Part shown: piece after piece, positions 1-64,000 of the stretch
Numbering within the stretch: the stretch's first letter is position 1
Layout of the letters: the number at the start of each line of letters is the position of its first letter
Assembly: GCA_026014705.1 (NCBI GenBank)
Contig: JAOZHU010000012.1
Location: 1 to 64,000 of the forward strand
Length of the DNA stretch: 64,000 nt
Reading direction: 5' to 3'
Source of the DNA: Candidatus Bathyarchaeota archaeon
GTDB lineage: Archaea; Thermoproteota; Bathyarchaeia; Bathyarchaeales; Bathycorpusculaceae
Notes under the pieces: generated by a model
What the model was told of the DNA's origin: nothing
What the model saw: the letters and a program-made list of their open reading frames with translations, nothing else
Databases searched by the model: none
Translations under genes and position numbers: made by a program

Positions 1-489
1 TTAGGTCATGCGTTTTATTAGTTGGTTTATGGCTTCTCCGCGGTAACCCGCCTCGCCGCCTGCCCTGAAACTCTTCTTCGTTTTGCCCTTAAAGCCCTTA
101 GTCGGCGGCGGCAACTTGAAAACCGCCTGCACATCAGGCAACTGCCAATACTCCGCTTTGCAGCTTGCAACAGCCTCCGCTAAATCGCCGAGGGATTTGT
201 AACCGATTTTCTCTGCGTATGCATCCGTCAGCTTCTTTCCGCCCGCAAGTCTGCCTCGCTTCCGCAATAGCGCCGCCACAGTTTCAGCCGAAGCTTCACC
301 CCACGTCACGTAAGCCTGAACCGCTCGGAGCATGCCAATAAATGCTGGGCGGTTATCAACAAGCACCGCGTGGTTAGTCCTGCCCAAACGCAGCAGCTTC
401 AGCGTTTCCCGCGCCTCACGCTGCGCGCTAATCGTGCCCCGAACCTGCACTGCGATGATACATTTACGCTCGTCAGCTTTCTTGCTCAC
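1..489 (-). CDS. rpl30: Large ribosomal subunit protein uL30
   Basis: Ribosomal protein uL30 of the 50S subunit, 162 residues. The N-terminal part (CIIAVQVRGTISAQREARETL, split around residues 10-30) is the L30 ferredoxin-like fold, and the extended C-terminal half with GGKKLTDAYAEKIGY is the archaeal/eukaryotic L30/L7 form, which is far longer than the ~60-residue bacterial protein. It is the last gene of this operon inside the window; its stop codon lies at the very left edge, so uL15 would be expected next outside. It begins 1 nt after the uS5 stop codon, so it is surely co-transcribed with uS5. Confidence 0.95.
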   Translation of the reverse strand: MSKKADERKCIIAVQVRGTISAQREARETLKLLRLGRTNHAVLVDNRPAFIGMLRAVQAYVTWGEASAETVAALLRKRGRLAGGKKLTDAYAEKIGYKSLGDLAEAVASCKAEYWQLPDVQAVFKLPPPTKGFKGKTKKSFRAGGEAGYRGEAINQLIKRMT

Positions 490-490
490 T

Positions 491-1138
491 TTACCTCACC
501 CAATCCGCCTGAGTAATCAAATTATACGTCTTCTTCAACGCGTCAAAAACCGCGCACGCGAAAGAAGGCACAGTACGCGTCGCCCCGAAGCTACGCATCC
601 ACAAATCCTTAACACCAGCCAAACCGAGAATCACTTTGGCAACTTCGCTGGCTACAAGACCCAAGCCCCTAGGACCGGGAACGATGAGCACGCGCACGCC
701 GCCGCATTTCCCCTCAACCTGAAAAGGCACAGAATGAGGCTTACCGCAACCGCACTCCCAACTGCCGCAGCCACGCTTCACCGGAACAATGTTTAAGCGA
801 GCTGAAGCAGCAGCCTTCTCAATCGCGTTACGTACTTGGCTGGCTTTGCCCGAGCCTAAACCAATGTAGCCGTCCCGGTTGCCCACGGCAACGATAGCCT
901 TAAACCGCGATTTCTCGCCCGCGTCCGTCTGCTTCTGCACCAAGTTAACGTTTATGACTTCTTCCTGCAGGTCAGGAAGCAAAGCGTCAACAATCTGATA
1001 CTCAGAAATCTTCAAACCGCTCAAGAAAACCTCGTCGATAGACGTGATTTTGCCTTCCTGAATCATCTTGCCCAAACGTGTCCTTGGAACCCACGTTTCT
1101 AAACTTGAAGTTTCTCTTTCCCTTTGCCTTGACATCAT
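491..1138 (-). CDS. rps5: Small ribosomal subunit protein uS5
   Basis: Ribosomal protein uS5, 215 residues, a 30S protein of the mRNA entry site that influences decoding accuracy. The N-terminal double-stranded-RNA-binding-like domain shows GNRDGYIGLGSGKASQV, and the C-terminal domain shows VPGPRGLGLVASEVAK and the archaeal GCGSWECGCGKPHSVPF insertion with three cysteines. The start ATG overlaps the end of the uL18 gene by 4 nt (ATGA type overlap), which argues for translational coupling. The archaeal gene order uL18-uS5-uL30 is kept. Confidence 0.96.
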   Translation of the reverse strand: MMSRQRERETSSLETWVPRTRLGKMIQEGKITSIDEVFLSGLKISEYQIVDALLPDLQEEVINVNLVQKQTDAGEKSRFKAIVAVGNRDGYIGLGSGKASQVRNAIEKAAASARLNIVPVKRGCGSWECGCGKPHSVPFQVEGKCGGVRVLIVPGPRGLGLVASEVAKVILGLAGVKDLWMRSFGATRTVPSFACAVFDALKKTYNLITQADWVR

Positions 1139-1887
1139 GCTTTCTTATCACTCTTCTTGCTAACTTTCTTTGCAGCCTGCTTGGCAACTGGCTTGCTTTT
1201 AGCCTTAGACTCAGCCTCGGGTTCAGCCTCAACCTTAGCCTTGGCTTTACCCTTAACATCAGCGGGCTTCGCCTTAGCCTCAGCGGGTTTAGCCTTGACC
1301 TCAGTCTTAAACGCGGCAGCAATCTCAGCCTTAACCTTACCGAAAAGCTCAGGAAGCTTCTCAGGCGCAACTTTCGCCGCCAAATACTTCGAGAACTTGG
1401 CAGAATAAACCTCAGAACCAACAGCCAAACTCTTAGCGTACTTGGCAATATGCTCTCCACGCAGCGCCTCCTTTGCAACCTTCCCCTCGTCAAAAGAAAT
1501 AGACACACCAGCATCTACAACGCCGCTAGCCACAGCAAAAAGCTTCGAACCCTTCGACGGCGCAACCAACCCAATGTCCAAAATCGCCTCAGTAACACCC
1601 TTGGCTTTAGCCTTCAAACCGCAGAGGAAACCAGTAAGATACGCCGCTGGAACATTACCAGCAGGAGCCTTCCAACCGAACTTCGCCAGTTCACGACTGT
1701 GCGCCGCAGCCGTAACCATATCGCCAACAGGCTTAGCAACAACTACTTGAACAGACACGTTCTTAAGCGAACAACGCGCTACAACACGCGGCTTCCCAGA
1801 AAGCACCATAGCCTTCCGCGCTTGATAATCAGTTTTGCCTTCTCTTCTACGCCTCAAAGCAACACGATAACGAGCATTCCGCGCCAT
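1135..1887 (-). CDS. rpl18: Large ribosomal subunit protein uL18, with long charged tail
   Basis: Ribosomal protein uL18, which binds 5S rRNA in the central protuberance. The start was set at the ATG of MARNARYRVALRRRREGKTDY because GGAGG stands 8 nt before it; an in-frame ATG 5 codons upstream lacks this spacing. About 195 residues match the archaeal L18 fold (YLTGFLCGLKAKAKG). The last ~55 residues are an Ala/Lys/Glu/Pro-rich low-complexity tail that ordinary archaeal uL18 lacks. The start overlaps the eL19 stop (ATGA). Similar tails occur on uL24, eL32, uL29 and uS3 in the same operon. Confidence 0.94.
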   Translation of the reverse strand: MARNARYRVALRRRREGKTDYQARKAMVLSGKPRVVARCSLKNVSVQVVVAKPVGDMVTAAAHSRELAKFGWKAPAGNVPAAYLTGFLCGLKAKAKGVTEAILDIGLVAPSKGSKLFAVASGVVDAGVSISFDEGKVAKEALRGEHIAKYAKSLAVGSEVYSAKFSKYLAAKVAPEKLPELFGKVKAEIAAAFKTEVKAKPAEAKAKPADVKGKAKAKVEAEPEAESKAKSKPVAKQAAKKVSKKSDKKA

Positions 1888-2342
1888 CAACGCTTCCTCC
1901 ACAAATCATGCGCCTTCAAATAACGCTCCAAATCAGCCACAGACTCAAACCTGCCGCTTCCAGCCATGCGATACATCTGAGTGTAAGTAGACTCCGTAAT
2001 AACGCGACTAGCCTTCAACTCGCGCAGCTTCTTCCGCAACGAGCGAATCTTTGTCATCCACACTTCTTTTCTGGGAATCTTTGCAAAGCCGCTTCCAGTA
2101 CGACTGCCCGCGCCCTTACGCCTACCCTTATGCTTCTTCGCCTGAATCGTCTTCGCCCGACCGCGACTCACTCCCTGCTGAGGCAAAGGCACAATAATCT
2201 TCTCATGAATCAATTTCCTAATTTCCTCCCGCGTTATAGCGCCCTCAACATCATCAACACGCGCAGGGTCAATCCACACGCGGTTCTGTCCAACCTTCAA
2301 AATCTGCGCTGCCAAACGCCTCTGACTCGTAAGATTCGTCAT
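1887..2342 (-). CDS. rpl19e: Large ribosomal subunit protein eL19
   Basis: Ribosomal protein eL19, 151 residues, found only in archaea and eukaryotes. Characteristic segments are LTSQRRLAAQILKVGQNRVW near the N-terminus, the basic SRGRAKTIQAKKHKGRRKG stretch, and the C-terminal helix with YLKAHDLWRKR. Length is normal for the archaeal family. Start and stop overlap both neighbours by 1 nt (TAATG with eL32, ATGA with uL18), which shows tight operon packing. Confidence 0.96.
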   Translation of the reverse strand: MTNLTSQRRLAAQILKVGQNRVWIDPARVDDVEGAITREEIRKLIHEKIIVPLPQQGVSRGRAKTIQAKKHKGRRKGAGSRTGSGFAKIPRKEVWMTKIRSLRKKLRELKASRVITESTYTQMYRMAGSGRFESVADLERYLKAHDLWRKR

Positions 2343-2908
2343 TACTCTTCAGCATCCTCCTCAGTTTCAGCGGCTTTCTTCTTGGATTTCTTCGGCTTCT
2401 CCGCCTGCTCCACAGGAGCCTCCTGCTTCTCCAGTTCCTTCTGCGCCTCAGCAGACGCTTCCCCAGAAGCCTCCTGCTCAGCCGCACCTTCCTCAGCCTC
2501 AACTAAAGCCTTGACTTCCGTAACATTCAAAACAATCACGTCGCGCTCTTTAGCCGCAGCTATAATCTGCGCCCGCTTCCGCTTCCCAACTCTGTGCGCA
2601 ATCCGAACAGCCTGCGTCTTCGGATCAACAACCGAAAGCTCCTCCACGTTGTGCACTAAGACTTCCCTGTAACCAGAAGGATGAAGCCCCCTTGCGATTT
2701 TTGGACCCATGTACCCAGCGCTGACAGTAGGCGGCCAGCCCTTAATCTTTCTCCGCATCTTATGGTCTAAACCGCGGGGTCTACGCCAGTTCTTCTTCAA
2801 CTTCAGATACCGCCAACTCTCAGACCGCGCGAACTCGGGTTTCTTCGCCTTGGCGCGCTCCCGCGTTCTAAGCGCTTTCCGATTGAGGGATACTTTTTTC
2901 TCAGCCAT
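2342..2908 (-). CDS. rpl32e: Large ribosomal subunit protein eL32, with acidic/lysine tail
   Basis: Ribosomal protein eL32. The start is placed at [13 protein letters not shown]; the longer open frame upstream begins inside the uL6 coding region and adds 18 unrelated residues. The core [20 protein letters not shown] and [20 protein letters not shown] is diagnostic, followed by the [16 protein letters not shown] segment. After about residue 135 the protein runs into an Ala/Glu/Lys-rich low-complexity tail of roughly 50 residues, probably disordered. It starts 1 nt after the uL6 stop. Confidence 0.95.
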
Positions 2909-2909
2909 T

Positions 2910-3455
2910 TTACTCCATACCCTCGTTCCGTTCGTAAACGTATATACCGTCCAAGAAAACACGCGGATCCTTCTTCTTCACCCGCGTAGCCTGCTCGATG
3001 TTCGCAGCGGTCTGGCTTACATCCTCCAAATTCACGCCTTGAACTATGATGTCTTCGCTTTCAACTTTAACCTTAACATCGCCGATCATCTTCACTTTCC
3101 GCGCTCGCCTTTCGCCAGTGAAGTTCTCAATCAAAACCGATTTGCCTTGGACTTTGACTGAAATTGGAAAGTGAGAAAACACAATTTTGAGCTTGTATGT
3201 GAAACCTTTTTGGACACCTGTAATCATGTTCTGAATATGAGAGTAAATCGTACCAACTAACGCTGCTTCCTTCTTGCGTGGCCATTCCGCTCGAATGCGA
3301 ACAGTTTGCCCCTCGGCTTCAATGGATATCGGCACGTAAGAAAAGTCCCGCGTCAAAGTACCTTTAGAGCCTTTAACCGTGACCTTCTTGTCTTCAAGAG
3401 CCAACGATGTTCCATCGGGAACTTGAATTGTTCTGGAAATTTCTGGCAGTCGCAT
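2910..3455 (-). CDS. rpl6: Large ribosomal subunit protein uL6
   Basis: Ribosomal protein uL6, 181 residues from the chosen start [21 protein letters not shown] motif stands 7 nt before this ATG; a GTG three codons upstream directly abuts the motif and is less likely. The two repeated L6 domains are visible, with [14 protein letters not shown] in the first and [19 protein letters not shown] in the second, plus the [19 protein letters not shown]-terminus typical of archaea. It lies near the factor-binding site of the large subunit. Confidence 0.95.
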
Positions 3456-3468
3456 CACAATCACCTCG

Positions 3469-3852
3469 CTAGTAGACGAAAGCTAGCAGCCTGCCTCCGA
3501 TGTTTTTTTCTTCAGCTTCTCTGTGGGCTATGACGCCTTTGGAAGTTGAAACCACCATTATGCCCACATCTCGGGACGGCAAATACTTCTTCTCCCATGT
3601 CTCGAATTCGCCAACTTTAACAGCGAAGCGAGGTTTAATGGCGCCGCACTTGTTTATTCGCCCCAAAAGCTGAACCTTGAATTTTCCTGAGCGCCCGTCA
3701 TCAATAAACTCGAATTCTCCAATGTAACCGTTCAACTGCATTATCCGCAGTACTCTGCCGAGCAGTTTAGAGGCTGGGCTAATGATGCACTCGCGCTTGT
3801 TGCGCATCTCGTTGTTTATGACGGTTATCAAACCGTTCGTTAAAGTGTCCAT
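3469..3852 (-). CDS. rps8: Small ribosomal subunit protein uS8
   Basis: Ribosomal protein uS8, 127 residues (family usually ~130), a primary 16S rRNA binder of the 30S platform. It starts [20 protein letters not shown] and ends with the conserved [19 protein letters not shown] and [17 protein letters not shown] motif stands just before the ATG. It lies between uS14 and uL6, the standard archaeal position. Confidence 0.96.
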
Positions 3853-3864
3853 CTTGCCACCTCA

Positions 3865-4029
3865 TCACTCATATTTTTTGAATCCAAGTTTAGGCGCTGC
3901 TTCCCTAAAACAGTGCCTGCATAAATATAAATTGTAACGTCGAATAACCGGTCCATAAGAGCCGCATCTGACGCAAGGTCTCGCGCCTTTGCCGTATTTT
4001 CGTTCTCGCTTCAATTTTTGTTTAGCCAT
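3865..4029 (-). CDS. rps14: Small ribosomal subunit protein uS14, zinc-binding form
   Basis: Short gene of 54 residues between uL5 and uS8. The translation begins [19 protein letters not shown] and contains two CxxC pairs, CVRC (residues 19-22) and CRHC (residues 37-40), which form the zinc site of the C+ type uS14. The C-terminus [14 protein letters not shown] matches the archaeal family. A GGAGAA motif precedes the ATG. Without this gene the operon would have an unexplained 190-nt gap. Confidence 0.94.
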
Positions 4030-4044
4030 TCATTCTTCTCCTGT

Positions 4045-4584
4045 TTAGACGATTTCCACTCCTAACGTTTGCTTGATAAACACAACTGACTCCTCGGGAG
4101 TCAGAACATGTCTAGAACCCAGTTGGGCTTTCCTTTTTCGGCGGTTCTTGACGCGGTAGCCCGGTCGGCTCATGGAAACGCAGACGTGCATGCCGAAGAT
4201 GCCCACATCAGGATCGTATTTTACCCCGGCTATTTCGATGTGTTCTTTTATGCCGAAGGCAAAGTTGCCTTGCCTGTCGAATGATGAATGGGAAATTTTG
4301 TTCTCGACAACGGGCAGGACTTTTTTCAGGAAGTCGACTGCCGCCTGTTTTCTCAGCGTTACCACGCAGGAGATGGGTTCGCCTTGTCTCACGCCGAAGT
4401 CGCGTATTGTTTTTTTAGCTTTCTTCTTTACCGGTGTCTGACCTGTGAGTTCCTTGAGTACCTTGGAGGCTTTTTCTAGCGGTTCTCCTGACTTGCCGAC
4501 GTTGAGGTTGACGACGACTTTGTCGATTCTTGGTTTAAGCATGGGTTGCTCTTCCCACTGCTTAAGCAGAGTTTCTTCAGACAT
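4045..4584 (-). CDS. rpl5: Large ribosomal subunit protein uL5
   Basis: Ribosomal protein uL5, 179 residues, a 5S rRNA-binding protein that contacts P-site tRNA. Recognised from KPRIDKVVVNLNVGKSGEPL, the GVRQGEPISCVVTLRK segment and the archaeal RPGYRVKNRRKRKAQLG stretch. The length equals the archaeal norm. Its start overlaps the end of eS4 by 8 nt, and uS14 follows after 15 nt. Confidence 0.96.
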   Translation of the reverse strand: MSEETLLKQWEEQPMLKPRIDKVVVNLNVGKSGEPLEKASKVLKELTGQTPVKKKAKKTIRDFGVRQGEPISCVVTLRKQAAVDFLKKVLPVVENKISHSSFDRQGNFAFGIKEHIEIAGVKYDPDVGIFGMHVCVSMSRPGYRVKNRRKRKAQLGSRHVLTPEESVVFIKQTLGVEIV

Positions 4585-5344
4585 GTGGCGCCGCCTCCGC
4601 TTGTGACGTTAGGGGTTGAGTTGTGCCTAGCGAGAAAACGAAGTCCAATATTGTTTGGTAACGGTTGCCTTTTTCGTCTTCGATTATGACGAGGGCGTTT
4701 CTGCGTTTTTTGGCTTCGGTTTTTTCTATCTCAACTATGCGTCCTTGTTTGCCGATGTTTTTTCCGCCAGTTATCACTGCCAATGTGCCTTCTTTGGTTT
4801 TTATTTGGGCAAGCACCTGTTTTTCTGGAAGACTCAGTTTTAGCACGTCGAATGTTTCGTATTCGACTTCTTGCGGGTTTTCTGAGTCTGGTTTCTTGGC
4901 GAGTATGTTGGAGCCGTCGTGCAGAGCAATCTGTACGTGGCCTTTTCTAACGGTGGTTTGGTCTTCAACTCTGCAGAGTTTGAAGTTTGATTCCTCTTTG
5001 CCTATCGGGTTTAAGAATAGCCCTTTACTGCAGGGTGCTACTCTGAAGAACTTGTTCAGTTCAGGTATTGAAATTACGTCCATTAAACCTACTGGGAAAT
5101 CGTCTTTGCGCCTGATTTTTCCGTCAACGTAGATTTTGCCTTGAGAAATTATTTTTTTGGCTTCTTTTCGGGTTTCAGCCACTTTGAGGATGTCGCGGAG
5201 AACAAGCGCGAGAGGTAAACAGTTTTCCAGTGAATGAGGACCTGATGAAGGTTTCACCACCCATAAGGATTCTTTTCGGTGGATAGGCCAGATTCTCGGC
5301 GCTGGGTTCCGTTTTAGTCTTCCTGTTTTACCTTTTTTGCCCAT
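4577..5344 (-). CDS. rps4e: Small ribosomal subunit protein eS4
   Basis: Ribosomal protein eS4, 255 residues, an archaeal/eukaryotic 30S protein. It has an N-terminal region ending WPIHRKESLWVVKPSSGPH, an S4 RNA-binding domain around residues 45-95 (LVLRDILKVAETRKEAKKI and GKIYVDGKIRRKDDFPVG), a central KOW-flanked domain with HVQIALHDGSN, and a C-terminal KOW region (GGKNIGKQGRIVEIEKTE). The start codon directly follows the uL24 stop codon. Confidence 0.96.
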   Translation of the reverse strand: MGKKGKTGRLKRNPAPRIWPIHRKESLWVVKPSSGPHSLENCLPLALVLRDILKVAETRKEAKKIISQGKIYVDGKIRRKDDFPVGLMDVISIPELNKFFRVAPCSKGLFLNPIGKEESNFKLCRVEDQTTVRKGHVQIALHDGSNILAKKPDSENPQEVEYETFDVLKLSLPEKQVLAQIKTKEGTLAVITGGKNIGKQGRIVEIEKTEAKKRRNALVIIEDEKGNRYQTILDFVFSLGTTQPLTSQAEAAPHV

Positions 5345-6088
5345 TTAGTCTCCTCCTTGTTTTTCTTTTGAGGCGGTTTTGCTTTTAGTCTGTGTTTTTT
5401 TGGTTGTTTTCGCCGTTTTCGGCTTTTTGTCTTTTGCGGTGGGTTTTTCTTCTGCTGCGGCTGCTTCTTTTTTCCTTTTTGGCGCTGCGGTCTTTTTCGG
5501 CGTTTTCGCTGGTGCAGTTGCGGGTTTCTCTTCTGCCGTCGCTGTTGTTTTGGCTGCGGGTTCTTTTGCTTCGACAGCTTTCACTTCTGTTGCTTTTTTG
5601 GGTTCTTTTTGTGCTGTTGCAGGTTTTTCTCGGGGTTTCTCGGGTGTTTTTTCAGTTTTTGCGGTTTTTTGGGTAGCTTTCTCCGCTGCTTTTTCTATTT
5701 TTGCTTCTTGTTTGTGCAGTTGCTCTTTTCGGTCGACTATTGCCTTGCGCCATTTGTCGTTGAGATTTAGGTTTTTTATCATGACTTTTGACGGGTGCAC
5801 TGGGAGGAATATGGCTGTTCCGTCGACTTTTTCACGTGTTAAGCCTTCAAGGTAGATGCGGTAGTTTTTCAGGTCTACTCTTGAGATTTTTCCTTCGAAG
5901 CCTTTGTTGTCTCCTCGCATTATGCGGACGGTGTCGCCTTTTCTTACTGGGAGAGTTTTGACGCTTTTGGATGCGGTGAGTTGCGGTGACAGGGGAGCAG
6001 CCATGAGTTTGTGGCGAAGGTGTGCAGGTGCGTTGTAGAGTTGTTTTCGCTGTTTTCGCGGGGCTTTTACACGTTTTGTTGTTTGCAT
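5345..6088 (-). CDS. rpl24: Large ribosomal subunit protein uL24, with ~110-residue low-complexity tail
   Basis: Ribosomal protein uL24, 247 residues from MQTTKRVKAPRKQRKQLYN; a GGTGA motif 7 nt upstream of this ATG decides the start, and it removes an otherwise 40-nt overlap with uL14. Residues ~15-130 are the L24 domain with the KOW motif VRKGDTVRIMRGDNKGFEG and the LTREKVDGTAIFLPVHPSKV segment. The final ~110 residues are almost entirely Lys, Ala, Thr, Glu and Pro, making the protein about twice the usual length. The tail is presumably disordered; its function is unknown. Confidence 0.94.
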   Translation of the reverse strand: MQTTKRVKAPRKQRKQLYNAPAHLRHKLMAAPLSPQLTASKSVKTLPVRKGDTVRIMRGDNKGFEGKISRVDLKNYRIYLEGLTREKVDGTAIFLPVHPSKVMIKNLNLNDKWRKAIVDRKEQLHKQEAKIEKAAEKATQKTAKTEKTPEKPREKPATAQKEPKKATEVKAVEAKEPAAKTTATAEEKPATAPAKTPKKTAAPKRKKEAAAAEEKPTAKDKKPKTAKTTKKTQTKSKTASKEKQGGD

Positions 6089-6099
6089 GCCATTTTCAC

Positions 6100-6540
6100 C
6101 TATATTATTATGCTTGAGGCGCTTGCGATTCTTGGCCACCGTTCCGCTGCTTCTCGGGCTACTGGTCCGCGGATTTCTGAGCCTTTCATTTCGCCGTCTG
6201 GAGTTATGATGACGGCGGCGTTGTCTTCGAATTGAACCCAGATGCCGTCGATTCTTCTGAAGCTTCGTTTTTGCCGTACAATGACTGCTTGGAAGATTTT
6301 CTTGCGCATGTCAGGTGTTCCTTGCCTGACGGAAACGGTTACTTTGTCGCCTACTGTGGCGGATGGGTAACGCCTCAATCTGCCTTTGTAGCCCATGGCT
6401 TGGATTAGGCGTAGTTGGCGGGCGCCAGTGTTGTCGGCGCATTTAAGCACGGAGCCAGCGGAGAGTCCGCGTGAGATTTTTTGTCCGTGGGCAAGCATTC
6501 CTTTGGCTACTAGTGCTCTTTGTTTTGCTTTCGCTGCCAT
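6100..6540 (-). CDS. rpl14: Large ribosomal subunit protein uL14
   Basis: Ribosomal protein uL14, 146 residues, part of the subunit interface. Diagnostic text: SVLKCADNTGARQLRLIQAM, DKVTVSVRQGTPDMRKKIFQ, RIDGIWVQFEDNAAVIITPD and GSEIRGPVAREAAERWPRIA. It has a short basic N-terminal extension as in other archaea. It starts 1 nt after the uS17 stop codon. Confidence 0.97.
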   Translation of the reverse strand: MAAKAKQRALVAKGMLAHGQKISRGLSAGSVLKCADNTGARQLRLIQAMGYKGRLRRYPSATVGDKVTVSVRQGTPDMRKKIFQAVIVRQKRSFRRIDGIWVQFEDNAAVIITPDGEMKGSEIRGPVAREAAERWPRIASASSIII

Positions 6541-6541
6541 C

Positions 6542-6859
6542 TTATTTTGCCTCCAGTTTTTCTACGACGACGAAAGAAACTGTCTTGCTGAGGGGGCGGC
6601 ATTCGGCTACGCGTACTTTGTCGCCTTCTTTGGCGTCTATGCATGGCGGGTTGTGGGATGGGATGTGGCTGCGTCTTCGCTCGTATCTCACGAATTTTGG
6701 TGAGAATTGGAGGTATTCGCGTTCCACGATGACTGTCTTGTCCATTTTCGCGGTGACCACTACGCCTTCCAGTATGCGTCCTCTAACTGCGAGGGTGCCG
6801 TGGAAGGGGCAGTTGCGGTCGCTGCATGATTTTTTGGGTTTCTTAAAAGTTAGGGACAT
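6542..6859 (-). CDS. rps17: Small ribosomal subunit protein uS17
   Basis: Ribosomal protein uS17, 105 residues from MSLTFKKPKKSCSDRNCPFH. The OB-fold core shows GRILEGVVVTAKMDKTVIVE and HNPPCIDAKEGDKVRVAECR. The start ATG overlaps the Rnp1 stop as TAATG and stands 8 nt after AGAGG; another in-frame ATG two codons upstream is too close to that motif. The CSDRNCPFHG segment near the N-terminus is the archaeal/eukaryotic extension. Confidence 0.95.
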   Translation of the reverse strand: MSLTFKKPKKSCSDRNCPFHGTLAVRGRILEGVVVTAKMDKTVIVEREYLQFSPKFVRYERRRSHIPSHNPPCIDAKEGDKVRVAECRPLSKTVSFVVVEKLEAK

Positions 6860-7140
6860 TACCATAACCTCTTTATGGTTTTTTTGAGGCGGTCTTCGGG
6901 TCTTCCTGTGAGGAGTTTGCCGTCGATTTCAACGGTTGTTCCGTCGGAGTACGTGAAGTGGAAGACTGCTGCCTCTTTTATTACGTGTTTGGTTTTGCCG
7001 TTGTGCAGAATTGTGAATGTATTTTTGGTTTCGTCGGTTACTTTTCCTGTTATTCCCTTGTAGTTTTGATTTGGGCTTTGGGCGATTTTTGCTTCGGTGC
7101 CTATGAATTCGCTGCATATGATGTTGGGGGTTACTTTCAT
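6859..7140 (-). CDS. rnp1: RNase P protein component 1 (Rpp29/Pop4 family)
   Basis: Small RNase P subunit, 93 residues, which works with the RNase P RNA in 5' maturation of tRNA. It has the Sm-like barrel typical of the Rpp29 family: NIICSEFIGTEAKIAQSPNQ, then GITGKVTDETKNTF and the C-terminal DGKLLTGRPEDRLKKTIKRLW, whose GRPEDR motif is characteristic. The position between uL29 and uS17 is the standard place for rnp1 in archaeal ribosomal operons. It overlaps uL29 by 4 nt. Confidence 0.94.
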   Translation of the reverse strand: MKVTPNIICSEFIGTEAKIAQSPNQNYKGITGKVTDETKNTFTILHNGKTKHVIKEAAVFHFTYSDGTTVEIDGKLLTGRPEDRLKKTIKRLW

Positions 7141-7415
7141 TTCTTCTGTTTCTCCTTTGTTTTCGGGGTCTTCTCCGCTGCTTCTTCTTCAGGCTTTGCC
7201 TCTGCGGTTTCAGGTGTCTGTTTCTGCTGGTGCTCTATTGTCAGGATTTGCGCGATGGTTTTGCGTAGTTCGCGTATTCTTGAGGAGTTTTCTATGGCTC
7301 CTCCTGCGCTGATCATTGTTTTCAGTCTGGAAAGCTCGGTTTTTAGTTCAGAAACCTTTTTGACGCGTTCTTCGGAGGACATGCTGCGGATTTCTTTAAG
7401 CCTCATTATTGGCAT
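7137..7415 (-). CDS. rpl29: Large ribosomal subunit protein uL29, with charged tail
   Basis: Ribosomal protein uL29, 92 residues. The two-helix core is visible in RLKEIRSMSSEERVKKVSEL and the SRIRELRKTIAQILTI second helix (residues ~45-60). The last ~30 residues are a Glu/Lys/Pro/Ala-rich tail that normal ~65-residue uL29 proteins lack. It lies at the polypeptide exit tunnel in known ribosomes. The ATG follows the uS3 stop codon directly. Confidence 0.94.
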   Translation of the reverse strand: MPIMRLKEIRSMSSEERVKKVSELKTELSRLKTMISAGGAIENSSRIRELRKTIAQILTIEHQQKQTPETAEAKPEEEAAEKTPKTKEKQKK

Positions 7416-8126
7416 TTACTCGGTTGCCTCCTCGGTTTTGGTTGTTTCTGCGGCTGGTTTCTCTTCGGTTTCTACTGGAGGCGCTTCGGTTGCTGGCGCG
7501 TTTTCAACGGGTTCTTCCTCGGATGGCGGCAGTTCTGTGGTTATTTGGATTTTGTCGGGGAACTGGGCGTCTGGGGGCATGAGTTTGACGCGGACGCCGA
7601 TTATGCCGGGTTTGAGTTGAACGTGCATTTCGGCTTTCCGCATATATCGCAGTGCGGGTTCGCCGCATCTTGGGAAGTAGCCTGCGCGGAATTTTTCGAA
7701 GCGGGCTCTTTCGGTGCGGAGTTTGCCGCTTATGACGATTTCGATGCCTAAGGCTCCTGCGTCCATGACTTGGCTGAGAGCCCAGAAGGCTGCGCGTCTG
7801 AAGTGGACGCCGCGTTCGAGGGCTGAGGCGACGCGGGAGGCTACTACGTAAGCGTTAAGTTCGGGGACTTCGATTTCGGAAACTGAGATTTGGGGGTTAG
7901 AAATTTTGAAGTTTTGTTCTAGGACGGTGGCGAGTTCTTTGATTGTTTCTCCGCCGCGTCCTATGACTAAGCCGGGGCGCATGGCGTAGACGACTACGTG
8001 GGTTCCAAGCGGGGTTTTTGAGAGGTTTACGCCGCCGTAGCCTGCGCGTTCCAGTTTTTTCTGCAAAAATTCGTCGATTTCTGTTCTTTTGATGGATTCG
8101 GTTATGAATCGTTTGACTATGGACAT
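7416..8126 (-). CDS. rps3: Small ribosomal subunit protein uS3, with acidic tail
   Basis: Ribosomal protein uS3, 236 residues, at the mRNA entry channel. The N-terminal KH domain contains MRPGLVIGRGGETIKELATV (the KH GxxG is GRGG) and the C-terminal domain contains FRRAAFWALSQVMDAGALG and GVRVKLMPPDAQFPDKI. After about residue 200 the protein becomes Glu/Pro/Ala/Thr-rich, an acidic low-complexity tail. Start and stop overlap the neighbours by a base or less, typical of this operon. Confidence 0.96.
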   Translation of the reverse strand: MSIVKRFITESIKRTEIDEFLQKKLERAGYGGVNLSKTPLGTHVVVYAMRPGLVIGRGGETIKELATVLEQNFKISNPQISVSEIEVPELNAYVVASRVASALERGVHFRRAAFWALSQVMDAGALGIEIVISGKLRTERARFEKFRAGYFPRCGEPALRYMRKAEMHVQLKPGIIGVRVKLMPPDAQFPDKIQITTELPPSEEEPVENAPATEAPPVETEEKPAAETTKTEEATE

Positions 8127-8614
8127 TACGGGGTTTCTCCTTGGGCGGTTTTTTCGGTTAGGATGATTTCGATGTGTGTGAGCGTGTCATATTTTGGCGA
8201 GGCTCTGCCTTGGGCGCGTGGCGTGTAGCGTTTTATTTTCATGCCGGGGTAAGCTGCTGCGTGCAGTATGCTTAGGCGGTCTGGGTCTAAGCCTTTGTTT
8301 TCGGCGTTTGCTTCTGCGCTCTTGAGCACGGCGAGCACTTTGGCGGCGGCTTTTATGGGGTAGCGTCCTGCGAAGGCGTTTTCTATGCCGTGGCGGTGGG
8401 CGGCTTTTTTGCGGTATCTGGTGAATGGGACTGGTTGCGTTTTGTTTATGACGTTTTTTAGGTATTCTTTTGCGTGGGCAAGCGGCATGCCTTTGATGGC
8501 GCGGCATACTTCGCGGGTGTTTTTGTGGGATACTCTGAGTTCGCGTCCGCTTGCTTTCGCTGTTTTTTCTGGGTCGAGTTCTTCTTTTATGACGGAGTAT
8601 CCCCATTTTGGCAT
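8126..8614 (-). CDS. rpl22: Large ribosomal subunit protein uL22, first gene of the operon
   Basis: Ribosomal protein uL22, 162 residues from MPKWGYSVIKEELDPEKTAK, which lines the exit tunnel. Conserved parts are SHKNTREVCRAIKGMPLAHA and the C-terminal KRYTPRAQGRASPKYDTLTH, which holds the beta-hairpin arginines. The chosen ATG stands after GGAGAAGATACAAA; an in-frame ATG 8 codons upstream would add MHNRRRYK, which is not seen in the family. No uS19 gene precedes it: the usual archaeal series uL3-uL4-uL23-uL2-uS19 is absent here, so this gene heads the transcript. Confidence 0.95.
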   Translation of the reverse strand: MPKWGYSVIKEELDPEKTAKASGRELRVSHKNTREVCRAIKGMPLAHAKEYLKNVINKTQPVPFTRYRKKAAHRHGIENAFAGRYPIKAAAKVLAVLKSAEANAENKGLDPDRLSILHAAAYPGMKIKRYTPRAQGRASPKYDTLTHIEIILTEKTAQGETP

Positions 8615-8655
8615 TTTGTATCTTCTCCGATTGTGCAATTGAACAGCGTAATGGC

Positions 8656-8667
8656 GATTTATATGGT
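8656..8667 (-). promoter_or_regulatory. TATA-box promoter of the ribosomal protein operon
   Basis: On the minus strand the sequence CCATATAAATCG is preceded by GGAAAA, a BRE-like purine run. It lies about 45 nt upstream of the uL22 start codon, which predicts a 5' leader of about 20 nt holding the GGAGAAG ribosome-binding motif. It is the only good TATA box between uL22 and the divergent gene at 8920. The assignment is by position and sequence only. Confidence 0.55.
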
Positions 8668-8919
8668 TTTCCGTATCACAAGTAGTTTTTAAAAGAAGTA
8701 GACTAGGCGGGTTCCCCTTTTTAGGGTTCGAATTCGAGCTGTGAGGTGTGTATTGTGTTGAGTACGGTTATGCTTTTATAGTTTTTCCAAAATCACGGCT
8801 GAAAACCACAAGCTGCAGAAAGGTTGGAAAGGGATTGGAGAAGGAATTGCTGCTGAGATTAAAATTTATAGACTACAAAGCACAGACCAAGCTTAGAGTC
8901 AAGAAATTGTGTGAGGTTG

Positions 8920-9177
8920 ATGTCGTTGGTGACTGACTTTGCGGAGCCTATTGAGTGCCCCTATTGCCATAAAGCCTTAACGCTTGTGCAAATTCAGGTG
9001 ACAAAAGTAGTCGAGTGGACTATTGACGACGAGGACAAAGAAAACGAAGGGGGATTTATGGACAACGGTCAGGGCGCGACAGAGGTGTTCTGCTACAACT
9101 GCAAGAAGCGAATCGGCTACTCTGACGCAAACGCGGAATGGGGACTCTTTCCAGCCAGCCACATGACGGACTTCTAG
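8920..9177 (+). CDS. Small zinc-ribbon protein, function unknown
   Basis: Protein of 85 residues from the ATG (a GTG three codons earlier is an alternative start; a GAGGT motif overlaps it). It has two CxxC pairs, ECPYCHKALT near residue 15 and FCYNCKKRIGY near residue 58, forming one probable zinc ribbon. Between them is an acidic stretch (DDEDKENEGG). The protein is soluble with no membrane segment. It is divergent from the ribosomal operon and not tightly linked to any gene. I do not recognise the family; zinc-ribbon proteins of this size are often transcription or RNA accessory factors, but nothing here shows that. Confidence 0.6.
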   Translation: MSLVTDFAEPIECPYCHKALTLVQIQVTKVVEWTIDDEDKENEGGFMDNGQGATEVFCYNCKKRIGYSDANAEWGLFPASHMTDF

Positions 9178-9632
9178 TCCGCTTCATGAACGGCAGTTTC
9201 CTCGGTCACAGACGAGAGAGGCTGGCCTAGCCAATTATGAACTGAAGAAGGCTTAGCACAAACTGAAAGGCTTCAAGAAACAAGCGACCACAAACATCTA
9301 CCTTTGTTCAATACTTTTTTGTTTCATCGAACAGGCTTAAGCTTGCTGAAAACGCGAACATGTTTGGTGCCAAATAGGCTTGTGCTGAATGAGCCCTCCT
9401 CCCGTTTTTCTGAATAGTTTGGATATTAGGCTGCAAATATGCTGGTGTGTTTGCTGTTGTTTCTGAGGTTGTTCTGGTTGTGGCTTGTGTGGTTTGCTTA
9501 GGTTGTTTTTGGATTTCTAATGTGGAAAAAGAATCGAACGAGTGGCCTTCAGTCTACGTTTTTGGATAGACCCTCTACCGGAGACGCTACAGTCGGATTG
9601 CCTAAATCTCTAAAGTGGTTTGTCCCTCTTGT
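9178..9632. other. Non-coding gap with a Thr-rich open frame after the propeller gene
   Basis: No complete gene is seen. On the minus strand the reading frame of the propeller gene continues after its stop codon for 23 more codons to a second stop near 9556, and a neighbouring frame is then open from 9553 to 9308 without a start codon, encoding a Thr/Gln-rich stretch (QTTQATTRTTSETTANT). This could be decayed coding sequence of the propeller protein or chance. A segment at 9531-9598 looks faintly like a tRNA but does not fold. Confidence 0.35.
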
Positions 9633-11198
9633 TTAGCTGATGACTGCGGGAGCACTCAAGGCGTAGATCGTGCTGCCTACGTCAAAGTATGCAGTGTTGT
9701 TGGCGACTGTTAGAAACGACCAATTGCTGTCAGTTGTGTAGTTCCAAAGGATATTGCCGTTCGAAGTATTCAGGGCGCAAAGCGTTTTGCCTGAATAATA
9801 GTATAGCGTGCCGTCATTAACTGTGGCGTTTGTGCTGTAGAAGTAGTAGTATGGGCTGCTGAAATCAACAATCATAACCGCCTTATTGTAATCTACGCTT
9901 AAGCTCCATAAGCGCACACCATTTGAAGAATTTAGTGCGTTCAAGGTTCCGTTGGTGCAAAAGTAGATCACGTTGTCGACGAGGCTGAGTGACGAAATCG
10001 GTTCGTTAGTAGAAAAGTTCCAAACTCTGTTGTGGCTTATAGCATCGAATGCATAAACACTATCGATAGCTCTTACAAAAACAATTCCATCTACGCTTAT
10101 GTAGTATTCAGCTGCAGGATAACTCCAGAGTTTTTCGCCGGTCTCCGCGTTTAAGGCATAAGTTGAATCATCAGAACAGAAGTAGACTATATTGTTGAAT
10201 ATTGCAGAAAAATCGCTAACCCTACCGTCAACAGCAACGCTCCAGAGTTCAGAGCCATTGACTGTGCTAACGGCATAATAGTGATTGTTACTGAAACCTT
10301 TGGATGTGCCAAAAAAGATTACGTCATCACCGAATACGGGCCACGAAGGCCAAGCAGAATATCCAGCGTCATATCTCCAAAGTTCATTACCATTAGACGC
10401 CTCTACAGCACAAAGGTAAGAATTATAACCAGAAGCGTGAAAGAAAAAATAAATCACGCCGTCAATGATTCTGGTCCACAAAACGCGGCCATCAATTTTG
10501 TATACCCACTTTTGATGGCCGTTTACAGCGTCTAGGGCAAAAATGTTGCCGCCCTCATATTTTCCATTATGATTCGTCGAGTCGGTGGTGGAGATGTAAG
10601 CGACGCCGTCAACGATATTGAGAGAATGATGATCTCCATTGGCGGTGAAATTCCAAAGTAAGACGCCGTTAGAGTTGTTTAAAGCATAAACCGTTCCGAG
10701 CGCGTGTACTATGGGAATGTTAAGGGGGCTAAGATACGGTTCACCAGGAATAGTATATGTCTCTGTGGTGCGTAAGTATGCTATACCGTCGACAACCAGG
10801 GGTGTTTCCCAATGCAACCAAATAGTGTTAGCAGTGTTGTTGAAGGCACTGAATTCCCAGAGAGCTGTCGGAGACTGTGGGAGAGGCGCACTTGGAGGGG
10901 TAGATAAAAACGAAACTGAAGACACCAAGAAGAACGAAACAAGCAAACCTGCAGTGGTAATAAGGATAGCAAGGGGCTTAGAATAACATCTTAACCCCAT
11001 AGAAATGGCGTTTACTGGTTTTTGGCACCAACCAAATAATCTCTTACGAATGCCCATCTTTTTTCCTTCTGTAATTGCTGAAAACAAGATTTTAGTCAGT
11101 TTGGAAGGTAGCATTTGGCTTGATTGGTCTTGCAAAAATGGTTTGCGGTCTCTTATCTCTTCCAGCAGAACCTCTGCGTATTTCTTCAACCTCCGCAT
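9633..11198 (-). CDS. Membrane-anchored PQQ-like beta-propeller protein
   Basis: Protein of 521 residues, predicted to be exported. The N-terminus is cytoplasmic and basic (residues 1-75), followed by one hydrophobic segment around residues 76-95 (LAILITTAGLLVSFFLVSSV) and a Pro/Ser linker. The remainder is made of repeated blades with the pattern GxxYALNxxNGxxLWxY, for example TVYALNNSNGVLLWNF, NIFALDAVNGHQKWVY and TLCALNTSNGNILWNY, typical of PQQ-type (WD40-like) propellers. Many Asn-x-Ser/Thr sites suggest N-glycosylation. Such proteins bind partners at the cell surface; the alcohol-dehydrogenase cofactor site is not evident. Its start overlaps the HTH gene upstream by 13 nt, so the two are probably one transcript. 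Confidence 0.75.
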   Translation of the reverse strand: MRRLKKYAEVLLEEIRDRKPFLQDQSSQMLPSKLTKILFSAITEGKKMGIRKRLFGWCQKPVNAISMGLRCYSKPLAILITTAGLLVSFFLVSSVSFLSTPPSAPLPQSPTALWEFSAFNNTANTIWLHWETPLVVDGIAYLRTTETYTIPGEPYLSPLNIPIVHALGTVYALNNSNGVLLWNFTANGDHHSLNIVDGVAYISTTDSTNHNGKYEGGNIFALDAVNGHQKWVYKIDGRVLWTRIIDGVIYFFFHASGYNSYLCAVEASNGNELWRYDAGYSAWPSWPVFGDDVIFFGTSKGFSNNHYYAVSTVNGSELWSVAVDGRVSDFSAIFNNIVYFCSDDSTYALNAETGEKLWSYPAAEYYISVDGIVFVRAIDSVYAFDAISHNRVWNFSTNEPISSLSLVDNVIYFCTNGTLNALNSSNGVRLWSLSVDYNKAVMIVDFSSPYYYFYSTNATVNDGTLYYYSGKTLCALNTSNGNILWNYTTDSNWSFLTVANNTAYFDVGSTIYALSAPAVIS

Positions 11199-11521
11199 TT
11201 TTCACAGTCGCCCCTCATGTTCATACCAGATTTGAATGCCGTCCTTTGCTGAAAAGTGATGAACACTCGTGTTTTGAAATGCTCGCTGTACCCTATCAAG
11301 AAAACTTTGGCTATGTCTAGGGTTTCGATTTCGATCTTATTAATGTTCGCTGTCTCTTGCAGAAATTGACCGATTTTTTGGTTCGCGGCATTGAGTGCGT
11401 GATGGAGTGTTTGACGAGTTAAAAAGAGTTTCCTGGCAATGCCTGATTTAGTTAACCCATTGCTGTTTAAGGTCCAGATGAGGCGTTGTTTTGAAGTGAG
11501 GTAGCTCATGTGTAAATTCAT
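11186..11521 (-). CDS. Helix-turn-helix DNA-binding protein
   Basis: Protein of 111 residues. Residues ~5-50 (YLTSKQRLIWTLNSNGLTKS, then GIARKLFLTRQTLHHALNAA) read as a sigma-region-4/LuxR-like helix-turn-helix, with a following helix of mixed character. The C-terminus ends GDCEKCGG, a single CxxC. ATG at 11521 and an internal ATG four codons later are both possible starts. It overlaps the propeller gene by 13 nt and is probably its regulator or a co-transcribed partner. The exact family is not recognised. Confidence 0.6.
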   Translation of the reverse strand: MNLHMSYLTSKQRLIWTLNSNGLTKSGIARKLFLTRQTLHHALNAANQKIGQFLQETANINKIEIETLDIAKVFLIGYSEHFKTRVFITFQQRTAFKSGMNMRGDCEKCGG

Positions 11522-12450
11522 GCTACGTTATCATCCTTTGTAAGTATTCAAATGCTACAAAATTATTATGTAATAAGCGATATTTGAGCTTTCTGGTATT
11601 TATGCTCATCTATTCAATACAACAATGTGCACCACTTTCTATGTTAGGAGATAGTGCGATGAACTGAAGCGGGACTGAGAGAAGTTGCGGAAGTGGATAA
11701 TTAGGCTGCAATTGGAAGCGCAAGCTCGTCAGTTCAATTTGTTTGCAGACTAAAGAGCAGAGAACCTCAGTTTATTTTTGCAAGAAAAGATACCTCTGCG
11801 CATGACAAACAGCGTGCTGATTTGGTCATCATGGCTAGTGAGCGAAGATGTGTGAAGACCTACTACTTGCGGGCTAAGAACACGCTTAAAGTTCCGACGA
11901 GAACTCGCATAGCAAAAACACCTTAGCCCTCTTAAGAAAATTGTATAGAAACAGGTCAATCATTTAGTACTGCGATAGAGGTAAGATTAAGAAAACTGCA
12001 ATAGAACTTGACAATTGGTAATTCAGTTGGTTCGGTTGCGGAGACTTGTGGTGTAGAATGTGCGTTTGTAGAGAGCAATAATCTCAACAGAACTAATGAG
12101 CCTACATCGTCAACACAGATTCTTTTTAGTGTGACATAAGCAACATATGCTTCAAGCTAAGATATTCTGAGCTGGGCATTCTTGGCGCGGCATTTTTTAT
12201 CAATTCACAGTGTAAGAACCTATTAAAGAACCAGACACAAGTTATTGAAAGACATGTCTAATTTAACTGTAAAGTATGCAAAAGTTGCGATAAATCAAAC
12301 AAGGTATTATGAAATGAATCTAAACAAGACTTAGCAACAACCCAACTATACTATTAGAAAAATTCTAACTTATTTCCTAACTTTAGGCGCCTATTAGAAA
12401 CTCCTTGCATAGACCAGTAGAGGGTAGGTCCGCATTGCTTTCTACACAAC
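11522..12450. other. Gene-poor stretch of ~0.9 kb
   Basis: No credible gene. Only short open frames without ribosome-binding sites occur; one frame on the plus strand is open from 11705 to 11926 but has no plausible early start and no recognisable product. Base composition is more AT-rich than the flanking genes. I see no tRNA, no transposase remnant and no tandem repeat. Confidence 0.5.
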
Positions 12451-12587
12451 TGTATAAAGCAACTATAAATAGGGGGGCTATAGACTGCTCCAAGCGCATC
12501 AGTCCCGCAACCATGCAAACCCGCACTGCAAGCGGGAACACGCATAAATAAACCCGACTGCAAACACTACACAAAGGCGAAAAGCAA
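12451..12587 (+). promoter_or_regulatory. Promoter and leader with GGGGGCTATAG element (copy 1)
   Basis: TATA boxes TGTATAAAG (12451-12459) and CTATAAATA (12463-12471) are followed by GGGGGCTATAG at 12473-12483. The bases up to 12504 are shared with copy 3 at 33715-33746 (31 of 32 identical) and contain an inverted repeat GACTG...CAGTC (12483-12504). A second hairpin, CCCGC-7 nt-GCGGG, lies at 12520-12536, inside a 12-codon open frame (12513-12551, starting MQTRTASG). The start of the dehydrogenase gene follows at 12588. The predicted transcript start falls near 12481, so the hairpins would be in the 5' leader. Confidence 0.5.
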
Positions 12588-13613
12588 ATGGTTAAAACCT
12601 ACAACATAGCCGTACTCAAAGGTGACGGAATAGGACCCGAAGTCACAGAAGCAGCCATAAACGTTCTCCAAACAGCCCAAGACGTTTCAGGCTTAAAGCT
12701 CAATTTTCTCTACGGCGAAGCAGGCTACCACTGCATCGCAGAATACGGCACAAACTTGCCCACGCAAACCATCACACTACTAAAACAAACACATGCATGC
12801 CTCAAAGGACCCATGACCACACCAGAAGAACCAGGCGCACCAGTCAGCGTAGCAGTGCAAATCAGAACCATGTTCAACCTCTACGCCAACATACGCCCCT
12901 GCCGCAGCTACCCAAACGTCGAAGCCTTAAAGCCGAACATCGACCTCATCGTAGTCCGCGAAAACACCCAAGGCTTATACTCAGGCATCGAATACGAAAT
13001 CGCCCCAGGCACAGGAATAGCCCTCAGAATCATAACCAAAGAAGCCTCAACGCGCGTAGCAGAAACCGCATTCAAACTCGCCCAAAAACGCAGAAAACAC
13101 CTCACCTACGTACACAAAGGCAACATACTCCGCATAACAGACGGCATATTCAAAAACGCCGTAAAAGACACAGCAGCCAAATACCCCGATGTCACAGTAG
13201 ACGACATGCACATAGACGCCGCAACAATGCACCTAATCAAAAAACCCGAAACCTACGACGTAATCGTCACCACCAACCTCTTCGGCGACATACTCAGCGA
13301 CGAAGCCGCACAAGTCACAGGCAGCCTAGGCTTAGCAGCAGGCGCAAACATAGGCGACAACTACGGCATGTTCGAACCCGTACACGGCTCAGCACCAAAA
13401 TACACAGGCATGAACCGAGTAAACCCCACAGCCACCATCAACGCCGCAGCCATGATGCTCAACTACCTCGGCGAAACAAACGCAGCAGCAAAAATCGAAA
13501 ACGCCGTCACAGCCGTACTAAAAGAAGCAAAAGTACGCACCGCAGATTTAGGCGGAACCGCCACAACCACCGAAATGACCAACGCCATAATAGCAAAAAT
13601 AAAAACGCTCTAA
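12588..13613 (+). CDS. Isocitrate/isopropylmalate dehydrogenase family enzyme
   Basis: Beta-decarboxylating dehydrogenase of 341 residues, the normal size for the family. It oxidises a 2-hydroxy-tricarboxylate to a 2-oxoacid with loss of CO2. Visible motifs: LKGDGIGPEV (residues ~9-18), ACLKGPMTTPEEPG, LYANIRPCRSYP, VVRENTQGLYSGIE, the metal-site region TTNLFGDILSDEAAQ and EPVHGSAPKYTGMNRVNPTA. The APKY in the last motif is the pattern of NADP-preferring isocitrate dehydrogenases, and KGP plus YSGIE resemble isocitrate dehydrogenase more than LeuB. The substrate could still be isocitrate, isopropylmalate or homoisocitrate. Its stop codon overlaps that of the convergent RPA gene (CTAA), leaving no terminator space. 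Confidence 0.8.
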   Translation: MVKTYNIAVLKGDGIGPEVTEAAINVLQTAQDVSGLKLNFLYGEAGYHCIAEYGTNLPTQTITLLKQTHACLKGPMTTPEEPGAPVSVAVQIRTMFNLYANIRPCRSYPNVEALKPNIDLIVVRENTQGLYSGIEYEIAPGTGIALRIITKEASTRVAETAFKLAQKRRKHLTYVHKGNILRITDGIFKNAVKDTAAKYPDVTVDDMHIDAATMHLIKKPETYDVIVTTNLFGDILSDEAAQVTGSLGLAAGANIGDNYGMFEPVHGSAPKYTGMNRVNPTATINAAAMMLNYLGETNAAAKIENAVTAVLKEAKVRTADLGGTATTTEMTNAIIAKIKTL

Positions 13614-14761
13614 AGCCTAGTCAAAACCGTTGCAGTTCGCGTCGACAACTCCAAACCGCCACTGAAACCCTTCTTAACGTAAACACCCGCCAACCGCACA
13701 CGGTCACCAACCCTCAAACCGCCAGCAACCTCAGCATGCTCCCGCCAAGCAGAAACACGCACAACCCCAGACTCATCCCTCAACTCAAAAACCGCAAGCT
13801 TAACCACTTCGCCCTTAGCAGTCGCCACCTCCCTAACCACAGGCGCAACGGCAACTTCACCCTCAACACTCACGTCTTTCATGTCTTCACGCAAATCCGC
13901 AATCCTCCTTGAGTCTTCAGCAGCAGACAACACGCGAACACAAGTTGCTGCGCCCACATGCACTTCGAAACCGTCATTCGCAGAAGCCTTAACCACCGCG
14001 TTCACCAACTGCACCTTCACGTTGCGGCTGAGAACAGCCTCAAGCTCCTCTGCCTTCTCATTCCAAGCAACCACCATTATTTCGCCGCTGTCATCTGCAA
14101 GCGTAAACCGCAACACTTTCCCAACCGACAAGTCTTGCCGCGTGAAAGTCGAAGACGCAAAAACCCGGCGCACCGTGCCAGCAAGATGAACGTTCCCTTG
14201 CGGCTCAGTCATTTGACTGATTTTCGCGACGAACCTGCTGATTTCGGGGTAACCATCTGGCGCCAAGTCACTCGGGTTAATCTCAACCTCGCTTTTCTCA
14301 CCAACATGCAACTCCACTTTGCCGTCACGGTCTTCTCGAGTGTAACCACGCACAAAACGAACCACCTGCCCAGCCTCCAGCTTGCCAGACTCAACCAAAC
14401 CAGCCTTATCATTCCACAACATAACACGAAGAACACCATCAGCATCAGCAACAAGCAAGCTTGCATACTTGCCTGACTTTTTTCCTTCAAAAGTCTTAAC
14501 AGGATAAACAGCGACAATTCGCCCTGCAACCGTAACATCATTCAAATTCGGAATCAAACTGCCAACAGAAAGCGTTCGGTCACAAACATTACCCGGCGAA
14601 GTTTTCACACCGTATTCCGCAGCAATCAACCGCAAAAGCGTAGCATCAGCTATCAAGCCGCCTGTTTTATCCTTTTCTATCTGCAGCCTACCCATAACCG
14701 CTTCCCGCGTGAGTTCAGGATGCCTAAGCAGAATCTGCTGAACAATTTCTTCAGGGTTCAT
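13610..14761 (-). CDS. rpa: Replication protein A-like single-stranded DNA-binding protein
   Basis: Protein of 383 residues with an N-terminal helical region (EEIVQQILLRHPELTREAVM) and three OB folds at roughly residues 70-165, 185-280 and 290-380. Each OB fold has the RPA pattern: VTVAGRIVAVYPVKTFEGKK with VLRVMLWNDKA, LAGTVRRVFASSTF with EIMVVAWNEKAEEL, and VSVEGEVAVAP with GVVRVSAWREHAE. This matches archaeal RPA, which coats single-stranded DNA in replication and repair. No zinc finger is seen. It stands alone on the minus strand; its stop overlaps the convergent dehydrogenase stop. Confidence 0.82.
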   Translation of the reverse strand: MNPEEIVQQILLRHPELTREAVMGRLQIEKDKTGGLIADATLLRLIAAEYGVKTSPGNVCDRTLSVGSLIPNLNDVTVAGRIVAVYPVKTFEGKKSGKYASLLVADADGVLRVMLWNDKAGLVESGKLEAGQVVRFVRGYTREDRDGKVELHVGEKSEVEINPSDLAPDGYPEISRFVAKISQMTEPQGNVHLAGTVRRVFASSTFTRQDLSVGKVLRFTLADDSGEIMVVAWNEKAEELEAVLSRNVKVQLVNAVVKASANDGFEVHVGAATCVRVLSAAEDSRRIADLREDMKDVSVEGEVAVAPVVREVATAKGEVVKLAVFELRDESGVVRVSAWREHAEVAGGLRVGDRVRLAGVYVKKGFSGGLELSTRTATVLTRL

Positions 14762-14860
14762 TTCCGTCTGGCGCCGCCACGGATAATGAACCGTGGGCTA
14801 TCTTAAGTTTTTTGCAGCACCCAACCACACAAAAAGCATCCGACACGTTGACTGAACAGG

Positions 14861-14872
14861 TTTATTAAATCG
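14861..14872 (+). promoter_or_regulatory. Probable TATA box for the DUF131 pair
   Basis: TTTATTAAATCG lies 35-46 nt upstream of the ATG at 14907. It is the only AT-rich TATA-like block in the gap after the divergent RPA gene. Assigned from position only. Confidence 0.4.
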
Positions 14873-14906
14873 CCATTCCCATTTTAAGGTTAGTGCGTGA
14901 AGAGAA

Positions 14907-15170
14907 ATGGCAAGCCTCGAGCCCCTTTACACGCTGGGTGTAACGTTGATTTTCGTCGGAGCACTCGTCATCGTCATAGCAATTTTGCTGCTCTCGGTTT
15001 CAGGAACCAAAGACGGCAAAATGAAAGGTGGAGGAGCAATAATCATTGGTCCAGTACCGATAATTTTTGGAACAGACAAAGAATCTCTTAGAACCGTAAC
15101 GCTGCTTTCCTTGGTGCTTACGGTGCTGCTTGTAGCTGCCACGATTCTGTATTATTTCTTCCTAAGGTGA
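14907..15170 (+). CDS. DUF131-family small membrane protein
   Basis: Protein of 87 residues with two membrane helices, residues ~7-31 (LGVTLIFVGALVIVIAILLL) and ~64-85 (LLSLVLTVLLVAATILYYFF). Between them is the family signature GGGAIIIGPVPIIFGTD, as in the archaeal DUF131/TIGR00304 family of unknown function. It is followed after 6 nt by a second member, so the two are probably co-transcribed and may assemble together. Confidence 0.8.
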   Translation: MASLEPLYTLGVTLIFVGALVIVIAILLLSVSGTKDGKMKGGGAIIIGPVPIIFGTDKESLRTVTLLSLVLTVLLVAATILYYFFLR

Positions 15171-15176
15171 ATCAAC

Positions 15177-15488
15177 GTGATGGAAAACAGTGACGAGAAA
15201 ACGCGAGACACGGAAGAAGGAGTTGCCGCGCAAAAGGGTTTTTTCCCGTTTTTGTTTGCTGGTTTTATTCTGGTTTTCATAGGTATAGCAATCATAGCGG
15301 CTGCAACGCTGTTTCAGGCAGGTAACTCGGTAGATTTTGGCGCAGTCATCTTTATCGGACCAATTCCAATTGTCCTTGGTGCTGGTCCTGATGCTACTTT
15401 GATAGTTTTCCTCAGCGCCATCCTTGCGGTTCTAAGCGTGATAATAGCCGTAGCGATGAGTAAAAGAAACAGAGATGTGGACGCCTAG
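15177..15488 (+). CDS. DUF131-family small membrane protein, second copy
   Basis: Protein of 103 residues, a diverged tandem paralogue of the preceding gene. It has a charged N-terminal extension (~20 residues), then two membrane helices (FPFLFAGFILVFIGIAIIAA and LIVFLSAILAVLSVIIAVAM) flanking the FIGPIPIVLGAG signature. It ends with a basic tail SKRNRDVDA. Its stop codon overlaps that of the convergent small membrane protein gene at 15485. Function unknown. Confidence 0.78.
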   Translation: MMENSDEKTRDTEEGVAAQKGFFPFLFAGFILVFIGIAIIAAATLFQAGNSVDFGAVIFIGPIPIVLGAGPDATLIVFLSAILAVLSVIIAVAMSKRNRDVDA

Positions 15489-15613
15489 GTTTTTTCCGTG
15501 GGTTGTTCCTCTTCTTTGCCGTAGTATACGTACAGAAAAATTAAGACTAGGGCGACGAAAGTTGCTCCCATGAGGATGTATTGGAGTGTAGTGAAGTATG
15601 CACCTAAATCCAT
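15485..15613 (-). CDS. 42-residue single-pass membrane protein
   Basis: Short open frame translating as MDLGAYFTTLQYILMGATFV followed by a hydrophobic run to about residue 31 and a charged tail GKEEEQPTEKT. One membrane helix with a short acidic cytoplasmic-type tail is clear. The TAG stop overlaps the TAG of the convergent DUF131 gene (palindromic CTAG). A GGCGAAG motif stands upstream but is weak. The size, helix and tail look like a real microprotein, perhaps a partner of the DUF131 proteins, but no family is recognised and expression is unproven. Confidence 0.5.
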   Translation of the reverse strand: MDLGAYFTTLQYILMGATFVALVLIFLYVYYGKEEEQPTEKT

Positions 15614-15655
15614 TGCGCTTCGCCTTTTCGTATTATTCTTCTCATGTGGTAATAT

Positions 15656-16066
15656 TTAAGCAGTAGCTTTTTTCCACTCGTTCATCAATGAAGCGTAGAG
15701 TTCGTCTGTTTCTTCTAGGGTTTCGTACCAGCCGAGGTTGCGGGCGATTTTCTGGGCGATAAGGTGATAGCACAGGTGGATTTTCTTGTCCAGCACGCGG
15801 AAGTAAAAGTCGTCGCATGTGCAGAACTCGGCTTCAGGCATTATGAGGTAATCGCGTTCTCTTCCGATGACTATCCACACGGTTCTGCCGCTGGGTTTGA
15901 AAACGTACTTCTTCACTCGGTTCTCTTTCAACGCATCCAACGCCTTTGTGAAGCGTTGGCTGAAAAGCTCGTAGAGTTCGGTTAGGTTTTTACCTGACAG
16001 TTTGCCTTCTGTTTTTGCTTGCCGGCAAATAGCGTTTAATGTTTCGATTTCTGTGTTTTCGTTCAT
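15656..16066 (-). CDS. SWIM zinc-finger protein
   Basis: Protein of 136 residues. The N-terminal 50 residues are helical; the centre VKKYVFKPSGRTVWIVIGRE leads to a SWIM-type zinc motif CxCx(n)CxH, seen as FCTCDDFYF and LCYHLIAQKIARNLG (around residues 82-108). SWIM proteins bind DNA or proteins, and archaeal small SWIM proteins have been linked to recombination accessory roles. Here the context (between a membrane microprotein and Hsp20) does not specify the function. Confidence 0.7.
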   Translation of the reverse strand: MNENTEIETLNAICRQAKTEGKLSGKNLTELYELFSQRFTKALDALKENRVKKYVFKPSGRTVWIVIGRERDYLIMPEAEFCTCDDFYFRVLDKKIHLCYHLIAQKIARNLGWYETLEETDELYASLMNEWKKATA

Positions 16067-16105
16067 TCGGGCACGAACTGTGAAAGAGAATGGGGGTGGA
16101 CTGGG

Positions 16106-16702
16106 TTAGTTGATGTCTATTTGTTCGCCCTTGGGCTTCTTGGCTTCGGTTCTGGGCAGAATGACTTCTAGCACGCCGTTTTTGTAGCTTGATTTGGCTT
16201 CTTTCACTTTCACTTTTGCTGGCAACGTGACTTCCTTGTAGTACTTATATTGCGGCGTGTCCACGCTGATTTCCAGCGAGTCTTCGGTGCCGTGGAGTTT
16301 TATGTCCGTTTTCTCTACGCCTGGAAGCTCAACTACTACGCGGATTTCGCTGTCTGTTTCCACTACATCCACGAGTGGTTCGCGTTCTTCTTTGACTTCT
16401 GGTCCTTTGAGTGATTTTTTGATGTTGCCGAACTCGCGGATTTCGGGTTTGCCGTCTGGACCGATTTTCATGCTGTAGCCGTAGACGAATGGTCCGAATT
16501 CTTTGACTGTGCTTCCGTCTGGAAGCTTGCGTTCTTTGATGTAGTCTTTGGGGACTTTTTGGGTGAATTCGCGGAATTCTTCTTCCATGCGTTTTTCCAT
16601 TTCGCGGAATATGCGGTCGATGTCGCCGAAGAATGGGTCTTTGTCGAGTGGGAATCTTCTGCGTCTGCTCCATTCGGGGTAGTTTTCATCATCTGAGGAC
16701 AT
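16106..16702 (-). CDS. hsp20: Small heat shock protein, Hsp20/alpha-crystallin family
   Basis: Chaperone of 198 residues that holds unfolding proteins in large oligomers. The N-terminal half (residues 1-100) is charged and variable; the alpha-crystallin domain occupies about residues 103-190, with EPLVDVVETDSEIRVVVELP, GVEKTDIKLHG and the end motif YKNGVLEVILPRTEAKKPKG, including the conserved GVLEV. A C-terminal IDIN follows and could be the IxI-type anchoring motif. The gene stands about 100 nt downstream of the GGGGGCTATAG promoter element (copy 2). Confidence 0.9.
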   Translation of the reverse strand: MSSDDENYPEWSRRRRFPLDKDPFFGDIDRIFREMEKRMEEEFREFTQKVPKDYIKERKLPDGSTVKEFGPFVYGYSMKIGPDGKPEIREFGNIKKSLKGPEVKEEREPLVDVVETDSEIRVVVELPGVEKTDIKLHGTEDSLEISVDTPQYKYYKEVTLPAKVKVKEAKSSYKNGVLEVILPRTEAKKPKGEQIDIN

Positions 16703-16800
16703 TTATGAATCACCGTTATTATGGAGGTTTTTCAGTCCAATAAGGTTTATGATGGAAAACATGTTTTTCGATGTTCTTTGCTGGGTGTTGGCGCTTGGGG

Positions 16801-16834
16801 AAACTATAGCCCCCCTTTTTAAAGGGTTTATATG
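16801..16834 (-). promoter_or_regulatory. Promoter with GGGGGCTATAG element (copy 2), upstream of hsp20
   Basis: On the minus strand: CATATAAACC (TATA box), 11 nt of AT-rich sequence, then GGGGGGCTATAG. This orientation points to hsp20, whose start codon is ~100 nt away. With TATA-to-start spacing of ~26 nt, transcription would begin at or just after the CTATAG. The same architecture occurs at four other sites in the window. Confidence 0.5.
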
Positions 16835-16885
16835 CTGTCAAGTTGTTGATGGATTTCGCGTGGAGGTTTTTGGGTTTTGCGGTTT

Positions 16886-17338
16886 TTAGGGTTGCATTTT
16901 GGTTATTTCTTTGACTCGGGATTCTATGAACTCGGCGACTTTTTGTTCGCTGTACGTTCTTTCGGCTTCTTGAATCTTTAGCTGTTGGTTCACGATTTCT
17001 AGAAGTTTTTCCATGTCGACTGGTTTCATGAGGTATGCGTCGGCTCTATTGTTTACGGCGTCGATGGCGTTTTGCATTGAAGGATAACCTGTTAGTATTA
17101 TTTTCCGAGTCTTGGGCACTGTGTCTTTCATATTCGTTAGTAGTTCTGTGCCTTCCATGTCGGGCAGACGGATGTCAATTAAAGCTACACTGTAAGCTGA
17201 GGTTTCGGCTTTTTTTATGGCTTCGTTTCCACTTGCTGCTACGTCGACGTCGTATCCTTCGTTTTTGAGTATGGCTTCGATGGTGATTCTTATGTTTTCG
17301 TCGTCGTCCACGACAAGGATTCGGGCAGGTTTATCCAT
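16886..17338 (-). CDS. Response regulator, receiver domain only
   Basis: Receiver protein of 150 residues, phosphorylated by the neighbouring kinase. Residues 5-120 form the domain: acidic pocket DDDE at 11-14, phosphoacceptor Asp55 in VALIDIRLPD, Thr83 in IILTGYPS and Lys105 in AYLMKPVDM. The C-terminal ~30 residues are a charged helix, not a DNA-binding domain, so output must be by protein contact. Its start overlaps the end of the nine-PAS kinase gene by 49 nt in another frame; the domain begins only four residues after the ATG, so the overlap is real. The pair is one operon. Confidence 0.9.
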   Translation of the reverse strand: MDKPARILVVDDDENIRITIEAILKNEGYDVDVAASGNEAIKKAETSAYSVALIDIRLPDMEGTELLTNMKDTVPKTRKIILTGYPSMQNAIDAVNNRADAYLMKPVDMEKLLEIVNQQLKIQEAERTYSEQKVAEFIESRVKEITKMQP

Positions 17339-20300
17339 GCGAGTCCACCTCCATTTTTCAGTTTTGGCTCTATTGGAAGTATGATTGTGAAGGTTGAGCC
17401 TTTACCTTCCCTAGTTTGAACTGTGATTTTGCCTTGGTGGGCTTCCACTATGCGTTTGCAGATGGCTAAGCCGAAGCCCATGCCCTGCGCTTTGGTTGTG
17501 ACTAAGGGCGAGAAGAGTCTGTGTAACATTTCTTTGGGTATGCCTGTTCCTGTGTCTGTGAAAGAAATTTTCACGTTGCCGTCTGTTTGGCTACTTTTTA
17601 TCCGCAATGTTCCGCCTTCAGGCATTGCGTCGATGGCGTTTTTGATTATGTTAATGAAGACTCTTGCCATTTTGGTTTTGTCTGCTTTAATCAGGGGTTT
17701 CTCTTGTGCGTTGTTTGCTATGTGGATTTTGTTTGGGACGCGGATTAGGGTTAAGGTTTCGTTCAGAATTGACCGCGGTGTGCATTCTGTTAGGTCTAAG
17801 TGCATTTCCCGTGCGTAGTCTTGCAGGTCGCCGATTATTTTGTCTGCATGCGTGACGGCGTTGTCGATTATTGCGAGCATTTTTTTGCCGTTGTCGCCTA
17901 ATTTTGATGACTCTTTCACTTTTAGGTAGTATGCTGCGTTTTTGATGCCTGTTAACGGGTTGCGCAGGTCGTGCCCAACCATGCCTGCCAATTCACCGAT
18001 GGCGGCTAGTCGCTCTAGTTTCAGCAGGTTTGCTTGTGCAGTTTGGAGTTCTCTTGTTCGGGAGGTTATGGCTTTTTCCAGTTTTTCCGAGTATTCTCTA
18101 GCCATCTGTTCGTTTTGTTTCTGTTCGGTAATGTCTTTGGCTACTCCAACGGCGTGCCATTTGTTGCCCAGTTTTATTGGTGACAATGAGAGCTTGATTG
18201 GAAATTCGGTGCCGCCTTTTCTGGTTGCAGTCAGCTCTATAGTTTCGTTGATGAAGTTGCCTTTTCCTGTTTGAGCGAATTGTGCAACTCCTTCCGTCAT
18301 TGCTTCTTTTCCTTCTGGGCAGAATGAAGATGGAACCACCAGTTCATGCACTTTGCGACCAACTGCTTCTTCGCGTGTGTAGCCGAAGGTTTTTTCGGCG
18401 GCTGGGTTCCAGTATTCAATTATTTCTTTGTCATTAACCAAGATTATGGCGTCTCGGACGGAATTGCTTATGGCGCGGAATTTTTCTTCTGATACTCGCA
18501 AGTCTTCTTCGGCTTTCTTGGCTTCAGTAATGTTTATGTCTGTCCCTCTGTATCCGACGAGTTTACCTTCGTCATCAACTATCGGCACCCCGCTGGTTGA
18601 CAACCAAACTGCCTTACCGTTCTTATGGACATTCTTGTTGAGCAAACCGTGAAAAGACTGCTTCTTCCTAAAAGCCTCGAATGCTGCTTTCTTGATTTGC
18701 TTCCGATTTTCTGGGTGGAATAGGTCGTAGAACCGCTTTTTCCCAACAATTTCCTCAGGGCTATAACCTAAGATTTTTTCTACTACTGGGCTAGAGTAGG
18801 TATACATGCCTTCAGGGTCAACTTCCCAAATCCATTCTTCAGCGTTTTCTGCTACTTGCTTGAAGCGCTCTTCACTCTCGCGTAGCGCTTTTTCTTTTTG
18901 TTTCCGTTCAGTGATGTCTTTCACTGTGGAAACGAAAAATGCGACTTTTCCTGAGGATTGGAGAACGGGACTTGTGGAGAGTTCGCCTAGAAATTCGCGA
19001 CCGTTCTTGGTGCGGAAAATGTACTCTGCGTTTATCAAAGTGTTTCCTTGCCGCTCAAAGTTTTCGGCAGCTCTTGCTTGTGCTCTTTCTGCGAAAAATT
19101 CACGAACGTTTCTTCCAATTACTTCGCTCTTTGTGGAGTAGCCAAACATTTTTAATGCGGCAGAGTTGCAGTCAATTATTGTTGAACCTGGGGATGAGAC
19201 CGCTATCGGGTCTGGTGATGCCTCGAAGATTCCTCTAAGTTTTTCTTCATTCTCACACAAGGCTTCTTCGATTCTCTTCTTTTCGGTGATGTCTTCGCAT
19301 GCGCCGAAAAGTCGCTGACCTGAGGGATTTTCTTCGTCAGTTATTACCCGAGATGAGACTTTGAGCCAACGTGTTGAGCCATCTTTGTTTGTGATTCTTA
19401 ATTCACAGACGCTGGATTGACCAAGTTTTAGTCCTATTACTTTTTCGTTGAATATTGGCAGGTCTTGGGGCTGGACAGTGAATTTCCAGCAACTTTCATT
19501 TTTTATTTCCGTTGGTGAATAGCCGAATATTTTTTCCGTTGCACCAGCCATCCAATCGATGTGAAAACTCGCCTTGTCATTAACTTTTAAGCAGGAAAAC
19601 AAAAAGTCTGCTGTCATTTGTGAAATGACTCGGTGTTTCTCCTCGCTCTTCCTTAAGGCTTCTTCTGCTTCTTTGCGCTCGGTCACGTCGTTGTAGACGG
19701 CTACTATATTGCCGTTTGGCAGTTTGTATACCCAGTTTTCTCTCCACCCAAAAATGCGGCCATCTTTGTATATTTTGCTTGGCAGATATTCCGCTTGCCC
19801 CGTCCGATAGACTCGTTTAAAAACATTTAGCAGACTTAACTCTTTGATTCCTGGGAAAACTTCGGTCACCCGCTTGCCCAGCAGGTTCTTCCTGGCGATT
19901 TTCTCTATTCTCTCGGCAGTTTGGTTAAAATCCACAAAAGCAAAGTCGTCGCCGTTGTCTACTGCTCTGTAAACTGCGACGCCGCTTGGAATCGTGTTGA
20001 ACAGTTGTCTGTATCTGGCTTCGGCATCTCTAATAATCTCTTCTGTTTTTTTGCGTTCAGAAATGTCTCTAATTACCATGCTTGTTTTGGCGACACCTTC
20101 TGTGTCTGTGAAGACAATCGATGAGACTTCGCCGATAAAAGTTGTGCCGTCTTTTCGTATAAATGTAAGCTCAGCCCTTGTACGACCAGTCTGTTCGCGC
20201 TCCTTCAGCGCTGCTGCCAGATTCGCGTCTTTTACTACTATGCCTTCTCTTCCAGCTTGTTTAACCTCTTCTTCTGTCATGCCTAACATGCGGCATGCTT

Positions 20301-21618
20301 GAGGATTCGCAGCGAGAATTGTGCCATCAGGTTTTGTCAGCATTATACCGTCAAAACTGTTCTCGAACAAGCTGCGGTACTGCGCTTCGCTTTGCTCCAG
20401 CGCCGACTGTGCTTTCTGGCGTTCCGTGATGTCCGTTATGAATGCGAAATAATGCGCCACATCCCCGTTGCAGTCAAGAAAAGGATGCACAAACAGTTCT
20501 ATTGGGACTATAGACCCGTCTTTGCGAATGTACTCTTTCTGGTACCGCACAGGTTTCTTTGTGCTTTGAAGTTCTGCCAATTTGGCTTTTTCGAATTCTG
20601 CGTACTCAGGAGGCGTAAGCGTAGTCGCCCAGTTAATCTTCTCAAGTTCTCTTGCGCTGTATCCTGTCAGTTTTTCAAAAGCGGCATTGACCAGCCCTAA
20701 GCGCCCATCAGGGTAACCCACAGCAACAGCAACAGAAGCGTTTCTAACAAGCTCTGCGAGGAAATGCTCTCTCTCGAGGCTATCCTTCAGCGCGGCTTCA
20801 ACTTCCTTGCGCTCAGAAACATCGCGTACGATTCCTAAAAGGCAGGTTGCCCCCTTGAAATTCATCAAGGCAACCGAGAGTTCTGCTGGAAACTCTGTCC
20901 CATCTTTTCTGCGGGCAGTGAATTCAAGAAATTCTCCTAAAGGCAGTTGTTTGCTCTGAACCTTCTGGGCAAAAACTTTTTGAAAACCATGGTCTCGCTG
21001 GGGTATTATCAGGTTCAGCACGTTCTTGCCTACTGCTTCTTCTTGGCGGTAGCCAAATATTTGTTCCGCAGCAGGATTCCAATAGACAACCTCGCCTTCA
21101 GAGTTAACTGCAACAATAGCATCTGTTGCACAAGTGCTTATTGTACGGAACTTTTCCTCACTCTCTTTAATTTCCCTAATTTTCTCTTCAACAAGCGCCT
21201 CCATCATCTCGGCGTATTCCTTAATCCGCCTCGCATTTTCCTTTCTCCTTGTAACATCATGGAAAAGCACAAGGTCAGCAGGCTGCCCAGCGTAAGTAAT
21301 TCTTTTTCCCTTTACCTCAACATAGCGTCTCTCACCTGCACTGTTTTGAAAAGCTACCTCATACGGCGCCACAGAAAGACCTTGCAGTCTTCTGCTCAAG
21401 TTCTGCAAAAGCTGCGCCTTGCTTTCGGCAGGCAAGAAACCAAAGCTCAAGAAAGGCATTCCGATTATTTCCTTCGTTTTCAAACCCGTTACTTTCTCGA
21501 ATTCATCGTTCACCATAATTAGAAGCCCTTGCTGGTCAACTATAACCGCTGGATCAGACAACAGATTCAAAAGAACTCTAGCTTTTCCCTCAAAACCCCT
21601 GGAGCCTTTTCCACTCAT
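17290..21618 (-). CDS. Cytoplasmic histidine kinase with nine PAS domains
   Basis: Sensor kinase of 1442 residues with no membrane helix. Nine PAS/PAC modules follow one another at intervals of ~125 residues (starts near 15, 155, 285, 410, 535, 660, 795, 920 and 1045), each ending in DITERK- or DVSERK-like PAC text. The HisKA helix has the phosphoacceptor His1216 in GMVGHDLRNPLTGIKNAAYY, and the ATPase domain shows NAIDAMPEGG (N box), DTGTGIP (G1) and GMGFGLAICKRIVEAHQG (G2). It probably senses redox state or small ligands. It overlaps the small gene upstream by 4 nt and the response regulator downstream by 49 nt. The tail after IILPIEP is shaped by that overlap. Confidence 0.93.
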   Translation of the reverse strand: MSGKGSRGFEGKARVLLNLLSDPAVIVDQQGLLIMVNDEFEKVTGLKTKEIIGMPFLSFGFLPAESKAQLLQNLSRRLQGLSVAPYEVAFQNSAGERRYVEVKGKRITYAGQPADLVLFHDVTRRKENARRIKEYAEMMEALVEEKIREIKESEEKFRTISTCATDAIVAVNSEGEVVYWNPAAEQIFGYRQEEAVGKNVLNLIIPQRDHGFQKVFAQKVQSKQLPLGEFLEFTARRKDGTEFPAELSVALMNFKGATCLLGIVRDVSERKEVEAALKDSLEREHFLAELVRNASVAVAVGYPDGRLGLVNAAFEKLTGYSARELEKINWATTLTPPEYAEFEKAKLAELQSTKKPVRYQKEYIRKDGSIVPIELFVHPFLDCNGDVAHYFAFITDITERQKAQSALEQSEAQYRSLFENSFDGIMLTKPDGTILAANPQACRMLGMTEEEVKQAGREGIVVKDANLAAALKEREQTGRTRAELTFIRKDGTTFIGEVSSIVFTDTEGVAKTSMVIRDISERKKTEEIIRDAEARYRQLFNTIPSGVAVYRAVDNGDDFAFVDFNQTAERIEKIARKNLLGKRVTEVFPGIKELSLLNVFKRVYRTGQAEYLPSKIYKDGRIFGWRENWVYKLPNGNIVAVYNDVTERKEAEEALRKSEEKHRVISQMTADFLFSCLKVNDKASFHIDWMAGATEKIFGYSPTEIKNESCWKFTVQPQDLPIFNEKVIGLKLGQSSVCELRITNKDGSTRWLKVSSRVITDEENPSGQRLFGACEDITEKKRIEEALCENEEKLRGIFEASPDPIAVSSPGSTIIDCNSAALKMFGYSTKSEVIGRNVREFFAERAQARAAENFERQGNTLINAEYIFRTKNGREFLGELSTSPVLQSSGKVAFFVSTVKDITERKQKEKALRESEERFKQVAENAEEWIWEVDPEGMYTYSSPVVEKILGYSPEEIVGKKRFYDLFHPENRKQIKKAAFEAFRKKQSFHGLLNKNVHKNGKAVWLSTSGVPIVDDEGKLVGYRGTDINITEAKKAEEDLRVSEEKFRAISNSVRDAIILVNDKEIIEYWNPAAEKTFGYTREEAVGRKVHELVVPSSFCPEGKEAMTEGVAQFAQTGKGNFINETIELTATRKGGTEFPIKLSLSPIKLGNKWHAVGVAKDITEQKQNEQMAREYSEKLEKAITSRTRELQTAQANLLKLERLAAIGELAGMVGHDLRNPLTGIKNAAYYLKVKESSKLGDNGKKMLAIIDNAVTHADKIIGDLQDYAREMHLDLTECTPRSILNETLTLIRVPNKIHIANNAQEKPLIKADKTKMARVFINIIKNAIDAMPEGGTLRIKSSQTDGNVKISFTDTGTGIPKEMLHRLFSPLVTTKAQGMGFGLAICKRIVEAHQGKITVQTREGKGSTFTIILPIEPKLKNGGGLAWINLPESLSWTTTKT

Positions 21619-22127
21619 TCACAAGCACCCTCTCTACCAGTACTATTCTGGTTTTCAACCTTAAAATTCTGCCTCACAATACGCACGTACTCCTGAAACG
21701 TCATGTCAGAAGCAATCCACTTAGACAAAGGCCACTCGTACTCTGGCCACTTGAAAGTAACCTTAACCTTATCATGAAGATTCTTAAGGAACAAAATCTC
21801 AAGATGCCGCGCTCCCAAACCGAAAATCTTCTCCAGCGCGCTCGAAAAATCACCAAGCCTGCACGGAATGCCCCGCTTTTCAAGCCCAAAAAGCTCCAAC
21901 AGGTAGAAATAAACTGATGCACGAACGTTTTCGCCAAGACTGAGCAAAGCCTCATCTATAGCTTCCAGTAAGATTTGGTCAAAACTCTGATGCTGCTTCT
22001 GCTTTGCCAACTTACGTTTGACCCCTCTCGCCGCTTTCGCAACGCCCTGCCAACTCCTCCCAACATCGAAAACGGCGTTAAACCAAAAAAACGGGGAAAG
22101 AGAGAATAAAAACTTATGAATCAGCAA
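21615..22127 (-). CDS. NitrOD5-like small signalling protein
   Basis: Protein of 170 residues. The central part (residues ~45-135) reads FDQILLEAIDEALLSLGENV, then VYFYLLELFGLEKRGIPCRL and FSSALEKIFGLGARHLEI, which resembles the archaeal NitrOD5 output domain described for two-component systems. The first ~25 residues are hydrophobic/aromatic (LFSLSPFFWFNAVF) and may be a wrongly included upstream part or a membrane patch; no internal Met offers another start. It overlaps the kinase start by 4 nt, so it is translated with the kinase and may be its partner. Family assignment is from memory of the pattern. Confidence 0.55.
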   Translation of the reverse strand: MLIHKFLFSLSPFFWFNAVFDVGRSWQGVAKAARGVKRKLAKQKQHQSFDQILLEAIDEALLSLGENVRASVYFYLLELFGLEKRGIPCRLGDFSSALEKIFGLGARHLEILFLKNLHDKVKVTFKWPEYEWPLSKWIASDMTFQEYVRIVRQNFKVENQNSTGREGACE

Positions 22128-22220
22128 TACTGAGCCGAAAGAAACACAGCCTCTGCGCCCATCTAACCCCGCAATGCGTCAACTCAAGAAGACAAACAAC
22201 CGTAACGACGCCCTTTACCT

Positions 22221-24302
22221 CTAAATAATCTGCCAGTTCTCCCTGCCACTCTGGTTAAACTTTGGAACTGTAACCACAAAACGCGCGCCCTTCCCCGGCT
22301 CACCAACTTCCCGAATAGCCCAACCGTAAACATCCATCATCCTCTTAATCAAAAACAAACCGAAACCTGTGCCGCCGCCAGTGCTGAAACCCTCAGTGAA
22401 AAGCTTCTGCTTGTCCTCTACCGCAATGCCCACGCCATCATCTTCATAAATCAACAGCAACGCATCCTCACCGCTTCGCTCATAAAAAACCCGCGCAACC
22501 GCCGCTTTAACCCCGTATTTCCGAGTATTATCCAGCAAATTATAGAAAAACTGCCGCAGAAAAGAATCAGCAAGCAAACTCAACCCCCTGCAATCGTTAA
22601 CAACTTTGAAACTTAAGCCAGAAAAAAGCGCCACAGCCTCATCCACCGTCCTCGCCACATCAACATACTTCAACTCCTCAACTCCCAACTGCTCATACAA
22701 ACGGGCAAACTCGAAAATCCGCATAGAATCCCCCACAGCCTTCTCCATACTGCTCGCCGCATCAACAATATCCGCGTGGTCAGCGTACTTCTTCTTAAGC
22801 AAAAACGAGAAACCCGTCACCGCACTAAGCTTATTGCGAACATCATGCCTAGTTAAACCTCCAGAAACACGCAACTTCTCATTCATAACCTCAATCTTGC
22901 GAGCACTCTCCTTCAGCTTTTCTTCAGCGTTCCTGCGTTGAATCAACCGCCACATGTCAGTCACAATCGGCGTCACCGACCGCGCATCCAATTCACTGTA
23001 ACTCTCAGCCTTGTTCGCAACCGCCGCAATCGCGACAACCCGCTCTTTCTCAAACACGGGCACCCCAAGATAACGCTTAATCGGCACATGCCCCTCAGGA
23101 TAACCTTTCTTATGCGGAAAAGGCGCCGAGTAATCATTAATGAACACGGGCTTCCGTTGCCGTACCGGCTCAGCCCACACACCTGCTTCCGATATGGGGT
23201 AGTGCATCGGTTTCAATATCGTTTTGCATTCTTTCATCGCGGTTTGCGACCAAGAATGAATAGTCATAACCGTTTCATCCTCATTCAAAAGACCAATGAA
23301 GGCGAATTCGCTTGAAGTCACCCTTTCAATCGCCCCCAACGCGAAATCCATAACCTCCTTCTCAGAAGCCTCCACCATCTTATTGAGCTCAAGCATAGCC
23401 TGCAACCGCCGTTCATGCAAAATCAACCTCTCCTCAGCCTGCTTACGCTCAGTAATGTCCAACCCATACAGGTTAACGTAACCCGCATCAGCCACAGGCG
23501 CAGCAACAAAAAGAAAAGTGCGCCCACCATATTTAACCTCAAACTCGCAACGTAGACCGCAATCTAACTGGATGAAACTTGGCAGAGGCTTACCAACCGC
23601 TATCTCGCCGCCCCCAAACAGACCCATGGCAGCAGGGTTTGCGTACAGAATAACGCCATCCCGCGAGACGCGAAGCACGGGATCCGGGTTCTCTGAAGCT
23701 AATCTTGCCAAATTAGCAATTTCCTCATGTGCCTGAAACGCCTTAAAACGGTAAGCCTCCAGAATCCGAGAGGTTGAGAAACCTATAACGTTAGCCAAAA
23801 CCAGACTGAGAGTGACGGAGAACAACTCTGGAACCGCCAAAGCCTTCGTCACCAATAGCAATATCAACATTTCTCCAAGAGAGGCAACTGCAGACAAGAT
23901 GACCTTGCTGAGAAAACGCTGCGGAATAACGAGATAAATAATAACAATCGTCGCGATGACGATGATCACGTGGAACAGAAAATTCTGCGGACGCGAAGCA
24001 TTGATAACCGTGCTGACAACTACTCCAACAAGCCCCCACGCGAAGACTGCCCGGTCATAAAGGCGAAAGCTTTCAACCCGATTGAAATAAGCTAATAGCC
24101 AAACAGTGAAGGCTAAAAACCACAGCCTCAAAGCAGACAACACGTAAAACTCCAGCGACAAACCGAAAAACTGGAAATCATTGAAAACATACAGCAGCAA
24201 CGGTACTATAAGCAGAAACACGCCGACTTTGGCTTGCTTGATGTCTGCAGTCAGATTGAACTGCCTGTACCGCGCTTCTAATTCAGACGACATGCTGCAC
24301 AA
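22221..24302 (-). CDS. Membrane histidine kinase with PAS and GAF domains
   Basis: Sensor kinase of 693 residues. Residues ~25-185 hold six or seven membrane helices (for example VGVFLLIVPLLLYVF and FHVIIVIATIVIIYLVIP). A PAS domain follows at ~200-295 (ENPDPVLRVSRDGVILYANP, GLDITERKQAE) and a GAF domain at ~305-455 (FAFIGLLNEDETVMTIHSWS, YLGVPVFEKERVVAIAAVAN). The kinase core has His486 in GGLTRHDVRNKLSAVTGF, NLLDNTRKYG (N box), EDDGVGIAVEDK (G1) and GGGTGFGLFLIKRMMDVYGW (G2). No receiver gene is directly attached; it lies 93 nt upstream of the NitrOD5-like gene on the same strand and may share its response regulator. Confidence 0.92.
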   Translation of the reverse strand: MCSMSSELEARYRQFNLTADIKQAKVGVFLLIVPLLLYVFNDFQFFGLSLEFYVLSALRLWFLAFTVWLLAYFNRVESFRLYDRAVFAWGLVGVVVSTVINASRPQNFLFHVIIVIATIVIIYLVIPQRFLSKVILSAVASLGEMLILLLVTKALAVPELFSVTLSLVLANVIGFSTSRILEAYRFKAFQAHEEIANLARLASENPDPVLRVSRDGVILYANPAAMGLFGGGEIAVGKPLPSFIQLDCGLRCEFEVKYGGRTFLFVAAPVADAGYVNLYGLDITERKQAEERLILHERRLQAMLELNKMVEASEKEVMDFALGAIERVTSSEFAFIGLLNEDETVMTIHSWSQTAMKECKTILKPMHYPISEAGVWAEPVRQRKPVFINDYSAPFPHKKGYPEGHVPIKRYLGVPVFEKERVVAIAAVANKAESYSELDARSVTPIVTDMWRLIQRRNAEEKLKESARKIEVMNEKLRVSGGLTRHDVRNKLSAVTGFSFLLKKKYADHADIVDAASSMEKAVGDSMRIFEFARLYEQLGVEELKYVDVARTVDEAVALFSGLSFKVVNDCRGLSLLADSFLRQFFYNLLDNTRKYGVKAAVARVFYERSGEDALLLIYEDDGVGIAVEDKQKLFTEGFSTGGGTGFGLFLIKRMMDVYGWAIREVGEPGKGARFVVTVPKFNQSGRENWQII

Positions 24303-24711
24303 ACCACCACCATTTCGCCAGCGCTTTCAGCTTCTGCACATATTTTCAACCAGCAACAGCTTTCCTCAACAATCAACCACTAAAAACAAGACGACAGAAC
24401 AAACTTATAATTTATGTGCAGTTCGGATACGGATTCCCAATTTACACAAGCAAACTACGCAGTCAAGCATGCTGAAAGACTTGATATGCTATCTAAATAG
24501 CACGTTAAAGAACAAGAACTCCAAAAATCAGCTTCAAAGAGCCAAGTTTAACCGAAGATTCCCCGATTTTCTTTCTCGCTGCTCTGCAGACTCCAAGCGG
24601 AAAACACGGTACCTAACACCATTACTCGCGAGAATCCCGAACCACAGAGCAACATCAAGCGGCTTTTCAATGCACAGCATTGCTCATCGTAAAGAGCAAC
24701 AAACCTGAAGA
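24303..24711. other. Intergenic stretch of 409 nt
   Basis: No gene is supported. On the minus strand an AT-rich block ATAAATTATAAG (around 24403-24417) could be the TATA box of the membrane kinase, about 100 nt upstream of its start. The rest shows no repeat, hairpin or RNA gene that I can defend. Confidence 0.35.
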
Positions 24712-25638
24712 CTATCGCAATATTATTTGGATTATCACTAAGATTGTTATTAGCACGGGCAAGAATCGTTTGGCTTTCATGTTAACTTTGATTGCCTCGT
24801 CGCTCTTTTTGCAGTCTACGAGCCGCATGATGTACACCGAAGTGGCAAGGTTATAGAGGAAAATGGCGTATATTGAGAGCATCATCCTATCCGCGAAAGT
24901 GAGATACCCCGTTGGTGGAATACCGCTAATTAACGACAGGTGAAACGTCGTAGCCGACATGAGAGTAGTCACGCCTAACGTTATCCTCTGAGCGAAATTC
25001 TGTGGAGACATGAAAAACGCAAGCAAGGAAATAGTGGTAATAATGGCGACAGGGAGGACGCTTTTTATGAACGATGAAAGTGCTGGTCGGTTCAAGTCAA
25101 CGCTGAATATAAAACGCGAGTAGATGTCTTCTCCATAGGAGTGCCCCGTGGTCTTTGTTCGGAAGCCTTCCAACGTCCAACCTGAGACACTTGCGTCAGG
25201 ATCTATGTTTGAGTCAACAGCACCTTCAAAAATCAGTTGGCTATTATCCAGAGTTTTATGTTCAATCTCAACGGTTAATTCATGTGTTTCAAACTGGTAA
25301 TTGGAGAAATCAAAAGAATTAATGAAATCTCCCCTTACACGGTACTCCAAATATCCAGCAGCACCATCAGTTTTTACCTCATATTTCGTGGGTGCACCAT
25401 TAATAAACTCAAAGTTCCTAATTTCATCAATGCTTATTTCCGAAGGGTTGAATCTGAACCATAAGTAAAAATCCAGTCGGTAACTGTTAGCGCTGAGGTC
25501 AACCTTTTCTACATTCACGAGCCATACACCAACCTCTACCCGAGTTGGATTCACTGAAGCGCCACGCGCTGCTGTATTCCCAGCTAGAAGCGCTAAGAGA
25601 GTGAAAGATAGAATTGCAATGGCAACCCATTTTTTCAT
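24712..25638 (-). CDS. Pentameric ligand-gated ion channel (Cys-loop superfamily) homologue
   Basis: Protein of 308 residues with the full prokaryotic pLGIC layout. Residues 1-26 are a signal peptide. The beta-sandwich ligand-binding domain (~30-185) has VEVGVWLVNVEKVDLSANSY, DFYLWFRFNP and a Cys-less loop FDFSNYQFETHEL at the position of the Cys-loop. Four membrane helices follow: M1 at ~190-209 with the conserved Pro196, M2 at ~215-237 (AQRITLGVTTLMSATTFHLS) lining the pore, M3 at ~247-272 after the loop ISGIPPTGYLTFADRM, and M4 at ~290-307. The M2-M3 loop with Pro and Tyr-x-Thr matches the GLIC/ELIC family. It would form a homopentamer in the membrane; ligand and ion selectivity are unknown. 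Such channels are uncommon in archaea. It stands alone. Confidence 0.85.
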   Translation of the reverse strand: MKKWVAIAILSFTLLALLAGNTAARGASVNPTRVEVGVWLVNVEKVDLSANSYRLDFYLWFRFNPSEISIDEIRNFEFINGAPTKYEVKTDGAAGYLEYRVRGDFINSFDFSNYQFETHELTVEIEHKTLDNSQLIFEGAVDSNIDPDASVSGWTLEGFRTKTTGHSYGEDIYSRFIFSVDLNRPALSSFIKSVLPVAIITTISLLAFFMSPQNFAQRITLGVTTLMSATTFHLSLISGIPPTGYLTFADRMMLSIYAIFLYNLATSVYIMRLVDCKKSDEAIKVNMKAKRFLPVLITILVIIQIILR

Positions 25639-26098
25639 TGAACTTCGTCTCCTTTCACTATTCAGAAGTTGTCTCTTATAATCGAATCATGTATTTAAGA
25701 ATTTTGAGACAACAAATCATAGTTTGCTCATGGCAGTAAATGGGATAAACACAATTCTTTAATCACTGGAAAAAGAACGCTTTTGCCTCTTCAATTGGCG
25801 CCTTGGTTTTTATCGGCGCTGTCGTCTGGTTCGAATATAGAAAGGTTAAGGTTTGAACAAAATGTGGCTGCGCTAACGAAAGTGGTTTTGAACAGAAAAG
25901 CCTTTTTCTACAATTCATGCTTGACGAGGCGTTTTGTGAATAATTGTGTAGATTGTTTTTGGAGTTTGCGTGGGGTTTAGGCACGGATCACAACTTTTCA
26001 GATTTTCAGCTGAATTTTACGAAAAACGTGATTTACATGGGAAAAATCCCATTCTATCGCTAATTTAAATACGTTATTCGCATATTTGTTAAAGAAAA
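25639..26098. other. Intergenic stretch between the channel gene and the lysine operon
   Basis: Divergent promoter region of 460 nt. Two overlapping open frames of 65 and 73 codons on opposite strands (around 25763-25984) have no ribosome-binding site and no recognisable product, and I do not call them. The sequence is AT-rich, with no repeat or RNA structure I can support. Confidence 0.4.
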
Positions 26099-26158
26099 CG
26101 GAAAAACTTAAATAAACCAACAGCTAACTCTTAGCTCTAAAAAAGGAGAGTTAACAGA
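26099..26158 (+). promoter_or_regulatory. Promoter and likely operator of the lysine operon
   Basis: A BRE-like GGAAAAA and TATA box CTTAAATAAA (26107-26116) are followed by the perfect palindrome AGCTAA-CTC-TTAGCT (26122-26136), which ends where transcription should start (~26137). The ribosome-binding site GGAGAG (26145-26150) lies 8 nt before the ATG. A second inverted pair, TAACTCT (26125-26131) and AGAGTTA (26147-26153), spans the start region. The palindrome sits between TATA box and start site, a place where archaeal repressors bind; a lysine-responsive Lrp-type regulator is a guess. Confidence 0.5.
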
Positions 26159-27196
26159 ATGATCTATTTCAAAGGTTGCTACACCGCGCTTGTAACGCCC
26201 ATGACTCGGCTAAACGAAGTGGATTACGAAGGATTACGCAGTTTAGTAGAATTCCAAGTCAAAGAAGGCGTCAGCGGCATACTCGCCGTAGGCACAACAG
26301 GCGAAAGCCCCACACTCGACTGGAACGAACATAACAAAGTCACTGAAAGAATCCACGAGTACGCCGCGGGCAAGTGCTTAACCATAGCAGGCACAGGAAG
26401 CAACTCCACCCAAGAAGCCATAGAAGGCACGGCACACGCGTTGCACGCGGGCATAAAATGCGTATTACTTGTGGACCCATACTATAATGGCCCCAGCTCG
26501 CTGGAAATACGCAGAGAATACGTGGAACCCATCGCCAAACGGTTCCCAGAAATCCAGGTAATCCCCTACGTGATCCCTGGCAGAACAGGCACCCAACTCT
26601 TGCCGCAGGACCTCGCCGTGCTCCACCGGCAGTACTCAAACGTCAGCGCTGTGAAAGAAGCCACCGGCGACTTGGAGAATATGCGGCTGACCCGGAAATT
26701 CTGCGGCGAAAACTTCCAAATACTCTCAGGCGACGATGATAAGACTTATGCGATGATGACTTCGCTGGATATTGCCGCGGCAGGCGTCATCTCAGTCGCA
26801 AGCAACGTAGCTCCAAGGGCAGTTCAAAACATGACTCAAGCAATTCTGAATAACAAACTGGACGAAGCAGCAAAGCTTTGCGCGGCGTTGCAGCCGCTCT
26901 TCGCCATAGTCACCGTGAAAACGCAAGAGCAAACGCCTTACGGCACGGTTGCTTGTAAAGCCCGAAACCCGTTGGCTTACAAGACGCTCATGAACGTGCT
27001 GGGCATGCCTTCGGGACCGTGCAGACAGCCGCTTGGAAAAATGACCCGCAACGGGCTTGAAGTAGTGCTAACAAGCATTCGTAAAGTTTACGAGAACAAT
27101 CCTGAAATCCTTCAGCCCGTAGAGGAGTTCTTCTGCGTAGACTTGAAGGAGCGCTTATATAATGAACGGTTTTGGCAGGGATTAACTTATGCTTAA
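26159..27196 (+). CDS. dapA: 4-hydroxy-tetrahydrodipicolinate synthase
   Basis: First committed enzyme of diaminopimelate/lysine synthesis, condensing pyruvate with aspartate semialdehyde. The TIM barrel shows GILAVGTTGESPTLDWNEHN (residues ~39-58), the Tyr of IQVIPYVIPGRTG and Schiff-base Lys166 in SAVKEATGD, all DHDPS/NAL-superfamily marks. At 345 residues it is longer than most DapA (~295); the extra part is C-terminal, after the GPCRQPLGKMT segment. The aldolase superfamily includes other 2-oxoacid lyases, but the operon settles the assignment. Its 3' end overlaps dapB by 8 nt. Confidence 0.88.
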   Translation: MIYFKGCYTALVTPMTRLNEVDYEGLRSLVEFQVKEGVSGILAVGTTGESPTLDWNEHNKVTERIHEYAAGKCLTIAGTGSNSTQEAIEGTAHALHAGIKCVLLVDPYYNGPSSLEIRREYVEPIAKRFPEIQVIPYVIPGRTGTQLLPQDLAVLHRQYSNVSAVKEATGDLENMRLTRKFCGENFQILSGDDDKTYAMMTSLDIAAAGVISVASNVAPRAVQNMTQAILNNKLDEAAKLCAALQPLFAIVTVKTQEQTPYGTVACKARNPLAYKTLMNVLGMPSGPCRQPLGKMTRNGLEVVLTSIRKVYENNPEILQPVEEFFCVDLKERLYNERFWQGLTYA

Positions 27197-27983
27197 GTTA
27201 TGTGTAGCTGGCGCAGCGGGAAAAATGGGTACTGCTGTGATTCGGGAAGCCGCAGCAAAGGGTTTCCAGATAGTCGGCGCCGTCGAAGCCGTAGGCAGCC
27301 AGTGTGTTGGAAAGGGCCTCAGAGAACTCGGCATCTGTGATTCTGACACACGAATCGTTGGCGCGGACAAACTCAGCGAAGCCGCAGCAAACGCAGATGT
27401 CTACGTGACTTTCACGGCGCCTGCAGCCGAAGTGCATAACGTTCCAGTTGTTGCCGCGTTGGGCAAGCGCATAGTGTTGGGTACAACGGGCTTGGCTGAA
27501 GAACAAGACCGCCTGCTTCGTCAAGCTGTTCAAGGTAAGGTTCCTGCGGTGTTTTCGCCTAACTACTCTGTGGGCGTCAACATCCTCTTTCAACTTGCCA
27601 AGGCGTTAAAGGCTTTTCCGCAAGAATACAACTTCAGCATATCTGAGATTCACCATACGGGCAAGAAGGATGCGCCCAGCGGAACAGCTAAGAAACTAGG
27701 CGAGATCATCTCTCAGTTGCGTGGTTATTCAACCGTGGTCCATGGCAGAGAAGGCATAAGCCCGCGGAAAACAGAGGAACTGGAAATCACCGCGTTAAGA
27801 GCAGGTGGCGTCCCAGGCATACACGACTTAATTGTGGCTGGACCCTACGAGATGCTGCGGATAGAGCATGTGGCTTTTTCGCGCAGCGTGTTCGCTCAGG
27901 GCGCAGTGTACGCGGCAGAATGGATAAGCAAGCAACGCGAAGCCCGAATCTTCAGCATGGAAGACGTTTTAGGCTTAGCGTGA
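27189..27983 (+). CDS. dapB: 4-hydroxy-tetrahydrodipicolinate reductase
   Basis: Reductase of 264 residues that makes tetrahydrodipicolinate with NAD(P)H. The Rossmann fold begins at LKLCVAGAAGKMGTAVIREA. The middle has VVAALGKRIVLGTTGLAEEQ and FSPNYSVGVNILFQLAKAL, and the catalytic signature EIHHTGKKDAPSGTAKKLGE (residues ~155-174) supplies the His pair and Lys. Length and motifs are complete. The start ATG overlaps the dapA end, indicating coupled translation. Confidence 0.95.
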   Translation: MLKLCVAGAAGKMGTAVIREAAAKGFQIVGAVEAVGSQCVGKGLRELGICDSDTRIVGADKLSEAAANADVYVTFTAPAAEVHNVPVVAALGKRIVLGTTGLAEEQDRLLRQAVQGKVPAVFSPNYSVGVNILFQLAKALKAFPQEYNFSISEIHHTGKKDAPSGTAKKLGEIISQLRGYSTVVHGREGISPRKTEELEITALRAGGVPGIHDLIVAGPYEMLRIEHVAFSRSVFAQGAVYAAEWISKQREARIFSMEDVLGLA

Positions 27984-27999
27984 ATCAGGGTGAAAACGT

Positions 28000-29181
28000 G
28001 TGAGCGGTAGAGTAGTCATCAAGTTCGGCGGCGCAGACCTCGCCACGAGCGAGAACATCGCGAGGGCAGCGCGGCTTGTTGCCGAGTCGCCTTACAGGGA
28101 AATCGTTGTTGTAGTTTCTGCTATGGGCAAAATGACCGACAGTCTAGTCAGCACCATTTCGCGGTTGGGCAACGTTAGCGACGAGGATTACGCGGACATC
28201 GTTGCCATGGGTGAACGCACGAGTGCACGCGTTTTCTGCTCGGCTTTGCGGGCGATAGGCGTAAAGGCGGAGCTTATTGACCCAGCTAATGTTAATTGGC
28301 CGATAGTGACTGATGCAAGTTATCGGGACGCCAAACCTGACATTGAGAAGACTGCTGCTTCGACGCGGAAGTTTTTGGCGCCGCTGCTGGGCTCCGCTGT
28401 ACCCGTGGTTTGCGGTTTCCTAGGCAAAGATGCAGATGGCAAGGTTACTACGTTGGGCAGAGGTGGAAGCGACACAACCGCGCTGTTGCTGGCTAAGTGT
28501 TTAGATGCTGATGAGATAATCTTGGTTAAGGACACAGGCGGCGTTCTCTCCGCTGACCCGAAAATTGTAGCTGACGCCCGAATGCTTGACAAGTTGGACA
28601 TCCATGAAATGTTCGACCTTGCTCAAGGCGGCGCGAAAATCGCCAAGCCTGAAGCCTTGAAGTATAAGTTGCCTAACCAGAAGCTGCGGATAGTCAGTTT
28701 CGCTTCGGATAGTCTTGCAGTCGGCGGCACCGAAATCTCGGGTTCTTTCAGTCCTAACTCGGCGGAAATGGATTGTCACCAAGGCTTATTAGCCATTAAC
28801 GTAGTTTGCGATGTTAAAGCGGAAAACCTGCGAGAAGTCTTCGCTGTGCTTCATGATAACACTGTTTATGGGGTTAGCTCTGGAAGAAAATCCATAACCG
28901 TTTTTACCTCCGACGGCAACGTTCACGATGTCATACGACGCTTGCACAGCGTAAAGGGTTTCAAGGCTATAAGTCACAGAGAGAACGTGGCGATGCTGCA
29001 AATCAGCCATCCCGTGTTCATTGATTCACCAGGCGGTGTTGCCCGCATATCCACTGCTCTAAGCCAGCAGGGCATCAACATAATCGAGGTTACAACGAGC
29101 AAGGCAACCATTAACGTTTTTATTGAGGAAAACCAACTCAAAAGGGCAAAGGAAGCGATAAGAAGTGTCCTTGAAACGTAA
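28000..29181 (+). CDS. lysC: Aspartate kinase
   Basis: Aspartate kinase of 393 residues, which phosphorylates aspartate in the first step of the pathway. The kinase domain starts VVIKFGGADLATSENIARAA and contains AMGERTSARVFCSAL and TLGRGGSDTTALLLAKCLDA. Two C-terminal ACT domains (residues ~255-390) include GVARISTALSQQGINIIEVT, typical of lysine- or threonine-sensitive feedback control. It starts with GTG 16 nt after dapB and overlaps asd by 17 nt. Whether it also serves threonine/methionine synthesis cannot be told here. Confidence 0.94.
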   Translation: MSGRVVIKFGGADLATSENIARAARLVAESPYREIVVVVSAMGKMTDSLVSTISRLGNVSDEDYADIVAMGERTSARVFCSALRAIGVKAELIDPANVNWPIVTDASYRDAKPDIEKTAASTRKFLAPLLGSAVPVVCGFLGKDADGKVTTLGRGGSDTTALLLAKCLDADEIILVKDTGGVLSADPKIVADARMLDKLDIHEMFDLAQGGAKIAKPEALKYKLPNQKLRIVSFASDSLAVGGTEISGSFSPNSAEMDCHQGLLAINVVCDVKAENLREVFAVLHDNTVYGVSSGRKSITVFTSDGNVHDVIRRLHSVKGFKAISHRENVAMLQISHPVFIDSPGGVARISTALSQQGINIIEVTTSKATINVFIEENQLKRAKEAIRSVLET

Positions 29182-30223
29182 AGTAGCCATATTAGGCGCC
29201 ACAGGCGCAGTTGGGCAACGGTTCATTCAGTTGCTGCAGGGTCACCCGTGGTTCAAAATTGAAGTGCTCGCTGCTTCAGAGCGGTCAGCAGGCAAAAAAT
29301 ACAAAGACGCTTGCAACTGGCTCATGGAGTCGAACTTGCCTCCTGAAGTGGCGGAGATGCCTGTCGTGAACGCGGATGTTGACTCAGTCAGCAAGGCAGG
29401 CAAAGTTGACTTGGTGTTCTCCTCGCTGCCCGGAGACTTAGCAGGGCCTGTTGAAACGCAATTTGGGGCTGAGTATCCTGTTTTCAGCAAGGCAAGCGCG
29501 CATAGGATGGCGAAGGATGTTCCTCTGCTCATACCTGAAGTGAACCCTGACCATGTGGCTTTGATTCCTATTCAAAAAAAGAATAGAGGCTGGAAGGGTT
29601 TCATTACGACTGACCCTAACTGCAGCACGATTCAGTTGGCTATAACGCTGAAGCCGCTGATGCAGTTCGGCTTGAAACAAGTCATCGTTTCCACTATGCA
29701 AGCTTTAAGCGGCGCTGGATATCCAGGCGTGGCTTCACTGGACATCATAGACAACGTTATACCCTTCATTTCTAAGGAAGAGGAAAAAGTGGAAGAGGAA
29801 AACCAAAAGATCCTAGGCACTTTCAACGGCAAAGAGGTGCAGAAGGCAAACTTTGTCATCAGTGCAAGCTGCAACAGGGTCCACGTTAAAGACGGTCATT
29901 TAGAATCTGTGTTCGCAAAATTAGACAGCAACCCATCGGTGGAAGAGATTGAGGAGGCGTTCAGGAACTTCAAAGGCGAACCGCAACGGCTCAAGTTGCC
30001 CTCAGCACCAGAAAAACCCATAGTCGTGAGGAAGGAGCCGAATCGCCCTCAGCCGCGGTATGACCGCGACGAAGGCAAAGGCATGAGCGTAGTTGTGGGC
30101 AGAATTCGCAAAGACCCCATAATGACTGTGAAGTACATGTGCTTGGGCCATAACACTGTTCGAGGCGCAGCAGGAGCGGGAATTCTCAGCGCTGAACTCT
30201 TCGCAGCAAAAGGCTTAGTCTAA
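29165..30223 (+). CDS. asd: Aspartate-semialdehyde dehydrogenase, archaeal/fungal type
   Basis: Enzyme of 352 residues that reduces aspartyl phosphate to aspartate semialdehyde with NADPH. The nucleotide-binding start is VAILGATGAVGQRFIQLLQG; the active-site Cys153 lies in TTDPNCSTIQLAITLKPL; the substrate His is in GMSVVVGRIRKDP and KYMCLGHNTVRGAAG near the end. The sequence is of the archaeal/yeast class. It starts with GTG inside the end of lysC. Confidence 0.94.
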   Translation: MSLKRKVAILGATGAVGQRFIQLLQGHPWFKIEVLAASERSAGKKYKDACNWLMESNLPPEVAEMPVVNADVDSVSKAGKVDLVFSSLPGDLAGPVETQFGAEYPVFSKASAHRMAKDVPLLIPEVNPDHVALIPIQKKNRGWKGFITTDPNCSTIQLAITLKPLMQFGLKQVIVSTMQALSGAGYPGVASLDIIDNVIPFISKEEEKVEEENQKILGTFNGKEVQKANFVISASCNRVHVKDGHLESVFAKLDSNPSVEEIEEAFRNFKGEPQRLKLPSAPEKPIVVRKEPNRPQPRYDRDEGKGMSVVVGRIRKDPIMTVKYMCLGHNTVRGAAGAGILSAELFAAKGLV

Positions 30224-30273
30224 GGCAACGCTGCACATGCGCCCTGAACGGAATATGATAATGGTGGAAAAAA

Positions 30274-31560
30274 GTGCACGCGCTCAGAGAACCGTTAGAG
30301 AACCGAAACGGCGAACTCTACATTGACGGCGTAGCCGCCGCAGAATTAGCCGCACGGTTTGACACGCCGCTCTACGTCATCAGCGAACGGAGAATCAGAG
30401 ACAACTACAACCGCCTCAGTAAAGCGTTGAGCAGAAACTACGAAAAAATCCGCATCTACTATGCTGCGAAAGCAAACTCGAACTTGTCCGTGCTGAAAAT
30501 CTTGGAAACAGAAGGCGCATACATAGACGCAGTGAGCCCGGGCGAAGTATCACTCGCGTTAAAAACAGGTTTTCCCGCTGAGCGCATTCTGTTCACGGGA
30601 ACAAGCGTCAGAAACGACGAGCTAAAATTCCTCTCAGACACCAACGTAACCGTGAACGTGGATTCCTTGTCACAGCTTAACAGGCTACTCAGCAGGGCAG
30701 TACCTGATTTGCTTTCTGTGCGGGTTAACCCTGAAGTGGGAGCTGGACACCACAGCCACGTAATCACCGCGGGCAAGCACTCAAAATTCGGCGTCTGGGA
30801 AGAAAACGCCATAGAAGCGTACGCCACAGCTAAAAAAGCAGGCGTGAAACGCTTCGGAATCCACATGCATGTGGGTTCAGGCTTCCTTGACGTGGAACCA
30901 TTCGTCTTAGCCCTTGAAAAGCTGCTAACAATAGCAAAACGCGTCCACGAACAGGTTGGCGTGGAATTTGAGTTCATTGACGTAGGCGGAGGACTCGGTG
31001 TACCCTACAAGCCAGAAGACAAAGAACTAGACTTGACGCTGTTCTTTGGCACCGTGCTCAACCTGTTCAAACGCAGAACCGCCGAGTATGGTTTGGGCAA
31101 GCCATTTTTCTGTGTGGAACCCGGTAGATACTTAGTCTGCGATGCAGGTGTTCTCTTAACAGCAGTGAACACGGCGAAAACAACGCCCTTCAAAAAATTC
31201 ATCGGCGTCGACGCAGGCTTCAACACGCTGGTTAGACCCACAATGTACGGCTCATATCACCCCATAGTCGTCGCTAACAAGCTGAACTCGCCAGAAGAAG
31301 AAACATATGACATTGTGGGACCAATTTGCGAGTCAGGTGACGCCTTGGCACGGGACAGGCGCATGCCGAAGATTGCCGAAGGCGATTTGCTGGCGGTACT
31401 AAACGCTGGAGCATACGGCTTCGCTATGAGTTCGCAGTATAACGCTAGACCACGGGCCGCAGAGGTTCTAGTCAAAAATGGCGAGCGCATGGTGGTTCGC
31501 AAGCGCGAAACTTTTGAGGATTTGCTGACTGGGCAACAGGTGGCGGAGTGGTTGCGGTGA
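30274..31560 (+). CDS. lysA: Diaminopimelate decarboxylase
   Basis: PLP enzyme of 428 residues that decarboxylates meso-diaminopimelate to lysine, the last step. The alanine-racemase-like barrel carries the PLP Lys66 in YYAAKANSNLSVLKIL; further marks are VDSLSQLNRLL, KFGVWEENA, HMHVGSGFLDVEPF, DVGGGLGVPYKPEDKELDL and the C-terminal GPICESGDALARDR, which contributes the active-site Cys, followed by AGAYGFAMSSQYNARPR. The start is GTG. It overlaps dapF by 13 nt. Confidence 0.95.
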   Translation: MHALREPLENRNGELYIDGVAAAELAARFDTPLYVISERRIRDNYNRLSKALSRNYEKIRIYYAAKANSNLSVLKILETEGAYIDAVSPGEVSLALKTGFPAERILFTGTSVRNDELKFLSDTNVTVNVDSLSQLNRLLSRAVPDLLSVRVNPEVGAGHHSHVITAGKHSKFGVWEENAIEAYATAKKAGVKRFGIHMHVGSGFLDVEPFVLALEKLLTIAKRVHEQVGVEFEFIDVGGGLGVPYKPEDKELDLTLFFGTVLNLFKRRTAEYGLGKPFFCVEPGRYLVCDAGVLLTAVNTAKTTPFKKFIGVDAGFNTLVRPTMYGSYHPIVVANKLNSPEEETYDIVGPICESGDALARDRRMPKIAEGDLLAVLNAGAYGFAMSSQYNARPRAAEVLVKNGERMVVRKRETFEDLLTGQQVAEWLR

Positions 31561-32399
31561 AGTTTTGGAAAATGCACGGTTTAGGCAACGACTATGTTGT
31601 AGTAGACAACAGAAACCAGCACATAGCCAGTACAGCCGCAGCCAGTTTAGCCAGGAAACTCTGCGAACGTAGATTCTCAGTTGGCGCAGACGGGCTGCTT
31701 CTCGTTGAGGCTTCATCGGCGGCGGATGTGAAGATGCGGATTTTCAACGCCGACGGAAGCGAAGCGGAAATGTGCGGCAACGGCATACGCTGCTTCGCAA
31801 AATACTGCTACGAAAACAACATCGCCAAAAAAACAGAGTTAACCGTGGAGACATTAGCTGGAGTAAAAAAACTCTGGCTCACCGTGAGCGGCAACTCAGT
31901 TGCAACGGTGAAGGTTGAGATGGGCGCACCAGCGCTGGAAAGAAGCAAAATTCCAATGGTAGGCAAAGGCACCTGCATAAACGAAGAACTGCAGGTTAAC
32001 GGCGAAAAATTCAAGGTAACTTGCCTTTCGCTTGGTAACCCCCACTGCGTCATATTCGTTGACAACGTCGCGGATTATCCAGTACAAAATATAGGACCAA
32101 AAATCGAAAACCACAGAGCTTTCCCAAATAGGACAAATGTGGAGTTCGCCCAAGTCCTGAACAGGAACGAGCTGAAGCTTCGAGTGTGGGAGCGAGGCTG
32201 CGGTGAAACTTTAGCTTGCGGCACTGGAGCTTGCGCAACCGTAGCCGCTGGAAACATACTCGGAAAACTAGACAGCAAAGTCACAGTTCACTTGCTAGGC
32301 GGCGATTTGGAAGTGGAATACGCTGAACACCTGTTCCTGAAGGGTCCAGCGGAGAAGGTCTTTGAGGGAAAACTGTTTGAGGAAGTGCAAAAAGCATGA
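31548..32399 (+). CDS. dapF: Diaminopimelate epimerase
   Basis: Cofactor-free epimerase of 283 residues, turning LL- into meso-diaminopimelate. The two catalytic cysteines are present: Cys76 in EAEMCGNGIRCFAKY and Cys224 in ETLACGTGACATVAAG. The N-terminus FWKMHGLGNDYVVVDN is diagnostic, as is the LGNPHCVIFVDNV segment. It starts inside the 3' end of lysA and overlaps dapL by 4 nt. Confidence 0.96.
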   Translation: MVAVKFWKMHGLGNDYVVVDNRNQHIASTAAASLARKLCERRFSVGADGLLLVEASSAADVKMRIFNADGSEAEMCGNGIRCFAKYCYENNIAKKTELTVETLAGVKKLWLTVSGNSVATVKVEMGAPALERSKIPMVGKGTCINEELQVNGEKFKVTCLSLGNPHCVIFVDNVADYPVQNIGPKIENHRAFPNRTNVEFAQVLNRNELKLRVWERGCGETLACGTGACATVAAGNILGKLDSKVTVHLLGGDLEVEYAEHLFLKGPAEKVFEGKLFEEVQKA

Positions 32400-33556
32400 A
32401 TGTTGAGTTCGCGGATAGAGTAAAGAGGCTCCCGCCCTACTTGTTCGCCGAAATCGAGAAGACCATGAAACAAAAGAAGGCACAAGGCGTCGACCTAATC
32501 TCCTTAAGCATAGGCGACCCAGACTTGCCGCCGCCTCCGTTCGTAATTGCGGCACTAAAGAAAGAAGTAGCCAACTTGAAGAATCATAATTATTCCTTCA
32601 GCCAAGGCGAACCCGACTTTCGCGAAGCCATTGCAGGATGGTACAAGAAACGGTTCCGCGTGGACTTAAACCCTGATGAAGTAATCGCGCTTATGGGCTC
32701 GAAAGAAGGCTTAGCCAACATGGGCAGGGCGTTCGTGAACGCAGGCGACCGAGTACTTGTGCCTGACCCAAGCTACCCAGTCTACAATAACAGCAGCACA
32801 ATACTTAACGACGGCATCCCCGTGGCAATGCCGCTGCTACGAGAAAACGGGTTCAAACCAGACTTCGACGCCATACACACCGAAAAAGTGAAAATGATGT
32901 TCCTGAATTACCCAAACAACCCGACAAGCGCCACAGTCGACAAGAGTTTCCTCAAAGAAGCAGTCGAATTCGCAAGGGACAACAACATAATACTCTGCTA
33001 CGACAACGCGTATTCAGAGGTAACCTTCGACGGCTACAAAGCGCCCAGCATACTTGAAATCGACGGAGCCATGGATGTAGCAGTCGAGTTCCACTCGTTC
33101 TCCAAAACCTTCAACATGACAGGCGACCGCATAGCCTTCGCCGTCGGCAACAAACAACTAATCAATGGACTGACAAAAATAAAATCGCAAGTCGACTCAG
33201 GACCACCAGTTTACATCCAAAAAGTAGCCGCCCAAGCCCTAGAAAGCTACACAAGCAGCGAGCTGCCTGATTTCCTGAAGAAAAACAACCACGTTTACGC
33301 TGAAAGACGCGATATGCTAGTTAACTGCCTATGCTCGATGGGCTTCAACTGCGAAAAACCGAAAGCCACATTCTACGTTTGGCTAAACTGCAAAGCTCCA
33401 TCAATGGAGTTCGCAAACAAACTACTAAACGTCGGCGTGGTAGTGACGCCAGGAATCGGCTTTGGCGCGCACGGAGAAAACTACGCACGCATCGCGTTGA
33501 CGCAACCTAAAGAACGCATAAAAGAAGCCTGCAGCAGAATCGCCAGCGCCTTCTAA
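32396..33556 (+). CDS. dapL: LL-diaminopimelate aminotransferase
   Basis: Class I aminotransferase of 386 residues which converts tetrahydrodipicolinate directly to LL-diaminopimelate, bypassing the succinylase/acetylase branch. N-terminal RVKRLPPYLFAEIEKTMKQK and LISLSIGDPDLPPPPFVIAA are typical of the DapL2 type; the PLP-binding Lys237 is in FHSFSKTFNMTGDRIAFAVG. No dapD, dapC or dapE lies in the operon, which fits the DapL route. Last gene of the operon; a 188-nt convergent gap with the ATPase gene follows. Confidence 0.9.
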   Translation: MNVEFADRVKRLPPYLFAEIEKTMKQKKAQGVDLISLSIGDPDLPPPPFVIAALKKEVANLKNHNYSFSQGEPDFREAIAGWYKKRFRVDLNPDEVIALMGSKEGLANMGRAFVNAGDRVLVPDPSYPVYNNSSTILNDGIPVAMPLLRENGFKPDFDAIHTEKVKMMFLNYPNNPTSATVDKSFLKEAVEFARDNNIILCYDNAYSEVTFDGYKAPSILEIDGAMDVAVEFHSFSKTFNMTGDRIAFAVGNKQLINGLTKIKSQVDSGPPVYIQKVAAQALESYTSSELPDFLKKNNHVYAERRDMLVNCLCSMGFNCEKPKATFYVWLNCKAPSMEFANKLLNVGVVVTPGIGFGAHGENYARIALTQPKERIKEACSRIASAF

Positions 33557-33695
33557 CATGCCTCCAGACTTGATTTACCCTGAACAGTGACCCACCCCTC
33601 TATAGTTTCCTGCAACGAGTTTCTAATAGGGACCAAATAGCCTCGGGTTTCATATTATCAACCAACCAGAACAGACGCTCGATTCACGGCAAAAG

Positions 33696-33746
33696 CTATA
33701 TAAACTATTTAAAAGGGGGCTATAGACTGCTCCAAACGCATCAGTC
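33696..33746 (+). promoter_or_regulatory. GGGGGCTATAG element (copy 3) in a convergent gap
   Basis: CTATATAAA (TATA box, 33697-33705) is followed 10 nt later by GGGGGCTATAG (33715-33725) and a GACTG...CAGTC inverted repeat (33725-33746). Positions 33715-33746 match copy 1 (12473-12504) in 31 of 32 bases. The element points into the 3' end of the ATPase gene in antisense direction and its last bases overlap that gene's stop codon. No annotated gene lies downstream on the plus strand within reach, so a short or antisense RNA would be the product if it is a promoter. Confidence 0.45.
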
Positions 33747-36483
33747 AAGAAGCCCTAGACAACCTTCGGACAAAAAACTTACGCATTTCCTCGGCGAAAA
33801 CCACCGCCAAAGCCAGAAACGCCAGAAACACCCAATCCCCAACACCCAGCGCAGTCGTGCCGAAAAACTGCTGCATCAACGGCACATAAACCAAGAACGA
33901 CAAAATTGTCAACTGCGCCACAATTCCGAAAACAATCCACTTGTTAGTAGAAAGCCTCGTCCTGAAAATTGAAACCTTACTTGTCCTGCACGCAAGAACA
34001 TTCCCCACTTGAGCCACAACAATGCCCGCAAAAGTCATCGTAACACCCTTAACGTAAACTGGACTATCCGCAGGCAAAGCCATTCCCCACTGCCAACCGC
34101 CTTCCACCCAAGCGCTTAAACAACCATACATCGCGCCGACAGCCACGATGACGCCAACGTAAAGCGAACGCAAAAACACCCGTGAAGTAAACAAGCGCTC
34201 TTTGACGCTGCGTGGCGGCTCCTGAATGATTCCCGGCTCAGGTGGCTCACGGCTCAACGCCAGAGAAGGAATCACGTCGATAGCAAGGTCTATGGCTAAA
34301 ACCTGCACCACAAGCAAAGGCAAAGGAATTCCAAGCAACGCATAAAGCACGTAGGGAATCAATTCAGCCCAATTATGCGAAAAAACATACACAATAAACT
34401 TTCTAATATTCTCATAAATAGCACGACCAGACTCCACAGCCTTAACGATAGACTCAAAACTGTCATCCAGCAAAACAATATCCGCCGCCTCACGCGCCAC
34501 ATCTGTGCCAGCAACACCCATAGCCACGCCAATATCAGCCTCCTTCAAAGAAGGCGCATCATTCGCGCCATCGCCAGTAACCGCAACCACTTCACCGCTT
34601 TCCCTAAGAACCTTCACAATGCGCAATTTCTGTTCAGGAGACACACGAGCAAAAATGACGTTACCTCGCTTAACCGCATCCACAACATCCGCATCACTCA
34701 AATCTTCCAAATCGACCCCGCGAATAATTTTACAATTTTCTGCATCAACAATGCCCACTTCACGCGCAACCACCTGCGCTGTAGGACCATAATCACCAGT
34801 GATAATCACCGTTTTTATGCCAGCTTGCTTCGCCTTCGCCACTGCAGCCTTCACCTCAAGCCTAGGGGGATCACGCATGGCCGCTAAACCAACAAACGTC
34901 ATATCCCTCTCAACGCCTGCAGTCTTGGAATACTCGTTTCTAGGCAATTCTTTGCAGGCTACAGCAATGACGCGCAAGCCCTCATCAGCGAACTCGCGGA
35001 TTTTCTCTTCCACAGCCGCCAAGTTCTCACCAGTAAGCTCTTCCACCTTAGCATCAACAAGTATCTTGCTACACACAGAAAGCACGCTTCTAGGCGCACC
35101 CTTCATGTAAACCAAAAAATCACCGTTAACTTTGTGTACGGTAGTCATTCGCTTCCGCTTAAAATCAAACGGCAAGACATTAACCATAGGCTTCTCGGCA
35201 ATAGCCTTCTCAACGGTAACGCCGTACTTTAAAGCAGCAACAAGCAACGCGCCATCCGTTGGATCCCCAATCACACCCCAGCAAGCGTTCTTGTCTGAAG
35301 GTGGCTCAATTTTCGCGCCATTGCATAACGCGGCAATTTCAAGAAGCCTTTCAACCGCAACTGCCTCAGACGCTCTTAACTCTTCGCCGTTTACAGTGAA
35401 ATCACCTGTGGGATTATAACCGACACCGGAAACATCCACCGTGCGTTGTTTAACCCACAATTTTTCCACAGTCATCTCACCCTTAGTAATTGTGCCAGTT
35501 TTGTCAGTGCAGATCACCGTGACGCTGCCCAAGGTTTGAACCGCAGACAAACGCTTAACAAGAACATTCTGCTTCACCATCTTCAAAACATTAATCGCCA
35601 ACGCACTAGAAACCGTAACCTGCAATCCTTCAGGAACACAGCACACCATAACACCAATCATAAACAGAATACTGCTGTGCAAGGGCACGTGAAGCCAAAG
35701 CAAACTTGCCGCAAAAAACACGATACCCACAACCACGGCAATGACAAAATCGTACTTCGCCATCAACGCAATTTCCTTCTGAAGAGGACTATCATCCTCA
35801 CGTATCGCCTGCGTCAAATTAGCAATCTTCCCAAACTGCGTGTCCATCCCAGTGGCGTACACAACCGCTTTCCCGCGACCCTTCGCAACGCTGGTACTCA
35901 TGAAAACAAGATTAGGCGAATACAAATACGCCTTCTCAACTATTTTCGCAGGCTTCGCGGTTCTCGGCTGCGGTTCAGATTCCCCAGTCAAAGGCACATT
36001 ATTCGTCCACAAATCAAACGCCTCAATCAAACGCGCATCAGCAGGAACACGGTCGCCTTCTTCCAAAACGATGATGTCGCCGGGAACAATCTCCTTGACC
36101 AAGATTCTCCGGAGTTCACCGTCACGGATGACCTTGGCGTATTCAGGCATCCAATGCCGCAGTGTCTGCATAGCTTTCTCTGCACGCGCTTCTTGGAATA
36201 AGCTGAAGAAAATGTTAATCAGCACAACGCTGAGAATAATTAGGCTTAGCTCCCACATTCCGCTGACTGCTGACAACACGCTTGCAAAGAGCAACAGTAT
36301 GCCGAATAAATCTTTGAAGTGCACCAGAAACTTGTATGAAAAAGGGGTAGCTTTCTTTTCCACCAACGTGTTGAATCCATGCTTTTTCAGGCGCAGCTTA
36401 GCCTCTTCACTGGTTAACCCAGCGATTGACACATGCAGAGTGTCGAAGAGTTCTTTGAGGCGCATGGACGCAGCTTTTTCCAA
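33745..36483 (-). CDS. P2-type cation-transporting ATPase (Ca2+ or Na+/K+-like)
   Basis: P-type ATPase of 912 residues that pumps cations across the cell membrane. N-terminal cation-ATPase domain at ~8-65; actuator loop TGES at 166-169; M4 ion motif CVPEGL at 282-287; phosphorylated Asp327 in ICTDKTGTITKGE; nucleotide domain with FDFKRKRMTTVHKVNG and MKGAPRSVL; hinge VTGDGANDAPSLKEADIGVA; and M5-M6 with NWAELIPYVLYALLGIPLP and AIDLAIDVIPSLAL. The PEGL and LAIDLAIDVIP motifs place it in class P2, near Ca2+ and Na+ pumps; the ion cannot be decided by eye. It stands alone, convergent with the lysine operon. Confidence 0.92.
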   Translation of the reverse strand: MEKAASMRLKELFDTLHVSIAGLTSEEAKLRLKKHGFNTLVEKKATPFSYKFLVHFKDLFGILLLFASVLSAVSGMWELSLIILSVVLINIFFSLFQEARAEKAMQTLRHWMPEYAKVIRDGELRRILVKEIVPGDIIVLEEGDRVPADARLIEAFDLWTNNVPLTGESEPQPRTAKPAKIVEKAYLYSPNLVFMSTSVAKGRGKAVVYATGMDTQFGKIANLTQAIREDDSPLQKEIALMAKYDFVIAVVVGIVFFAASLLWLHVPLHSSILFMIGVMVCCVPEGLQVTVSSALAINVLKMVKQNVLVKRLSAVQTLGSVTVICTDKTGTITKGEMTVEKLWVKQRTVDVSGVGYNPTGDFTVNGEELRASEAVAVERLLEIAALCNGAKIEPPSDKNACWGVIGDPTDGALLVAALKYGVTVEKAIAEKPMVNVLPFDFKRKRMTTVHKVNGDFLVYMKGAPRSVLSVCSKILVDAKVEELTGENLAAVEEKIREFADEGLRVIAVACKELPRNEYSKTAGVERDMTFVGLAAMRDPPRLEVKAAVAKAKQAGIKTVIITGDYGPTAQVVAREVGIVDAENCKIIRGVDLEDLSDADVVDAVKRGNVIFARVSPEQKLRIVKVLRESGEVVAVTGDGANDAPSLKEADIGVAMGVAGTDVAREAADIVLLDDSFESIVKAVESGRAIYENIRKFIVYVFSHNWAELIPYVLYALLGIPLPLLVVQVLAIDLAIDVIPSLALSREPPEPGIIQEPPRSVKERLFTSRVFLRSLYVGVIVAVGAMYGCLSAWVEGGWQWGMALPADSPVYVKGVTMTFAGIVVAQVGNVLACRTSKVSIFRTRLSTNKWIVFGIVAQLTILSFLVYVPLMQQFFGTTALGVGDWVFLAFLALAVVFAEEMRKFFVRRLSRAS

Positions 36484-36812
36484 AAAAATCCCTTACTGAA
36501 AACTCATCTGATACTCGTTTATGGACCGTGACCATAATTCGGCGGAAGCAGTGCTGAAGCTAAGAACACGCCAAGTAGCGAGACATTTTCTCGCGTTGCA
36601 GCAGGTTGAGAGCCCATGTTTATTCTCAGCTTCTACGTCTTTATCTTAATAAACAGTTTTGCCTTATTGAAATACTGTTTTTGGCTAAAGTGCAGACGGT
36701 TAGATTTAAACTAATCGGAAACAAATACAATTTCAATCATAACCTGCCACCTAGCCATAACGCTAAATACGCATATCGAAACCATTATTCAGGTATAATG
36801 GAGAGTTGGCAG
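36484..36812. other. Divergent intergenic stretch of 329 nt
   Basis: Promoter space between the ATPase (minus) and the AhpD-like gene (plus). The open frame of the plus gene runs back through 36606, but that extension (residues rich in Asn, Tyr and Leu) does not resemble the family and lies upstream of the ribosome-binding site. No repeat or RNA gene is seen. Confidence 0.4.
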
Positions 36813-37160
36813 ATGGATAAAATAGAAGAAATACGACGAAAAAGGAAAACAGCTAATTCCAAACTCGCAGCGTTGAAGTCGAAAGTGTACCAGCGTTTCC
36901 TGCAGATGGAAGAAGCAACCTATGCTGACGGCGCGTTGACTAAAAAACAAAAAGAGCTGATCGCCATAGGAATCTCGGTCGTAATCAACTGCGAATCATG
37001 CATTGAGTGGCACATCACACAAGCTGCTGCTGCAGGAGCATCCAAACGAGAAGTGCTAGAGGCTGTTGAAGTGGGCATCGAGTTCGGAGGTGGCCCAGCC
37101 ACGGTTTCTGCGCGGTTCGCATTGGAAGTAATGGATTTCGTTTTCAAAGGGCAAACATAA
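36813..37160 (+). CDS. AhpD-like/carboxymuconolactone decarboxylase family protein
   Basis: Protein of 115 residues from MDKIEEIRRKRKTANSKLAA; GGAGAG lies 7 nt before this ATG and the length fits the family. An all-helical CMD fold is indicated by GALTKKQKELIAIGISVVIN and the redox motif CESCIEWHITQAAAAGASKR, with the CxxC and following His of AhpD-type peroxidase partners. The C-terminal GGGPATVSARFALEVMDF is also typical. It probably acts in thiol redox or peroxide defence. An ATG five codons upstream is an alternative start. Confidence 0.8.
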   Translation: MDKIEEIRRKRKTANSKLAALKSKVYQRFLQMEEATYADGALTKKQKELIAIGISVVINCESCIEWHITQAAAAGASKREVLEAVEVGIEFGGGPATVSARFALEVMDFVFKGQT

Positions 37161-37358
37161 ACGTAAACTGAAATAAATTTGCATAATCAAGCATTCCCAA
37201 CGGTGACTGCCATAAAGTTAATAGGCGACAGTTTTCATTTCCATGTAGCTTATCTCTTTAAGAGAGAAACAGAAAATGTATCGGTTCATTAAAACAGGAT
37301 ACTGCATTGAAACTCGATTGGTTAGATATTCTTTATGTAGTTTAGAGAAGGTTTAGTT

Positions 37359-39575
37359 ATGGCTCGTTATAAACAAGTTGAAGATATCATCAAGTTGATG
37401 AACACTCCTGAAATCATAAGGAACACCAGCATAATCGCTCATGTGGACCATGGAAAAACCACCTTATCAGACAGTCTCTTGGCGGCTGCAGGCATAATCA
37501 GCGAACAAACAGCAGGTCAAAAACTGTTTCTTGACTCGTGGGATCTTGAGCAGAAACGGCAGATGACCGTGTTCGCCTCAAACATCAGCTTAACTCACAC
37601 TTTCCAAGGCAAAGACTTCCTCATCAACCTCATCGACACGCCGGGACACATAGACTTCAGCGGAGCAGTGACCCGAAGCCTCCGTGCCGTAGATGGCGCA
37701 CTTGTGGTTGTTGACGCTGTGGAGGGACCAATGACTCAAACGGAAACCGTGCTCATGCAGGCTCTGCGAGAACGCGTTAAACCGATTCTATTCATCAACA
37801 AAGTTGACAGGCTGATAAAAGAGATTAAATTAACTCCCGAGGAGGTGCAGCGGAAATTCGCGAAGATCATAGTCCGCGTGAACACGCTTATCGAGAAATA
37901 CGCACCAGCAGATCATAAGAAAGATTGGCAAGTCAAAGTTGAAGATGGGCGTGTAGCTTTCGGCTCAGCGCTTCACAAGTGGGGCTTGAACTTGCCGCAC
38001 ATGAAAATGAAGAACATATCGTTCAAGGACATTATTGACGCTTACACTGGTGCACCAGAAGATGTCGGTCGGAAAGTGGACGAGTTAAGCAAGAAGGCGC
38101 CATTGTACGAGCCGATTTTGGACATGTTCTGTGAGCATGTTCCGAATCCGCTGGTGGCGCAGCCTTACAGGCAAGCTCAGATTTGGCCAGGTGACGCTGA
38201 GAGCACTACTGGTAAGGCTATGGCGAAGGTGGATCCGAATGGACCTTTGTTGATGTGTATTACTACTATTGAGGTTGATCCGCATAGTGGGGTTGTTGCC
38301 ATAGGTCGTGTTTTTAGTGGTTCGGTTACGAAGGGTAAAACTGTGCAGCTTTTGACTAGTCGGCAGAAGGGTACTGTGCAGCAGGTTTACATGAGTATGG
38401 CTACTGACCGTGTGATTGTGGATCGTGTGCCTGCTGGGAACATTGCGGCGCTTTCGGGGTTGCCTGCGATCCATGTGGGCGAGACGGTTGCTGAGGACGG
38501 TGTGGAGACGCATTCGTTTGAGGGCTTGAAGTACGTGTCTGACCCTGTGGTCACGGTTGCAGTGGAGCCTGAAGATGTTAAGGACTTGCCGTTGTTCGAC
38601 AAGGTGATGCACAAGTTGACGACTGAAGACCCGAACGTGCATTTCAAGATGGATAAGGAAAGCGGTGAGTTCCTGTTGAGCGGCATGGGTGAATTGCACT
38701 TGGAGATTACGGCTTACCGCATGCAAGAAGCAGGTTTGAAGGTGAAGCTCAGCAAGCCTATTGTTATTTACCGTGAGACCATTAGTCATGATTACCGTGG
38801 CGCGCCTGTGATGGGTAAAAGCCCCAACAAGCACAGCAAGTTGTGGATTACGATGGAGAAGTTGCCTGACGAAGTTATCGAAGCCATAAGAGCGGAGAAG
38901 GTTACTGAGATGCAGTCTCGTGACGAGCGGCAGAAGACTCTTAAGGCGCTTGGCTGGTCCACTGAAGATGCTCGCAGTGTAATAGCTATTGAAGAAACCA
39001 ATATCCTAGTGAACAGGATAAAGGGAAGGCAGTACGTGGATGAGGTTTTGGATCATATTAAATCGGGTTTCCGCGAGGCTGTGCACACGTGTGTTTTAGC
39101 TAAGGAACCTGCTTACGGTTTGAAGATTAACCTTGAAGACATCACGGTGCATGAGGATCCTGTGCATAGGGGTCCAGCGCAGATTTTGCCCATGACTTGG
39201 CGTCCAATTTGGTGCGCCTTCCTGTTGAGCGATCCGAAGTTGCTGGAACCGCTGTTGAGTTTTGAATGTAAGGTTCCGAATGATTTTGTGAGCCCAGTTA
39301 TCAGTTTGGTTCAAAAGCGTCGCGGCAAGATTTTGGACATGACGAACGATGACGATATGGTTATTGTCAAGGCTGAGATGCCTGTTTCGGAGTCCTTCGG
39401 AATTGCCGATGAGTTGCGTTCCTCCACGCAGGGCAGGGCTTTCTGGGCTACGCAGTTTAGCCGTTGGGCACCAGTGCCAGAGCAGATGCAAGCAGAGACA
39501 ATAAAGGCGATTAGGGAACGCAGAGGCTTGTCGCCGATACCGCCGAAAGCAGAGGAATTCTTCGAAGCAGAATAA
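37359..39575 (+). CDS. fusA: Translation elongation factor aEF-2
   Basis: Archaeal elongation factor 2, 738 residues, the GTPase for ribosomal translocation. G motifs: AHVDHGKTT (27-35), DTPGH (94-98) and NKVD (148-151). Domain II-V text includes EPEDVKDLPLFDKVMHKLTT and GMGELHLEITAYRMQ. The target of diphthamide modification is His603 in HEDPVHRGPAQ, so the diphthamide pathway is expected in this organism. It is transcribed alone here. Third-position codon choice changes from A/C-rich to G/T-rich near 38200, within the gene. Confidence 0.97.
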   Translation: MARYKQVEDIIKLMNTPEIIRNTSIIAHVDHGKTTLSDSLLAAAGIISEQTAGQKLFLDSWDLEQKRQMTVFASNISLTHTFQGKDFLINLIDTPGHIDFSGAVTRSLRAVDGALVVVDAVEGPMTQTETVLMQALRERVKPILFINKVDRLIKEIKLTPEEVQRKFAKIIVRVNTLIEKYAPADHKKDWQVKVEDGRVAFGSALHKWGLNLPHMKMKNISFKDIIDAYTGAPEDVGRKVDELSKKAPLYEPILDMFCEHVPNPLVAQPYRQAQIWPGDAESTTGKAMAKVDPNGPLLMCITTIEVDPHSGVVAIGRVFSGSVTKGKTVQLLTSRQKGTVQQVYMSMATDRVIVDRVPAGNIAALSGLPAIHVGETVAEDGVETHSFEGLKYVSDPVVTVAVEPEDVKDLPLFDKVMHKLTTEDPNVHFKMDKESGEFLLSGMGELHLEITAYRMQEAGLKVKLSKPIVIYRETISHDYRGAPVMGKSPNKHSKLWITMEKLPDEVIEAIRAEKVTEMQSRDERQKTLKALGWSTEDARSVIAIEETNILVNRIKGRQYVDEVLDHIKSGFREAVHTCVLAKEPAYGLKINLEDITVHEDPVHRGPAQILPMTWRPIWCAFLLSDPKLLEPLLSFECKVPNDFVSPVISLVQKRRGKILDMTNDDDMVIVKAEMPVSESFGIADELRSSTQGRAFWATQFSRWAPVPEQMQAETIKAIRERRGLSPIPPKAEEFFEAE

Positions 39576-39734
39576 GCAGCAGTATTTCCCCATCTCTTTT
39601 CTTCTTCTTAAATTTGTTAAATTCCGTATTCTTGGTATGTTTTTCGCTGATTTTACAGGACTCTACAAGAGGTTCATCAGACACTGAACGTTTTTCCCGT
39701 GTCGTTTTCGAAGCGCGGAACTAGTGTGTGCAGA

Positions 39735-39775
39735 AAACTATATCCCCCTTATATAAAGGAACTATTTATAGTTCT
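39735..39775 (-). promoter_or_regulatory. GGGGGATATAG element (copy 4) behind the aEF-2 gene
   Basis: Read on the minus strand: CTATAAATAG, 14 nt of AT-rich sequence, then GGGGGATATAG. The TATA part lies in a 16-nt inverted repeat GAACTATTTATAGTTC (39759-39774). The orientation points to the 3' end of aEF-2 in antisense direction; the next minus-strand gene is out of reach. The rest of the 316-nt gap 39576-39891 shows no gene. Confidence 0.4.
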
Positions 39776-39891
39776 GAGAATTGGTTCTATAAAGTCTGCA
39801 ACTGTTTCTTCTCCATTTATCCTCTCTGCAACAGCGTACACGCCATATGCGTTGGCAAAATCTAAATAGCGTATTCGAGTAACAAACAGTT

Positions 39892-40561
39892 ATGACTACA
39901 GAGGAAACTATCACAACTTTCATTGTTGGATTTGCATCTGGATTCGGAGCTAAGGTTGTTGCCGATTGGTTTAATGATTATCGTAAACGACTTAAAATGC
40001 ATGTTGACCTAGCTATTCAAACTTGGGTTAAGACAAGTACGAGAAACGCCATGACAGTTGCCTTTGGAATATCAATCATAGGGCAAAGAACTAAAAGACG
40101 CCTATGTCCGATGTAACGGTCAACGATATCCATGGTACGAGAATGGGCAACCAAAGGACACCATGCAATTATTTGTTGGTGAGCAACCTATTTGGTTCTC
40201 GCCTTACGCTATTATTCTCGGCTATGTGGATGATTTGGCGTCTCAAAAGAATGTTGTTCGCTTAATCAAAGGAGAGGAGCAATCACACCATGGCATTGTT
40301 CTGAAAATTCAAGATTTTGGCAAACCTGATAACATTATTCTCTCCAAATACTACAGCATGCCAAAAAATACCATTGCTCTTAAACAAAAAATGAACGAAC
40401 GCTTGCTCGATGCAAATATCATCCTACTGGGTGAAGGGGTTGAGCGAAAAATGAGTTACAATGCATCAATTATTCTTACACGAATTATGATAGGGAAATT
40501 AGAAGATGGCATACCTTCTCTAGATGCAGTTGATTGTGAATTCACAGTAGTTGCACCATAG
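39892..40561 (+). pseudogene. Frameshifted gene, product unknown
   Basis: Two reading frames join into one product of about 222 residues. Frame one runs from the ATG at 39892 (MTTEETITTFIVGFASGFGA) to about 40080, reading NAMTVAFGISIIG; removing one G from the run at 40081-40083 continues the frame as KELKDAYVRCNGQRYPWYEN and on to the stop at 40559-40561. Both halves have normal codon use, so this is a recent frameshift or a sequencing error in GGG. The N-terminus has one possible membrane segment (residues ~8-24). I do not recognise the family. The downstream half could be started at an ATG at 40163 but would lack its N-terminus. Confidence 0.65.
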
Positions 40562-40629
40562 TTCCAACAGCATTCCGTTTTGCATTCAGTACAAGTTTTC
40601 CATTTACTATTGTTGTGTATTATCCCTCA

Positions 40630-41121
40630 TTATTTTTGCTGGTTTTTTGCTTCACTTTGACTCCCACTGCCGTGTCTGACTTTGACGGCGACTCCTGTTT
40701 TGAACGCTGTCATCTCGGTGCTTGACAGCACGGCGCGTCCAACCGCTAAAACCTTGCCTGCTTCATCAACCACGACCACTTCGTCCTTCGCGCGTATCGC
40801 CTCGTCAGCTTTAACCACATGCGCCACGAACACGTCGCCGCCTTCGGCAACAAACTGCGCCACGTCACTCTGCACGGTGACGAAGCATTGGGCGGGGACT
40901 GCGTTTGCAACTATGCGTTTTGCCGCTGTGATGCTTAGCGAGAGTAAGCCGTCCGTGGGGCGAAGAGTGGCGAGTCTTTCGCCGTTCAGGTTGATGTAGC
41001 GGATTCTGCCCGTTGCCTTCGAGTATTGGATTCTCACGTTTTCTGGAAATAGCGCTGCGCCTACGTTTTTGCCGAACTGGTAGTCCGCTATGCTTCTGAC
41101 GTGTGCGACGTCGTTTTCCAT
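40630..41121 (-). CDS. Archaeosine tRNA-guanine transglycosylase, C-terminal (C2-PUA) protein
   Basis: Protein of 163 residues that matches only the C-terminal part of archaeal TGT. The first half has RSIADYQFGKNVGAALFPEN and ATLRPTDGLLSLSITAAKRI, the C2-type domain; the second half is a PUA RNA-binding domain with VFVAHVVKADEAIRAKDEVV, VLAVGRAVLSSTEM and FKTGVAVKVRHG. Several Crenarchaeota/Thaumarchaeota carry TGT as two proteins, and this would be the tRNA-binding half in replacement of guanine-15 by preQ0. The catalytic half is not in the window. ArcS-like proteins share the domain, so that is the alternative. Confidence 0.7.
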   Translation of the reverse strand: MENDVAHVRSIADYQFGKNVGAALFPENVRIQYSKATGRIRYINLNGERLATLRPTDGLLSLSITAAKRIVANAVPAQCFVTVQSDVAQFVAEGGDVFVAHVVKADEAIRAKDEVVVVDEAGKVLAVGRAVLSSTEMTAFKTGVAVKVRHGSGSQSEAKNQQK

Positions 41122-41204
41122 GCTTGTTCACCTTTCCAGTGGCGTTTTCGGATTCGACAACTATAAACACAACCAGATAATAAAGACAACTGGGTGAAAA
41201 GTAA

Positions 41205-41729
41205 TTGCGATGTGAAGTCTGTGGGCGGAAAATCCACGGCAGCCCAATCAGGTCGGTAATTGAAGGCGCCAAACTAACCGTTTGCATCGAATGTTCTAAG
41301 CATGGGAAAATAATCTATGATGAAGCAACGCCCAAGCAGCAGTTGGCGAGAAAGCCCTTGGCGCCTATTCCAGCGAAAAGGCAAACTCCGAAAGCCACAG
41401 TAGACACCAGCCGGGAAATAGTCGAAGGCTATGACGCAAAAATACGCCAAGCGCGGGAGAAACTCGGGCTTTCCCACGAAGAGCTGGGCAAAAAAATAAA
41501 CGAAAAAGCCTCAGTTTTAAGAAAACTCGAAACTGGAAAAATGACGCCTAATAATCAGCTTGTCACAAAACTGGAGCACACGCTAAAAATCAAGCTTCTC
41601 GTGCCAGTTGCCGAAGAAAAAACCACTTCGCAGATTCCGAAAGCTCAAAATCGCGAGTTAACGCTGGGCGATTTGATTGAGCTCGGCAAGAAGGGCAGGG
41701 AGGAGCCGGCAGAACGAAAGCCATCATAG
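41205..41729 (+). CDS. mbf1: Archaeal multiprotein bridging factor aMBF1
   Basis: Protein of 174 residues. It starts at TTG with GGTGA 7 nt upstream, giving MRCEVCGRKIHGSPIRSVIE; the zinc ribbon uses CEVC (residues 3-6) and CIEC (27-30). After a linker, a Cro-type helix-turn-helix occupies residues ~75-130 (IRQAREKLGLSHEELGKKIN, EKASVLRKLETGKMTPN). aMBF1 associates with the ribosome and basal transcription factors in archaea. Its stop codon overlaps the GTG start of hflX (TAGTG). Confidence 0.92.
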   Translation: MRCEVCGRKIHGSPIRSVIEGAKLTVCIECSKHGKIIYDEATPKQQLARKPLAPIPAKRQTPKATVDTSREIVEGYDAKIRQAREKLGLSHEELGKKINEKASVLRKLETGKMTPNNQLVTKLEHTLKIKLLVPVAEEKTTSQIPKAQNRELTLGDLIELGKKGREEPAERKPS

Positions 41730-42991
41730 TGCAGCGGCGCCTCAACCGTGAAAACTCAAGCTTAGAAGAACTCGAAAAACTAGCCGAGTCCGCTGGCTAC
41801 ACCGTCGCCGCAAAACTAGAACAAACCAGAAAACCAGACCCACGCTACCAGATAGGCGCAGGAAAAGTGGAAGAACTCGCAGCGCTCGTGAAAGAGACAG
41901 GCGCAGAAAAGATACTCTTCGACAACCCTCTGAAGTCCATCCAAGCTTACAACATAGCCAAAGCCACGGGAATCGAAGCCATAGACCGCTTCCAACTGAT
42001 ACTGGAAATCTTCACGAAAAGAGCCACAACAACCGAGGCGCAGCTTCAAATCCAACTCGCCAAGCAACAGTACGAACTTGCACACGCCAAAGAGAAAGTA
42101 AGACTGACAAAGATGAAAGAGCAACCGGGATTCATGGGACTCGGAGCATATGAAGCCGACGTCTACCAAGACGCCGTGAAAAAACAGATCGCCACCATCC
42201 AGAAAAAACTCGAAAAAATCCGCGAAAAACGCGTCCTACACCGCGAAAGACGAGCAGAACTAGGCTTCTCGGCTGTTTCTTTGGCGGGATACACCAGCGC
42301 TGGAAAAAGCTCCCTGTTCAACGCTTTAACCGCAGAAGCTTCAAGAGTAGACAAAGCGCTGTTCACCACGCTTTCAACGACAACGCGGCTTGTGGAATTT
42401 TCTAAACGAAAATTCCTGTTAACAGACACCGTTGGCTTCATAGACCGCTTGCCGTTAACGCTGATAGAAGCATTCCACTCGACGCTGGAGGAAACAATCT
42501 ATGCAGACCTTATAGTGCTGGTCTTAGACGTAAGCGAACCCATAGAAACAGTTGAAAGAAAAAACAGCGTCTGCTTGGAAACAATCGACCGCATAGGGGC
42601 ATCAGGCATACCGATCATTACAGCCCTGAACAAAATTGACCTGCTCACCGAGGCAGAAACAAGCCAGAAACTGGACATATTAAAAGAGAAAGTGAAAAAC
42701 CCCCTGCCCATATCGGCACTGCAGAGAACCAACATCGACGCCCTGAAAAAGGAAATGCTCCGAAAACTCGAAAACTACATCCAAGTATCATTCACAATGC
42801 CCATTACAAACCACACGATGCCGTTAATGTCTTGGATTCACGCCAGAGCAGACGTTCAGAAAACAATTTACACCGACAAAACCGTCCAAGTCATTCTTGA
42901 GGCAACACCGACGTTTGCTGAGAACGTGAGAAAAAGAGTGGAGAAACTGGGCGGAAAATTCGAAACAGAACACGCAGCTAAAAAGGAATGA
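41729..42991 (+). CDS. hflX: Ribosome-associated GTPase HflX
   Basis: GTPase of 420 residues. An N-terminal HflX domain (KPDPRYQIGAGKVEELAALV, EKILFDNPLKSIQAYNIAKA) is followed by a coiled linker and the G domain from ~185: GYTSAGKSSLFNAL (P-loop), TTRLVEFSKRKFLLTDTVGF (G3 DTVGF), ALNKIDLL (G4). HflX splits or rescues stalled ribosomes in bacteria; the archaeal role is similar by homology. It starts with GTG overlapping aMBF1 and ends 4 nt inside trm56. Confidence 0.94.
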   Translation: MQRRLNRENSSLEELEKLAESAGYTVAAKLEQTRKPDPRYQIGAGKVEELAALVKETGAEKILFDNPLKSIQAYNIAKATGIEAIDRFQLILEIFTKRATTTEAQLQIQLAKQQYELAHAKEKVRLTKMKEQPGFMGLGAYEADVYQDAVKKQIATIQKKLEKIREKRVLHRERRAELGFSAVSLAGYTSAGKSSLFNALTAEASRVDKALFTTLSTTTRLVEFSKRKFLLTDTVGFIDRLPLTLIEAFHSTLEETIYADLIVLVLDVSEPIETVERKNSVCLETIDRIGASGIPIITALNKIDLLTEAETSQKLDILKEKVKNPLPISALQRTNIDALKKEMLRKLENYIQVSFTMPITNHTMPLMSWIHARADVQKTIYTDKTVQVILEATPTFAENVRKRVEKLGGKFETEHAAKKE

Positions 42992-43545
42992 AAAGGCGCA
43001 TGCAGAAAATCGTTGTTTTAAGATGGGGACACAGGGTGCAACGAGACGTGAGGCTTACAACCCACGTGGCTTTGGCAGCCCGAGCACTTGGCGCCTCAGG
43101 CTTCCTGCTGGCTGACGCAAGAGACGAGAGAATCAAAGCCACCGTGGAAAAAGTCGTGGAAAGCTGGGGCGGCGAATTCTCTTTCGAAATGGGAATATCA
43201 TGGAAAAGTTTTGTGCGTGAATGGAAAGCCAAAGGCGGAATCGTTGTCCACTTAACTGCGTACGGAGAAAACATGCAAACCAGCAACGTTCTAGACAGAA
43301 TCAGAAACACGGGGAAAGAAGTTTTGCTGTTGGTTGGAAGCCAAAAAGTTCCGAAGGAGTTTTACTCAAGCGATGTTTCAGATTTCAACGTAGCAGTGGG
43401 CAATCAGCCGCATTCAGAATGCGCAGCGCTCGCGGTTTTCTTAGACAGGTTTTTTGAAGGAAAAGAACTATCGAAAGAGTTTGAAAATGCCAAAACAAAG
43501 ATAATACCTCAAGAGAGAGGGAAAAAAACCATAGTAAACCGTTGA
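42988..43545 (+). CDS. trm56: tRNA (cytidine-56-2'-O)-methyltransferase Trm56
   Basis: SPOUT methylase of 185 residues that methylates C56 in the T-loop of tRNA, an archaeal enzyme. Marks: VVLRWGHRVQRDVRLTTHVA near the N-terminus, GGIVVHLTAYGENMQ in the middle, and the SAM-knot region KEVLLLVGSQKVPKEFYSSD and FNVAVGNQPHSECAALAVFL. A start at the fifth residue (MQKIVVLRWGHR) is equally possible. It shares 4 nt with hflX and is the last gene of the aMBF1 group. Confidence 0.93.
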   Translation: MKRRMQKIVVLRWGHRVQRDVRLTTHVALAARALGASGFLLADARDERIKATVEKVVESWGGEFSFEMGISWKSFVREWKAKGGIVVHLTAYGENMQTSNVLDRIRNTGKEVLLLVGSQKVPKEFYSSDVSDFNVAVGNQPHSECAALAVFLDRFFEGKELSKEFENAKTKIIPQERGKKTIVNR

Positions 43546-43617
43546 TTTTCCCGTTAACTATGAATAAGAGTTTTATGGCAGCGCTGTTATTATTTATGTA
43601 TAAAAAAGGAAGCGACT

Positions 43618-44130
43618 ATGTTATCAACTGTCGATGATGCAACGTTAATGAAAGTGGCGACAGCACTGGGTGAAGAAGACGCGGTAAAACTTATTGAATC
43701 CCTCAAAAACTCGGAAGAAACCACAGACGACGAAATAGCCAACAAAACAGGCATCCGCTTGAATTCAGTCCGCAAAATACTCTACAAACTCTACGACCAT
43801 TCGCTGGTAAGCCTCAGAAGAACACGCGACCCAAAAACAGGCTGGTTCATATTCCACTGGAAACTCCAACCAGACCAACTGGAAGGCTTCATCCTAAGCC
43901 AAAAACGAAGAGTACTCGAGAAACTTAGCGTTAGGCTGGAATACGAAAAGAAACATGACTTCTACTACTGCAACACGCCGGGATGCAAACGAATCCCGTT
44001 TGAAGAAGCAGTGGAACTGGTTTTCACCTGCTCAACCTGCGGGAAACCCCTAGTGCATTACGCCAATGAAAGAATCGTCCAGCAGTTGGCAGCGAAAGTG
44101 GAACAGTTAAGGAAGGAACTGGGTGAGTGA
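43618..44130 (+). CDS. tfe: Transcription factor E, alpha subunit
   Basis: TFE of 170 residues, which helps TBP/TFB and RNA polymerase open promoters. The winged helix covers residues ~1-85 (TTDDEIANKTGIRLNSVRKI, LYDHSLVSLRRTRDPKTGWF), followed by a coiled helix and a C-terminal zinc ribbon CNTPGCKRIPFEEAVELVFT with CSTCGKPL. The four Cys are intact. AAGGAAG stands 5 nt before the ATG. It heads a three-gene operon with the HD and DUF2110 proteins, an arrangement known from other archaea. Confidence 0.94.
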   Translation: MLSTVDDATLMKVATALGEEDAVKLIESLKNSEETTDDEIANKTGIRLNSVRKILYKLYDHSLVSLRRTRDPKTGWFIFHWKLQPDQLEGFILSQKRRVLEKLSVRLEYEKKHDFYYCNTPGCKRIPFEEAVELVFTCSTCGKPLVHYANERIVQQLAAKVEQLRKELGE

Positions 44131-44653
44131 AAGGCTTCCAACAAGGGAGCAAGCACTGCAACTTCTACGCGAAAACCAATGCTCCTCAAAAGTCATAAAG
44201 CACTGCAACGCAGTGGCAAAACTCGCAGTGGAAACTGCTGAGACATGCAGAGAAAAAGGCATACATGTTAACTTGGCGCTTGTGGAAATAGGCGCATTGC
44301 TTCACGATATTGGCCGTTCAAAAACGCATACGGTTCACCACGCAGTTGTCGGCGCCAAAATCTTGGATGCTGCGGGCTTACCTGAACCAGTGATTGCAAT
44401 AGTCAAGAGACATGTTGGCGGCGGAATAACAAGCACCGAAGCAGAAAAGCTGGGATGGCCAAATGACGTTTACACTCCAGTAACTTTGGAGGAGAAGATA
44501 GTCTCGTACGCTGATAAGCTGATTGAAAAGGCAAAACGTGTGCCAATAGAAAAAGCCGTTGAGGAACTTGCCAAAGAAGGGAGACACGAAGCCGCTGAGA
44601 GAGTTCTGAAGCTCCACGGGGAAATAGCGGCGCTCGTTGGCGACTGCCCATGA
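44123..44653 (+). CDS. HD-domain phosphohydrolase, TIGR00295 family
   Basis: Protein of 176 residues with a metal-binding HD domain. Visible residues are His in VIKHCNAVAKLAVE, the HD pair in IGALLHDIGRSKTHTVHHAV, further His in VKRHVGGGIT and Asp in KIVSYADKLIEK. This pattern fits the archaeal TIGR00295 family; the substrate is probably a nucleotide or phosphomonoester but is not known. It starts with GTG 8 nt inside tfe and ends 4 nt inside the DUF2110 gene. Confidence 0.88.
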   Translation: MSERLPTREQALQLLRENQCSSKVIKHCNAVAKLAVETAETCREKGIHVNLALVEIGALLHDIGRSKTHTVHHAVVGAKILDAAGLPEPVIAIVKRHVGGGITSTEAEKLGWPNDVYTPVTLEEKIVSYADKLIEKAKRVPIEKAVEELAKEGRHEAAERVLKLHGEIAALVGDCP

Positions 44654-45414
44654 CCACGCTGACACTTCTAACAAAAGCCTACAGTACGCAGCAGCTGAAC
44701 CAAATCGCTGATTCCCTGCAGCGGGCGTTTGAAGACTTAGATGTGGAAGCAAAAGTGCTGGGCACCGTCGGCAACAAATGGGTTCAAATAGCCTTATCAG
44801 GCGAAGACGAAGGCATCGCAGCAAGCTACATCGCCAAAGAAACAGGGCTCTGCCCAAACACTCTAGCGGACATTAAGAAATTTTCAACGCTGAAAGGTTA
44901 CGTTACAAACTTTGAGCGAAACAGAGAGGAACTAACCATTGACATAGGCGTCTTCCAACCAAAAACCACCCACGCAACTGTGCCGCTGCGGCATTTGCAA
45001 GCGCAGCTGGTGGACGGAAGAAAAGTTGCTTTGGCGACGATTGGTGAACTGTTTGCCTTCTGCGAAAACATGCCTATAAACATAAAGGTTACCCGCTTAA
45101 ACGAATCTGAAAACCGCATAGAAGCAGAGTTGTCAACGCGGCAAGTTGAAACATACTTGGTTTGGCGAGAAGCACTGCTGGACAAGCTGATAATCATAGG
45201 CGCAACGCTTCACGAAGCGGAGAAGGCGCTGGAATACGCGAGGTTGAACAGAGACGTTGTGAACGTGGAGTCTTTGGGGATGTTTGAGCACGTTTTAACC
45301 TGCAAGCTTGGAACGGACGCTGCGGGGTTGATTCCGAAAATCGGCAGAATCCTGAAAAACGCTAGGTTCACCGTGTTCAACCCGAAGAAGTTGATGAGTT
45401 TTCTGCAGGGTTAG
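44650..45414 (+). CDS. DUF2110-family protein
   Basis: Protein of 254 residues, soluble, recognised as the archaeal DUF2110 family from YGTQQLNQ-like N-terminus (here YSTQQLNQIADSLQRAFEDL), the VTNFERNREELTIDIGVFQP stretch and the C-terminal GMFEHVLTCKLGTDAAGLIP and RFTVFNPKKLMSFL. Family members sit beside TFE in many archaea, so a link to transcription or RNA is likely but unproven. Confidence 0.8.
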   Translation: MTTLTLLTKAYSTQQLNQIADSLQRAFEDLDVEAKVLGTVGNKWVQIALSGEDEGIAASYIAKETGLCPNTLADIKKFSTLKGYVTNFERNREELTIDIGVFQPKTTHATVPLRHLQAQLVDGRKVALATIGELFAFCENMPINIKVTRLNESENRIEAELSTRQVETYLVWREALLDKLIIIGATLHEAEKALEYARLNRDVVNVESLGMFEHVLTCKLGTDAAGLIPKIGRILKNARFTVFNPKKLMSFLQG

Positions 45415-45445
45415 CTGAATTAGGTTGTGAACTAGGGCTGGAAAA

Positions 45446-45483
45446 GGACTATAGCCCCCAGTATATGAACTATTTATAGTCTG
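45446..45483 (-). promoter_or_regulatory. GGGGGCTATAG element (copy 5) between DUF2110 and tRNA-Val
   Basis: On the minus strand: ACTATAAATAGT, 12 nt further GGGGGCTATAGTCC. It lies 40 nt beyond the 3' end of the tRNA gene and points into the 3' end of the DUF2110 gene in antisense direction. On the plus strand it reads CTATAGCCCCCAGTATATG followed by AACTATTTATAGT, closely similar to copy 4. Confidence 0.4.
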
Positions 45484-45525
45484 ATATTTAGCAAGCTCAT
45501 TGAGAACGCTGTTGTTGAAATGTGG

Positions 45526-45600
45526 TGGGCCGGGCCGGACTTGAACCGGCGACCTTTGGCTCGTAAAGCCAATGTCCTAACCAAGCTAGACGACCGGCCC
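45526..45600 (-). tRNA. tRNA-Val (anticodon TAC)
   Basis: Complete cloverleaf read on the minus strand, 75 nt. Acceptor stem GGGCCGG/CCGGCCC, D stem GTCT/GGAC, anticodon stem TTGGC/GCCAA with loop TTTACGA (anticodon TAC), variable loop AGGTC, and T stem GCCGG/CCGGC with loop TTCAAGT. The discriminator is A73. CCA is encoded directly after it (45523-45525). No intron. It decodes GUA and wobble valine codons. Confidence 0.97.
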
Positions 45601-45630
45601 GTCTTCAGCATGCTGATTAAGTCTGCCAAG

Positions 45631-46620
45631 CTAATCTTTAATTTTTCGTTTCGAAACCGTGTTAATTTGCATCACGGCTTTCTCGACGGCGTCAACTGGG
45701 TTATCTAACTGCGCAAGCTGGGATGCAACGTCAAATCTCTTTCCGATGTACCTCTCAGAGTAGCGCAGGACTTTAGATGCGTCTGTGATGAAAATTGGGA
45801 ACCCTTTCCGAGCAAGGTAAGTGTTCACGTGTGTTCGACCCACCTCTGAAGCCACGACGCTTGGAACGCCTTGAAGGGCAGCTTCTCTGGATATTGTGCC
45901 GCCTGCGCTCACCACCAAATCCGCGTTCGCAACCAACTGCGCTGAATCCACAAACTCGCTGCTGCCCGGTTCGCTGTAGCGTTTGAGGAGCAACACGTTT
46001 CCGAGAGGCTTGAGCTTTTGCACGATTTCAGCGGTGAAGTCAGATTTCCCCACAGCGTAAGCCGCTTTGGTTTCGAACTCTCTGACAACTATTAATGGCT
46101 TCTTGAACTCGGAATCCTGCGCGGGCTTTAAATCCTTAATCCAAGCCGCCTCATCCACGCCCTTGAACCTGATGACGCTGCCGGGACAATGTTTTGACAG
46201 AAACCGCTTCGGCAAAGCCTCAGAAACCACAACCGCCGAGGCAAAAGGTATAGTCAACTTATTAACCGCGTAAGCGTGAGGCGTGTCAGCCGTTAAAACT
46301 ATGGGTACTCCTAAGCCGAATGCAACGCGACATAGCTCAACGGACTGATGAGAAACCGCCACATCAGGCAGATTATCCCTGAACAGTCTAGAGAACTGGA
46401 TGACGCGGTTTGCGCTTTCCTCCAGCCGCGCATGCAACGATGCAGGATGGTATTTCCCAACGACCACGGGGTTTTCTCCGAGAACACGCGCCAAAGCCAG
46501 CGTGTCAGGATGCTCCCGCGTGGTTAGCACTACTTCGTGACCATGCTGTCTGAGGCGTTTAGCGATTGCCGCGCCGTACCGCATGTGCTTGCCAGTGCAT
46601 GCGTCGTACCAAATCTTCAC
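45631..46620 (-). CDS. DUF354-family protein (GT-B-like)
   Basis: Protein of 329 residues. It starts KIWYDACTGKHMRYGAAIAK and shows HEVVLTTREHPDTLALARVL, RVAFGLGVPIVLTADTPHAY and, near the C-terminus, ANADLVVSAGGTISREAALQ GVPSVV, a nucleotide-sugar-binding-like region of GT-B enzymes. The DUF354 family occurs in archaeal polysaccharide clusters with unknown reaction. It lies 4 nt over the acyltransferase gene upstream of it in the operon and opens the surface-glycan region. Confidence 0.8.
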   Translation of the reverse strand: MKIWYDACTGKHMRYGAAIAKRLRQHGHEVVLTTREHPDTLALARVLGENPVVVGKYHPASLHARLEESANRVIQFSRLFRDNLPDVAVSHQSVELCRVAFGLGVPIVLTADTPHAYAVNKLTIPFASAVVVSEALPKRFLSKHCPGSVIRFKGVDEAAWIKDLKPAQDSEFKKPLIVVREFETKAAYAVGKSDFTAEIVQKLKPLGNVLLLKRYSEPGSSEFVDSAQLVANADLVVSAGGTISREAALQGVPSVVASEVGRTHVNTYLARKGFPIFITDASKVLRYSERYIGKRFDVASQLAQLDNPVDAVEKAVMQINTVSKRKIKD

Positions 46621-47138
46621 GGGCGACCTTCACCTTTGCGCTTCTTTGCTTTGATGAACTCCTCGCGTTTAGCTTCGTACTCTTCTATGGACATGACTTC
46701 TTTGGCGGGAACGCCCATGAACACTTTCCCCGCGGGGACGCTGCGGGTTACTACGCTGCCTCCGCCGACCACTGAGCGCTCGCCGACGGTTACGCTGGGC
46801 AGAACAGTGACGCCGCCGCCTATTTTCGCGTGGTCCTTCACCACTGGCGCGGTTAGAAGGCTGCTTTTCGGGTACTTGTCGTTGAGAAGTGAACTGTTAG
46901 GCGCGATGAAGACGTGGTCGCCGAGCACGCACTCGTTTGAAATCGTCACGTGGGCTTGGATGTTGCAGTTTTTTCCGATAGTCACGTTTTTGCCGATGTC
47001 GCAGAAGCTTCCGATGCAGGTGCCGTCGCCGATTTTCGTGTTGTCGCCTATCACAACGTAATTCCAAACAACAACGTCCTTGCCGAATTGAACGTTGGCT
47101 CCGATTATTACTCCTTGTCCAGTTTTTGGCTGTGGCAT
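46617..47138 (-). CDS. Hexapeptide-repeat acetyltransferase
   Basis: Left-handed beta-helix acyltransferase of 173 residues. Hexapeptide repeats run from about residue 10 to 130 (VIIGANVQFGKDVVVWNYVV, CDIGKNVTIGKNCNIQAHVT), with the loop SLLNDKYPKSS and coenzyme A-site turns GGGVTVLPSVTVGERSVVGG and SVPAGKVFMGVPAKEV. It is near WbpD/WlbB-type N-acetyltransferases of amino sugars. It is co-transcribed with the DUF354 gene. Confidence 0.88.
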   Translation of the reverse strand: MPQPKTGQGVIIGANVQFGKDVVVWNYVVIGDNTKIGDGTCIGSFCDIGKNVTIGKNCNIQAHVTISNECVLGDHVFIAPNSSLLNDKYPKSSLLTAPVVKDHAKIGGGVTVLPSVTVGERSVVGGGSVVTRSVPAGKVFMGVPAKEVMSIEEYEAKREEFIKAKKRKGEGRP

Positions 47139-47212
47139 GCTCTTCCCTGTGGAACTTCAAGTTTAAATAGTTTAACAGTTTACTTGATTTTTCTGACACA
47201 GGAAGCGATACA

Positions 47213-48082
47213 TTGGCTAAGGAAACAGTGCTCGTAGTAGGATTAGGCGAGATTGGACGAACCCTGTTCGAACTGATTAGAGAAACAAACAGCTTCACCG
47301 TCTACGGGTTAGATTTAGATGAAGCAAAAATGCGCGCAGCAGACCAAGACAAGAGCAAGCTGCCGAACGAAGTAGACACCATGCATATTTGCCTTCCATG
47401 CAAAACCCAAGACAAATTCGCGGAAACCGTAGCCGACTACGCAAAAAGGTTCAAGCCGAAGCTCGTCATCATCAACAGCACCGTCCCGCCTGGGACAACC
47501 AAGAAAACCCAGCGAAGCTGCACGTGCCTTGTGGCGCATTCGCCAGCCCGTGGAGTACACAAAAGCGCAGAGCACATGAAATGGGAAATGAAGCGGTGGA
47601 CTAAATACGTTGGCGGCGCAAACGCGGAAGCGTCAGAAGCCGCGCGTAAACATTTTGAGAAAATGGGCTTGAAAGTGAAAACGCTGAAAAGCTGCGCAGA
47701 AACAGAGTTGGCTAAACTCTTCGAGACAACCTACCGCGCGTGGATGATTGCCTGCTTCCAAGAAATGCACAGAATCTCCAGAACTTTTGAAGCAGACTTT
47801 GACGACGTGGTTGATTTTCTTGAGGATACACACCGCGTAAGGCTGGATAGACCCATAATGTTTCCAGGATTCATCGGCGGGCACTGTCTGATTCCGAACA
47901 CTGAACTGCTGCTGCAGTCATATGACTCGGAGTTTCTGCGGCTAATTCTACACTCAAACCAAAAAAGAAAAGAAGAAATCAAAGACAAAACCGTTCAAAA
48001 AGAAGCCGAGAAAATCGCGGAGCGAGTGGAAAAACTGGAGAAAGAGCTTGGAAAAAACCCAGAAAACTGCTGCTGCGAATAA
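47213..48082 (+). CDS. UDP-sugar dehydrogenase-like protein without C-terminal domain
   Basis: Protein of 289 residues, starting at TTG with GGAAG upstream. The NAD fold VLVVGLGEIGRTLFELIRE and INSTVPPGTTKKTQ, the helix CAETELAKLFETTYRAWMIA with the catalytic Lys and the catalytic Cys in MFPGFIGGHCLIPNTELLL match UDP-N-acetylmannosaminuronate/UDP-glucose dehydrogenases. Those are ~420-440 residues with a C-terminal UDP-binding domain, which is missing. A charged helix and a terminal CCCE take its place. The UDP-binding site would need a partner protein, or the substrate differs. A TATA box (47160-47170) precedes it. Confidence 0.75.
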   Translation: MAKETVLVVGLGEIGRTLFELIRETNSFTVYGLDLDEAKMRAADQDKSKLPNEVDTMHICLPCKTQDKFAETVADYAKRFKPKLVIINSTVPPGTTKKTQRSCTCLVAHSPARGVHKSAEHMKWEMKRWTKYVGGANAEASEAARKHFEKMGLKVKTLKSCAETELAKLFETTYRAWMIACFQEMHRISRTFEADFDDVVDFLEDTHRVRLDRPIMFPGFIGGHCLIPNTELLLQSYDSEFLRLILHSNQKRKEEIKDKTVQKEAEKIAERVEKLEKELGKNPENCCCE

Positions 48083-48117
48083 AAACTCCTCAAGCTCATC
48101 CAGACCTAATAGAGTTT

Positions 48118-48143
48118 AATGCAGAAGAACTGCATTATAAATG
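48118..48143 (+). promoter_or_regulatory. Palindrome and TATA box before the glycosyltransferase gene
   Basis: Perfect inverted repeat AATGCAG-AAGAA-CTGCATT (48118-48136) directly overlaps a TATA-like TTATAAATG (48135-48143). The ATG at 48157 lies too close to this TATA box for a usual leader, so transcripts may be leaderless or use the in-frame ATG at 48169. The palindrome could be an operator or a terminator hairpin for the gene upstream. Confidence 0.3.
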
Positions 48144-48156
48144 CGAGTGGGCACCA

Positions 48157-49098
48157 ATGAAAGTGGTAATGATTAACGATTGCGCCTTTGTCGGAGAAAC
48201 CCTACTCAAGTACATGCCGCCTGAAATGGAGAAACAGCACATCAAACGCAGCAGAGGCTTATGGAGCAAGACTTTCGGGTTAACTTTCAAAATTATGCAC
48301 GCCAAAGGAGACGTGTACCACGCGCATTATCTATTGCAGGATTGTTATATTGCCTCGCGGTTAGGCAAAAAACCTTTGGTCGGGCACGCTCACGGAAGCG
48401 ATTTGCGGGCAAGCTTAAACCACTCGGCATGGGGCAGAATCGTCAGGCACAACCTGAAGCATTGCAGCAGAGTCTTAGTCAGCACGCCTGACGTACTCAG
48501 CATAGCTAAACGTTACAGAGAAGACGCAGAATATCTGCCCAACCCAATCGATGCTGAACTGTTCTACCAGAAACCGCCGCTTCAAAAAACCGACAGAAAA
48601 CGAGTGCTAATTGCAAGCGACGCAAACTGGAAAGTGAAAGGAACAGACATCGCCATAAGAGCGCTAAGCAAGATTAAAGATGAAGTTGACGTGAGCATCG
48701 TCCAGCACGGCAGAGACTTCGAAAAGACAGCAGCCTTGGCAGCATCGTTAGGGTTAAGCCTGAAAGTTTTGCCGAAAATTCCGCATGAAAAGCTTAACGA
48801 GTATTACTGGAATTCCGATGTCGTCATAGACCGCTTCGCGCTGGGTTCCTTGGGACTAATCTCGCTGGAAGCCATAGCTTGCGGCAGACCAGCCTTGGTG
48901 TACGCATCTTCGGAATTCCCTGAAAACGAAGATTTCCCCTTGAAAGACCTTAAACAAGAAGATGCCATAGCGGAGACGATAAGGGAATTGCCAGTGGACT
49001 TATGGGAAAAACAATACGGCTTCATTAAAAAACACCACAACACCGAAAGCATAGAAGCACGTTTAAGGTCCATTTACAGCGAATTAACAGCGAGGTAG
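48157..49098 (+). CDS. Glycosyltransferase, GT4-like
   Basis: GT-B glycosyltransferase of 313 residues. The N-terminal half has GDVYHAHYLLQDCYIASRLG and GKKPLVGHAHGSDLRASLNH; the C-terminal half has VLIASDANWKVKGTDIAIRA, SDVVIDRFALGSLGLISLEA and IACGRPALVYASSEFPE, the acceptor/sugar-nucleotide E-x7-E-like region. It transfers a sugar in surface-glycan assembly. The 3' end overlaps the convergent wecB gene by 15 nt. Confidence 0.85.
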   Translation: MKVVMINDCAFVGETLLKYMPPEMEKQHIKRSRGLWSKTFGLTFKIMHAKGDVYHAHYLLQDCYIASRLGKKPLVGHAHGSDLRASLNHSAWGRIVRHNLKHCSRVLVSTPDVLSIAKRYREDAEYLPNPIDAELFYQKPPLQKTDRKRVLIASDANWKVKGTDIAIRALSKIKDEVDVSIVQHGRDFEKTAALAASLGLSLKVLPKIPHEKLNEYYWNSDVVIDRFALGSLGLISLEAIACGRPALVYASSEFPENEDFPLKDLKQEDAIAETIRELPVDLWEKQYGFIKKHHNTESIEARLRSIYSELTAR

Positions 49099-50235
49099 CC
49101 GAGACGTTTTTAGTGTCTCAAGGATTTTTTGCGAGGCTAATCCGTCGCCGAAGGGATTCGGCAGCTTCGCGAGTTTTTTGTCAAGCGCTTCAGCGTTTCG
49201 GATTATTTCCTCAGCAGTGTTGACTATACAGTCAGTATCAGAGCCCAGCAGGTGATTTGCGCCTAATTGAACGGTTTCCACCCATTCAGTGTTTTCGCGC
49301 AGTGTGATGCAGGGCGTTTTAAGCCAAAAAGCTTCCTTCTGCACGCCGCCAGAATCGGTCATGACAAAACAGGCGTTTTTAATGAGGCTTATGTTTTCCA
49401 GATAACTCACGGGCTCAACAAGCTTGATGTGCCGTTGTTCTTCCAACTTGGAATACAAATTGGAACTACACAGTTGCTTTCGAGTCCTAGGGTGAACAGG
49501 AAAAACCACGGCGAGCTTTTCCAGCCTGACAACAGCCGCGATTATTCGCTTCAGATTCTCAAAGTTATCAACATTTTCCTGCCTATGCAGCGTTAAAAGC
49601 GCGTAAGCTTTTGGCTGCACTGCTAATTGCTTCAAGATGGCGGTTTTTTCTGCCTTTGGCAACTGCTGAAGCAACACTTCGTACATGGTATCCCCAACCT
49701 GATGGATGCTTTCTTTGCGTATGCCTTCCTTCAGCAAGTTTTCAGAGCAAACTTTGGTTGCCGTAAAAAGCATGGAAGAGCAGTGGTCGGTTAAACGGCG
49801 GTTGATTTCTTCAGGCATCCTATTGTCGTAGCTTCTCGCACCTGCTTCTATGTGGGCTACTGGAATGTTAAGCTTAGCCGCAGTTAACGCGCCTGCTAAA
49901 GTGGAGTTAGTGTCACCAGGCACAAGAACAAGCGCTGGCTTCTGCTCCAGCAAAACAGGCTCAAGTCGAGACATTATTTTCGCTGTTTGCTGCGCGTGAG
50001 AACCGCTTCCAACCTCCAAGTTCGCTGTTGGCTCGGGCAGACTGAATTCGTCAAAAAACACCTGCGTCATCTCGTAATCGTAATGTTGACCCGTGTGAAT
50101 CACCGACAAATGCACTTGCTCGTCTGCATTGAACAGGCGGATAAGCGGAGAGGACTTTATGATTTGAGGGCGCGCGCCCAAAATCAAAGCAACCGTTAAT
50201 TTACCCAATTTCTTTCGCCCACATGCATAGCTCAT
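49084..50235 (-). CDS. wecB: UDP-N-acetylglucosamine 2-epimerase (non-hydrolysing)
   Basis: Epimerase of 383 residues that makes UDP-N-acetylmannosamine. It shows VALILGARPQIIKSSPLIRL, LVLVPGDTNSTLAGALTAAK, HIEAGARSYDNRMPEEINRR, LLTLHRQENVDNFENLKRII and the C-terminal VMTDSGGVQKEAFWLKTPCI, covering the catalytic Asp, Glu and His residues. The product would feed the dehydrogenase at 47213 for ManNAcA synthesis. It is convergent with the GT4 gene. Confidence 0.93.
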   Translation of the reverse strand: MSYACGRKKLGKLTVALILGARPQIIKSSPLIRLFNADEQVHLSVIHTGQHYDYEMTQVFFDEFSLPEPTANLEVGSGSHAQQTAKIMSRLEPVLLEQKPALVLVPGDTNSTLAGALTAAKLNIPVAHIEAGARSYDNRMPEEINRRLTDHCSSMLFTATKVCSENLLKEGIRKESIHQVGDTMYEVLLQQLPKAEKTAILKQLAVQPKAYALLTLHRQENVDNFENLKRIIAAVVRLEKLAVVFPVHPRTRKQLCSSNLYSKLEEQRHIKLVEPVSYLENISLIKNACFVMTDSGGVQKEAFWLKTPCITLRENTEWVETVQLGANHLLGSDTDCIVNTAEEIIRNAEALDKKLAKLPNPFGDGLASQKILETLKTSRLPRC

Positions 50236-50325
50236 TTATCACATAGACTGCTTACACTATGTTTGTGAGAGATAAGCTATTTTAGCTTAGTGTGCCAAGC
50301 ATATTGACGAGGTCTACTTGAAAAC

Positions 50326-51402
50326 TTGGGCTTAACAGAAAATAATGGCAACACCGTTGTCACTGTGGTGATCCCAGCGTATAATGCCGCGAATTTCATA
50401 GAAGACGCTGTGAAATCCTGTTTTGACCAAACGTACAGACCGATGGAAACGATAGTTGTAAACGACGGCTCAACAGACGCAACCGCAAACAAAGTCCACG
50501 CTCTGGCTGAAAACCTCAACGGAAGCGAGTTCGAGCTGAGATTGATTGATGTGGACAAAAACATGGGCGCTGCCAACGCCTTAAACCTCGGCTTCTCAAA
50601 CGCTAAAGGCGCCTACGTGTGCTGGCTCAGCGCAGACGACGCATTCGTAGACAAAGAAAAAGTACGAAAACAAGTCAACCGCATGAAAAAAACCGAAGCG
50701 GACTGGAGCTATTTCAGAGACTTCTACATCGGTCCGAACGCGGTAACTGCGAAGCTCGTGAAAAGCAGCTATTTGCCCAAATTACGCTTTTTAGATTCAT
50801 TCTTTATTCGTAACCCAGACTTGCGGCTGATGCTTTTGCTTTTCAGAAACCCCGTGAACGGAAGTTCGGTGATGATTAGAAAGGAATGCGTCACCGCGCA
50901 CGGTCAATTTGATCCAACAATGAGGAATATTGACGCGGACGGTGACCTCTGGATGCGGTACAGCGCCTTGAAGCTTAAACTTTGCGCGTTGAAGGGCGCG
51001 TCAGTTTTCTTGAGAGAGCATGGGGGGCAAACGTCGAAAAAGAAAGAGGACATGATGTATGGCTCCGAGTTAACCAGAATCAGAATACTGCGGATGCTAC
51101 ACCGAAGAGGGAAACTGGCAAAAGTTACCCGAAAATTCGCCAAGTTTTTCCCGATAATCTTAGCAGCGAAAAAGCATTTGGACAGACCGATGGTTTCAGA
51201 GTTCCTGTTTAATTATATCGTTGAAAACAAGAGCCAGTTCAACTATTTCCAAGTCAAAAGCGCAAAAGAGGCGTTGAGCGACGTTAGAAAACACAGAAAC
51301 TACCAGAGCATAGACAAAAATAAATTCGCCGATGACCTCGCGTTTCTAGAAAAAAGCGAAGTATTCGCCAAGTTCGAAGCAACTTTCGAAGAGACTGTTT
51401 GA
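50326..51402 (+). CDS. Glycosyltransferase family 2
   Basis: GT-A glycosyltransferase of 358 residues. Residues ~12-125 hold VVTVVIPAYNAANFIEDAVK, TIVVNDGSTDATANKV and the LSADDAFVDKEKVRKQVNRM metal region (DxD-like ADD). The start is taken as TTG at 50326, with a GAGGT motif further upstream; the true start may be a few codons later. No membrane helix. First gene of a plus-strand trio with two SDR enzymes. Confidence 0.88.
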   Translation: MGLTENNGNTVVTVVIPAYNAANFIEDAVKSCFDQTYRPMETIVVNDGSTDATANKVHALAENLNGSEFELRLIDVDKNMGAANALNLGFSNAKGAYVCWLSADDAFVDKEKVRKQVNRMKKTEADWSYFRDFYIGPNAVTAKLVKSSYLPKLRFLDSFFIRNPDLRLMLLLFRNPVNGSSVMIRKECVTAHGQFDPTMRNIDADGDLWMRYSALKLKLCALKGASVFLREHGGQTSKKKEDMMYGSELTRIRILRMLHRRGKLAKVTRKFAKFFPIILAAKKHLDRPMVSEFLFNYIVENKSQFNYFQVKSAKEALSDVRKHRNYQSIDKNKFADDLAFLEKSEVFAKFEATFEETV

Positions 51403-51403
51403 A

Positions 51404-52321
51404 ATGGACAAAGTGCTAATAGTCGGAGGCAGCGGCTTCATAGGCACCGCTGTACAGCAGCACGTGCTAGACGAGGGCTTAGAAGACAAATTCACATTCA
51501 GCTTCAACGAAAACCCAGAAAAAATTGATGCCCGTCTGGGAAAAGTTCGGCTTGACCTTCTGAAAACAGGCGCAGGCAAAAAAATCAGACAATACCCAAT
51601 AGCGGTTTATGTGGCGGGAAACATGGACCATGGACTTGCAGAGCGTTCCCCATCACAAGATTTAGATTTAAACGTTCGCGCGTTCCTGAATTTCATGAAA
51701 GAATTTAGAGGTTCACTTGTTTTGCTCTCATCGCAAGCAACGTACTATGGTTTGGAGGGCGAAATCCCCGAAACAGTAGACCACGTTGCCACCGTGCCAT
51801 ACGGTCTTTCAAAACAAATGACGGAAGAATACGCAAAATATTTCATGAAAAAAGGCGCCCTGCAGAAGCTTTGGATTTTCAAGTTAATGTACGCGTTCGG
51901 CAGAGGCGAGAAAGAACGTAGACTCATCCCCAGATGTGCAAATGCAGTTCGCAGCAATCAGAGAGTCAGGATTTTCGGAGGCGGTAAATCCTTCCTGAAC
52001 CCATTGTCCTCCGCATTCATTGCACAAGTGCTTCTCAGAGCAACGGCGCAAGTGAAAACGATCGAAGGAAAATTCTTGGAAGTCACAAACATAAATTACC
52101 CTGAAAAAGTATCCGTCAAAGACGTAGTTACATTCCTGAACAGTGTCAAGCACTTTGATTATGAAATAAGCGAATCCGGAGAAGAATGGCCCGTCAAGTT
52201 CTGGGGCAACACCGGCAATCTGCTCAGTCACATGAGAGAATGGAACATGAAAACGCCAAATTTATGGGATAACTTAAAAGACTACTTCACAGAACTGATA
52301 ACGGGGAAAACACATGGCTAA
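51404..52321 (+). CDS. NAD-dependent epimerase/dehydratase (SDR)
   Basis: Extended short-chain dehydrogenase of 305 residues. The Rossmann motif is VLIVGGSGFIGTAVQQHVLD; the catalytic region has LLSSQATYYGLEGEIPE and the YxxxK in VPYGLSKQMTEEYAKYF. The cofactor motif is intact, but the protein is diverged from GalE and RmlB, so the sugar-nucleotide substrate is unknown. It starts 1 nt after the GT2 stop and overlaps the next SDR gene by 8 nt. Confidence 0.85.
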   Translation: MDKVLIVGGSGFIGTAVQQHVLDEGLEDKFTFSFNENPEKIDARLGKVRLDLLKTGAGKKIRQYPIAVYVAGNMDHGLAERSPSQDLDLNVRAFLNFMKEFRGSLVLLSSQATYYGLEGEIPETVDHVATVPYGLSKQMTEEYAKYFMKKGALQKLWIFKLMYAFGRGEKERRLIPRCANAVRSNQRVRIFGGGKSFLNPLSSAFIAQVLLRATAQVKTIEGKFLEVTNINYPEKVSVKDVVTFLNSVKHFDYEISESGEEWPVKFWGNTGNLLSHMREWNMKTPNLWDNLKDYFTELITGKTHG

Positions 52322-53282
52322 AATCTTCGTAACAGGCGCCCTCGGATTCATAGGCAGCTACCTCGTGCCGTATTTAGCTGAGCAGGGACATGAAGTGGTC
52401 AGCTCAGACGTCCACGTCAGAGACTATGACGATTACGTTAGAGCCGACGTAACCTCATTCGAAGACCTATACAGAATCTTCAAGAAAGAAAAAATAGACC
52501 AAGTCGTCCACATGGCAGGCGAAGTCGGCAGAATGGTAGGCGAAGAACACCCCCAGAAAATGCTGTACGTCAACAACATCGGCACCTTAAACCTCATCAA
52601 ACTATGCATGGAACACAAGGCGCGGCTAGTTTACTTCAGCACTTCCGAAGTTTACGGGCGCCTATTTGACACAGGAGCAACTGTGAAAGAAGAAGACCTT
52701 GAAAAGGGGTCGGTGTTCACAACGACCAACATCTACGCCATGAGCAAACTCTTCGGAGAAGCCATAGTCAGACATTACGTGGAAAACTATGGGCTCAACG
52801 CCGTGACGATAAGACCGTTCATGGTCTATGGTCCGGGAGAGCACGCGTCCAAGTACAGAAGCGCCTTAATCAACTTCATAAACGCTGCGCTCAAAGGGGA
52901 AACGCTGACTGTTCACAGAGGAGCCGAGCGAGCATGGTGCTTCGTTTCAGATTTCATAAGAGGCCTTTATTTGGTGATGCAAACGCCGTTTTCTGGAAAA
53001 TATAATGCGTTCAACATAGGGTCTGATGAGTATCACTCTATGGAAGAAGTAGCAGAAATGGTGATTAATGAGTGCGGGGGAAAACACAGCCAAATTAAGG
53101 TTATAGAACCGCCAACGAAATTCCTGAGCCTTGCCAAAAATTTCTCAATAGCGAAAATCAAATCATTAGGTTACAAGCCGGAAATTCCTCTGAAAGAAGG
53201 TATTCACAGAATCGCGGAGTGGCAAAAGAACGAAAACTCTGCGAAACAGGTTCAAAAAGATGATCAGCGTACCATTAGATGA
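52314..53282 (+). CDS. NAD-dependent sugar-nucleotide epimerase/dehydratase (SDR)
   Basis: Extended SDR of 322 residues. KIFVTGALGFIGSYLVPYLA binds NAD; catalytic text is LVYFSTSEVYGRLFDTGATV with YxxxK in NIYAMSKLFGEAIVRHYVE; IRPFMVYGPGEHASKYRSAL follows. The STSEVYG motif lacks the Asp of RmlB dehydratases (STDEVYG), so it is more likely an epimerase or decarboxylase. Last gene of the trio. Confidence 0.87.
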   Translation: MAKIFVTGALGFIGSYLVPYLAEQGHEVVSSDVHVRDYDDYVRADVTSFEDLYRIFKKEKIDQVVHMAGEVGRMVGEEHPQKMLYVNNIGTLNLIKLCMEHKARLVYFSTSEVYGRLFDTGATVKEEDLEKGSVFTTTNIYAMSKLFGEAIVRHYVENYGLNAVTIRPFMVYGPGEHASKYRSALINFINAALKGETLTVHRGAERAWCFVSDFIRGLYLVMQTPFSGKYNAFNIGSDEYHSMEEVAEMVINECGGKHSQIKVIEPPTKFLSLAKNFSIAKIKSLGYKPEIPLKEGIHRIAEWQKNENSAKQVQKDDQRTIR

Positions 53283-53365
53283 TACCAGAACCAAGCAAAA
53301 AATCATGCTGCAGATTGACCTGCGCGCTTATTTATACAATAATGCGCATCAACCATTTATCGCCT

Positions 53366-53376
53366 AAAAAAAAAAA
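53366..53376 (-). terminator. T-run terminator of a glycosyltransferase gene
   Basis: Eleven consecutive A on the plus strand, that is T11 in the minus-strand transcript, directly after the stop codon of the gene at 53377. Archaeal RNA polymerase ends transcription at such T-runs without a hairpin. It also keeps this gene apart from the convergent SDR gene. Confidence 0.6.
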
Positions 53377-54261
53377 TTACACCCGCCGAGAAGTTGTCAA
53401 TAAACCTCTGATGTAATAAAAACGCATCAGCGGGTAAATGTAAATTACAGTTGGCTCTTTTGTCTTGAAAGCAGCTAGAAGCCCACTCGCTGGCGAAATA
53501 AGTAGTCTGTAAAGGAGATTCGATTCAGAGTAAAGCGGAACGTTGAATTCTTTCCGCAATCTACCCCATACCTCACGCACTACAGTGCCGTACCAATACT
53601 GATGTCGAAGTGCCTCTCTTAAACCACCCCTTAAATGCAGCGATTCCACATTAGGATTCACTACCCAACGGAACCCAGCTTGCTGAAGTTTATAAATCAG
53701 AATAGTGTCAACACCTGCACCGCTGTCTGTCCGCGGAAAACCACCAACAGCCCTTATCACTCTTGTTTTATAAATGGTGTTATCGAGTGTTTTGCCAAAA
53801 GTGAATACTTCCTGCTGCGCACTTTGCGGTGATAACAAAAACTTTTCTTCGCCGAGACATTTCTTGGCCATTTGCAGTTCCAGTTTTCTAAGCCCAATTG
53901 GTTTAGCGACGAAACGCACACCAGAAGCAACAGCAGTTTTTGGATCAGATAGAAGGGCTGGAATTTTGTTCCACCAATCTTTGGTTAGTAACAAATCCTG
54001 TTCGACACTCATGAAGCAATCGGTCTCAACGTTTTTCAAAGCCGTGTTTGCCCCGTCGCTTACGCCTGTGCCTTCGTTGAAAATAACACGCCAGCCGAAG
54101 GACTCTGCTATATCGCGCGTGGCGTCAGTGCTATGGTCATCAACGATTATGCGGTTGTTAATAGACTCTTCAGGTATTGACTCGCTGAGGCGCTTCAAAA
54201 CCAGAGGTAAAGTTGCAGCACCGTTTTTGGTCCACATAACCACATCTATTTTGCCTAACAT
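53377..54261 (-). CDS. Glycosyltransferase family 2
   Basis: GT-A glycosyltransferase of 294 residues. IDVVMWTKNGAATLPLVLKR begins the fold, with NRIIVDDHSTDATRDIAESF (nucleotide site) and DCFMSVEQDLLLTKDWWNKI (metal site region). The C-terminal part has GGFPRTDSGAGVDTILIYKL. The ends show short hydrophobic segments but no clear transmembrane helix. A diverged paralogue lies directly upstream at 54449. Confidence 0.87.
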   Translation of the reverse strand: MLGKIDVVMWTKNGAATLPLVLKRLSESIPEESINNRIIVDDHSTDATRDIAESFGWRVIFNEGTGVSDGANTALKNVETDCFMSVEQDLLLTKDWWNKIPALLSDPKTAVASGVRFVAKPIGLRKLELQMAKKCLGEEKFLLSPQSAQQEVFTFGKTLDNTIYKTRVIRAVGGFPRTDSGAGVDTILIYKLQQAGFRWVVNPNVESLHLRGGLREALRHQYWYGTVVREVWGRLRKEFNVPLYSESNLLYRLLISPASGLLAAFKTKEPTVIYIYPLMRFYYIRGLLTTSRRV

Positions 54262-54448
54262 CGGTAAACCCAGTTTTTTAATTGCACATAGATAAGACCA
54301 ATTATTTAAAAGTAGAGCGCGATGAGAAGACCACAGTTAACCAAACTTGGGGTTGTTTACCATCGTTTAAGAATAACTTGGCCGATTTTTCGGTAAAATT
54401 TCTGCCTTCACGCCCCTAACGGCTCGACAGCCTAAATCCTAAAAAGGG

Positions 54449-55291
54449 TTAACTCGATGAGTTCGACTGTTGCCTCAAACTTGTGCTGAGGTGGTAGAGT
54501 CTTAAGAGAGGATATGCCCAAATTATATTTGGACAATTTTGTTTTAAGGCAACTTGGAGAGCCCTGAAAGGGCTTGTCAAAAATATTCGGGCCACAAGAG
54601 CCAAAGGCGGTTTCGTGTTGTCTGCGCAATATGGAGTTCTCGAACATAGGTTAATTTGTTTGTAGAGATGCTCAACGCTTGATTTCAAGCCAGTTCTCAC
54701 ATGCAGAGAAACAACGGTATCGTCTATAACCCATTTATAACAAGTCTGCGAGAGCATCCTCTTCATTAAAATAGTGTCCGCGCAAACAGGGCAAATTACT
54801 GGAAATCCGCCCAAATACCGCACAACCGTAGTTCTAAAAATGTTATTATCCATGCTAGACAATAGCCTTTTTCTTCCGAGAACTTCGAACTGCCAGTCAT
54901 CAAGAAGGCGCAAAACGTCCTGCGTAGGGACTCTTATACCTTGAGCACAACCTACAGAAGGATCTCGCATATATTGGGGGATTTTACTCCACCATGTCTT
55001 GGATAATATGATGTCTTGTTCAATACTTACAAAGAACTCGCGGTCCACATGCCTCAAGGCTTCATTAGCTCCGCTTGGTATCCCTCCTTGCGGGTTTGGG
55101 TAGACATCCCAGTTAAAATCTGCGGCAATTTCAGTAGTTCGATCAGTGCTGTGGTCATCCACTATAATTTTGTGGCAAATGTTTTCATGTGGAATCACAT
55201 TATCTATGCACTTTAAAACTTGTGGAAGACAAAACTCGCCATTCTTGGTCCACATCACCAAGTCAACCTTGTCAGTCAATTCTAAACTCAC
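54449..55291 (-). CDS. Glycosyltransferase family 2, paralogue
   Basis: GT-A glycosyltransferase of 280 residues, a paralogue of the gene at 53377: VDLVMWTKNGEFCLPQVLKC, HKIIVDDHSTDRTTEIAADF, EFFVSIEQDIILSKTWWSKI and GGFPVICPVCADTILMKRML align with it throughout. The two are separated by 187 nt, so they probably arose by tandem duplication and differ in acceptor or donor sugar. Its flanks are AT-rich and contain no other gene (284-nt gap to the malate dehydrogenase-like gene). Confidence 0.87.
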   Translation of the reverse strand: MSLELTDKVDLVMWTKNGEFCLPQVLKCIDNVIPHENICHKIIVDDHSTDRTTEIAADFNWDVYPNPQGGIPSGANEALRHVDREFFVSIEQDIILSKTWWSKIPQYMRDPSVGCAQGIRVPTQDVLRLLDDWQFEVLGRKRLLSSMDNNIFRTTVVRYLGGFPVICPVCADTILMKRMLSQTCYKWVIDDTVVSLHVRTGLKSSVEHLYKQINLCSRTPYCADNTKPPLALVARIFLTSPFRALQVALKQNCPNIIWAYPLLRLYHLSTSLRQQSNSSS

Positions 55292-55575
55292 TTCAGGTTA
55301 GTTTACATAATCAATGGGCGGGTGTGTGATAAAAATTCAATAGAACAAAGTGCTATTTAACGTTTTAACTTCATTGAGCTCTCAGAAAACAATATAGGTG
55401 CAATAAGAAAAAGGTGCTGAACACCTTTAACTGAAAATTTACACGCGAAAGCGTTGCTATACAACAAAATGGTTAAACTTGCCAAAACAATTGAGCAACG
55501 TTATCGTGATTATAGAAGCAAAAACTTAGGATAAAGGTGAATATAAAGAATTGAACGCATTAACCACTGTAATTT

Positions 55576-56529
55576 CTATGTCATACCTGAGATTGAAGTT
55601 AGATATGTTTGATAAATTGCTTTTCCAGCCTCAATTAGCGCTTTTCTTTCCTCAATTGAAAGTTCTTTGTACAAAGTTGGACCTACAGACTTCCCCAAAC
55701 GAAGAGGCACCCCAACAAAAACTGGCTCAGAGATCCATTCCAAATTTACAGGCGTGGAAATAGACAGAGTTTCCCCGGTATCATTTACGATTGCCCTTAA
55801 TATATCCCTGAAAGACGCTGCAGGACCATATTCCGTCCCACCTATATTATCAACTATTTGTTTTGACACGAGCTTCACATACGAATCTACTTCGGTTTTG
55901 TTAAAAGGCTTGCCTTCATCTTTGGCGTAATCATCTATCGGCTTGCCGTCAACTTTCACGGTAGACCATAACGGAACCGCAGCGTCACCATGTTCACCCC
56001 CAACCCAACCGCTAACTTTTGAAACAGGTACTCCCAAAGTCTCAGCTATTCTTGACCGAAACCTCAACGATTCAAGGTTTGTTCCAGTGCTCACTACAAA
56101 ATCTGCTTTGGAGTATTTTTTGCAAACCATAGCCATAGCATCAACAGGATTCGTTATAACGATGTATTTTGCACTAGGATTTCTTGGAGATGTAACCTCT
56201 GCCACGTATTTCACTATTTTCCCGTTCTGCAACGCTAAATCGCGCCTGCTCATTTGCACTCCAGCGATCCTGGGTTCTCCCGCAGAAATCAAAATAACAT
56301 CTGCACCTGCCACGCACTCGTCTTTTTCGCAAGCAACTATTTCAACATCAAGCCCCAAACTTGCTGCCACATGCTTTAACTCTTCAGCGAACGCAGCGGC
56401 AAGCCTTGGCTTCGTATCGCACACTGTCAAAGTATCTGCCAGCTCTGCGCACAATAAGGTATAGGCTGTGGGGCGCCCCACACGACCAGTTCCAATTTGA
56501 GCTATATGCAAATTTCCTTCTCTCTCCAT
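55576..56529 (-). CDS. mdh: Malate/lactate dehydrogenase family protein
   Basis: NAD(P)-dependent 2-hydroxyacid dehydrogenase of 317 residues, starting MEREGNLHIAQIGTGRVGRP; a 7-codon upstream ATG would overlap rmlD. NAD motif GTGRVG; catalytic loop ISAGEPRIAGVQMSRRDLAL with arginines; TNPVDAMAM; Arg pair in TNLESLRFRSRIAETLGVPV; catalytic His in WVGGEHGDAAVPLWST. This fits archaeal malate dehydrogenase. It lies 7 nt downstream of rmlD in what looks like the same transcript, an unusual place for a central-metabolism gene. Confidence 0.85.
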   Translation of the reverse strand: MEREGNLHIAQIGTGRVGRPTAYTLLCAELADTLTVCDTKPRLAAAFAEELKHVAASLGLDVEIVACEKDECVAGADVILISAGEPRIAGVQMSRRDLALQNGKIVKYVAEVTSPRNPSAKYIVITNPVDAMAMVCKKYSKADFVVSTGTNLESLRFRSRIAETLGVPVSKVSGWVGGEHGDAAVPLWSTVKVDGKPIDDYAKDEGKPFNKTEVDSYVKLVSKQIVDNIGGTEYGPAASFRDILRAIVNDTGETLSISTPVNLEWISEPVFVGVPLRLGKSVGPTLYKELSIEERKALIEAGKAIYQTYLTSISGMT

Positions 56530-56536
56530 GGTTACA

Positions 56537-57397
56537 TTAATGGGACACATGCCCTTTCGCGATTAAATAATCATGGAGAGCTTTTTTCCAGCTTCTCGCT
56601 TTTATATCATATTTTGGAAGCATCAGGCTTTTCAATGCTGAAAACTGCGGTCTTTTAGCTTTTGCTTGCAGTTGACACGTCTTGATTCGCGTCAAAACTG
56701 GAGTTAAACACGTCAGTTTGAATATTTCTTCGGCGAACTCGAACCACGTGCAATAACCATAGTTTGTAGCATGGTACGTTCCGAATGGAAGTTTGAACCG
56801 CAACATTTTCTTAATGGTTAAAGCAGCGTCCTTTGTGTATGTTGGACTCATCCACATGTCATCAACAACGCTTATAGGGTCACCCTTTTTTGCTTTGGCT
56901 ATCATTGTTTCAACAAAGTTCCCGCCTTTGCCGCTGGCACCGGCTAAACCAAACAAGCTTGAAACTCTGACGACATAGTGCCTGAGATTTTGTTTTGTGT
57001 AGAGTTCACCTGCCAATTTGGAAATACCGTAAGTATTAACTGGATTCGGAACACTCTTTTCAGTGTAAGGCTTATTCGCGGAACCATCAAAAACATAATC
57101 AGTGCTTATAAACACAGTTACAGCTTCAATTTCGCGTGATACTGAAGCTATGTTTCTAGCGCCTATTGCGTTCACGCTGAATGTTCTTGCAGGATCCTCT
57201 TCACATTGATCCGTTTTGTGGAACGCAGCGGTATTTATGACAACGCCGGGATGGTAGTCTTTTATTATTTGGCAGGCGCGGTGATCTGTGACCTCAATAT
57301 CTTGATGCGTTAAACCTACAGTATCATACTCGTCCTTTAGCACTTCCATAAGGTCTGTGCCTAACTGCCCAGTTGAACCTATAATGACTATTTTCAT
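56537..57397 (-). CDS. rmlD: dTDP-4-dehydrorhamnose reductase
   Basis: SDR of 286 residues that completes dTDP-rhamnose synthesis. KIVIIGSTGQLGTDLMEVLK binds the nucleotide; VVINTAAFHKTDQCEEDPAR, VFISTDYVFDGSANKPYTEK and YxxxK in VNTYGISKLAGELYTK are all RmlD marks, as is SVVDDMWMSPTYTKDAALTI. It overlaps the SDR gene upstream by 4 nt and is followed by the malate-dehydrogenase-like gene. Confidence 0.92.
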   Translation of the reverse strand: MKIVIIGSTGQLGTDLMEVLKDEYDTVGLTHQDIEVTDHRACQIIKDYHPGVVINTAAFHKTDQCEEDPARTFSVNAIGARNIASVSREIEAVTVFISTDYVFDGSANKPYTEKSVPNPVNTYGISKLAGELYTKQNLRHYVVRVSSLFGLAGASGKGGNFVETMIAKAKKGDPISVVDDMWMSPTYTKDAALTIKKMLRFKLPFGTYHATNYGYCTWFEFAEEIFKLTCLTPVLTRIKTCQLQAKAKRPQFSALKSLMLPKYDIKARSWKKALHDYLIAKGHVSH

Positions 57398-58410
57398 AAG
57401 ATTATTCCCTTGGACTCAACATTCTTAATGAGCGCATGCATTTCAAGTAAATGCTTGTACCACTTTACGGTTATTGTCCGTGGATCATCAGCGCTTACTG
57501 CACCTTCTTTTAAGGCGGAGAAAACTTCTTTTGCGCCATGTTTTGGTGTGAACTGAGGTGTGAAGCCCAATGTTCTTTTTATTTTGTCGAAGCTTACCCT
57601 GTAGCTCCTTGTGTCAGTTGAACCGTACCATTCATAATTAAACGGCAAATCTATGGATTCAGCTACAAAGCTGGCTAAATCAAAGATTTGGAGGTTTTGT
57701 TCATTACTGCCTGAATTGAAAATTTGACCGTTAACAAGTTCCTTATCTGATTCTAAAACTCTAATAAAGGCATTTGAGGTGTCTTTCACATGAACGAAGG
57801 GGCGCCACTGTTTTCCATCCCGCATTATCGGTATTTTACCGTTTTTAAAGAAACCTAAGACCATTCCATTTATTGCCAAGTCGAATCTCATTCTGTTAGA
57901 AAACCCGTAGACCGTAGCTTGCCTAAGGGCAGTTGCGGTGAAATGTTTATCTGCTAACGGCAGAATTTCCTTTTCCGCAAGCACATTTGCTTTCGCGTAA
58001 GTTGTTAATGGATTTAATCCAGATTCTTCAGTCAAAATACCTTCTTGGAACCCATAGACGCTACAGGTGCTGGCTAAAACATATCTGGAGACGCCATATT
58101 TCTTAGAAAGCTTGGCTACTCTAACGCGTCCTCTATAGTTTATTTCTAACGTTTTTTGCGGGTCAAGCTCTCCGCTGGGGTCATTCGAAAGAGATGCTAA
58201 ATCAAAAACGGCGTCAACACCTCTAAGAATGCTCGGCTTAAACCATCTAATGTCATCTTTAATCAGCTTTATTTTATCAGCTATTTCTTTAACCGGATCT
58301 AAGCCGAAAAAAAATCTATCCAAGCAGGCTACATCGTAGCCCTTTTCTACGAGAAGCTTAGAAAGAACTGAACCAATGTAACCCGCGCCGCCGGTTACCA
58401 CTATCTTCAA
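57394..58410 (-). CDS. NAD-dependent epimerase/dehydratase of the rml operon
   Basis: Extended SDR of 338 residues. KIVVTGGAGYIGSVLSKLLV; FDLASLSNDPSGELDPQKTL; YVLASTCSVYGFQEGILTEE; YxxxK in LTTYAKANVLAEKE; and WRPFVHVKDTSNAFIRVLES. The catalytic region is STCSVYG, not the STDEVYG of RmlB, so the 4,6-dehydratase reaction is doubtful despite the operon position; epimerase or another reaction is more likely. It overlaps rmlD by 4 nt and follows rmlC after 13 nt. Confidence 0.85.
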   Translation of the reverse strand: MKIVVTGGAGYIGSVLSKLLVEKGYDVACLDRFFFGLDPVKEIADKIKLIKDDIRWFKPSILRGVDAVFDLASLSNDPSGELDPQKTLEINYRGRVRVAKLSKKYGVSRYVLASTCSVYGFQEGILTEESGLNPLTTYAKANVLAEKEILPLADKHFTATALRQATVYGFSNRMRFDLAINGMVLGFFKNGKIPIMRDGKQWRPFVHVKDTSNAFIRVLESDKELVNGQIFNSGSNEQNLQIFDLASFVAESIDLPFNYEWYGSTDTRSYRVSFDKIKRTLGFTPQFTPKHGAKEVFSALKEGAVSADDPRTITVKWYKHLLEMHALIKNVESKGIIL

Positions 58411-58423
58411 AGTTATGCCTCAG

Positions 58424-58939
58424 TTACTTATGCGGAGGTTGAAACCAGTCCCATTGTTTTCCAACACGCGGGTCGTCTTTTCTGCCGTTTATTTCCGTAG
58501 GAATTATGCCTGGGTAATTCCAAGGTCGCCGTATTTCGTCAGGGTTTTTGTAGTCATAAAGCCGCGTAACGAAGTACGCTGTTAGAGATGGCAAATCGCT
58601 GACAGTTTTTGTTCCATGTAAGTATTTTCCAGGTATTCTTACAACTGAAGGCTTGTCGCCGCTGGCTATGATTTCAGCCATTTTACCAGTCTCTTCTTCA
58701 TAAGCGCAGATTTTCATAGCGCCCTTGAGAACTATGAAGTAGTCTATTTGCCCTCGTTCATGTTTATGCCATGCCCTGATTATATTGGGATAACTATAGC
58801 TTACATTTGCTTGTACTATCGGTTCGTCTTCGTTAAAGTCTTTCCAATCCTGCCTAAGAGCCTCAGCGAAAAAGCCTCTTTCGTCAGGTATAATGTTTAT
58901 TTCTTGAATTCTTACGCCTTTGAGCGGATATTCTTTCAT
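58424..58939 (-). CDS. rmlC: dTDP-4-dehydrorhamnose 3,5-epimerase-like protein
   Basis: Cupin of 171 residues. GVRIQEINIIPDERGFFAEA is the RmlC start; IIRAWHKHERGQIDYFIVLK holds the active-site His, and RIPGKYLHGTKTVSDLPSLT the second conserved region. The end (RRPWNYPGIIPTEINGRKDD) also matches the family. Size is normal (bacterial RmlC ~180). It overlaps rmlA by 4 nt. Confidence 0.88.
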   Translation of the reverse strand: MKEYPLKGVRIQEINIIPDERGFFAEALRQDWKDFNEDEPIVQANVSYSYPNIIRAWHKHERGQIDYFIVLKGAMKICAYEEETGKMAEIIASGDKPSVVRIPGKYLHGTKTVSDLPSLTAYFVTRLYDYKNPDEIRRPWNYPGIIPTEINGRKDDPRVGKQWDWFQPPHK

Positions 58940-59994
58940 ATTTCCACCTCTGAGTAGTCACCTGTGTGAAGTTTGAGAGTATTACGCTTTTGGTTCTTAA
59001 TGACTCTTACGTTTCGCCCTATTAGGCTTTCTTCGAGTTTTTCTATCTCTTTTACGAAAGCATTATCCAATATTACACTGTATTCTATCGAGCTATCTAT
59101 TATGACTGTATTGTTTCCGATGCTCGTGTAAGGCCCAATGAAAGAATTTTCTATAATACACTCAGCACCTATTATGCTGGGTCCCCTAATGGTGCTGTTA
59201 ATGATTTTTGCTCCTCTTTGGATAGATACTCTGCCTTCGATTTTGCTTTCCTGCGCCTCACCACACATTTCTTCTTTTATGTATTCATCTAGAATTTTGG
59301 CGTTGGCATACAATATGTCATCTTTCTTGCCTGTATCAAGCCACCAAGTTTCAAGTTTTTCAGCTTTAACTTTGTATCCTTGGTTTATTAGTTCTTGTAT
59401 AGCATCGGTTATTTCTAATTCACCTCTCCAAGAGGGTTTGATCTTATCGATAGCCTTGTGAATCTCAGGGGAAAACAAATAGATGCCCACGAGCGCTAAA
59501 TTGGTCGGAGGATTTTTTGGCTTCTCAACTACTCTTACGACGTTACCTTTGCTGTCCAATACTGCTATTCCGAAGCGTGTCGGGTCTTCAACTTCCTTTA
59601 ATAATATAAGGGCGGCTAAATCTTCATTTTTGAATTTTTCGATGAGTGCGTTTACACCTTTGCCGATGAGGTTGTCGCCCAGATACATTATGAAGTCATC
59701 ATCACCTAGAAAATTTCGTGCTGTTTTTACAGCATGAGCCAACCCGAGAGGTTCTTGAAGAAGATAAGTGACTTTGATATTCCACGAAGAACCGTCCTTA
59801 ACGTAATTTTTAACTTCTTGGCCTGTTTCGGGAGCGATTATTACGCCTACGTCTGTAATACCAGCGTTTGAGATTGGGTCTAAAACATAGCCCAATATTG
59901 GTTTATTGGCTATGGGGATTAGTTGCTTTGCCGTGGTAAATGTTAAAGGTCTGAGTCTAGTGCCTTTACCCCCGCTAAGAACAAGAGCTTTCAT
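58936..59994 (-). CDS. rmlA: Glucose-1-phosphate thymidylyltransferase, long form
   Basis: Nucleotidyltransferase of 352 residues that makes dTDP-glucose. The start was set at MKALVLSGGKGTRLRPLTFT, where GAGGT stands 5 nt upstream; an ATG four codons earlier overlaps that motif. Domain one carries the GGKGTRLRP signature, FIMYLGDNLIGKGVNALIEK, VVEKPKNPPTNLALVGIYLF and the Asp-rich EITDAIQELINQGYKVKAEK. The last ~110 residues form a beta-helix (IINSTIRGPSIIGAECIIEN), as in long archaeal RmlA proteins. It heads the minus-strand operon rmlA-rmlC-SDR-rmlD-mdh. Confidence 0.93.
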   Translation of the reverse strand: MKALVLSGGKGTRLRPLTFTTAKQLIPIANKPILGYVLDPISNAGITDVGVIIAPETGQEVKNYVKDGSSWNIKVTYLLQEPLGLAHAVKTARNFLGDDDFIMYLGDNLIGKGVNALIEKFKNEDLAALILLKEVEDPTRFGIAVLDSKGNVVRVVEKPKNPPTNLALVGIYLFSPEIHKAIDKIKPSWRGELEITDAIQELINQGYKVKAEKLETWWLDTGKKDDILYANAKILDEYIKEEMCGEAQESKIEGRVSIQRGAKIINSTIRGPSIIGAECIIENSFIGPYTSIGNNTVIIDSSIEYSVILDNAFVKEIEKLEESLIGRNVRVIKNQKRNTLKLHTGDYSEVEI

Positions 59995-60118
59995 TGTAAA
60001 CCTCATTTATTTTTTTAAAAGTAGGGTATATGTTGTATTTTACTTTTATTGAATAGACACTGCAACCTATTAACACACATGCATGTGGCAATTAGGAGAA
60101 CCAAATTTTTGAGAAGAG

Positions 60119-60132
60119 ATTTAAATAAATAG
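60119..60132 (+). promoter_or_regulatory. TATA box of the deacetylase-FemAB gene
   Basis: ATTTAAATAAATAG lies 24-37 nt before the ATG at 60156, which predicts an almost leaderless mRNA. On the other strand the CTTTTAAAAAAATAA block near 60010-60025 is the likely promoter of rmlA. Confidence 0.5.
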
Positions 60133-60155
60133 TGTCCAATTAAGGCTAACGAGAA

Positions 60156-61640
60156 ATGGCTTTGATAAGAATAAGAATTGATGTGGACTATCCATATCCT
60201 TCGAGGATGAGGAGTTTCATTTGTACAGCGTTCAGCATAAAAATGGGTGGGGATTACCTCAAAAACGCAAAGATAATCGCGAAGATGATTAATGAGGCGC
60301 AGAGAGAAGTTAAAGCCTACTGGTTTTTCACGTTTCGCACGCTGCCTGATAATGAAATGCTGGAATTATTAGTTCGGGACAAGCATGAGGTAGCTCTCCA
60401 CATCGTAAACGACCCGTATGCAGAATTGGAACTTCTGGAGAAAGCTACAAAGCAAAGGATAAAGTATTACACTGTCCACGGCACTGCGCGTTTGTTGGCT
60501 AGGTTAATGTGGGGACGCAGAATAGTGGAAGACAGAACAGTAATCCAAAGTGCGTTCCCGTTAAAATCCTTTCATGAGTTTCCCACTTTCCCTCTGGATT
60601 ATGCTTGTGCTGTCAATTCTGCAGCGAAAGTTGCAAGAATGGTGGATAAGAGCATAACACAAGGAGATGTCTTGGAAATTCATCCTGAGTGGCTTTTTAA
60701 CCGAGGAACAATCAACCGCAGGGGACCATTCTATGGGGTATTGAAGAATATCCTACATACAGATAGTGACTTGGAAACTCTGGCAGTACGCAAGAAAGGA
60801 TTTATTAAAATTTCCAGCGACACTGGAGAGTACATGAGAGACATTGTTCCAAGTGATAGATTCATCGAAAAACTCGGCGATAGAGGAATAGATATTTTCA
60901 CTTTTATCGAAAGGAAATGGTGCAACACAATTTCCAATTCGCCGCAGTCATGGCTGAAAGCAGAGGATAACATTGCACTTCTTAAAGTAGTAACTTATGA
61001 TGAGTGGCAGAAGAATATTGGAAAGAAAACACGCAACATGATACGCAAAGCAGAGAAAAGCGGCGTGAAAACGGAAGTAGCCGCGCCAACTGAAAAGCTG
61101 GCTGAAGGTATATGGAAAATCTACAATGAATCCCCTATAAGGCAGGAAAGAGCCTTTCCACACTATGGCGTGTCATTGCAAAGCGTTACCCGCAGTGTTC
61201 TCACAGCGCAAAACTGCACGTTCGTAGGCGCATTCTTGCAAGACGAGCTAGTAGGATTCATTCAGCTTGTTTATGGCGACAAAATAGCGGTTATTTCACA
61301 GATACTCGCCCGGCAGCAGCACGCTGACAAAGCAGTTAACAACGCGTTAGTCGCTAAGGCAGTGGAAGTGTGCGCTGCCAAGCAGGTTGGCTGGGTCATG
61401 TACGGGCGAATGGGAAATCACCCGTCGTTGGACAGGTTCAAGGAGAGCAACGGCTTCGTAAAGTTTCCTCTAACGCGTTACTATGTACCCATCACAAAGA
61501 AAGGACGCTTTGCCGCGAAATTGGGATTGCACCGCGAACTAAAAGATGTCCTTCCGCAGCCGATGAAACAAAGGCTTTTCCCACTCTATAATTGGGCGAG
61601 CAGGGCAAAAATGCGGATGAAACTGCGTTTTGGCAGATGA
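60156..61640 (+). CDS. Fusion of polysaccharide deacetylase-like and FemAB/GNAT domains
   Basis: Protein of 494 residues with two parts. Residues ~1-240 resemble NodB-type deacetylases: IRIDVDYPYPSRMRSF holds the first Asp pair, HEVALHIVNDPYAELELLEK the metal His region, and LEIHPEWLFNRGTINRRGPF a conserved His. Residues ~270-460 resemble a GNAT acyltransferase of the FemAB/lipid II-type: KKTRNMIRKAEKSGVKTEVA, CTFVGAFLQDELVGFIQLVY, GWVMYGRMGNHPSLDRFKES and NGFVKFPLTRYYVP. A modifying enzyme for surface sugars, first deacetylating then acylating an amino group, would fit but is inference. It is alone on the plus strand beside rmlA. Confidence 0.7.
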   Translation: MALIRIRIDVDYPYPSRMRSFICTAFSIKMGGDYLKNAKIIAKMINEAQREVKAYWFFTFRTLPDNEMLELLVRDKHEVALHIVNDPYAELELLEKATKQRIKYYTVHGTARLLARLMWGRRIVEDRTVIQSAFPLKSFHEFPTFPLDYACAVNSAAKVARMVDKSITQGDVLEIHPEWLFNRGTINRRGPFYGVLKNILHTDSDLETLAVRKKGFIKISSDTGEYMRDIVPSDRFIEKLGDRGIDIFTFIERKWCNTISNSPQSWLKAEDNIALLKVVTYDEWQKNIGKKTRNMIRKAEKSGVKTEVAAPTEKLAEGIWKIYNESPIRQERAFPHYGVSLQSVTRSVLTAQNCTFVGAFLQDELVGFIQLVYGDKIAVISQILARQQHADKAVNNALVAKAVEVCAAKQVGWVMYGRMGNHPSLDRFKESNGFVKFPLTRYYVPITKKGRFAAKLGLHRELKDVLPQPMKQRLFPLYNWASRAKMRMKLRFGR

Positions 61641-61662
61641 CAATTGCGCGTTTCAGTGCACG

Positions 61663-61932
61663 CTATAGCAGGAGAGCGGATAAAATCTTTTGCAGCGCTT
61701 CCTTGTTTTCTATGCCTTTGAAAATTGCTTTCCCGCTTGAAAAGACGCGGAAGGAGACATCTTGGTAGGTGAATTCGGAGATGACTCCAGCTATTGAATT
61801 TTTCAGTTTGGCTTTTTTCGATATCCGCGTGATTGCTTCGTCTTTTCTGTCGTACTTGAAAGTGACTATGGCGCTTTTGTCTTCGCCACATGTTTCCTCA
61901 ATTCGCGCCACATAATCTTCGACAGCAGGCAT
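61663..61932 (-). CDS. Small protein of unknown function after sufS
   Basis: Protein of 89 residues. It starts directly at the sufS stop codon and is probably in the same transcript. Charged, no cysteine motif apart from one Cys, no membrane helix. The C-terminal SFRVFSSGKAIFKGIENKEA has a faint likeness to the repeated half of TATA-binding protein, but the rest does not confirm this. I do not recognise the family. Confidence 0.6.
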   Translation of the reverse strand: MPAVEDYVARIEETCGEDKSAIVTFKYDRKDEAITRISKKAKLKNSIAGVISEFTYQDVSFRVFSSGKAIFKGIENKEALQKILSALLL

Positions 61933-63164
61933 TATGCGTTCGCAATCTCCTTTAAAACGTCTACAAAGCGGTCGATTTCTTCTGTCGTGTTGTAAACGTA
62001 GAAGCTCGCGCGGGCGGAAGACTGCAGTTTGAAAATCTGATGCAAGGGCTGAGCACAGTGAAAACCGCTGCGCAGCATGATGCCGTAGTTGTCGCAGAGA
62101 AGCGCAACATCATGCGAAGATAAGCCATCTACGTTAAATGGAACAATTCCACATTTCAACTGCAAGTCGCTGGGACCGTAAACCATGACGTTGCTGCATT
62201 CTTGCATGCGTTTCAATGCGTATTCAGTTAGCGCCTTTTCATGCTGCAGCACCTCAGCCATGCCGAGGCGTTCAAGGTAGTTGACAGCTTCCATCAAGCC
62301 GATTGCACCGCAGATGTTGGGTGTTCCAGCTTCAAACTTCCATGGCAACTCATTCCAGCTTATGCTGGAGCGGTTTTGCTCTTGGCTGAAGGAGACTTCC
62401 CGTATCATTTCGCCGCCACCTTGGAACGGAGCCAACTGTTCAAGAAGCTCTTTCTGGCCGTAGAGCACTCCGATGCCTGTTGGAGCCAACATTTTATGTC
62501 CAGAAAAAGCCAGAAAATCCACATCCAAATACTTAACGTCTACAGGCATATGAGGAACAGACTGCGCAGCGTCCACAAGCATCAAAGCGCCATGTTCATG
62601 GGCTACTTTGCCGATTCTTTTGACATCGTTGATTACGCCGCTGACATTTGAAACGTGACCTAGGCAAGCAAGGCGGGTTTTACTGGTAAATTTGCTCTCA
62701 TAGTCCTCGTAATTCAGCGTGCCGTCGCTGTTGACTTTGGCGTATTGGATTCTGAAGCCGTTTATTTTTGAGAGAATTTCCCATGGAACAATGTTGCTGT
62801 GGTGCTCCATCAACGACACTAAAACCTCGTCGCCGCTTTTGAGGTTACGGAGCCCCCAAGAATAGGCAACAAGGTTTATCGCTTCAGTGGTGCCCCTGAC
62901 AAAAACGATTTCCGCTGAATCCTGCGCATTTATGAACTTCTTGATTTTCTCGCGGGCGTTCTCGTACAGTGCAGTTGCTTCTTGCGAAAGCGTGTGCACG
63001 GCGCGGTGGACGTTGGCATTGTGGTTCTCGTAAAAACCCCGCACAGCATCAAGCACTTGCTTAGGCTTCTGTGTAGTCGCAGCGTTGTCGAAGTAGATTA
63101 GCGGGTAATTGTTTATTTTTCGCTTTAATATCGGGAAGTCTTCTCGAATCCTGTAGGAATCCAG
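61932..63164 (-). CDS. sufS: Cysteine desulfurase, SufS type
   Basis: PLP enzyme of 410 residues that takes sulfur from cysteine for Fe-S clusters. The N-terminal motif FDNAATTQKPKQVLDAVRGF lies upstream of the first canonical start (GTG at 63056). In that frame only CTG (63164), ATC or ATA occur between the iscU stop codon and DSYRIREDFPIL; GGAGG stands at 63178-63182. CTG gives the usual SufS length, and ATA at 63170 has the best spacing. Later marks: MLVDAAQSVPHMPVDVKYL, PLP Lys224 in FLAFSGHKMLAPTG and Cys370 in LRSGFHCAQPLHQ. It overlaps no gene but its chosen start abuts the iscU stop. Confidence 0.88.
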   Translation of the reverse strand: MDSYRIREDFPILKRKINNYPLIYFDNAATTQKPKQVLDAVRGFYENHNANVHRAVHTLSQEATALYENAREKIKKFINAQDSAEIVFVRGTTEAINLVAYSWGLRNLKSGDEVLVSLMEHHSNIVPWEILSKINGFRIQYAKVNSDGTLNYEDYESKFTSKTRLACLGHVSNVSGVINDVKRIGKVAHEHGALMLVDAAQSVPHMPVDVKYLDVDFLAFSGHKMLAPTGIGVLYGQKELLEQLAPFQGGGEMIREVSFSQEQNRSSISWNELPWKFEAGTPNICGAIGLMEAVNYLERLGMAEVLQHEKALTEYALKRMQECSNVMVYGPSDLQLKCGIVPFNVDGLSSHDVALLCDNYGIMLRSGFHCAQPLHQIFKLQSSARASFYVYNTTEEIDRFVDVLKEIANA

Positions 63165-63166
63165 GA

Positions 63167-63670
63167 TTATTTTTCTGCCTCCGACTTGAGCCGTTTTGAA
63201 AGCGTCTTTGCCAGTTCCTCTTCTTCTAACGCTTGTTTCTCTTCAAAAGTCAAGTCTTGCGGCAGCCAACTAGGCGCTGAGCCTTTCTGCTCATAGTATT
63301 TTCGTATTGCCCGTTTCAAAGCGCCGACAGCGAGGACGCCGCAGTGGAACTTCACAGAGGGCAAGCCGCCTACCTCTTCAGTCACCCTTTTCCACGTGAT
63401 GTCTTTCCACGTAGCCTCGAGACTCAAGCCCTTAATCATCTCTGTTACTATGCTTGAGGTGGCTATGTTGGCAGCGCACCCGTAGCTTTCGAAAGAGGCG
63501 CGTTCAACTATTTCTTGTTCGCTGATTTTCAAGTAGAAGGTTATCATGTCGCCGCACGCAGGGTTCCCCGCGACAGCGGTAACCGTGGCGTCTTCCATCG
63601 GCCCCAAGTTCTTAGGGTTCCTGAACAAGTCGAGAATTTTAGGGTTGTAGGGTAAAGGTACACGTGACAC
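63167..63670 (-). CDS. iscU: Fe-S cluster scaffold, IscU/NifU-N type
   Basis: Scaffold protein of 167 residues that assembles Fe-S clusters with the desulfurase. Ligands Cys39 in AGNPACGDMITFYL, Cys65 in ESYGCAANIATSSIVTEM and Cys110 in KFHCGVLAVGALKRAI are all present, with Asp41. A C-terminal tail of ~45 charged residues (FEEKQALEEEELAKTLSKRL) is longer than usual. It lies 3 nt after the desulfurase gene upstream and runs directly into sufS. Confidence 0.93.
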   Translation of the reverse strand: MSRVPLPYNPKILDLFRNPKNLGPMEDATVTAVAGNPACGDMITFYLKISEQEIVERASFESYGCAANIATSSIVTEMIKGLSLEATWKDITWKRVTEEVGGLPSVKFHCGVLAVGALKRAIRKYYEQKGSAPSWLPQDLTFEEKQALEEEELAKTLSKRLKSEAEK

Positions 63671-63673
63671 TTT

Positions 63674-64000
63674 TTAGTCCACTCCTGTAGAGCCAACTAT
63701 GCCCCTTAGCCGTTTCACAGCGTTAGGTAACACTTTGAGAACATAAGTTATATCTTCTTCTGTGTGGTACCGCGTCGTTTTCATCAGTATGCTGCCGTGA
63801 GCCTCACTGAATTTCCTACCTATGGCAACGAGAACATGGCTCGGCTGAAGAAGCCTGCGGCTGCACGCGCTACCGCTGGATACGTAAACGCCGTTGAGGC
63901 TCAGCTCGATTGTTAACGCTTCGCCTTCGCAGCGCATGAAGCTTATGTTTGCGTTATCTGGTGCTCGCTTGTCGCCTTCGGGGCCATTGAGTTTAACCTC
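63674..64000 (-). CDS. iscS: Cysteine desulfurase, IscS/NifS type, C-terminal part
   Basis: The 5' end lies outside the right edge. The visible part (~108 residues) begins EVKLNGPEGDKRAPDNANIS and continues FMRCEGEALTIELSLNGVYV. The catalytic-Cys loop SSGSACSRRLLQPSHVLVAI is the group I (IscS/NifS) form with Ala-Cys-Ser; after it GSILMKTTRYHTEEDITYVL ends the fold. A 3-nt gap joins it to iscU. The reading frame is open to the window edge. Confidence 0.9.
   Translation of the reverse strand, partial: EVKLNGPEGDKRAPDNANISFMRCEGEALTIELSLNGVYVSSGSACSRRLLQPSHVLVAIGRKFSEAHGSILMKTTRYHTEEDITYVLKVLPNAVKRLRGIVGSTGVD

Follow-up and report, generated by a model that had tools for sequence, protein, structure and literature searches.

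The window, that is, the whole stretch of 64,000 nucleotides of bathyarchaeal DNA analysed here, encodes on its minus strand (24712-25638) a 308-residue subunit of a pentameric ligand-gated ion channel (pLGIC) in which the proline of the F/YPxD loop, the most conserved residue of the superfamily, is replaced by glutamine (Gln115). The protein is thus an archaeal relative of the channels responsible for fast signalling in animal nerves. Jaiteh et al. 2016 found this proline in 100% of 561 pLGICs (their Table 1) as the sole absolutely conserved residue, and argued that it is a cis-proline and a defining feature of the superfamily (PMC4795631); the figure dates from 2016, and further members lacking the proline may be known by now.

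That the gene product is a pLGIC follows from profiles, sequence, predicted fold and orthologues, all of which agree with the preliminary description on this point. The open reading frame, whose strand the preliminary description did not give, starts with ATG at 25638, ends with TAG at 24714-24712, and is preceded by a putative Shine-Dalgarno-like sequence, GAAAGGAG, 10 bases 5′ of the ATG (25649..25656). Pfam PF02932 (Neur_chan_memb) matches the protein with E=1.7e-7 and 32.2 bits (gathering cut-off 28.1), while the NCBIfam models TIGR00860 (LIC; 2.4e-16) and NF033918 (LGIC_1; 6.6e-11) match with scores below their curated cut-offs. The preliminary description had called for both Neur_chan profiles and held that failure of both, or a different fold, would speak against it; the profile for the extracellular domain, PF02931 (Neur_chan_LBD), matches neither the window protein, a point against the reading, nor any protein of the control genomes; this domain is covered by TIGR00860, the alignment to GLIC and the predicted fold. 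With PF02932 matched and the fold that of a pLGIC, the proposed refutation does not hold. GLIC is the best sequence match in the PDB (E=2.2e-15, residues 63-299) and also leads a Foldseek search of the PDB (E 2.9e-21, probability 1.00, TM about 0.74) with the AlphaFold model, a single-chain prediction that used 19 relatives besides the window protein (mean pLDDT 83.7); the top matches are all pLGICs, and the best 50 also include sTeLIC, GlyR and GABA-A receptors.

The model shows a signal helix, a β-sandwich and four helices, in this order. An N-terminal signal-like hydrophobic helix (residues 1-25, 25564..25638; 2-23 in the model) and a low-confidence link (pLDDT <50 at 24-28) are followed by the extracellular β-sandwich (residues 30-183, 25090..25551; 32-183 in the model), which includes Trp154 of the domain core, and immediately thereafter by the pre-M1 Arg184. 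Four helices complete the protein: M1 (186-208, 25015..25083) with its kink proline Pro196, M2 (215-238), M3 (248-275, 24814..24897), and M4 (279-307, 24718..24804), the last separated from M3 by only a very short link, with no intracellular domain. Pro241 and Tyr245 are present in the M2-M3 loop, and the cysteine pair of Cys-loop receptors is absent, the sole cysteine being located after M3. All parts named in the preliminary description, from the signal peptide and β-sandwich to M3-M4, are found; its assertion of a "full prokaryotic pLGIC pattern" fails at the loop proline. A search for a second channel gene in the same genome found none.

The loop in question reads YQFE in place of F/YPxD, with Gln115 encoded by CAG (25294..25296) and Glu117 (25288..25290), the presumed salt-bridge partner of Arg184, at the site of the aspartate; glutamate occupies the latter site in the bathyarchaeal orthologues as well. 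The remaining conserved residues of Table 1 in PMC4795631 are retained as Trp154, Arg184, Pro196 and Pro241. A proline at the tip of the β6-β7 loop, the literal Pro-loop criterion of Jaiteh et al. 2016, is therefore absent, and the protein counts as a pLGIC by descent and fold but, taken strictly, not as a Pro-loop receptor. Displacement of the proline within the loop was ruled out, as the stretch between residues 83 and 147 is free of proline. Among 82 intact relatives aligned, the site is occupied by proline in 79, by glutamine in two (the window protein and the orthologue L088) and by leucine in one; all 29 other intact bathyarchaeal orthologues compared have proline. L088 comes from another genus, its protein is 69% identical to that of the window, and both use the codon CAG, for which reason a sequencing error or frameshift was rejected as the source of Gln115. 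The two form a sister pair (support 98/91) in a tree built without the column of the loop residue, which had been masked. The leucine (YLF) belongs to a paralogous pLGIC encoded by a Desulfobacterales genome (L047:3594-4469), and given this protein the proline may have been lost more than once.

The remainder of the gene is constrained. At 106 positions which are near-invariant (conserved in at least 27 of the 29 other bathyarchaeal orthologues) the window protein deviates once, namely at Pro115; and between window and L088 a pN of 0.19 and a pS of 0.80 point to strong purifying selection, although silent divergence is near saturation and permits no exact dN/dS. Because the glutamine is common to both genomes and the deviation is the only one of its kind, the exchange of proline for glutamine is real, inherited and embedded in an otherwise constrained gene. 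Residues shared by window and L088 that might compensate for it are merely scattered (9, 92, 181, 266, 283), none obviously at the interface, and models predicted with versus without the proline do not discriminate, loop confidence being about equal (65 vs 68).

Mutants of related channels bear on whether a channel can work with this loop. Replacing Pro119 of GLIC with Ala, Leu or Gly yields no functional receptors (PMC4813548), which counts against a working glutamine channel; this is tempered by the glycine receptor, where P146A is functional with lowered potency and where local aromatic residues were suggested to stabilise a non-prolyl cis bond (PMC9607081). Gln115 is flanked by two aromatics, Tyr114 and Phe116. 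The GLIC mutants would suit an interpretation by which the channel function has already been lost, the gene heading to decay or its product folding and binding ligand without opening, and so would the broken copies present in several relatives, one of which (L013) has serine at the site of the loop proline. We regard this as improbable: the frame is intact in both window and L088, the glutamine is held in common by genomes that differ this much in the channel protein, and had function been lost early, the other 105 near-invariant positions would not have stayed untouched in the window protein. Given this conservation, we favour a channel that still works, though with altered gating, over a dead one, and the glutamine protein is probably functional despite the loss of its proline. 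Elsewhere the loop proline couples binding to gating; the sub-lineage of window and L088 would have to achieve this coupling without a prolyl cis bond, and its gating equilibrium would probably be shifted.

The bathyarchaeal orthologues form a group of 56-73% identity with patchy occurrence; the named relatives at 65-73% are mostly Candidatus Bathyarchaeota MAGs, one being labelled Brockarchaeota. Of the 91 genomes examined from the family, 29 have a match, as do 37 of the 232 from the class, mostly one per genome; these counts take in a few distant or broken copies. Weaker matches are found in other groups of the phylum (about 40% identity) and in sulfur bacteria and Desulfobacterales (about 25%). 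Some sulfur-bacterial and Desulfobacterales proteins of ~690-830 residues (L051, L054, L063, L064, L067, L068, L075, L079, L084, L085) contain a stretch resembling the channel's extracellular domain within a much larger sequence. Copies broken by stops or frameshifts in bathyarchaeal-type genomes (L013, L016/L019, L018/L021, L091) point to repeated loss of the gene and fit the high loss rate that Jaiteh et al. 2016 (PMC4795631) describe. That study already covers Euryarchaeota and Thaumarchaeota, so the preliminary description's remark that such channels are sparsely reported in archaea is fair but dated; Bathyarchaeota are absent from its text (PMC4795631), and among open-licence papers nothing was found on bathyarchaeal channels or on anion-selective prokaryotic pLGICs.

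The pore region bears on selectivity. The segment that runs from the M1 end through pre-M2 and M2 to the M2-M3 loop (residues 204-245, 24904..25029), SLLAFFMSPQNFAQRITLGVTTLMSATTFHLSLISGIPPTGY, aligns without gaps to GluCl, GlyR and GABA-A receptors over 42 residues, a length shared by the window protein, all 31 bathyarchaeal proteins compared and these three receptors, versus 40 for GLIC and ELIC; PDB chains confirmed the segments used for GluCl, ELIC and Torpedo nAChR. Scored against the window segment, GluCl reaches 71, GABA-A 71/63, GlyR 54, nAChR 52, GLIC 48 and ELIC 26; with M1-M3 alone as query, GABA-A receptors come first (2.4e-5), aligned without gaps and ahead of GLIC. At positions -2′/-1′/0′, where the motif is GE[K/R] in animal cation channels and A[R/K] in anion channels (PMC4795631), the window protein has Ala-Gln-Arg and no acidic residue, and an acidic pre-M2 residue is found in none of the 31 bathyarchaeal or the six nearest Nitrososphaeria-type proteins. 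With its non-acidic pre-M2, basic 0′ residue and linker length, the pore thus has features of the anion type, and it is somewhat more probable that it passes anions or selects weakly than that it does not; we go no further since the pre-M2 motif is in general insufficient to predict selectivity in prokaryotes and protists (PMC4795631). The same insufficiency leaves some room for a cation channel like GLIC or ELIC, in which the chloride-channel look of M2 would be inherited sequence without the matching selectivity, and GLIC is indeed the top PDB match of the whole protein, while the nAChR score lies close to that of GlyR. This is nonetheless unlikely, considering the uniform lack of acidic pre-M2 residues, a segment as long as in the anion receptors and two residues above GLIC, and the lead of GABA-A once the transmembrane part is searched by itself.

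Downstream of the channel gene and on the same strand, across a gap of 409 bases, lies a gene for a GAF/HATPase histidine kinase (22221-24302); still further (17290-21618, minus strand) comes the gene for a histidine kinase of 1442 residues, in which PAS-like repeats follow one another many times, then a response-regulator-like open reading frame. Upstream and divergent is a lysine-pathway cluster, its first gene encoding a dihydrodipicolinate synthase family protein. The kinases noticed in the preliminary description are therefore there, and a kinase 43% identical is encoded some 6 kb away from the channel gene of L088. The suggested chemosensory role is nevertheless unsupported, and it is very improbable that the channel provides the input to a sensory system built with these neighbouring kinases, because no neighbour is conserved beyond close relatives (12 loci, then 5 longer ones), no such kinase recurs beside other orthologues, and 409 bases separate the channel gene from the next.

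Taken together, a ligand-gated homopentameric bathyarchaeal channel is quite probable as the overall explanation. We infer a pentamer whose subunits would be exported, with the β-sandwich outside and M2 lining the pore; it would be opened from outside by a ligand or an ion (protons perhaps, as in GLIC), and through a pore mouth of the animal chloride-channel type anions would most likely be conducted, or ions with weak selectivity. The fuller proposition, that this natural pLGIC lineage works and gates in the absence of the universal cis-proline and also has an anion-selective pore, unlike the characterised prokaryotic channels GLIC and ELIC, is tentative and less likely than not. If it is true, a pore of the chloride-channel type exists in archaea. 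An archaeal family with a pore mouth of the animal chloride-channel type bears on the timing of anion selectivity. The loop proline has been presented as the single invariant residue that defines all neurotransmitter-gated channels, and its cis bond as critical for gating; the glutamine sister pair amid proline-bearing orthologues about 70% identical is a natural test of this "essential" cis-proline.

Among channels of solved structure, the whole protein is nearest to GLIC, the proton-gated cation channel of Gloeobacter, with which it shares length, fold, the loop without cysteines, the pre-M1 arginine, the prolines of M1 and of the M2-M3 loop, and the short M3-M4 link; it differs in having Gln for the loop proline, Glu for the aspartate of the loop motif, and a pre-M2 region without Glu, with Arg at 0′ and two extra residues. 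GluCl, GlyR and GABA-A receptors have in common with it the length between M1 and M2, Arg at 0′, the LGVTT core of M2 and the Pro..Tyr M2-M3 loop, whereas the window protein lacks their Cys loop, intracellular domain and universal proline. The Nitrososphaeria (Thaumarchaeota)-type pLGICs (for example L092-L097), a group that Jaiteh et al. 2016 (PMC4795631) had already described, are about 40% identical and have the same non-acidic pre-M2, reading TAR/APR, and the same 42-residue segment; unlike the window protein they retain the loop proline. Closest are the other bathyarchaeal orthologues (for example L002, L022-L032, L107-L118), mostly 56-73% identical and with the same pore, which keep the proline in every intact protein compared, in contrast to the glutamine of window and L088.
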